From a virus, in IMG/VR virus record IMGVR_UViG_3300038752_000135, positions 1-25,746 of that record: DNA of 25,746 nucleotides; one strand, 5' to 3'. Every line of letters starts with the position of its first letter. Position 1 is the stretch's first letter. The notes under the pieces are model-generated. The model saw only the letters and a list, made by a program, of their open reading frames with translations, ran no database searches and was not told the DNA's origin. The translations under genes and the position numbers were made by a program. Of the stretch, positions 1 to 25,746 are shown piece by piece.

Positions 1-140
1 GGTTTTGCCCCTCTCCCTCTTTTCCCCATCTGAGTCCCTATTTCTCCCTCTTCCCTTTTTGAGCTTTTTTGGCTCTTGTCCGAACAGAAGAGGGAACCGT
101 CAATCCCGACGGCCAGACAAACACCTACGGAGGGTCAACG
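1..140 (+). promoter_or_regulatory. Non-coding leader before the terminase genes
   Basis: This stretch carries no convincing gene. Bases 9-60 of the + strand are strikingly pyrimidine-rich (C and T runs), followed by T runs at 56-60 and 65-70. A Shine-Dalgarno-like GGAGGG at 129-134 serves the ATG at 141. I find no good -35/-10 pair, so a promoter here is only inferred from position. If the genome is circular, this leader would join 25573-25746 and lie between the divergent terminase and lysozyme genes, a plausible place for a promoter or a packaging site. Confidence 0.4.
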
Positions 141-470
141 ATGACTAGGTCGGAAGACGTAGAAACCCAAGCCGACGATCTGATCGGCGAACTCGAGAAG
201 ATGCGGAACTTCAATCCCTCGGAGAAGATTCTCCTCCGCCAGATGAGGGAAGCGATCCGGGACTTTTTGGAGCTGCGGGAAATCCTGAAAGTCGAGGGCT
301 TGATCGCGGAAGGCTCCCAAGGCCAACCCGTCGCTCATCCCGGCCAAGCCATGAAGGTCGCGGCCGCGGACCGGATCTCTCGATGGCTCCGCCAACTATC
401 ACTCCTCGAAGAAGCTCCGGACGCCTTGGACGCTCTGGACGATGAGAAGAAACAGATCCTTGGGCTCTGA
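141..470 (+). CDS. Terminase small subunit (P27-like)
   Basis: Probable DNA-recognition subunit of the packaging motor, acting with the large subunit encoded immediately downstream. The 109-residue product has a helical N-terminus and a C-terminal part (about residues 51-90) with the pattern EGLIAEGSQGQPVAHP followed by SRWLRQLSLLEE. This resembles the end of P27-family small terminases, where a helix predicting 'which residue to package' is followed by a helix contacting the large subunit. I chose ATG 141 because GGAGGG lies 6 bases upstream; an upstream TTG at 69 has no such site. The gene overlaps the large-subunit start by 29 bases, which suggests translational coupling. Family assignment rests on motif memory and on gene order. 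Confidence 0.75.
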   Translation: MTRSEDVETQADDLIGELEKMRNFNPSEKILLRQMREAIRDFLELREILKVEGLIAEGSQGQPVAHPGQAMKVAAADRISRWLRQLSLLEEAPDALDALDDEKKQILGL

Positions 471-2085
471 ACCTCCGAGCGATCTGGCCGGCTACGACCC
501 GCTCCGAGACTCGGACGGATTCATCTTCGACCAGACCAAAGCGGACCGAGCGATCGGCTTCTTCGAGAAGTTCCTTACTCACCAGAAGGGGCTCCAAGCC
601 GGCGAGGCTTTCACTCTTCTTCCCTGGCAACGAGACCTCCTCTCGACGATGTTCGGATGGGTCGACGAGAAGGGGCTCCGACGATACCGGCGAGTCTGGC
701 TGGAGATCCCTCGGAAGAATGGGAAGTCGACGATCTCGTCCGGCCTTGGGCTCTATCTCCTATACGGCGACGGCGAACAATCGGCCGAAGTCGTCTCCGC
801 GGCGGGCGACCGAGATCAAGCGGCAATCGTGTTCGATGTCGCGAAGGGCATGATCCAGGGCGATCCGATGCTTTCCAAGATGTCCAAGGTTTACCGTCGG
901 GAGATACGTTTCGAGCATTCTCAGAGCAGTTTCAAGGTCATCTCTTCCGATGCCGGCACGAAACACGGGATGAACCTCTCCGGCCTGATCGCGGACGAGG
1001 TCCATGTCTGGCCGAACCGAGATCTCTGGGACACCTTGCATACCTCAATGGGGGCCAGAGCCCAACCTCTCTCGATCGCGATCACGACGGCCGGACACTC
1101 GAGAACCTCGATCGCCTGGGAGCAACACGACTACGCGCTCAAGGTCCGGGACGGAACAATCAAGGACCCGCGCTTTCTTCCTGTCGTCTATGCGGCGCCG
1201 GAGGGATCGGACTGGAGTGATCCGGAGACTTGGAAGATCGCAAACCCATGTCTCGGAGTCTCAATCTCGGAGGACTACCTCGAACAAGAATGCCAACGGG
1301 CCAAAGAAGTCCCCGCGTACGTCAACACCTTTCTCCGGCTACACCTCAACGTCTGGACCGAACAGGAAACCAGATGGCTCCCGATGGATCGATGGGACGA
1401 GATGAGCGAAGAGTCGATCGACTCCGAAAGTCTCGTCGGGCGCGCATGCTGGCTCGGTCTCGACCTCGGCTCAACCGCCGACACTACGGCGCTCGTCGCG
1501 GTTTTTCCCGATGACGATGGGTCGATCTCGGTCCTCCCGTACTTCTTTCTTCCCGAAGATAACATCGAGTCCAGAGAACGCCGGGACCGGATCCCTTATC
1601 GAGCTTGGGCTCACGAAGGACATATCCAACTTACGCCGGGTGTCGTCACCGACTATGCCTTTGTTGAAGCCAAGATCATGGAACTCGTCGAGAAGTATCG
1701 GGTCCGGGAAGTCACCCTCGACCGATGGAACGCGACCGACATCGCGACCAGACTCGACAAAGAAGGCGCTCCTGTCACGTTCATGGGCCAGGGCTATCGA
1801 TCGATGAGCGGACCCTCGAAACGGCTCGAGGAACTGGTCCTCTCCAAGCGGCTAAGACACGGCGGACACCCGATCCTTCGGGCTCAGGCTTCCCAAGTTC
1901 GGGTCGAGATGGACCCGGCCGGCAACATCAAGCCAACGAAGAAGACCAGCGGCGCTCGTAAGAATGCCGAACGAATAGACGGTATCGTCGCTCTTGTAAT
2001 GGCGATCGGTCGCGTTATGGAGTCACAAGAACCGGAAGTCGATCCGGATGAAGTGTATGGAGACCGAGGAATCCGATGCCTCTGA
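442..2085 (+). CDS. terL: Terminase large subunit
   Basis: ATPase-nuclease motor that fills the procapsid with DNA and cuts the concatemer. The ATPase domain shows a Walker A motif PRKNGKST at residues 90-97, a Walker B GLIADEVHVW at 181-190 with the DE pair at 185-186, and a coupling motif SIAITTAG at 211-218. The RNase H-like nuclease domain has its acidic residues in GLDLGSTADTTA (D341), LDRWN (D427) and RIDGIVALVMA (D513). The length of 547 residues is typical for the Terminase_1 group. Translation starts inside the end of the small-subunit gene, and its own end overlaps the portal start by 10 bases. All catalytic motifs are intact. Confidence 0.96.
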   Translation: MRRNRSLGSEPPSDLAGYDPLRDSDGFIFDQTKADRAIGFFEKFLTHQKGLQAGEAFTLLPWQRDLLSTMFGWVDEKGLRRYRRVWLEIPRKNGKSTISSGLGLYLLYGDGEQSAEVVSAAGDRDQAAIVFDVAKGMIQGDPMLSKMSKVYRREIRFEHSQSSFKVISSDAGTKHGMNLSGLIADEVHVWPNRDLWDTLHTSMGARAQPLSIAITTAGHSRTSIAWEQHDYALKVRDGTIKDPRFLPVVYAAPEGSDWSDPETWKIANPCLGVSISEDYLEQECQRAKEVPAYVNTFLRLHLNVWTEQETRWLPMDRWDEMSEESIDSESLVGRACWLGLDLGSTADTTALVAVFPDDDGSISVLPYFFLPEDNIESRERRDRIPYRAWAHEGHIQLTPGVVTDYAFVEAKIMELVEKYRVREVTLDRWNATDIATRLDKEGAPVTFMGQGYRSMSGPSKRLEELVLSKRLRHGGHPILRAQASQVRVEMDPAGNIKPTKKTSGARKNAERIDGIVALVMAIGRVMESQEPEVDPDEVYGDRGIRCL

Positions 2086-3980
2086 GAGATATCTTCCGAC
2101 GAACCAAACCCGCCGAAGAAGTTCGGCATACCTTCAAATCTCCAGACAAGTTCTCTTTTCTGGGTAGTCCTGCCTCGTCTGGGATGGAGGTCTCCGAGAC
2201 CTCAGCTCTGGCTCTAACCGCGGTCTATTCATGCGTCCGCATTATCTCGGAATCGCTCGCGGCTCTCCCTCTGATCACCTATCGAGAGACGGAAGACGGC
2301 CGGCGACAAGCGACCGACCTTCCGATCTACTCCATTCTTCGCGATCAAGCCGATCCGAATCTGACGTCTTTCATGATGATCGAGACCATCGTCTCGCACG
2401 CTTGCACTTACGGGAACGGCTACGCCTACATCTCGAGAAACAACGCCGGCCAAGTCATGGGTCTGACCCCGCTCGATCCCAGATATATCGATGTCAAGAT
2501 GACGGAATCCGGTCGGGTCGCCTACGAGATCACCGGAGGAACTGTCCAAGGTGCTTTGACTTCCGAAGAGGTCCTTCACATCCGGGCTCTCGGCCAAGTC
2601 GGTCTCGTCGGATACTCCCCGATCGGTCTAGCTCGAGAGACGATTGGTCTGGGCTTGGCGGCCGAGAAGTATGGCGCCGCGTACTTTGGGAACTCTGGCA
2701 CGCCTTCCGGGATCCTCTCGGTCCCTGGGAAGATGTCCGACGAGGCTTTCCAGAACCTCCGTCGATCTTGGGAGAAGATCCATAAGGGGAGCGGGAACTC
2801 GGCTCGGGTCGCTTTGCTGGAAGCTGGGATTGACTTCAAACCGATCAGCATCACCCCGAACGATGCTCAGTTCCTCGAGACTCGTCGCTTCCAAGTCGCC
2901 GAGATCGCTCGGATCTTCCGGGTCCCTCCGTCGATGTTGGCCGACCTCGAGAACGCCGGATCCTATGGGTCGATCGGTGAACTGAATCGGGCTTTCGTCG
3001 TTCACACCCTGACACCTTGGGCCAGACGAATCGAGTCCGAGATCAAGTCCAAACTTCTCCCCTCGGCCGGCGACGTCTACGCCGAGTTCTCGTTCGATCA
3101 CCTTCTCCGCGGCGATCTTGAGACAAGATTCAAGGCTTACCAGACCGGCCGGCAAGCGGGCTTCCTCTCGGCGAACGACATCCGGGCGATTGAGAACTTG
3201 GATCCTCTGGGCGAGATCGGCGATAAGTATCTCACACCTCTAAACATGGAAGCACTCACACCGAACGAGGAGCCCGACATGCCGGAAGAGATGCGATCTC
3301 TGGAGATCCGAGCAGTCGAGGACGATCGCTCTCGAGTACGGGAACAAACCTCGCCGGCGATGCTGGACACTCTCGAAAGACTGGCTCGACTTGAGTCTCG
3401 AGCAGCATCTCGCGAACATGCGAAGCGGGACGACACGACCTTCTTCGACTGGGCCGAGGACTTCTTCCAGGGCGACTACCAGCGACAAGCCTTCTCTCTC
3501 ATTCTCCCGACTCTGGAGACTCTCGCTCGAGGTCTCTCCTTCACGGTCCAAGACGAACTCGACACGGAAGAGCGGATCCAACTCCCAGAGGAGATCCTTG
3601 AGGACTTGGCTCGGCGATTCGCGACCCGTAGGTCTCAGAGATCTCTCGCGGCTCTTCGCGGCTCTGGGAACCTCGCCAACACGATCGCTAGCTGGAAGAC
3701 CAGACACACCGCGGACATTCTGGACGATGAACTCCGTCGGGCCGAAGGCGCGATTGTCCTGGAACTCTTCCGGGCGGCCGGGGTCGAGGAGATCCGATGG
3801 CGATCCCCAGAAGACTCTCGAAACAGTCTCTCCGACAAGGTCGTCGCTCTGGGCGAGTCCTTCATCCTCCAAGGCGATAACGTGACCGAACCCGATGGGA
3901 GCGACTACCCAGTCCGGACCGACATCAGACACAATCCATACCGGACCGGGGACAAATCTTGGATCGAGGCGGTTCGCTGA
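2076..3980 (+). CDS. Portal protein with long C-terminal minor-head-like extension
   Basis: Forms the dodecameric ring at one capsid vertex through which DNA enters and to which the tail attaches. Residues about 20-390 are an HK97-type portal: ALTAVYSCVRIISESLAALP near 46-65, YGNGYAYI at 112-119, and the PPSMLAD and YGSIGELNRAFV region. The product is 634 residues, against roughly 380-430 for many HK97-type portals. The extra 230 residues are helical and charged. The last 64 residues (571-634) follow the outline of SPP1 gp7/Mu gpF-type minor head proteins (EIRW-, a DKVVALGESF block, then a RHNPYRTG block where the usual motif is HPxCxC) but lack the cysteines. This suggests portal and minor-head functions in one polypeptide. 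The portal core is near certain; the identity of the extension is inferred. Confidence 0.93.
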   Translation: MPLRDIFRRTKPAEEVRHTFKSPDKFSFLGSPASSGMEVSETSALALTAVYSCVRIISESLAALPLITYRETEDGRRQATDLPIYSILRDQADPNLTSFMMIETIVSHACTYGNGYAYISRNNAGQVMGLTPLDPRYIDVKMTESGRVAYEITGGTVQGALTSEEVLHIRALGQVGLVGYSPIGLARETIGLGLAAEKYGAAYFGNSGTPSGILSVPGKMSDEAFQNLRRSWEKIHKGSGNSARVALLEAGIDFKPISITPNDAQFLETRRFQVAEIARIFRVPPSMLADLENAGSYGSIGELNRAFVVHTLTPWARRIESEIKSKLLPSAGDVYAEFSFDHLLRGDLETRFKAYQTGRQAGFLSANDIRAIENLDPLGEIGDKYLTPLNMEALTPNEEPDMPEEMRSLEIRAVEDDRSRVREQTSPAMLDTLERLARLESRAASREHAKRDDTTFFDWAEDFFQGDYQRQAFSLILPTLETLARGLSFTVQDELDTEERIQLPEEILEDLARRFATRRSQRSLAALRGSGNLANTIASWKTRHTADILDDELRRAEGAIVLELFRAAGVEEIRWRSPEDSRNSLSDKVVALGESFILQGDNVTEPDGSDYPVRTDIRHNPYRTGDKSWIEAVR

Positions 3981-5458
3981 TGGCGACCGACTTCCCAAAA
4001 AGCGGCGACGATCTCGAGGTCTCTCTGGACAACTCGAACTTCGACGTCTTCCCTCACCAATACGCTCGAGATCTCAAAGAGGACTTCCCCGAGATCTGGG
4101 AAGCCGGGGGGAACATTCGCGGGAACGACGCTTTCGAAATCTGGAAGCGGGCCAACCGCGGAGTCGAATCCGAGATGGTCTTGGACTGGATCCGAGAGAG
4201 AGAGGCTTGGGCCGCTCGGCACTTCGAGGACGGGTCTCAGTTCAGAGACGAAGACCTATCCCCGAACCTCTCGAACATCGCCGGCATCGTCGCCCAGGTC
4301 AAATGGGGAACCGTCGGAGTCTTGGGCGCCGATCGCATGATCGACATCCTCGACGAGATGAAGGTCAAGCTGGAGGAGCGTCAACTCACGCCGGCAATTG
4401 AGAAGGGTCTCGAGAACAAACTCGAAGAACACAAAGAAGACGTCGGAGATGATCCGCGGAAGCAGACAACGCTCGCAACCCTCGAGAAGGTCTTTGACCG
4501 CGGAGTCGGGGCTTACAAGACCAATCCCGAGTCAGTCCGGCCGACTGTCACTTCACCCGAACAATGGGCATACGCCCGAGTCAATTCTTTCCTCTACGCC
4601 CTGCGGAATCTTCGCTTCCGATCGGGCAAACACGATACAGATCTCCTCCCCGAGGAACATCCTCTAAGCACGAAAGGCGAAGACATGGACGAACAACGCG
4701 CACGGGTCGGGACCGACCAATACACGACCGAAGAAGAAGCGAACGATCGAGCGGAGGCTCTGGGATGCGAGGGATCTCACCAGATGACCGTCGACGGCGA
4801 AACTATCTTCATGCCATGCTCGACACATGGAGAGTACGAATCTCTGACCGGTGTTGCTGGGGGAGATATGGGATACAACCGCAAAGCAAACCCAAAGACC
4901 CTGGAAGTCCGGACCTCTCGGGCGATCGTTGTCGATGACGAATCGGAACTTCCAACCATCGTCGGCTATGCCTCGGTCTTCGATTCTGAGTCTCGAGATC
5001 TGGGCCAGTTCAAAGAGATCATCAAGCCGGGCGCCTTCGATCGGGCTCTTGTCGAGGAGCATGATGTCCGAGCTCTGGTCGATCATGATCCCAAGATGAT
5101 CCTCGGCCGCTCCAAGTCTGGCACTCTCCGAATGCTGGTCGACGAAGTCGGTCTCCGAGTCGAGATTGATCCTCCCGACACCAGCGTCGGCCGTGACACC
5201 ATCGAGAGCATCCGTCGCGGAGATCTGGACTCCATGTCCTTCGGCTTCGTCGTCCGAGACGATCAATGGAGAGAAGACGAGGGCCAAGCGATCCGAGAGA
5301 TCAACGACCTCGACCTCTTCGACGTTTCCGTCGTCTCTTTCCCAGCCTATGAGGATACCTCGGTCGCTGTCCGTCGATTCAATCGGGAACACTGTCGCCG
5401 AGATCGAGGGATGTCCGTCGAGATCGCCAGACTTCGCGTCCTCATGAACGAGGGATGA
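3980..5458 (+). CDS. Prohead protease (S78-like) with N-terminal extension domains
   Basis: Serine protease that trims the capsid precursor during maturation. In the 492-residue product from ATG 3980, the HK97 protease domain occupies about 302-460: VGYASVFD, the LVDHDPKMILGRSKSGTLRM block with the catalytic histidine near 369, and SMSFGF with the nucleophilic serine near 420, then DVSVVSFPAYEDTSVAVR. Upstream are a helical domain with VAQVKWGTVGVLGADRM (108-124), a domain with GAYKTNPESVRPTVTSPEQW (177-196; I believe a DUF5824-type module), and a short Cys motif, EALGC..H to MPCSTH, about 259-283. Typical stand-alone HK97 proteases are about 200 residues. ATG 3980 overlaps the portal stop and has a GAGGCGG site; TTG 3959 is a weaker alternative. 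A fusion of scaffold-like parts with the protease is likely. Confidence 0.9.
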   Translation: MATDFPKSGDDLEVSLDNSNFDVFPHQYARDLKEDFPEIWEAGGNIRGNDAFEIWKRANRGVESEMVLDWIREREAWAARHFEDGSQFRDEDLSPNLSNIAGIVAQVKWGTVGVLGADRMIDILDEMKVKLEERQLTPAIEKGLENKLEEHKEDVGDDPRKQTTLATLEKVFDRGVGAYKTNPESVRPTVTSPEQWAYARVNSFLYALRNLRFRSGKHDTDLLPEEHPLSTKGEDMDEQRARVGTDQYTTEEEANDRAEALGCEGSHQMTVDGETIFMPCSTHGEYESLTGVAGGDMGYNRKANPKTLEVRTSRAIVVDDESELPTIVGYASVFDSESRDLGQFKEIIKPGAFDRALVEEHDVRALVDHDPKMILGRSKSGTLRMLVDEVGLRVEIDPPDTSVGRDTIESIRRGDLDSMSFGFVVRDDQWREDEGQAIREINDLDLFDVSVVSFPAYEDTSVAVRRFNREHCRRDRGMSVEIARLRVLMNEG

Positions 5459-5641
5459 CCGAACAGAATCTCGACCCTCCGGGCTTGGGCTGGGCTCTCG
5501 CTCGGTCCAGGTCTTCTAGGTCTGGCAACTGCCAGCGGGATCCGTCGATCGTCCGGCCTAAACATCTCAGACCAACCCGATCCGTCGATCGTCGCGGGCT
5601 GTTTCTCCTACCCCTCCCCCTCATGTAAAGGAACTTCAAAG
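5459..5641 (+). promoter_or_regulatory. Intergenic region before the capsid gene
   Basis: This 183-base gap is one of the few in the structural module. It holds a small inverted repeat, CTGGC-AACT-GCCAG at 5522-5535, then two copies of a 15-base direct repeat, and an AAAGGA ribosome site at 5627-5632, nine bases before the capsid ATG. No clear -35/-10 pair is visible. Its position suggests that it adjusts capsid expression, but this is inference. Confidence 0.45.
5539..5593 (+). repeat. Two 15-bp direct repeats upstream of the capsid gene
   Basis: GATCCGTCGATCGTC occurs at 5539-5553 and again at 5579-5593, exactly 40 bases apart, so both copies face nearly the same side of the helix. Each copy contains the palindrome CGATCG. 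This could be an operator pair, or chance in a genome rich in TCGA and GATC. Confidence 0.7.
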
Positions 5642-6835
5642 ATGAAGATTCACGAACTCAAAGAGAAGCGCGCCGCTCTGATCATGGAACAGCGCTCGAT
5701 CTTGGACGCCGCTCAGAACGACGGCTCCGCCAACCTCAACGCTGACCAGACCGAGAAATTCGAGAAGATCGAGTCCGAAATCCGCGGCCTCGAAGATCGT
5801 ATCTCCCTGGAAGAACGAACCGCAGCTCGGGAAGCCGAGATGGCAAATGTCGACCTGACCCCAGAAGTCGAAGAGCGCGCTGTCACGGTTGATTCTGAAG
5901 AATACCGAGACGCATTCTTGAAGAACATCTCCGGCGAGCGTCTGTCAGACCGGGAACTTCGGGCTCTGTCGATCGGCACTGGATCGGCCGGCGGCAACTT
6001 GGCAACAACCCAAGTCTCCCAACAAATCAGCCAACTTCGCGAAGAAGCAAACTTCATGCGTCAGATTGGTACGGTCGTCGAGGTCTCCCAGAAGACCGCA
6101 TTCGCGACCGAGTCCAGCATCGGAACCGCCGCATACGGCGCTGAAGGGGCTGCAATCGACGAGAGCGATCACACCTTCGGACAGGTCACTTTTAACCCTG
6201 TCCGTCTGGCTCGGATCATGAAGGTCTCGGAAGAACTCCTGAACTACACCGGAACCTTCTCCTCGGCTCAACTCGAGCAATACATCGCTTCTTCTTTTGC
6301 TCGGTCCTTCGCGACCGCTGAACTTGCTGGCTTCTTGACCGGCAACGACACGAACGCTCCTCGGGGCATCTTCGACAACGCCGCGACCGGCAAGATCGCG
6401 GACTCGGCTGCTGCCTTCACCGGCGACGAGATCATCGATCTGTTCTATTCCGTCGCGGTCCAATACCGATCCGCTCCAACTGCGAACTGGATCGTAAGTC
6501 CAGAAGCAGCAAAGGTGCTCCGCCAGCTCAAGAACCCTGTGACGACCTCGGGCGCCTTGAACTACCTCTGGACGCCGGGTCTCGGCGCGGCTCCTGACAC
6601 CTTGCTCGGGAAGCCGGTATACGAGTCGGACAACGTCGCCGCTGTTGCAAGCGGTACGAAGCCGATCCTCTTTGGTGACACTTCTTACTATCAGATCGTC
6701 GACTTCGGCGGCTTCGAGTTCACCCGTCTGGACGAACTCTTCGCGGCTTCCGGCCAAGTCGGGGTCCGGGGTATCGCCTTCAACGACGGCGAACTCCTTA
6801 ACACCGCGGCCTGTAAAGTCCTGATCATGGGCTAA
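5642..6835 (+). CDS. Major capsid protein (HK97 fold)
   Basis: Main shell protein of the icosahedral head. The 397-residue product begins with a charged coiled coil (about 1-70, starting MKIHELKEKRAAL), the delta domain that scaffolds assembly and is normally removed by the protease encoded just upstream. The mature part probably starts near residue 95-115, around SGERLSDRELRALS and the GTGSAGGNLATTQVSQQI segment. Later motifs fit the HK97 capsid family: SSIGTAAYGAEGAAIDESD, ARIMKVSEELLNYT and GVRGIAFNDGELLNTAA. ATG 5642 has the AAAGGA site. The gene is flanked on both sides by non-coding DNA and closed by a strong terminator, as fits the most heavily expressed gene. Confidence 0.96.
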   Translation: MKIHELKEKRAALIMEQRSILDAAQNDGSANLNADQTEKFEKIESEIRGLEDRISLEERTAAREAEMANVDLTPEVEERAVTVDSEEYRDAFLKNISGERLSDRELRALSIGTGSAGGNLATTQVSQQISQLREEANFMRQIGTVVEVSQKTAFATESSIGTAAYGAEGAAIDESDHTFGQVTFNPVRLARIMKVSEELLNYTGTFSSAQLEQYIASSFARSFATAELAGFLTGNDTNAPRGIFDNAATGKIADSAAAFTGDEIIDLFYSVAVQYRSAPTANWIVSPEAAKVLRQLKNPVTTSGALNYLWTPGLGAAPDTLLGKPVYESDNVAAVASGTKPILFGDTSYYQIVDFGGFEFTRLDELFAASGQVGVRGIAFNDGELLNTAACKVLIMG

Positions 6836-6862
6836 ACCTAGCCTGACATCCAAATACCCTCT

Positions 6863-6893
6863 GGGGACCCTTCGGGGTCCCCTTCTTCGTTTA
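6863..6893 (+). terminator. Rho-independent terminator with UUCG loop after the capsid gene
   Basis: GGGGACCC (6863-6870), loop TTCG (6871-6874) and GGGTCCCC (6875-6882) form a perfect 8-bp stem closed by a stable UUCG tetraloop, followed by the T-rich tail TTCTTCGTTTA. It lies 28 bases past the capsid stop and before the strong ribosome site of the next gene. Confidence 0.9.
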
Positions 6894-6918
6894 TGCCGAA
6901 CATAAGGGGGAGGACCGC

Positions 6919-7518
6919 ATGAATTCACACGACTACGGGCTCAAAATCACGACCGGACCCTCAGCGGCCGTCGTCTCAACGTCAGACGCCAAACTCTGGA
7001 TGAGGGTCACACACTCGGACGAGGACGCTGTCATCGCGTCTCTGATCACCAGAGCGACCAACTACGTCGAGAACGAAACCCGCCGGCAACTGATCAACGC
7101 GACGTATACCTTCTCCTTCGACATGTTCCCTCATGGGGACGTCATCTACTCCCCAGTCTCCCCTCTGGGCTCGGTGACATCGATCGCATACTTGGACGCC
7201 GATGGGGCTTCTCAGACCCTCGCGACCAGCGTCTACGGGGTCGACACGATTCGAGACCCTGGAAGGATCTATCTCAAGTCGGGCCAAGAATGGCCGTCGA
7301 CTCTCGATCAAGAGCAAGCGGTCACGATCACCGCGGTCGCCGGCTACGGGACTGCCTCGACTGATGTTCCTGAACCTCTGATCCAAGCGGTCCTCATGTT
7401 GGCGGCTCACTACTACGAGCATCGCGAAGCAGTCGATCCGAAGGGCAACACCTTTGCTCCGGTCCCCATGGGGGTCGAGCGTCTGATCCTCCAGTATCGG
7501 GTCGCGGAGTATTTCTGA
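6919..7518 (+). CDS. Head-tail connector (gp6/phiE125 gp8-like)
   Basis: Probably forms the ring under the portal that lengthens the DNA channel. The 199-residue product has the helical N-terminus typical of gp6-type connectors (SDAKLWMRVTHSDEDAVIAS, then ATNYVENETRRQL near 47-59), a beta-rich middle with SPVSPLGSVTSIAYLDADG (about 78-96), and a C-terminal helix VPEPLIQAVLMLAAHYYEHREA that matches the end of phiE125 gp8-like proteins. An AAGGGGGAGG site at 6903-6912 fixes the ATG at 6919. It is the first gene after the capsid terminator and begins a tightly overlapping connector-tail run. Confidence 0.85.
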   Translation: MNSHDYGLKITTGPSAAVVSTSDAKLWMRVTHSDEDAVIASLITRATNYVENETRRQLINATYTFSFDMFPHGDVIYSPVSPLGSVTSIAYLDADGASQTLATSVYGVDTIRDPGRIYLKSGQEWPSTLDQEQAVTITAVAGYGTASTDVPEPLIQAVLMLAAHYYEHREAVDPKGNTFAPVPMGVERLILQYRVAEYF

Positions 7519-7835
7519 TGCGGGCCGGCCTTCTCAGACACCGGGTCGCGATCCAGAATCCATCGATGAGCGTCGACAACTTCGGCGGCCGTTCTGCGTC
7601 CTTCTCAACCGCTGAGACTGTGTTCGCTTCGATTGATCCTGTACGGGGAACAGAGCTTCAGAACGCTGACCAGACGAAGGCTCGGATTACTCACAAGATC
7701 ACGATGAGATTCACCTCGAACGTCTCCGCGACGTCTCGCCTGGTGCATGACTCCAGAACCTTCGAGGTCGTCGAGTTCCTCAACCGCCGAGAGATCGACC
7801 AGATGATCGAAATTCAAGCGCGGGAGATGGTCTGA
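7518..7835 (+). CDS. Head-tail adaptor (SPP1 gp16/Phage_H_T_join-like)
   Basis: Small head-closure or head-tail joining protein. The 105-residue product starts MRAGLLRHRVAIQNP, the characteristic opening of this family, followed by FGGRSASFSTAETVFASIDPVRGTE and the strands ITHKITMRF and VHDSRTFEVVEF. Length matches the family (about 100-115). Its ATG shares a base with the stop codon of the connector gene, so the two are probably translated together. In the virion it would sit below the connector ring and take part in closing the channel after packaging. Confidence 0.88.
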   Translation: MRAGLLRHRVAIQNPSMSVDNFGGRSASFSTAETVFASIDPVRGTELQNADQTKARITHKITMRFTSNVSATSRLVHDSRTFEVVEFLNRREIDQMIEIQAREMV

Positions 7836-8356
7836 TGGGAGTCGCAGATCTGAATGTCCAGATCCAGCTCGAAGGCGCAGCGGCCTTTCAGCGGGCTCTC
7901 TCGGAACTTGGAAAGAAAGAGGCGGACAAGATCCGTCGTGCCGCCATCACCAAAGAGACAAAGGAGATGGAGCAGACCGCTAGATCTCTCGCCTCTCGAG
8001 ACGAAGGAGCGCTCAAGGCTCAGATCGATCGGACGGTTCGAAAGCAGAGGGGAGAACTCGTCGGGCGGGTCGGGGTCGCGATCAAAGGCAAAGGCTCCGG
8101 CCGATACCGCGGATTCAACTCTAGGAAGAACCTCGCACATATCATCGAGTTCGGCCGGCGACCCTTCTTCATGCGGATCAGAGGTCGAAACGGAACCAGA
8201 TATTCTGTCAAAGTTCCAGGAACACGGGGAGATCGATTCTTGACTCGGACCGCTGAGAGGCATCTTCGAGGACTCGACAAGCGTATGGGAGACCGGATGC
8301 TGAAGTCATTAGAGCGACGGCTCCGCAAACTCGAAAAGACAAGGGGGGCAACCTGA
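7835..8356 (+). CDS. Tail-completion protein (HK97 gp10-like)
   Basis: Probably acts at the head-tail junction or tail end. The 173-residue product begins with the beta/alpha pattern of HK97 gp10-like proteins (LNVQIQLEGAAAFQRALSELG) and has the usual block ending in HIIEFGRRPFFMRI, where homologues carry a 'xxvEfGt...' motif, near residues 106-119. The C-terminal part is very basic and helical (KRMGDRMLKSLERRLRKLEK). Its stop/start overlaps with both neighbours (7835 and 8356) fit the order gp16-like, gp10-like, DUF3168, tail tube seen in many siphophages. Confidence 0.8.
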   Translation: MGVADLNVQIQLEGAAAFQRALSELGKKEADKIRRAAITKETKEMEQTARSLASRDEGALKAQIDRTVRKQRGELVGRVGVAIKGKGSGRYRGFNSRKNLAHIIEFGRRPFFMRIRGRNGTRYSVKVPGTRGDRFLTRTAERHLRGLDKRMGDRMLKSLERRLRKLEKTRGAT

Positions 8357-8817
8357 TGGCTGTCATCTCTCAAGCCGAGCGGGCTCTCTTCCGCATCCTC
8401 CAGGTCGACTCTGAGGTCTCGGCGATTGTGTCGACTCGGGTCGCTCCCTTGGCTCTGGATCAAGAACAGGCTCTGCCGGCGATCATGTACGAGATCGGGT
8501 CGTCTCGTCCTTATTCAACCCTCACCGGGGCCTCCGACATCGTCTCGGTCGACTTTGATATCTACTGCATGGCGGAGGACTACGGGACCGCGACAGATCT
8601 GGCCGAACGGGTCCGCCAGGCTCTTTCGGGTCGGAGAGAGAATCGGCTCATCCCAGACGGCGACGGGGTCGCTTCTGTCCAGATTTTGGGCTGTACCCAT
8701 ACCAATGACCGAACAGATTATGCAACCCCTGTCGATGGGGGTCGGGTCGGAGTCTTTATCCGACAACTCTCTTTCCTCTTCTCTTATCGATCTAACGAAA
8801 CGGACTACCCCGGATGA
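8356..8817 (+). CDS. Tail terminator/completion protein (DUF3168-like)
   Basis: Probably caps the tail tube at the head-proximal end. The 153-residue product has the alpha/beta order of DUF3168 proteins: an N-terminal helix (AERALFRILQVDSEVSAIVSTRVAP), a strand block ALPAIMYEIGSSRPYSTLTGAS near 38-59, a strand FDIYCMAEDYGTATDLAERVRQAL, and a late strand RVGVFIRQLSFLFSYR. The gene sits between the gp10-like and tail-tube genes, where this protein is expected. Its end overlaps the tail-tube start by four bases (ATGA). Confidence 0.8.
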   Translation: MAVISQAERALFRILQVDSEVSAIVSTRVAPLALDQEQALPAIMYEIGSSRPYSTLTGASDIVSVDFDIYCMAEDYGTATDLAERVRQALSGRRENRLIPDGDGVASVQILGCTHTNDRTDYATPVDGGRVGVFIRQLSFLFSYRSNETDYPG

Positions 8818-9236
8818 CAGCATTCCTCGGACAAGGCGCAACGATCACACTGGACAAGGCTGGAGCGGGAAGCGCCCAAGCTGTCGGACAAATCTTGTCA
8901 ATTGACGGACCGACCATGGAGCGCTCCATGATCGATACTACACATCTCGGAACCTCGAGTCTTCGGACCTTTGTTCCTGGATTTGGTGACGGCGGCGAAG
9001 TGACCATCGAGGCTCAGTTCGACAATGACGATCCAGGACAACAAGATGTCCTGGAGTCTTTTGAAGCAGGATCTGCAACGGCCGACATTGTCGTCATCAC
9101 AACTTCAGACAACGACACATTCACCTTCACGGCTTTCGTTCGATCCTTCTCCATCAGTCAAAGTATGGATGAGGTCAACCGAGTGAACATGGTCCTAAAG
9201 GTGACTGGAAACGTCACACATGCCAGCGTGAGCTAA
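8814..9236 (+). CDS. Major tail (tube) protein
   Basis: Forms the stacked rings of the tail tube. The 140-residue product is beta-rich, with an opening strand GQGATITLDKAG, a segment IDTTHLGTSSLRTFVPGFGDGGEVTIEAQFD (about 40-70) typical of lambda gpV/TP901-type tube proteins ('s.....pgl.d.g.vt.e..f'), and a C-terminal strand RVNMVLKVTGNV. It is followed by a 16-base gap with a very strong ribosome site. Its place directly before the frameshifted chaperones and tape measure is the conserved siphophage order. No extra Ig-like domain is present. Confidence 0.88.
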   Translation: MTAFLGQGATITLDKAGAGSAQAVGQILSIDGPTMERSMIDTTHLGTSSLRTFVPGFGDGGEVTIEAQFDNDDPGQQDVLESFEAGSATADIVVITTSDNDTFTFTAFVRSFSISQSMDEVNRVNMVLKVTGNVTHASVS

Positions 9237-9252
9237 CCAACAAGGAGGGATC

Positions 9253-9615
9253 ATGCCAATTCTCAACCGGCTCGACATTCTCGGGTCAGACGACCTTCAC
9301 CTCGAAAAGATCTCCGTCCCTCAATGGGGCGGAGACTTATTTGTTCGCATCCTGACCGCGGCCGAGCGGGACGCCTTCGAGGCTTCTGTCTCTGGAGGCA
9401 AGCGTCGGAACCTTGTCAACCTTCGGGCTCGTCTGGTCGTCTTGACGGCTTGCGATGAGAAGGGGGAGAGACTCTTCAAGGACGCTGATATCGACGCTCT
9501 GGGCAAGAAGTCCGCGGCGGCGATGGACCGGGTCTTCGGAGTCTCAGCGGCCTTGAACGGCTTTACCTCGGGTGACATTGAGACGCTCGAGGGGGAATCC
9601 GGGGCCGACCTCTAA
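9253..9615 (+). CDS. Tail assembly chaperone, short form (lambda G-like)
   Basis: Coats the tape-measure protein before tube polymerisation, by analogy with lambda gpG. The 120-residue product has HLEKISVPQWGGDLFVRILTAAERDAFEA near 16-44, a common start for this group ('v.vpeWGg.v.vr.lt..er..f'), and a helical end with SAAAMDRVFGVSAALNGF. It has the strongest ribosome site in the region, AAGGAGG at 9242-9248. The gene ends at 9615, but the -1 frame is open from 9582 and encodes a T-like domain reached by frameshift near 9591-9597. It is needed in excess over the fused form in lambda, which matches the strong initiation site. Confidence 0.85.
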   Translation: MPILNRLDILGSDDLHLEKISVPQWGGDLFVRILTAAERDAFEASVSGGKRRNLVNLRARLVVLTACDEKGERLFKDADIDALGKKSAAAMDRVFGVSAALNGFTSGDIETLEGESGADL

Positions 9616-9926
9616 CCCGATTCCTCTTCCGTCTCGCCTTGGCACTTGGGAAGACGGTCGGCCAAATAAAGCGGGAGATGTCCTCCCTAGAACTTGCCGG
9701 ATGGATGGCATACGACCGGATCTCTCCGATCGGGCCGGAGCGTCACGACATCAACCAGGCGATTCAGACCTCCGTCATCGCCAACGCCAACCGCGGCAAA
9801 CGGTCCAAGACCTTCAAGCCGGCTGACTTTATGCCATTCGCTGAGAAGTCAGAAAAGGCGACTGATGCCGAACAAATGAAAGAACGAATGTTCTCTCTGA
9901 TGAAACTCCAGAACAAGGGTAAATAA
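9253..9926 (+). CDS. Tail assembly chaperone, frameshifted long form (lambda GT-like)
   Basis: Fusion made by -1 frameshifting from the short chaperone. If the ribosome slips at 9591-9597, translation resumes at 9597 and gives a 224-residue protein (115 + 109). The extension reads FRLALALGKTVGQIKREMSS then LAGWMAYDRISPIG, the recognisable T-domain pattern that recruits the tape measure. No ATG or GTG with a ribosome site opens this extension; the first candidate is a TTG at 9639 that falls inside the conserved motif, so independent translation is unlikely. The product ends at TAA 9924-9926, overlapping the tape-measure ATG by one base. Confidence 0.85.
9591..9597 (+). other. Probable -1 ribosomal frameshift site
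   Basis: In the zero frame the codons are GAG-GGG-GAA-TCC. The heptamer G-GGG-GAA allows the P-site tRNA to re-pair perfectly with GGG, while the A-site tRNA re-pairs with GGA through one G-U pair. The -1 frame has stops at 9573 and 9579, and the zero frame stops at 9613, so the slip must occur between about 9582 and 9613. This is the best candidate in that interval. It resembles, but does not match, the lambda heptamer GGGAAAG. Confidence 0.65.
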
Positions 9927-11863
9927 TGGCAACGGTCAAGGCTCTACACATCGCGATCGGCGCCCGAGTCGAGGGATTCCAGAGGGGCATGACCAGAGCC
10001 CAGAGATCTCTCCGGAACTTTGAAAAATCGACGAGACGGGCTCGGGGTATGGTCGTCGGAGCGACCGGCGCCATGGCTCGAGGCTTTGCCGCTCTGGGGG
10101 CCGCTGCGACCATCGCCATCGCGGATTCGATCCGAGTCTTCGCTGACTTCGAAACCTCCATGCTGCGAGTGAAGGCGATCAGCGGAGCGACTGGTGAAGA
10201 GTTCAAGAGTCTGAGCGATCTCGCCAAAGAACTTGGATCGACGACCGCGTTCACAGCTCGAGAAGCGGCTCAAGCTATGGGCTTCTTGGCTCAGGCCGGC
10301 TTCGACGTCGGGGAAGTTCACAAGGCTCTCCCGAAGGTCCTCAGTCTCGCTGCGGCTGGGCAACTCGACTTAGCAGAAGCGGCCGACATTACAGCCAACG
10401 TTCTGAGGGGCTTTGGACTAGAAGCGACTCAGTCGGGCCGAGTCGCCGACGTCCTTGCAGCATCGGCTTCCAAATCCAATACATCCGTGAAAGAGATGGG
10501 CGAGGCTTTCAGTTTCGTCGGTCCTGTAGCGTCTAAGATGGGGATTTCCTTAGAAGAAACAGCGGCGGCTCTCGGTGTTCTTTCCAACGCTGGTCAGAAG
10601 GGAACAAGGGCGGGTACTGGTCTCCGGATGGTCTTGGTCAAGATGGGCGAAGATGTCGCCGGCGCCGGAGGCTTGACACAAGCGCTCGAAACCCTCAACA
10701 CCGAAGGCGTCCAGGCGGTCGTCGAGACGATGAAAGAACTGGACGCTCGAGCAGGTACGGCCGCGGTCGCACTGACTGGGCAGATGGGTGTCCTCAAACA
10801 ATTACACAAAGAGATGCAAAGTGTCGATGGCATCTCTGACCAGATGGCCGACACACTATTGTCTGGGGTCACTGGTTCAGCGGTCAAGGCTGGCTCGGCT
10901 TTTGAGGGTTTGAGAATCAAGCTCGGCGAGACTTTCGAGCAGTTCGGGGTCGGCTTCTTCGAAGAACTCACGCTCACCTTCCAAACCATGAACGAGGTCA
11001 TTGGGAGCATGAAGGGTGAGTTCGGGGATCTCAAGGGACTCGGAAAAGATCTCGCCCAGACCTTCCTCTTAATCGCTGAAAGTATCGGTCTCGCCTTGAC
11101 CGCGACGATCGACTTTGTCGAGTCCTTCATTCAACTTTCTAAGATCGCGGGCGCGTTTCAAATCCCTGGAATGCAGGGTGCGGCTATACATGCGGCAGGG
11201 GTGAAGATGGATCAAGGTTTGTTCTCTCGAACAGAGAAACTCCAAGAAATGATTCTCAAACTCTCCGCGGCTCTTGATCCGCTCTCAAGAAGTCCCGGAA
11301 CTCCCGGTCAGACAAAAGAAGCGAAGCGAGATCTGTCTTCCTTCGAAGAGATGTCTAAATTCTTGACTGAGTCCGAACGGCGTCAAATTTTCCCAGAAAA
11401 GTTCCCCGCTCAAGAGACAGTCGAAGAAGTAGCACAAGACACCAAAGAACTCGATCAGTTCCTCGAGGGTATGGCTGCGCTACCTGAGGATGTCATGAAG
11501 ATGATGGAGGCGAGAGGTCTTGGCCGGTTCGCCGAGCAACTTCTCGCAAGCGAAATCTCCGAAGGCGATCTGGGCAAACTGACCAAACTCCTCGACCAGT
11601 CGGAGATCCTTCGCGGAGATGCTGGAATCTTTGAAGAAGTACGGGACGCGATCCTCGAGTCCTTCATCGATCTTCCAGAACCCGAGAAGAAGGAACCAGA
11701 AGACCCGGGTAAAGGCTTTGTCGACACGATCGACACCGTCTTGGGCCAAGTACGAGTCGATCCATTAGCCGGCAAAAAGGACTCCGAAAATCTTGATACA
11801 ATCGCAACAAATTCCCAACGAACAGTCAGAGCGCTTGAATCTTCAGGAGGTGCTTTCTCATGA
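9926..11863 (+). CDS. Tail tape measure protein
   Basis: Sets the tail length and is threaded through the tube. The 645-residue product starts with a basic coiled segment (GFQRGMTRAQRSLRNFEK), then a hydrophobic glycine/alanine stretch (about 42-66), and the TP901-type core at about 75-280 with LSDLAKELGSTTAFTAREAA, MGFLAQAGF and MGISLEETAAALGVLSNAG. A second hydrophobic region lies near 370-410. The C-terminus is acidic and helical, with a lysozyme domain absent. Its ATG overlaps the chaperone stop. At about 1.5 angstrom per residue the tail would be roughly 100 nm, an estimate from the general rule only. An AGGAGGT site for the next gene lies inside its last codons. Confidence 0.93.
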   Translation: MATVKALHIAIGARVEGFQRGMTRAQRSLRNFEKSTRRARGMVVGATGAMARGFAALGAAATIAIADSIRVFADFETSMLRVKAISGATGEEFKSLSDLAKELGSTTAFTAREAAQAMGFLAQAGFDVGEVHKALPKVLSLAAAGQLDLAEAADITANVLRGFGLEATQSGRVADVLAASASKSNTSVKEMGEAFSFVGPVASKMGISLEETAAALGVLSNAGQKGTRAGTGLRMVLVKMGEDVAGAGGLTQALETLNTEGVQAVVETMKELDARAGTAAVALTGQMGVLKQLHKEMQSVDGISDQMADTLLSGVTGSAVKAGSAFEGLRIKLGETFEQFGVGFFEELTLTFQTMNEVIGSMKGEFGDLKGLGKDLAQTFLLIAESIGLALTATIDFVESFIQLSKIAGAFQIPGMQGAAIHAAGVKMDQGLFSRTEKLQEMILKLSAALDPLSRSPGTPGQTKEAKRDLSSFEEMSKFLTESERRQIFPEKFPAQETVEEVAQDTKELDQFLEGMAALPEDVMKMMEARGLGRFAEQLLASEISEGDLGKLTKLLDQSEILRGDAGIFEEVRDAILESFIDLPEPEKKEPEDPGKGFVDTIDTVLGQVRVDPLAGKKDSENLDTIATNSQRTVRALESSGGAFS

Positions 11864-12693
11864 CCCTCGTCGCCTTCGAACAATCCAGAGGATTTGATCG
11901 GGACACCGACGGCCAGAGCGGTACGCGGAGTTTCTTGGTCGTCGAGCAAGATTCTACCGTCACGACTCAACCATCGATCGACCAGGTCATCCGGGCGACC
12001 GGGGTCAGATTGTACACACAAGATGGAGCTATCGGAGATTCCCCTCCTCCTCTAGGAAACCTCATTCCTCTTTCTGTCAATGTTCGATCTGAGTCGGACG
12101 CACAAATCCAATACACCGTCGAATTCAAGTACGGGCTCGATTCGCTGATCCCTGACGAAGAGTCCCCGGACGATCCCAACTTCGTCTCTTTCACTCTCTC
12201 CCAGCGGCCGGTCGCGGTCGACCTGTTTCGGGCTGACGATGGCACTTTGAGAATCGTCGGCGATGGTACAGACATTGCCGGCGAACCTGTCGACGAAGCC
12301 GGCATACCGCTGACGGCCTTCGTCATTCAGCAAGATCTCGAACTGTCTGTCCGCTATCCAAGTTTTGACCGCGTACCGAACATTTCTTCTCTGTATCTCG
12401 TCGGAAAGAGAAACTCGACACCATTCTTGGGTGCTGCCTCGGGAAATCTTCTCTTCACTGGGATGAGTGTCTCTCGGGATGGAGTCAACTCTTACCGCGC
12501 GGCTTTCACTTTTACATGGGATCAATGGCAGCACATGAGACAAGTCCCTGCCCGAGACCAGAATGGTACGATCCCAACTAAAGACAACTTCAGCATCGAC
12601 GACCGTCATCATGCTGAGAACGTCTTTTACAAACAACCGTTCCAAGATACCGAGAACTTCAATCTTCTCGGGATCCCAGACCCAACTCGATGA
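11860..12693 (+). CDS. Putative distal tail/tail-tip protein
   Basis: I do not recognise a family. The 277-residue product is predicted to be mainly beta-strand, with few cysteines and no signal peptide. Its place directly after the tape measure is where the distal tail (Dit-like) protein is usually encoded in siphophages, and that is the main reason for the call. A repeated pattern of strands such as LRIVGDGTDIAG and SSLYLVGKRN, plus the aromatic block FTFTWDQWQHMRQVPARD near 220-237, may help in finding relatives. AGGAGGT at 11845-11851 gives it strong initiation and its ATG overlaps the previous stop. Alternative: a baseplate or hub component. Confidence 0.5.
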   Translation: MTLVAFEQSRGFDRDTDGQSGTRSFLVVEQDSTVTTQPSIDQVIRATGVRLYTQDGAIGDSPPPLGNLIPLSVNVRSESDAQIQYTVEFKYGLDSLIPDEESPDDPNFVSFTLSQRPVAVDLFRADDGTLRIVGDGTDIAGEPVDEAGIPLTAFVIQQDLELSVRYPSFDRVPNISSLYLVGKRNSTPFLGAASGNLLFTGMSVSRDGVNSYRAAFTFTWDQWQHMRQVPARDQNGTIPTKDNFSIDDRHHAENVFYKQPFQDTENFNLLGIPDPTR

Positions 12694-13205
12694 ACCGCGA
12701 CTATCCAAAAATTACTCAAGGCTTGGGAAAGTTCACTCCGGACGTCTTCGGGCGACTGATGAGGATGCTCGAAATATTCGAAACAGACAACGGAGGTACA
12801 TCAAACCGCAAACCGCTTCTCGACGAACGAAGAAACGACATCTCGGATCGGGTCTTTGTTGCGAGGATTGCAGGGTCTTCAGCGATATCAGGAGAGGACA
12901 ACCGGTTCGAATACACATTCATCGAGGAGACGGCCGACGACTTCTCAAGCAGTGACAAGGACTACAACTTCTCCTCTGGGGGAAGGCTGATCGTCGGGAC
13001 GGCATACAACATCATGGAAGTCAACAATACAGCGGACCTCATGAATCCTGGAGTCGATCTCTCGGCGAGTGACTTCCCGTCTGGTATGTCAGTCCAACCG
13101 ATCTCGACTGGATCGCTTGTCTTCATGAGACAATATCGAGACAATCAAGGCGCCGGTCTGTTTTTGTTCCAGGCCGAGAACGCTATCGATGGATCTTGCT
13201 CTTGA
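12690..13205 (+). CDS. Virion-associated protein of unknown function
   Basis: No family is recognised with confidence. The 171-residue product begins MNRDYPKITQGLGKFTPDVF followed by a helix GRLMRMLEIFE, then a beta-rich domain (VFVARIAGSS, RFEYTFIEET, GGRLIVGTAYNIME, GSLVFMRQYRD). Similar openings occur, from memory, in small structural proteins of uncultured marine phages lying among tail genes. It overlaps the previous gene by four bases and the next begins within a few bases of its stop, so it is part of the tail operon. A small tail-tip component or an adaptor for the following large protein is likely. Confidence 0.45.
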   Translation: MNRDYPKITQGLGKFTPDVFGRLMRMLEIFETDNGGTSNRKPLLDERRNDISDRVFVARIAGSSAISGEDNRFEYTFIEETADDFSSSDKDYNFSSGGRLIVGTAYNIMEVNNTADLMNPGVDLSASDFPSGMSVQPISTGSLVFMRQYRDNQGAGLFLFQAENAIDGSCS

Positions 13206-13207
13206 CG

Positions 13208-14938
13208 ATGAACAAAAAAAGGCTGTGTTGCTGCGGGACGAGTCTTCCTGGGATTCGCTTCATCGAGGTGTTTCCTTATAACGCGATCCCCAGCGGAGTG
13301 ACGAAGCTCGACGGGACGATCTCTTTCTGGATACGCCTAGCAGCACCAACGACTGTCTCGGATTCGACTGTCATCTTCAAAGCGACTGGGACCCCAACTC
13401 TACAGACAGCAACCAACGCGACCGCTGATGTCACTTTTGCCGATCATGAAAATGCGATCTTAGTCTTTGGGGAAGCGTCTTGGCGAGAGATTCGAGCAGT
13501 CGGGCAGACCTTTGAAGGCGCTCCAGCGGACAATTTTAAAGAGAATAAGTCACTGAGCCATCGAGGCTGGACTTGGGACAACGCATCGTCTCGGCTCCTG
13601 ACCGATACCCAGATGAATGCATTGACTGGGGAAACAAGAGTTATATGGAACAAACCAGTCAACTCGGGAAATCGTGCGCTTGATGGGACTGAAGACATCA
13701 CCATCGCGGACGGAACCGGATATCTGTTTGTCTCCGGTGCATACAACAATTCGCCAGCACTGTCTCAGACCCTCACTGCCGACGACGGGACATCTCATGT
13801 CTATCGGTATTATCCATACGTCGAGGCGACTCAACCGGAACAACTCGCGTACTACACTTCGTCGGGCCGAGTATTGGTCTTTGACTTCGCCGACATCTTT
13901 CCAAGCAGTATCACTATTACTTACCGCGTCCGGGGAACTATTCGAGACAGCGTCTCAGGGGCTCAGAATGGAATCGACGAGACGTTCTCCAAGACCTACA
14001 ACAAAGACACGATTTCGGCCTTTGGCGGTATACCGTCTAAAGCTGCGTACAACTTTGACTTCTTTACTGGGGATCTGAATCCGACCCATGGCTTCCAAGG
14101 CTCATATTCAGACGGCTCGATTGGTCTTAACGCGATACAAACCGTCTACCGCTTGCCCGAGACTGTCGGAGCGGACGAGCATACCTTCACAACCTCGGCA
14201 GCTTTCGGCTCGGCCTCGGTCATTATCGCGAACCTTCCGATCTATGCCTTCCGATACTTTTATCAGGGCCAGACGCCAATCGGGCCTAGCCCATCATTCT
14301 CACCCCCGGCATATGACAATGGATATATGTTCCTTGGCCCGAATGGGGGCAACACGAACCAGAAAGAAGACCCTTCTCAGAGAAGAAAAATCGGCATCCT
14401 GCAAAGCGACCTCAACTTCACCCCGACACAAGGTCAACCCAACCCGGCAGGATGTTTCTCAATACCGCCTCCGGGGGGAGATGCTGGATATGCCAATCCT
14501 TCAGGTCTGTTCGCGCGAAACTACAAAGGGTCCGAAGTCGGAGACAAGAACATCGTCTCAAGTCTTCAATATGACAACGGTAACGAAGTCAGCATAACTT
14601 CAGGCTATGCCAACGGGAACCAATTCGCGCCAGATGTCGACATACCGCATCCGTTCCCATTCAACCCGTCCTTTCCGGCTCTTCCGATTGTGAGTCATGT
14701 CCCAGCGATCGCTTGGGGAAGCACCAGCGAAATCGTCAATCCTCCAACATTTTCTCTGGCTTCCATGGGCTCGCTCACTGAGGACACCGTCCTGGATGTC
14801 GGGGTCGAGACTCCTGGGATCTACTGCAGTTCAGAAGTCCGGCAACTGGGCCAATTTGCAAGAAGTCAGAGCGGGAATCAAGCCGGCCTGACTTCCGTCA
14901 TCTCCTGCGGTCTGCTCGAGATCGTCTCCATATCTTGA
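13208..14938 (+). CDS. Large tail-tip protein of unknown function
   Basis: No known domain is recognised in the 576 residues from ATG 13208. The sequence is beta-rich and has many serine, threonine, asparagine and glycine residues, as in tail-tip and receptor-binding proteins. A short cysteine cluster, RLCCCGT, sits at residues 5-11. The C-terminal half contains glycine/proline/asparagine-rich loops (GYMFLGPNGGNTNQ, CFSIPPPGGDAGYANPSG). A TTG at 13196 is an alternative start that overlaps the previous gene; neither has a strong ribosome site. It follows two small tail proteins and precedes two beta-helix adhesins, so a structural platform or receptor-binding role is plausible but unproven. 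Confidence 0.5.
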   Translation: MNKKRLCCCGTSLPGIRFIEVFPYNAIPSGVTKLDGTISFWIRLAAPTTVSDSTVIFKATGTPTLQTATNATADVTFADHENAILVFGEASWREIRAVGQTFEGAPADNFKENKSLSHRGWTWDNASSRLLTDTQMNALTGETRVIWNKPVNSGNRALDGTEDITIADGTGYLFVSGAYNNSPALSQTLTADDGTSHVYRYYPYVEATQPEQLAYYTSSGRVLVFDFADIFPSSITITYRVRGTIRDSVSGAQNGIDETFSKTYNKDTISAFGGIPSKAAYNFDFFTGDLNPTHGFQGSYSDGSIGLNAIQTVYRLPETVGADEHTFTTSAAFGSASVIIANLPIYAFRYFYQGQTPIGPSPSFSPPAYDNGYMFLGPNGGNTNQKEDPSQRRKIGILQSDLNFTPTQGQPNPAGCFSIPPPGGDAGYANPSGLFARNYKGSEVGDKNIVSSLQYDNGNEVSITSGYANGNQFAPDVDIPHPFPFNPSFPALPIVSHVPAIAWGSTSEIVNPPTFSLASMGSLTEDTVLDVGVETPGIYCSSEVRQLGQFARSQSGNQAGLTSVISCGLLEIVSIS

Positions 14939-14953
14939 TCCGAACTAATAATC

Positions 14954-15787
14954 ATGCCAACATATCTCTGGACTGGATCGTCAAGCGCTGACTGGAAGAC
15001 CGCGGGAAACTGGTCGGGAGGGGTCGTTCCCGGATCTGGGGATACCGTGATCTTCAACACGGGCGCTCAAACCATCACCGGGACATCGATTACAGCAGTC
15101 TCCGAGATCAAGATTCTTGAAGGATTCACGGGGAGTCTGGGAACCAGCGGAACACCCCTAGCGGCATCTGCGACAGATCTCTTCATCTCGACCGAGTTTG
15201 GGACCGTCAACCTAGACGGGACATATACGACGGCACACATCACCCAGACTAAGGCGACGGATTCGGCTGTCGTCTTCGGATCCTCGAGCAGTATCACGAC
15301 CCTGAGAGTCACCGGGGGGCTGGGGACTATCTCTGTCTCGTCCTCAACCATCACAAATGTCGAGGTATCGGGTACTCCATCAATTGAAATCCAGATCCTC
15401 GCCGCGGCCGGCAACTTCAACTCTTTGACAATGGATTCGGGGATCGTCCGGTCTTCGGAAAGTTTGACGGGAACAGCCAACGTCTCCGGGGGAGAGTTCC
15501 GCCTGGAATCTGCGGCCGGGGCTGCGACCGTCAACATCTACGGGAAGGGCGTCGTCTCTCACCAGTCCAGCGGGACGATCACGACGGCCAGCGTCTTCGA
15601 TCGGCCAAGTGTCTTGGACTTCTCAGAGAACACCTCAACGGGAGCGACGGTCACGACGACCAACCTATTCGACGGAACCATCAACGAGAGAAACGGATCT
15701 GCGAACGTCACATTCACCAACGGGATCTCGGTCAAGGGCAAGGGCTCGATTCTGGCTGATGTCGCTCGGACTCTGACGGTTTCCTGA
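14954..15787 (+). CDS. Beta-helix tail adhesin-like protein
   Basis: Probable receptor-contacting tail protein. The 277-residue product is made of short hydrophobic strands alternating with Ser/Thr/Gly turns, the look of a right-handed beta-helix. It opens with YLWTGSSSADWKTAGNWSGG then PGSGDTVIF, a motif (WTG..S.DW.T..NW..G..P...D..IF) frequent at the start of beta-helix passenger proteins and surface proteins, including those of planctomycetes. Residues about 4-80 align with residues 252-322 of the next gene. There is no signal peptide, which fits a virion part rather than a secreted protein. No clear ribosome site precedes ATG 14954. Confidence 0.65.
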   Translation: MPTYLWTGSSSADWKTAGNWSGGVVPGSGDTVIFNTGAQTITGTSITAVSEIKILEGFTGSLGTSGTPLAASATDLFISTEFGTVNLDGTYTTAHITQTKATDSAVVFGSSSSITTLRVTGGLGTISVSSSTITNVEVSGTPSIEIQILAAAGNFNSLTMDSGIVRSSESLTGTANVSGGEFRLESAAGAATVNIYGKGVVSHQSSGTITTASVFDRPSVLDFSENTSTGATVTTTNLFDGTINERNGSANVTFTNGISVKGKGSILADVARTLTVS

Positions 15788-17337
15788 TGGCTCTTTGGTC
15801 GCCTTCAAATCTCGGAACCGGCATTCTCACGGCTTGGTACAAAGGGGACTCGATCACCGGAAATGACGGGGACGCTGTCTCGGCTTGGAGTGATTCGAGC
15901 GGCAACGGGAACAACTTGGCTCAGGCATCCTCCGCTCGGCAACCAACACTCCAGACCGACGAGCTGAATGGTCTCCCCGTCGTCCGCTATGACGGGACGA
16001 ATGACATCCTCTCCGATTCTGATATCGCGGCTCTGGATGTCGGGACCGGGGACATATGGGTCGCGACTGTCTTCAAAGCAACCGACGACGGGACGGCCAA
16101 CTTCATCTTCGAAAAAGGGAACACCCAGTTTGGTGTCGTCAATACGGCCGCGGGGATACTCCAGATCCGACTCGGGGGTACAAGCAACATCCCAACCCAA
16201 TCCGATGGCAACTGGTCCAGAACTGAGTTTGTCTTGGTCACAGGCTCGAGGGTCTCTTCAACCTGTACCGGCTTTGTCAATGGATCCGCCATGACAACGA
16301 CCAACACGACGAATACCGGATCAATCTCAAACTCGGACGTACTCGACGTCGGGGCCGCGGCTGTTGGCGGGAATCCCCTGACCGGAGATATCGCCGAAGT
16401 CCTGGTCGGAGGCGCTACGCTGACGACCGCTGATCGACAACGTCTCGAGGGGTATCTCTGTTGGAAATGGGGTCTCCAGGACAATCTCCCTTCGGATCAT
16501 CCTTACAAGAACTTCCCTCCAACGTTCTCGCTCCCGACCGTCTATTGGACTGCCGGCGGCAACCCTGCCGATGTCTCAGATCCTGACAACTGGTCCGACA
16601 ATTCGGTCCCAGATGCTTCGAAGAAATGCGTCTTCAATGACAAGTCCAGCTCGATCACACTGGGAACCCTGACGGCTGGGGAGGTACGGTTCTCGGATGG
16701 CTTCTCTGGGGACTTTGGTACTTCCTCGGCGCCTCTGGACATCACAACCGATCTTCTGACAATCAACTCGCCAGACGCCTCGATCAATGTCGACTCCAAA
16801 TCCATCGGGGAGATATTTATCGGCGGCAACGGTCGGGGAGTCCATGTCGAAGGCACCGCGACTGATGTCTTTGTCGAATCCAAAGACTCGATCCAACTGG
16901 CCCTAACTTCGATCCAGAGATTGGAAGTCCGACACAGCTCCGGCGCCGGAGGGGTCATCTCGACACAGGCCGCAACCAACACCGTCGTCGGCTACGGGGG
17001 CAACCTGACGGGGAAGAGCGACCTTTCGGCGGTCGAAGTTTATGAAGGCGGATATCTCTTCCAAGATTCGACCTTCGATCTCAATGGTCTGCAGATCTTC
17101 GGAGGATCTGTTTTGTTCCATGGCTCCGAGATCACAAGAACGACGAACCAGATCTACGGGGGTCTTCTGACAATCAGGGGAGCGACTGGACAAAAGGTCG
17201 ATCTGAACGCCTTCAAGGTTTACAACGGCGGAACTTTGGATCTGTCGGATTCCCCGATCGCTGAGTTCTCTGGAACCATTACCAGTTTTGGCGGGAAAGT
17301 CATCCTCGGGGATGGACACTCTGTCGCTCTATCCTGA
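15787..17337 (+). CDS. Tail adhesin: LamG-like lectin domain fused to beta-helix
   Basis: Probable receptor-binding protein with two parts. Residues about 1-245 are a concanavalin/LamG-like sandwich: LTAWYKGDSI, VSAWSDSSGNGNNLAQ near 31-46, PVVRYDGTNDIL, and the signature end GDIAEVLVGGATLTTADRQR, then LEGYLCWKWGL and LPSDHPYKNFPP (about 200-245), which is common in large bacterial surface and phage tail proteins and probably binds sugars. Residues about 250-516 are a beta-helix related to the previous gene (for example GFSGDFGTSSAPL against GFTGSLGTSGTPL). ATG overlaps the preceding stop by one base. It is the last gene of the structural operon. Confidence 0.75.
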   Translation: MALWSPSNLGTGILTAWYKGDSITGNDGDAVSAWSDSSGNGNNLAQASSARQPTLQTDELNGLPVVRYDGTNDILSDSDIAALDVGTGDIWVATVFKATDDGTANFIFEKGNTQFGVVNTAAGILQIRLGGTSNIPTQSDGNWSRTEFVLVTGSRVSSTCTGFVNGSAMTTTNTTNTGSISNSDVLDVGAAAVGGNPLTGDIAEVLVGGATLTTADRQRLEGYLCWKWGLQDNLPSDHPYKNFPPTFSLPTVYWTAGGNPADVSDPDNWSDNSVPDASKKCVFNDKSSSITLGTLTAGEVRFSDGFSGDFGTSSAPLDITTDLLTINSPDASINVDSKSIGEIFIGGNGRGVHVEGTATDVFVESKDSIQLALTSIQRLEVRHSSGAGGVISTQAATNTVVGYGGNLTGKSDLSAVEVYEGGYLFQDSTFDLNGLQIFGGSVLFHGSEITRTTNQIYGGLLTIRGATGQKVDLNAFKVYNGGTLDLSDSPIAEFSGTITSFGGKVILGDGHSVALS

Positions 17338-17368
17338 CAGGTATTGTCAGTGTCGATCCGATCTTAGT

Positions 17369-17397
17369 TTGACTGGTCTTATCTTTTGACATAGTCT
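17369..17397 (+). promoter_or_regulatory. Candidate sigma-70-type promoter for the early module
   Basis: TTGACT at 17369-17374 matches the -35 consensus at 5 of 6 bases. A 17-base spacer leads to TAGTCT at 17392-17397, which matches TATAAT at only 3 of 6. A second TTGACA at 17386-17391 has no good -10. The host consensus is unknown, so this is tentative. Confidence 0.3.
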
Positions 17398-17516
17398 CTG
17401 GCCGAGACATCAAGAAGCGGGCCATTGTGACACGCGCGGCGGGTCGGATGGAATAAGGCTCCGCTCCTTGCTGCCTCTACTCCTCTCGGCGGAAGGTAAC
17501 AACCGTCGAGGGTTTC

Positions 17517-17568
17517 CCTCTTGGGATTCTTTTCCTCCTCTTGGGTTATCTCCTTAGCCCAAGAGGAG
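17517..17568 (+). repeat. Repeated arm forming two alternative hairpins
   Basis: CCTCTTGGG occurs at 17517-17525 and 17537-17545, and its complement CCCAAGAGG at 17558-17566. The nearer pair extends to a perfect 11-bp stem (17535-17545 with 17558-17568) around a 12-base loop. The farther copy could pair with the same right arm, so the two hairpins exclude each other. The right arm contains AGAGGAG. There is no proper T tail on the + strand, so a plain terminator is unlikely in that direction. Confidence 0.75.
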
Positions 17569-17604
17569 TTTGGGCCATGGTCGGCCAGACAATCAGGAGC
17601 GGTC

Positions 17605-17931
17605 ATGTCGGACGGATTCGACGAGAAAATCAAGCGGGCGATGGATCTCTACGAAGAGATCTCGCTCAGCTCCGAGGACAATCTCCTCCAAAGATGCGAC
17701 GACGTCACTCGAGCGGCTTCTCGATGGATGGTCTGTTCGCCTTGGATTCTTCTGGGGATGCTGAAGACACAAGTCCTGATCGAGTCGAGGGGAGATGACG
17801 AACTCTCCAAGGCTTGGCGTTTTGAAACACATCAGAAGTCACTCGAGATGTTTATCTCTGATCTCGAGCGAGCGGTCGCAAACATAAGGAGGATCAAAAA
17901 TCATGACGGCGACAAAGATTCCAGAGGGTAG
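17605..17931 (+). CDS. Small hypothetical helical protein
   Basis: No family recognised. The 108-residue product is acidic at its N-terminus and predicted all-helical (DEKIKRAMDLYEEISLSSED; SLEMFISDLERAVANIRRIK). A hydrophobic middle, ASRWMVCSPWILLGMLKTQVL (about 37-57), could be a buried helix rather than a membrane span because charged residues are close by. ATG 17605 has AGGAG at 17595-17599. It is the first gene of the early module and overlaps the exonuclease start by 29 bases; the AAGGAGGAT site of the exonuclease is inside its last codons. This pairing suggests a partner or regulator of the exonuclease, as inference only. Confidence 0.65.
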   Translation: MSDGFDEKIKRAMDLYEEISLSSEDNLLQRCDDVTRAASRWMVCSPWILLGMLKTQVLIESRGDDELSKAWRFETHQKSLEMFISDLERAVANIRRIKNHDGDKDSRG

Positions 17932-18796
17932 TTTTCTGGTCGAGGACGACTCGGCCTATCACGACATCGCGAACAGGGGGCTCGCTGTCTCGGCTTCGGC
18001 TCTGAAGGTCTTCCGGAAGTCCCCGCGGGACTATCAGGCCCAGTACCTCCGGGGGGAAGTCAAGCGGTCTGAGAGTCCGGCTCTGGTCATCGGCCGGGCG
18101 GCTCATGCTCTAATTCTGGAAGGGGTCGAGACCTTTGAAAAGTCTTTCGTCATGGTTGAGGACTTAGACGAAGAGTTTGGCTTCATCAACCCCAAGACGG
18201 GCTCGGCCTACGGGGAGACGACGAAGGCTTGGAAAGAAGCCAAGGCGAAGCTGGACGAGGTCCATCCGGGGACGACGATCATCTCGAGAGAGGTCTGGGA
18301 AGACTGTCAGGGGATGGCGGCTTCAGTCCGAAAGCATCCCATCGCGTCCCGTATGCTCGAGGTCGGGGATGCGGAAAGAGTCTTTCGCCAGAGAGTCAAC
18401 GACGAACCCTTCTACCGCCAGAGTCGGATGGACTTTGTCGCCGACGTCGGATCCGGGGGGATAGTTCTGGTCGACCTTAAGACGACGGACGACCTGTCGA
18501 TCTTCGCTCGGAAGGCTTGGAAGTTTGGATACCCCGAACAACTCGCCTTCTACAAAGATCTCTTTTGTCGGACAACTGGCAACACGCCCGGCCAGATCGA
18601 CGTCCTGATCGTCGCGGTCGAGAAGAAGGCTCCTTACAAGGTCGCGGTAGCGAACCTGCCTCATTCAATCCTTCAAGTCCTCCAGAACCGAAACGAGGAA
18701 CACATCGCTCGACTGGCTCAACTCTTCAACTCCGAGGAGGACTGGCCGACTGGATACGAGGGGATCATGCCTTGGTTTCAGGAGTTCGAGGGGTGA
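17903..18796 (+). CDS. RecE/RecB-like PD-(D/E)XK exonuclease
   Basis: Probable double-strand exonuclease for recombination or DNA-end processing. The 297-residue product shows the motifs of the exodeoxyribonuclease VIII-like family: SASALKVFRKSPRDYQAQYL near 30-49, GRAAHALILE at 64-73 with H68, RMDFVAD with D177, the VDLKTT core with D191 and K193, and YPEQLAFY at 210-217 with Q213 and Y217. All metal-binding positions are present. A very good AAGGAGGAT site (17886-17893) supports ATG 17903. With the single-strand-binding-like protein encoded at 19962 it could form a two-part recombination system, although I find no annealase of the RecT or Erf type. Confidence 0.85.
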   Translation: MTATKIPEGSFLVEDDSAYHDIANRGLAVSASALKVFRKSPRDYQAQYLRGEVKRSESPALVIGRAAHALILEGVETFEKSFVMVEDLDEEFGFINPKTGSAYGETTKAWKEAKAKLDEVHPGTTIISREVWEDCQGMAASVRKHPIASRMLEVGDAERVFRQRVNDEPFYRQSRMDFVADVGSGGIVLVDLKTTDDLSIFARKAWKFGYPEQLAFYKDLFCRTTGNTPGQIDVLIVAVEKKAPYKVAVANLPHSILQVLQNRNEEHIARLAQLFNSEEDWPTGYEGIMPWFQEFEG

Positions 18797-19407
18797 GAAG
18801 CGAACTAAAAACATTCGGTGTAGATTTTTTGCGAGAAGGCGACGGTATTCGTTTCTTGATCTGCGAAAGAGTCGAGAGACATCTGAACGACAAGACAAGA
18901 AGAGTCGACAAACAATGGAGAGATGATCCAAGACTTTTCGTTCTTGAAGTCGAGGAGCAAATGAAAGCCCTCGATGGAACATTTGCTGAATACATCATCG
19001 AGTCGGACGCTGTCGGGATCATGACAAGACGCAAAGAATACGGACCTGGAAAGGTCATACTGTGTTCCCCAAGTCTGAACTGTTTCTTGAAGAATCTTCA
19101 TGCTGATCCCTGGGACAAGAAAAGAAGTACCTATCGGGGTGTCTCATACAACAAACACAAGAATCGCTGGATGGCGAAACTTATGTTTGAATATGAAGAA
19201 TGGTTCGGAGAATGGTGTCCAACAATGGTCGACGCTTGGGCTGAAAGACTGATCAGGCAAATCCAAATCGTCGATCTATGTATGGAAAGATTAGAAAACA
19301 CCCCCCGAAAATTCTGTGCTAAGCCTGAACTAATGAGAGCTTGTCTGGAGTTTGAAAAAATTCGACTTTTGTCCCTATACAGAAACCGGAGTTTGCACCC
19401 AGTATGA
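18793..19407 (+). CDS. Stand-alone AP2-domain DNA-binding protein
   Basis: Probable sequence-specific DNA-binding protein. The 204-residue product has an AP2/ERF-like domain at about 111-157: STYRGVSYNKHKNRWMAKL, then FGEW and a helix DAWAERLIRQ. In phages this domain usually accompanies an HNH or other homing nuclease, but here no HNH, GIY-YIG or PD-(D/E)XK motif is visible in the N-terminal 110 residues. Start is GTG 18793, sharing bases with the exonuclease stop, with AGGAG at 18780-18784. The DNA is visibly richer in A and in AGA/AAA codons than its neighbours, which suggests recent transfer. It may be the remnant of a homing endonuclease or a co-opted regulator. Confidence 0.7.
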   Translation: MRSELKTFGVDFLREGDGIRFLICERVERHLNDKTRRVDKQWRDDPRLFVLEVEEQMKALDGTFAEYIIESDAVGIMTRRKEYGPGKVILCSPSLNCFLKNLHADPWDKKRSTYRGVSYNKHKNRWMAKLMFEYEEWFGEWCPTMVDAWAERLIRQIQIVDLCMERLENTPRKFCAKPELMRACLEFEKIRLLSLYRNRSLHPV

Positions 19408-19943
19408 GCGGATACTTCAACAAACACGGCGACTACATTCAAGGTCCAGTCTTTGACATCGACCAGCAACGTCACGCAGAGGCTTGGGCTCAGGCCGTCG
19501 AGAGAACAGGTCAGAATGGATCGCTCGCCAGGCGAACCCAGACCGGGAATCACGACTATTTCCAGCGTCAATTGATCGGAGCCTTGGCGGAGCGGACTGT
19601 CCTGGACACCTTCGCCGGCTCGGAGCTGAACCCAGACCCAAGGGGATACTGGGACATCATCTACCGCGGGGTCCGGCTCGAGGTCAAAGGGAAGCATCCC
19701 AACTTCAGGTCTTTGTACGCTTATGAGAACGACCGGCACAAGGTCGCCGAGTATTGGGTCTGCGTAGTCGTCGATCTTGAGGATGCATTCACGGCTCTGG
19801 TCGGGTATATCTCCAGGGATGAGCTCTTCGCCTCTGAGAACGAGTTCCTCTGGGATGATCGGAACACAAATCAACGGAGAGCCGGACACCGTGTCCCGTA
19901 CTCTCAACTTCAACCATACGGGAAGGGTCCGCTCTTCCTTTGA
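19404..19943 (+). CDS. Putative PD-(D/E)XK nuclease
   Basis: The 179-residue product fits the restriction-endonuclease-like fold: a helix with GALAERTVLDTF (E63), then YWDIIYRGVRLEVKGK with D84, E93 and K95 giving the D...ExK core, and a following strand AEYWVCVVVDLEDAFTALVGY typical of the fold ('yyvfv.vd....a.lvGyi'). It probably cuts or processes DNA, though the substrate is unknown. The ATG overlaps the AP2 gene's stop (ATGA), so the AP2 protein and this nuclease may be translated together. No recognition domain is evident within the protein itself. It could be a resolvase-like enzyme, a host-DNA-degrading nuclease or a solitary restriction-type enzyme. Confidence 0.65.
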   Translation: MSGYFNKHGDYIQGPVFDIDQQRHAEAWAQAVERTGQNGSLARRTQTGNHDYFQRQLIGALAERTVLDTFAGSELNPDPRGYWDIIYRGVRLEVKGKHPNFRSLYAYENDRHKVAEYWVCVVVDLEDAFTALVGYISRDELFASENEFLWDDRNTNQRRAGHRVPYSQLQPYGKGPLFL

Positions 19944-19961
19944 TCCTTGGAGGGATCACTT

Positions 19962-20384
19962 ATGCCAGATATCAATTCTTTCTTTCCCTCGGCCTATCTC
20001 AAAGCGGCTGATCTGCCCCAACCTCGAGTTCTGACGATGACCGATGTCGTCTCGGAGACATTCGACGACGGGACTTCAAAGCCTTGCGTCGGCTTCCAAG
20101 AAATCACTCAGCGTCTTGGGCTCAACAAGACCAACGCCAACTCGATCGCTCAACTCTATGGCGGAGCGACTGAGGCTTGGGCCGGCAAACAAATTGAGGT
20201 CTATCAGGACATGACGCACTTCCAAGGTCGGTCGATGCAATGCGTCCGCGTCCGGGCTCCCGGCGCCTTCCCGACTCAGGCGATCGCCCAGGGCATCTCC
20301 AACCATGTCACCCAAGCGACCCAAGAGCGGCTGACTGGGCAGGTCCAGCCTCAGCAACCGACGCAAGATGAGATTCCGTTTTGA
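19962..20384 (+). CDS. Putative single-strand-DNA-binding-like phage protein
   Basis: The 140-residue product matches, from memory, a widespread phage family with the order 'FFPSxYLKAADL ... VLTMTDVVSE ... NKTNANSIAQLYG ... WAGKQIEVYQ ... GRSMQCVRVRAP'. These blocks are visible at about residues 6-17, 22-32, 52-64, 71-80 and 86-98. The family is uncharacterised but lies near recombination and replication genes and has an OB-fold-like strand pattern. A Gln/Pro/Thr-rich C-terminal tail ends in the acidic DEIPF, as in many single-strand-binding proteins (acidic tip plus hydrophobic end). ATG 19962 is chosen for GGAGGG at 19949-19954. Confidence 0.6.
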   Translation: MPDINSFFPSAYLKAADLPQPRVLTMTDVVSETFDDGTSKPCVGFQEITQRLGLNKTNANSIAQLYGGATEAWAGKQIEVYQDMTHFQGRSMQCVRVRAPGAFPTQAIAQGISNHVTQATQERLTGQVQPQQPTQDEIPF

Positions 20385-20770
20385 TCTCGACGAAGCGTCA
20401 CACCATGACGGCCGGCGAGGCTGGGATCGAGTTCAGATCCCGGCTTCCCGGTGTTCGGGGGTACGGTCGAGGATGTCTTCTCAAGATGTTCAGGACCGGG
20501 AAAGCCCCTGCCGGCAAAATCGACGGAGAATGGGTCGTTCTCTCCGAGTGGGTCAATGGCCAAATCACCGATAGGCTCATGGAGCTGGATGACCTGATCC
20601 GACAAAGAATCATAAATCTGGCTCACACTAGCCCGATCTTATGGAGGAGAAGGGTCTCCTCAGTTCACTGGACGGCGGCGATAGTCGACAAACAAGCTCA
20701 AATGCGAATACTTGAAAGGATCTCAGATGAAGGACAAGAACAACGCCTGGGTACGCTTCTTCCCGAATGA
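20381..20770 (+). CDS. Putative excisionase/MerR-like HTH protein
   Basis: The 129-residue product has a segment RGCLLKMFRTGKAPAGKIDG followed by EWVVLSEWVNGQ (about 30-61) that resembles the 'R.GklPa.Ki.GrWrv...wi' helix-turn-helix of excisionase-type proteins. The C-terminal part is helical and basic. The start is uncertain: TTG 20381 shares bases with the previous stop (TTGA), and ATG 20405 is an alternative. No integrase is visible in the window, so a DNA-bending or regulatory role is more likely than true excision. Its last 44 bases overlap the replication gene and contain that gene's ribosome site. Confidence 0.5.
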   Translation: MISTKRHTMTAGEAGIEFRSRLPGVRGYGRGCLLKMFRTGKAPAGKIDGEWVVLSEWVNGQITDRLMELDDLIRQRIINLAHTSPILWRRRVSSVHWTAAIVDKQAQMRILERISDEGQEQRLGTLLPE

Positions 20771-21485
20771 TTGGATGGGCGGGGTCTTCATGCTCCCGCT
20801 CGAGGCTCGAGGGGCCTACATTACCCTCCTTGCGATTCAGGCTTCCGGCCAGAAGATCCCAGACGATCTGGAGCAGCTCCAAGTCGCCTGTCCGGGGATG
20901 TCGATCTCGACCTGGAATCTGATACGGTCCAAATTCGACGTCGTCGAGGATCCAGACACCGGCGAGCGATATCTCGAGAATGGCAAAATGACGGAGGAGG
21001 TGCAACGGGCGACCGAAAAGCGAGAGACGGAGGCGGAGCGTCAAAGAGCATATCGAGAACGCAAATCCGCCAAAGAAGGAGACCGTACGCATAACGTCAC
21101 GCGTGACAAAACGCGTACGTCACGCGCTGCGTACGGCGCCCAGAACAAGAACCAGAACAAGAAACCCTCCCCCCCTAAATCCCCCCCGAGGGGGGAGTCG
21201 GTCGAGGGGGGGGGAGATGGGCTTTCGGTGAGAGATCTGGTCCGGGACTACGCCGACAAATTCAACCGGAAGCGGGAAGCCAACGGATCGTCTCTCAGGC
21301 TCTCTGGGGACCGTCTGGTCCTCTCGGCGGGCCGGATGTCTCCGGAAGACTGGGAGACGGTTGTAGGGGCATTCACGGCCGCCTATGTCGAAGGGGTCAA
21401 CAACCCCAAGAGAGCGATCGTCGATCCGACCGCCTTCATGCTGAAGCTCATTCGAGAACTACGGGAAGCGGCCGGCGCCGAATAG
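20727..21485 (+). CDS. DUF1376-type replication protein
   Basis: Probable initiator of phage DNA replication. The 252-residue product opens with the DUF1376 pattern (AWVRFFPNDWMGGVFMLPLE, then ARGAYITLLAIQASG) at about 7-41, a winged-helix-like domain seen in phage replication organisers. A highly charged helix (MTEEVQRATEKRETEAERQR) and a low-complexity linker (about 120-165, Asn/Lys/Pro/Gly-rich) join it to a C-terminal helical domain with the motif NPKRAIVDPTAFMLKLIREL, which may contact a helicase or helicase loader. ATG 20727 is chosen for AAAGGA at 20715-20720. As in lambda O, the origin may lie in the linker DNA, which here carries iteron-like repeats. A nine-G run at 21206-21214 needs sequence confirmation. 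Confidence 0.75.
   Translation: MKDKNNAWVRFFPNDWMGGVFMLPLEARGAYITLLAIQASGQKIPDDLEQLQVACPGMSISTWNLIRSKFDVVEDPDTGERYLENGKMTEEVQRATEKRETEAERQRAYRERKSAKEGDRTHNVTRDKTRTSRAAYGAQNKNQNKKPSPPKSPPRGESVEGGGDGLSVRDLVRDYADKFNRKREANGSSLRLSGDRLVLSAGRMSPEDWETVVGAFTAAYVEGVNNPKRAIVDPTAFMLKLIRELREAAGAE
21084..21135 (+). repeat. CpG-rich iteron-like repeat cluster inside the replication gene
   Basis: Within 52 bases, CGTACG occurs at 21084-21089, 21114-21119 and 21130-21135. ACGTCACGCG occurs at 21094-21103 and 21117-21126. GTCACGCGTGAC at 21096-21107 is a perfect 12-bp palindrome. The cluster encodes part of the linker of the replication protein and is unlike the surrounding coding DNA. Confidence 0.8.
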
Positions 21486-21489
21486 TCCC

Positions 21490-21690
21490 TTGTTGAGTTC
21501 TTCGAGAGATCCATCTGAGAAACTGGCCGGCGAGATCCGGCAACTCGTCGAGCGATGGCGTCTCGAATGGAATATCTCGATCCATGAAATCGTCGGGGCT
21601 TTGGACACGGCCAAATTTGATCTGCAAATATCAAGATGGTCGATTGAGGAAGAACCGATCGAGGACGAACCAGAAGAAGAGGACGAGTGA
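21490..21690 (+). CDS. Small acidic hypothetical protein
   Basis: No family recognised. The 66-residue product is helical with a very acidic end (EEEPIEDEPEEEDE). Its pattern ISIHEIVGALDTAKFDLQIS around 29-48 resembles a short helix-turn-helix or a coiled interaction segment, but this is weak. The only starts are TTG codons at 21490 and 21493 without a strong ribosome site, so the start may be wrong. It fills the gap between the replication gene and the next nuclease-like gene, and its stop overlaps the next ATG, which supports it being real. DNA mimicry is possible from the charge, but not shown. Confidence 0.5.
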   Translation: MLSSSRDPSEKLAGEIRQLVERWRLEWNISIHEIVGALDTAKFDLQISRWSIEEEPIEDEPEEEDE

Positions 21691-22067
21691 TGGCGAAGAA
21701 GCGTCGGAACTGCGATCGGGTAAACCCGCTCACGAAGACGACGCTCGAGGGCCAAGGCTATCTCGTCCAGAACGTCGAGCAGGTCATCCCAGGGACTCGA
21801 GGGATCAAGCGGGACTTGTACGGCTTCATCGACTTCTTGGCGATCAATCCGTTTGAGACTTTAGCGATCCAAGCGACTTCGGACTCCAACGTCGCCGCTC
21901 GGAAGAACAAGATTCTCGGAGAGAAGAGGGAAAACTCTTGGGACTGGCTCTCATGCCCTGGAAGACGTCTCGAGATCTGGGGCTGGGGATGGAATCAATC
22001 CGAGAAGTCCTGGTATCTCCGGGTTATCGAGATCACCTTGGGGGACTTTGATGTCGGGGCCGACTGA
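21690..22067 (+). CDS. PD-(D/E)XK-like nuclease-fold protein
   Basis: The 125-residue product resembles a small phage and bacterial group with a restriction-endonuclease-like core: RDLYGFIDFLAI near 41-52, with D48 in the usual acidic position, then LAIQATSDSNVAARKNKI at 58-75, where the expected ExK is replaced by QxT, and a following RLEIWGWGW strand. The QxT variant occurs in several nuclease-fold families and may still be active or may only bind DNA. The preferred start is ATG 21690, which overlaps the previous stop; GTG 21687 is possible. Its size suits a Holliday-junction resolvase-like or VRR-NUC-like enzyme. Function is inferred. Confidence 0.55.
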   Translation: MAKKRRNCDRVNPLTKTTLEGQGYLVQNVEQVIPGTRGIKRDLYGFIDFLAINPFETLAIQATSDSNVAARKNKILGEKRENSWDWLSCPGRRLEIWGWGWNQSEKSWYLRVIEITLGDFDVGAD

Positions 22068-22458
22068 CGACGAGATCTTGGAGTATCTCAACGTCTACGC
22101 GTCCAAAGCCCAACGGGAGCGGAAGTTCCCTCTTTGGTCCCGTGATGACATCGTTTCCGAATGCTGGCTCATCTGGTCCGCGATCGTCATCCGATACGGC
22201 GACGAGATCGATTCCAGATGGCGGCAACTTGCCAAGACGGCATTCAACCGAAGGCTCCCCGATCTGTATCAAAAATCACTCGGGAAGAAGATCCGAAGGT
22301 CCAAGGATCACAAACGCTCGTATCACACTGACCTGGATCTCGGATATGTCACGCCGGCGAAATCCGAACTACCAGAAGCAAAGGACGACATCTTCGCCTT
22401 ACTTCTCCGAGCAGTTCAAGCCATCAGTCGACTCGCCAAGCATGCAAAAGACGCCTAA
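22051..22458 (+). CDS. Putative sigma-like transcription regulator
   Basis: The 135-residue product is all-helical and basic. Its segment SRDDIVSECWLIWSAIVIRY, followed by RQLAKTAFNRRLPDLYQKSL, resembles region 2 of sigma-70-type factors ('eDlvQe.w...' then 'yl...a.nrl.dyyR'). A promoter-binding region 4 is not evident; the C-terminal 30 residues are a simple amphipathic helix. A late-gene activator would fit the place between the early and lysis modules. A GGGGG run at 22040-22044 precedes ATG 22051. The gene overlaps both neighbours by 17 bases. Alternative: a small terminase-like or unrelated helical DNA-binding protein. Confidence 0.4.
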   Translation: MSGPTDDEILEYLNVYASKAQRERKFPLWSRDDIVSECWLIWSAIVIRYGDEIDSRWRQLAKTAFNRRLPDLYQKSLGKKIRRSKDHKRSYHTDLDLGYVTPAKSELPEAKDDIFALLLRAVQAISRLAKHAKDA

Positions 22459-22669
22459 ACCAACTCCAGAGTCCGTCTCACTCTCCTCCAAGGACTGGGT
22501 CGGTCTTCTCGCCATTTCGATGACAATCATCTCCGCCTTCTTTATGGCTTACCAGCGACACGACCGCCTTTTGTCTGAGATTGCGGTCTCTCAACAACTC
22601 CAGGGGGAGAGAATCAACCGTCTCGAGAACAAGCTCGACGCTTTGGAACGGGACCTCCGCGGCCGATGA
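22442..22669 (+). CDS. Small membrane protein with coiled coil (lysis or envelope)
   Basis: The 75-residue product has one likely membrane helix (about 19-37, WVGLLAISMTIISAFFMAY) followed by a coiled coil (41-75, with heptad spacing in LLSEIAVSQQLQGERINRLE). Single-span proteins with a coiled coil are common in phage lysis cassettes (XhlA-like or holin-like small proteins), but XhlA has the reverse order. The long upstream reading frame is a shadow; ATG 22442 is the sensible start. It overlaps both neighbours, and its stop shares bases with the next ATG. A holin accessory or spanin-like role is inferred from context. Confidence 0.6.
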   Translation: MQKTPKPTPESVSLSSKDWVGLLAISMTIISAFFMAYQRHDRLLSEIAVSQQLQGERINRLENKLDALERDLRGR

Positions 22670-23067
22670 GATATCTAGCGTACATCTCAGGATTCCTCCT
22701 GACGGCTTGCAACACGACCGGAGGATCATCCATCCCTTTACCCAAGAGCGGGCCGAGGTCGATCTCGGTCCCGCAACTGACGACCCCAGGCTCAGATATA
22801 GCAGCGACGCTCTGGCCTCTCAGCTTTGCGGGGGCTCTTGCGATTTTGGCGGGGATTGTGTCGATGGTTCTGATGCCTGGGCCGATGGGCAGGCGGACGC
22901 TCTTCATTGGGATCGGAATCTCCCTCGTGCCTCCGATGTTCCTCGCACTGAACGAAACACTCCTAGTACCGGCGGCGATCGTCGCTCTGATCATCGGCGC
23001 CGGAATGTTTATCTCAACCCTCAGAACAGTGAAAAAGGTCTCCCCATGTACACCGTCTTCTCGATAA
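22666..23067 (+). CDS. Lipobox-bearing multi-pass membrane protein (holin candidate)
   Basis: The 133-residue product starts with a typical lipoprotein signal, MRYLAYISGFLLTAC, with the lipobox LTAC and acceptor Cys15, followed by a short polar segment (NTTGGSSIPLPKSG). Three likely membrane helices then follow: about 48-70, 79-95 and 99-119. A lipoprotein with three further spans is unusual. The size and topology suit a holin, and the N-terminal helix might also work as an uncleaved first span. It overlaps the preceding gene by four bases (ATGA) and the following micro-gene by 22 bases. Its C-terminal tail is basic. Confidence 0.55.
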   Translation: MRYLAYISGFLLTACNTTGGSSIPLPKSGPRSISVPQLTTPGSDIAATLWPLSFAGALAILAGIVSMVLMPGPMGRRTLFIGIGISLVPPMFLALNETLLVPAAIVALIIGAGMFISTLRTVKKVSPCTPSSR

Positions 23068-23162
23068 TCGGCTCCCTCGTCCTCGGCTTTGTGTTGGGCA
23101 TGGTTCACAAGCAACGCGTCCTCAAAAAGCTTTGCCGGCATGACGGCGACTGCGTGAAGTGA
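23046..23162 (+). CDS. 38-residue single-span membrane micro-protein
   Basis: The 38-residue product is MYTVFSIIGSLVLGFVLGMV then a basic tail ending in CRHDGDCVK. A membrane helix of about 18 residues is followed by a positive, cysteine-containing cytoplasmic end. AAAAGG at 23033-23038, seven bases before ATG 23046, and the GTGA overlap with the next gene at 23159 support it as a true gene although it is very short. Small single-span proteins in this place often serve as holins, antiholins or spanin partners. No family is recognised. Confidence 0.6.
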   Translation: MYTVFSIIGSLVLGFVLGMVHKQRVLKKLCRHDGDCVK

Positions 23163-23641
23163 CTTGTCCGGAGTGCGATCGTCGGCACGCTCAAGAGCAG
23201 AAGAAGCTTTCCGACTGTGAGGGCCGATGCAAGGAGATGAGCGTCAAGAACCAGAGACTTTCGATTGCTCTGGCCGTCCTCGCAACTCTGGTCGGCAAAG
23301 AATCACTCGATTTTGCCTTAGGTCTTTCGTCAACTCTGGAAGCAGTATCTTTTGGCTCTCCTGACCCAGTTGGGGCAAGTCCGACGATCGTGTCCGCGTC
23401 GCCAGATGAGTCGATGAAAACTCCAGCCGCATCAATCAGATCAAGCTACATCTCTGCTGATGAAAGTGTTCTCTTTTCGGATGTTCCTCCGATTATTCCC
23501 CTGCTTTATGATCAGGAGATACTTACGGGATACGGCCTTTCACCTATCTTCTTTTCAGACCCTGACCAGATTTTCGTCCCAACAAGCGGGATGATGCTTC
23601 TAGCGGGTCTCTCAACTTTCCCCAGGAGAAGACGCAAATGA
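23159..23641 (+). CDS. Cysteine-motif protein with PEP-CTERM-like sorting tail
   Basis: The 160-residue product starts MTCPECDRRH with a second Cys pair at 20 and 24, a possible small metal-binding module. A short hydrophobic stretch (about 34-46, LSIALAVLATLVG) may be a signal anchor. The middle (57-135) is low in charge and rich in Ser, Pro and Asp, as in exported linkers. The end is VPTSG (140-144), hydrophobic MMLLAGLSTF and RRRRK (156-160). This copies the order of PEP-CTERM signals recognised by exosortase: a small proline motif, a membrane segment and a basic tail. GTG start, overlapping the previous stop. A surface- or envelope-targeted phage protein is suggested. Confidence 0.55.
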   Translation: MTCPECDRRHAQEQKKLSDCEGRCKEMSVKNQRLSIALAVLATLVGKESLDFALGLSSTLEAVSFGSPDPVGASPTIVSASPDESMKTPAASIRSSYISADESVLFSDVPPIIPLLYDQEILTGYGLSPIFFSDPDQIFVPTSGMMLLAGLSTFPRRRRK

Positions 23642-24003
23642 TCCATCGAGTCACCGGAGACGGACGCCTGGTCCCGCTCGGCAAACGAGATCGGGGGCCA
23701 GAACCCCGACGAGACAACTCCTCTCGCCCGAATCGGGGACATCGATGGATGAAGCTCCGAGCCCAGATCCTCGCTCGAGATGCAGTCTGCAAAGTCTGCA
23801 ACCGGGCCGAAGCTGTCCAGGTTGATCACATCATCCCGCTGTCACAGGGCGGGGGCGACGAATACACCAATCTTCAAGGGATTTGTCTGGAATGTCATAA
23901 GGACAAGACCGCTCGCGAACAGATGTCTCATCTTCCGCGTATTGAGACCGCATCGGAGGTCATGTCGACGGTCGTCCGTCACAAAAGATGGGAGACGAGA
24001 TGA
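23638..24003 (+). CDS. HNH endonuclease
   Basis: The 121-residue product has a full HNH motif: CKVC (C51 and C54), VDHIIPLS with D63-H64, GGGDEYTNLQ with N78, and CLECHKDKT (C83, C86, H87). The two CxxC pairs hold a structural zinc. In cos-type phages such as HK97, a small HNH protein lies next to the terminase genes and helps cleave packaged DNA. Here it is upstream of the terminase pair if the molecule is joined end to end, with two genes between. ATG 23638 has AGGAG at 23624-23628. A homing enzyme is the alternative, but it is a stand-alone gene in the operon. Confidence 0.88.
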   Translation: MIHRVTGDGRLVPLGKRDRGPEPRRDNSSRPNRGHRWMKLRAQILARDAVCKVCNRAEAVQVDHIIPLSQGGGDEYTNLQGICLECHKDKTAREQMSHLPRIETASEVMSTVVRHKRWETR

Positions 24004-25070
24004 TTCTTGCCGGACTGATCCTCTTGGGCTCACTCGACAACGGAGCCAAACCCTCAGATCCTGATTCTGTCGCGGTCTGGGTCGATGATCTTGGCCGGCT
24101 GACGCCTTTCGGCCGAACTTTTGACGTCTACATTCAAACCGGCTTCGATCCAGAGTTCAGCAAGCCAAACGGGGATCCTCGGCCGCCTTATATGATCGGA
24201 TCGACACGGGGCAACGAGTCCCCTTCTAGGTCTTTTGGATGGGCTCTCGAAGGTCCTGTCTTCAAAAACCGGAACGACAATCTGTACCCTTGGCTCGACA
24301 ACTGTCTCGAATGCATCGAGTACGAGGAGGCTCGCTCTGGCTTCGGAGACTGGGAACTTCCAGACGGGACGGTCATCCCTTGCGACATACCTGGGACTCC
24401 TTGGGATTGTGTCCAATCGAACCCATACCAGCGAACCCGATATCTTGGCGCCAAGTTCACGCCGGTGAATTGGAAGTTCGAAGGGCCGGAAGGATGCTGT
24501 CCCAGACAAGCCGACCTGATCGACCTGGAATATCTCTGGTGTGATTCTTGGATCCTGCATGGTCCCGTAGGGCGAAAGTATGGGAACCTGAACCCTTCGT
24601 ATCGCTACCCCCTGGTCCAGCAACAACATAAGGACCTGATGGACTCGCCTGTCCTGAAGTTCTGGCTCCCTCTACCGACGGGACAAGTTCCCTTCCAGCA
24701 ATGCTGCCAATCGGCTTCTCAGATCGACTTTGGGGATCTCATCCGATGGGATGCGGATGTCGACTGGGAAAGCGAAAAGCACCCGGGATCGTTTCACATA
24801 GCTCGATTCACGGGGCCGGATTACTTCTCTTCGGGCGGGGTCATTCGCTGGGCATGCGGCAATGGCTACCCGTGCGACCCTTCGCCTTACTCGGTAAATT
24901 ACTACGCCGACAACTCATGCCCTTCAGATCTGAACGAGGACGGCCTCGTCGGCTTCGAGGATCTCCTTCAAGTCCTCTCAGACCTTGCCGGCTTCCGATA
25001 TCACCCCCAGACAAACAACGGCTTCCAGGCGATCCTCAAGGTCCTCTCGGAATGGGGCGAGTGTTCCTGA
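24000..25070 (+). CDS. Secreted dockerin-like protein of unknown function
   Basis: The 356-residue product (from ATG 24000) opens with a hydrophobic signal-like segment MILAGLILLGS and ends with a dockerin-like repeat at about 307-356: CPSDLNEDGLVGFEDLLQVL, whose D-N-D-G-D residues form an EF-hand-like Ca loop, then a second degenerate half FQAILKVLSEWGEC. Planctomycete secreted proteins often end this way. The middle 290 residues have about a dozen cysteines (CLEC, CC twice), likely disulphides, but no family I know. ATG 23988 is an alternative. The start shares bases with the HNH stop. A virion surface part or an exported host-interaction protein is possible; it is followed by a terminator. 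Confidence 0.6.
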   Translation: MILAGLILLGSLDNGAKPSDPDSVAVWVDDLGRLTPFGRTFDVYIQTGFDPEFSKPNGDPRPPYMIGSTRGNESPSRSFGWALEGPVFKNRNDNLYPWLDNCLECIEYEEARSGFGDWELPDGTVIPCDIPGTPWDCVQSNPYQRTRYLGAKFTPVNWKFEGPEGCCPRQADLIDLEYLWCDSWILHGPVGRKYGNLNPSYRYPLVQQQHKDLMDSPVLKFWLPLPTGQVPFQQCCQSASQIDFGDLIRWDADVDWESEKHPGSFHIARFTGPDYFSSGGVIRWACGNGYPCDPSPYSVNYYADNSCPSDLNEDGLVGFEDLLQVLSDLAGFRYHPQTNNGFQAILKVLSEWGECS

Positions 25071-25097
25071 AACGAAAGAACCCCCGACCAGCGGGGG
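25071..25097 (-). terminator. Terminator between convergent dockerin and lysozyme genes
   Basis: CCCCCG (25081-25086) and CGGGGG (25092-25097) form a 6-bp GC stem with a five-base loop. Read on the minus strand, it is followed by TTCTTTCGTT, a good T-rich tail, so it should end lysozyme transcripts. On the + strand the tail is CTCCCTCCTT, which is weaker, so it may serve both directions. Confidence 0.75.
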
Positions 25098-25122
25098 CTC
25101 CCTCCTTCGCAACGGGGCGAGA

Positions 25123-25572
25123 TCAGTCGAACTGGTCCAAGACCTTACAAACTTTGGCCCAGTATCGATCGAGTCTCTCTTTCTTCTTGCCGGTCGCCTT
25201 GGCGGCTTGGGGGCCTCCGTTGTGCAGGCGAGCCCAGAACTCCTCCTGGGACATGCCATCCGGCCGGCGGTCGTCTGATCCCCAGCGGGCCATATAGGCT
25301 CGGAAGACCTGAACCGAGAAGTCCAAGTCGAAGACCGCATCGGGCCATCGACCTGGTACTCGACTGTCTGCGAGATAACCCTTGGAGATGCAAAGCGGGC
25401 CGGCGGTCCATCCCCGATCGGCGAAGAAGGGCTCGCCTCCGGGATGCTGATTACTCTCAACGACCCAGATGGCGATCTCGAGGTCGGTCATGCCAACCTT
25501 GCCGGCAGGAGTTTCGAGGGGAGCTGAGAAGACCGAGACGATGCCGGTCACGATGGAACTGATGTTGATCAT
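25123..25572 (-). CDS. Lysozyme-like endolysin
   Basis: Probable peptidoglycan hydrolase for host lysis. The 149-residue product has an N-terminal hydrophobic segment (MINISSIVTGIVSVFSA) that may be a signal or SAR anchor. The enzyme domain follows: IWVVESNQ with probable catalytic E39, AGPLCISKGYLADS (58-71), which corresponds to the 'GplQIs..yw.Da' block, VFRAYMARW, and the end motif WARLHNGGP then KERLDRYWAKVCKVL. This is the phage/invertebrate-type lysozyme-like pattern. Minus-strand ATG at 25572 is preceded by AAAGGA with a seven-base spacer. It is the only minus-strand gene, facing the dockerin gene, and ends just before a terminator. Own promoter expected in 25573-25746. Confidence 0.8.
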   Translation of the reverse strand: MINISSIVTGIVSVFSAPLETPAGKVGMTDLEIAIWVVESNQHPGGEPFFADRGWTAGPLCISKGYLADSRVPGRWPDAVFDLDFSVQVFRAYMARWGSDDRRPDGMSQEEFWARLHNGGPQAAKATGKKKERLDRYWAKVCKVLDQFD

Positions 25573-25746
25573 GTTGGATTCCTTTCTGGCTCGAAGCCAT
25601 GAGCATCATCGGTCGATTGTGTCGGAGACTTTACAAACAAACACAAACAAACAACCCCCTCTAACGGCTCAAAAACCCCGATTTTGGAGCAAAACCTGCG
25701 TTTCTAGGCTGCTAGGGGGGGTCAATTTTGTGACAGCCTGCTAGAC
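25573..25746 (-). promoter_or_regulatory. Upstream control region of the lysozyme gene, window end
   Basis: Non-coding and poorer in GC than the rest. It holds the tandem repeat at 25633-25652, a G run at 25715-25721, an inverted repeat TTTTG-GAG-CAAAA at 25682-25694, and AGGCTG (25706-25711) with CAGCCT (25734-25739) as inverted arms. On the minus strand TTGACC lies about 25722-25727, but I see no matching -10 at normal spacing. A leftward promoter is inferred from the lysozyme orientation. Confidence 0.4.
25633..25652 (+). repeat. Tandem 10-bp repeat ACAAACAAAC
   Basis: Two perfect copies in a row at 25633-25642 and 25643-25652, themselves built of AAAC units. They lie about 60 bases upstream of the lysozyme start on the minus strand, in the AT-richer control region. 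It could be an upstream element of its promoter, a melting region, or a simple-sequence repeat. Confidence 0.8.

Follow-up and report, generated by a model that had tools for sequence, protein, structure and literature searches.

Can a phage encode a protein whose C-terminus is addressed to a sorting enzyme of its host? The question is raised by an open reading frame (ORF) at 23159..23641 (+) of a 25,746-base IMG/VR virus record, the whole of which was analyzed and is called the window here. The window carries phage genes for a terminase large subunit (phrog_9, E 1e-172), a major head protein (phrog_10), a tail tube and minor tail proteins. The ORF starts with GTG and encodes 160 aa with the C-terminus DQIFVPTSGMMLLAGLSTFPRRRRK. 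We propose, with a probability of about 0.68, that it is an accessory gene whose product is an envelope protein of the infected cell and makes use of the host's exosortase. Its GTG shares bases with the stop of the small ORF before it (GTGA), and its own stop overlaps the following ATG at 23638, indicating that the gene is part of an operon-like series. The features of this region are as follows.

22442..22669 (+), small membrane protein with a coiled coil, weakly Rz/spanin-like (phrog_739, E 0.021, suggestive only)
22666..23067 (+), lipoprotein-like protein with several hydrophobic segments (sequence; LTAC box by eye)
23046..23162 (+), small single-TM ORF of 38 aa that overlaps the start of the gene under study (sequence; conserved in the sister phage L023)
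23159..23641 (+), the gene under study, family A3, 160-aa protein (ORF and translation; 40 distinct homologues in phage loci)
23159..23260 (+), N-terminal Cys-rich segment, residues 1-34, CxxC-x13-CxxxC, predicted to be cytosolic (invariant Cys, low dN/dS)
23264..23296 (+), N-terminal hydrophobic stretch, residues 36-46, IALAVLATLVG (Kyte-Doolittle; kept across the family)
23576..23638 (+), C-terminal sorting-like tail, residues 140-160, VPTSGMMLLAGLSTFPRRRRK (sequence, tail HMM, regular expression, dN/dS)
23638..24003 (+), HNH endonuclease gene between the gene under study and DK (PF01844, E 7.8e-13)
24000..25070 (+), DK, Cys-rich secreted protein whose C-terminus carries a dockerin-like segment (alignments A2 and A5 of the family)
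24918..25067 (+), dockerin-like segment of DK, CPSDLNEDGLVGFEDLLQVL...SEWGEC (motif scan; profile search)

The product of 22666..23067 had no significant family match; a gene resembling it occurs near the module in another phage, L002. DK probably starts at the ATG at 24000, within a longer ORF from 23988. The HNH gene shows a weak likeness to the HNH part of IscB, and L023 has an HNH gene too.

A preliminary description, made from the sequence of the window, had assigned to the C-terminus the layout of a PEP-CTERM signal, consisting of VPTSG, a hydrophobic stretch and RRRRK, and had looked to homologues for conservation of this tail. The translation was exact, and a tripartite regular expression (PxxG/A/S, a hydrophobic stretch and three or more K/R at the end of the protein) matched 28 of 34 distinct A3 tails versus 2 of 4149 other C-termini from the same contigs, so that both the layout and its conservation hold. 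The layout of the window tail exceeds chance. The same expression matched 21 of 22 tails in a second phage family, A4, and 0 of 73 DK tails. The hydrophobic part had been considered shorter than usual; measured from the motif Pro up to the first Arg, the window has 15 residues versus about 16 in Phycisphaerales tails (e.g., VPAPGALALLGIAGLAGRRRRG), which is not unusual.

The likeness to PEP-CTERM profiles was borne out only in part. Neither the full-length window protein nor its isolated tail matched the Pfam and NCBIfam PEP-CTERM models (PF07589 and TIGR02595), and these stock models thus gave no support to the expectation for the window protein itself; the isolated tail of the L002 relative reached 16.2 bits with TIGR02595 (cut-off 16), with only 8.7 for the full L002 protein. 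Because the tails of the inferred host mostly lie below the Pfam cut-off as well (only 3 of the 15 listed pass), we built a clade-trained tail HMM from 49 tails of the inferred host genome and its relatives, which are exosortase-bearing and of Phycisphaerales type; 48 remained after removal of one spurious row (L101_32). In this model, which is partly circular for the P-x-P motif because its training tails were chosen by a P-x-P regular expression, the window tail scored 16.0 bits, a value reached by 0 of 4,222 control C-termini (maximum, 7.0). Without the spurious row, the score rose to 17.4 bits, the top of A3, with controls at most 7.5. The window score was reached by 1 of 2000 full composition shuffles and by 36 of 2000 (1.8%) shuffles that retained RRRRK, whose mean was about 7 bits; only 5 of the 34 A3 tails beat all controls. 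The window protein thus shares with exosortase substrates the tail layout and a similarity to the tails of an exosortase-bearing clade, and its tail is, in our estimate from sequence comparison, quite likely to be a real exosortase-type signal.

To follow the tail across relatives, we gathered A3 members from other phage contigs and from further contigs carrying DK, obtaining 40 distinct proteins in all. These have a common plan, in which a Cys-rich N-terminus and a short hydrophobic stretch are joined to the C-terminal tail by a highly variable linker. Among 23 aligned A3 sequences, C3, C6 and C20 are invariant, and PxxG is fixed in position while the hydrophobic residues vary (examples of tails are IVPASGLGLLGIAGFSRSRRRK, FVPESGALLLFGLTAIRPRRRK, IPEAGVLPLVGIVGLFPRRRRS and VVPAPGFLGFIPVIFFMGGRRRRR). 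In three subgroups, dN/dS of the N-terminal segment was the lowest or low (0.04-0.13), and that of the tail was 0.03, 0.09 and 0.43 versus 0.21, 0.41 and 0.87 for the linker. By these ratios, the tail is under purifying selection while the linker diverges. Three members (L039:6599-7033, L041:2354-2788 and L043:10071-10499) have tails that have lost both the Gly and the cluster of Arg (VPNINPLVPLSIFFSEKEKT); such tails are perhaps decayed or differently used. Exactly the ORF under study is missing from the sister phage L023, which matches window 22060-23162 at 81% and 23635-25746 at 88% identity with nothing between the matching flanks, and this clean absence indicates that the gene is an accessory cassette. 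A3 was found in none of the 397 genomes of the inferred host class, and isolated phages gave a single insignificant match to the protein. No enzymatic domain was found in it, and a defence-family scan gave no match.

The host was inferred from the dockerin-like segment of DK. We scanned all GTDB species genomes with the degenerate pattern DGxVGFxDLLxVL, derived from this segment and matching once in the window, and obtained three loci, all of them in a single Phycisphaerales MAG, SS_bin_71 (e.g., CVADLTDDGIVGFQDLLVVLGLWGDC). Planctomycete secreted proteins with dockerin tails are the closest known parallel to DK, whose tail, CPxDLxxDGxVGFxDLLxVL...WGxC, matches Phycisphaerales dockerins. In the 397 genomes of the class of SS_bin_71, the DK profile likewise matched with its dockerin end only (8 genomes), and the DK body was not found. 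SS_bin_71 also encodes a weak, near full-length homologue of A4 (E 3.3e-5). The host is therefore probably a planctomycete of Phycisphaerales type, an assignment that derives from the dockerin segment and not from a prophage or CRISPR link. The preliminary description had made its reading depend on a host with exosortase: SS_bin_71 has one (E 4e-44), as do all 61 genomes when its 60 nearest relatives are counted, which agrees with that reading for a host clade that is itself inferred. No exosortase was found in the 43 phage records tested, many of which are fragments.

A second family of phage proteins, A4, gives further information on such tails. A4 proteins have a Sec-like signal by eye (MFKRTLALAITTSAMA-DLAG), a body unrelated to that of A3 and a canonical tail (e.g., VPIPAPGSLALLGLSCIGKGRRRK). 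Their genes (including L050:5081-5704, L047:3437-4057, L034:9076-9708, L033:2214-2852 and L038:1146-1778) adjoin DK in other phages, at a gene position equivalent to that of A3. Full-length A4 proteins matched PF07589 with E values of 0.0019-0.018, below the Pfam cut-off. With both a signal and a tail, A4 is closer to proper PEP-CTERM membership, although it is still below the curated cut-offs at full length, and it is a stronger case than the window gene for phage-encoded exosortase substrates.

For the window protein, we do not claim PEP-CTERM membership. Signal peptides occur in about 97% of PEP-CTERM proteins, and extra transmembrane segments are absent apart from one small exception (PMC1569441). 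The N-terminus of the window protein departs from a canonical Sec signal peptide: 34 Cys-rich residues precede a hydrophobic stretch of 11 residues. This stretch has a Kyte-Doolittle value of 2.6 over the 11 residues and only 1.53 over 19, and may be a short signal-anchor or signal-peptide-like element. What we suggest is that the protein works like a PEP-CTERM substrate. The short hydrophobic stretch would take the chain into the Sec route, leaving the Cys-rich N-terminus in the cytosol while the variable linker is exported. The tail would then lie within the inner membrane, its VPTSG facing outward and its RRRRK facing the cell interior, and host exosortase would cleave the protein or transfer it to the cell surface or the exopolysaccharide layer. 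This last step is proposed because the tail matches host tails and exosortase is present in the host clade. An accessory role, for instance in changing the surface of the infected cell (as in superinfection exclusion), appears likelier than an essential function in the virion or in lysis because the gene is absent from L023 and the presumably exported linker evolves fast. Surface remodelling or exclusion as the specific purpose is put forward tentatively, at somewhat below even odds.

The tail might instead be a mere membrane anchor with a positive-inside flank, in a small two-ended membrane protein such as a lysis or spanin helper that involves no sorting enzyme. The gene adjoins genes for small membrane and weakly spanin-like proteins, some A3 members have degenerate tails, and shuffles that keep the layout still score in the tail HMM, as this explanation would have it. 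An anchor would not account for PxxG being kept at a fixed place while the hydrophobic residues around it vary, for host PEP-CTERM tails being the best match of the window tail, or for a canonical PEP-CTERM tail on an unrelated protein at the equivalent gene position in other phages, and a helper role sits poorly with a gene that L023 dispenses with; we regard the anchor as unlikely. An LPXTG-type or GlyGly-type signal, read by sortase or rhombosortase and not by exosortase, is far less probable still. Of the stock models, those for LPXTG and MprA/GlyGly come nearest to the isolated window tail. The LPXTG model TIGR01167 gave 14.4-15.0 bits with the window tail and 17.6 with that of L002 (cut-off 15.9), the MprA/GlyGly model (MprA_tail) gave 15.2-15.7 bits with the window tail (cut-off 19.7), and one A3 relative has YLPETGG. 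The window tail is below both cut-offs, however, and its motif is VPTSG; most A3 members lack the GG and the Thr of the LPXTG motif; and sortase was found in 0 of 61 genomes of the inferred host clade and rhombosortase over the curated cut-off in only 3 of 61 (G004 not among them), against exosortase in every one.

A further alternative accepts the tail as a genuine exosortase signal and assigns the protein to lysis, as a bridge between inner membrane and envelope or in loosening the surface layer, and not to exclusion or remodelling. Lysis-like genes are its neighbours, no endolysin was recognisable among the window ORFs tested, and a possible signal-anchor at one end with a sorting tail at the other would suit such a bridge. 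Against this, L023 retains the neighbouring genes without the gene under study, and the protein has no detected enzymatic domain. We consider a lysis function doubtful, if somewhat less so than a mere anchor, and retain the reading of an accessory envelope protein handled by host exosortase.

In this preferred reading, the protein would join DK with its host-type dockerin tail, and A4 elsewhere, in a phage gene set with planctomycete surface-targeting tails. These observations suggest that such viruses, whose hosts are probably planctomycetes, decorate or remodel the surface of the infected cell via host sorting machinery. A broader proposal, which we hold to be about evenly balanced, is that various tailed phages infecting Phycisphaerales-type planctomycetes have in common a set of exchangeable genes whose products all have host surface tails (PEP-CTERM-like or dockerin), thereby commandeering two display routes during infection, as a planctomycete counterpart of prophage surface-conversion and exclusion systems.

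Several known systems resemble the one proposed. In Gram-positive bacteria, prophages encode LPXTG surface proteins, such as SasX, that are displayed by host sortase. The window protein would be similar in being a phage product shown via a host sorting enzyme, but the enzyme class and the envelope are different, and the inferred host clade lacks sortase. VPDSG-CTERM (TIGR03778), which we take to be an exosortase-type variant tail of Verrucomicrobia, gave no listed match to the phage tails. The closest parallel is the PEP-CTERM/exosortase system (EpsH, Xrt; TIGR02595, PF07589; PMC1569441), which has the same order of motif, hydrophobic helix and basic cluster at the extreme C-terminus and likewise places one tail on otherwise unrelated proteins; the phylum Planctomycetes is known for PEP-CTERM proteins, and the enzyme is present in the inferred host clade. 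The window protein differs in having VPTSG in place of PEP or PxP, in scoring below every curated model, in its Cys-rich 34-residue N-terminus followed by a short hydrophobic stretch, and in being phage-encoded. In the open-access literature on PEP-CTERM or exosortase in connection with phages, and on PEP-CTERM and auxiliary metabolic genes, we found no account of exosortase substrates encoded by phages; one title that looked relevant deals with genes of the host. If the proposal is true, it would tie phage biology to the exosortase pathway and give a marker of the host for uncultured phages of planctomycetes as well as natural tail variants for testing exosortase recognition, and what a phage gains from changing the planctomycete envelope would become testable.

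Finally, we characterized DK itself. There are 75 distinct copies; for 50 of them, the fetched locus also contains an A3 or A4 gene, which lies within 300 bp in 28 cases. Their carriers have different terminases (phrog_9 in the window, phrog_38 in L045 and phrog_2 in L044), and another carrier, L034, is T4-like by its scaffold (phrog_237) and helicase (phrog_16) genes. Judging from these genes, DK occurs in several unrelated phage lineages. In L193, L204, L206, L207, L213 and L216, two to three divergent DK paralogues stand in tandem, with a canonical PEP-CTERM-type gene immediately after them. The DK body gave nothing significant in Pfam, NCBIfam, PHROGs, PDB or BFVD, conserved peptides retrieved no DK relatives from GTDB, and isolated phages had no match to DK or A4. 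An AlphaFold model built with 24 close sequences was uninformative (pLDDT 41); with 59 diverse sequences, pLDDT was 81.6 and pTM 0.83, and this model matched nothing in PDB or among viral models (BFVD) at E <= 0.001. The idea, formed by eye, that DK is an NlpC/P60-like endolysin was dropped, there being neither a Pfam or PHROG match nor a PDB or BFVD fold match. DK may have a novel fold and may serve as a marker gene for phages of planctomycetes. Relative to the window copy, the first 24 aligned DK copies, which come from unrelated phage lineages, have identities of 66-95%. LamG-like virion structural proteins (phrog_10356; window 15787-17337 and L026:5748-6548) are also common to otherwise different DK-bearing phages.
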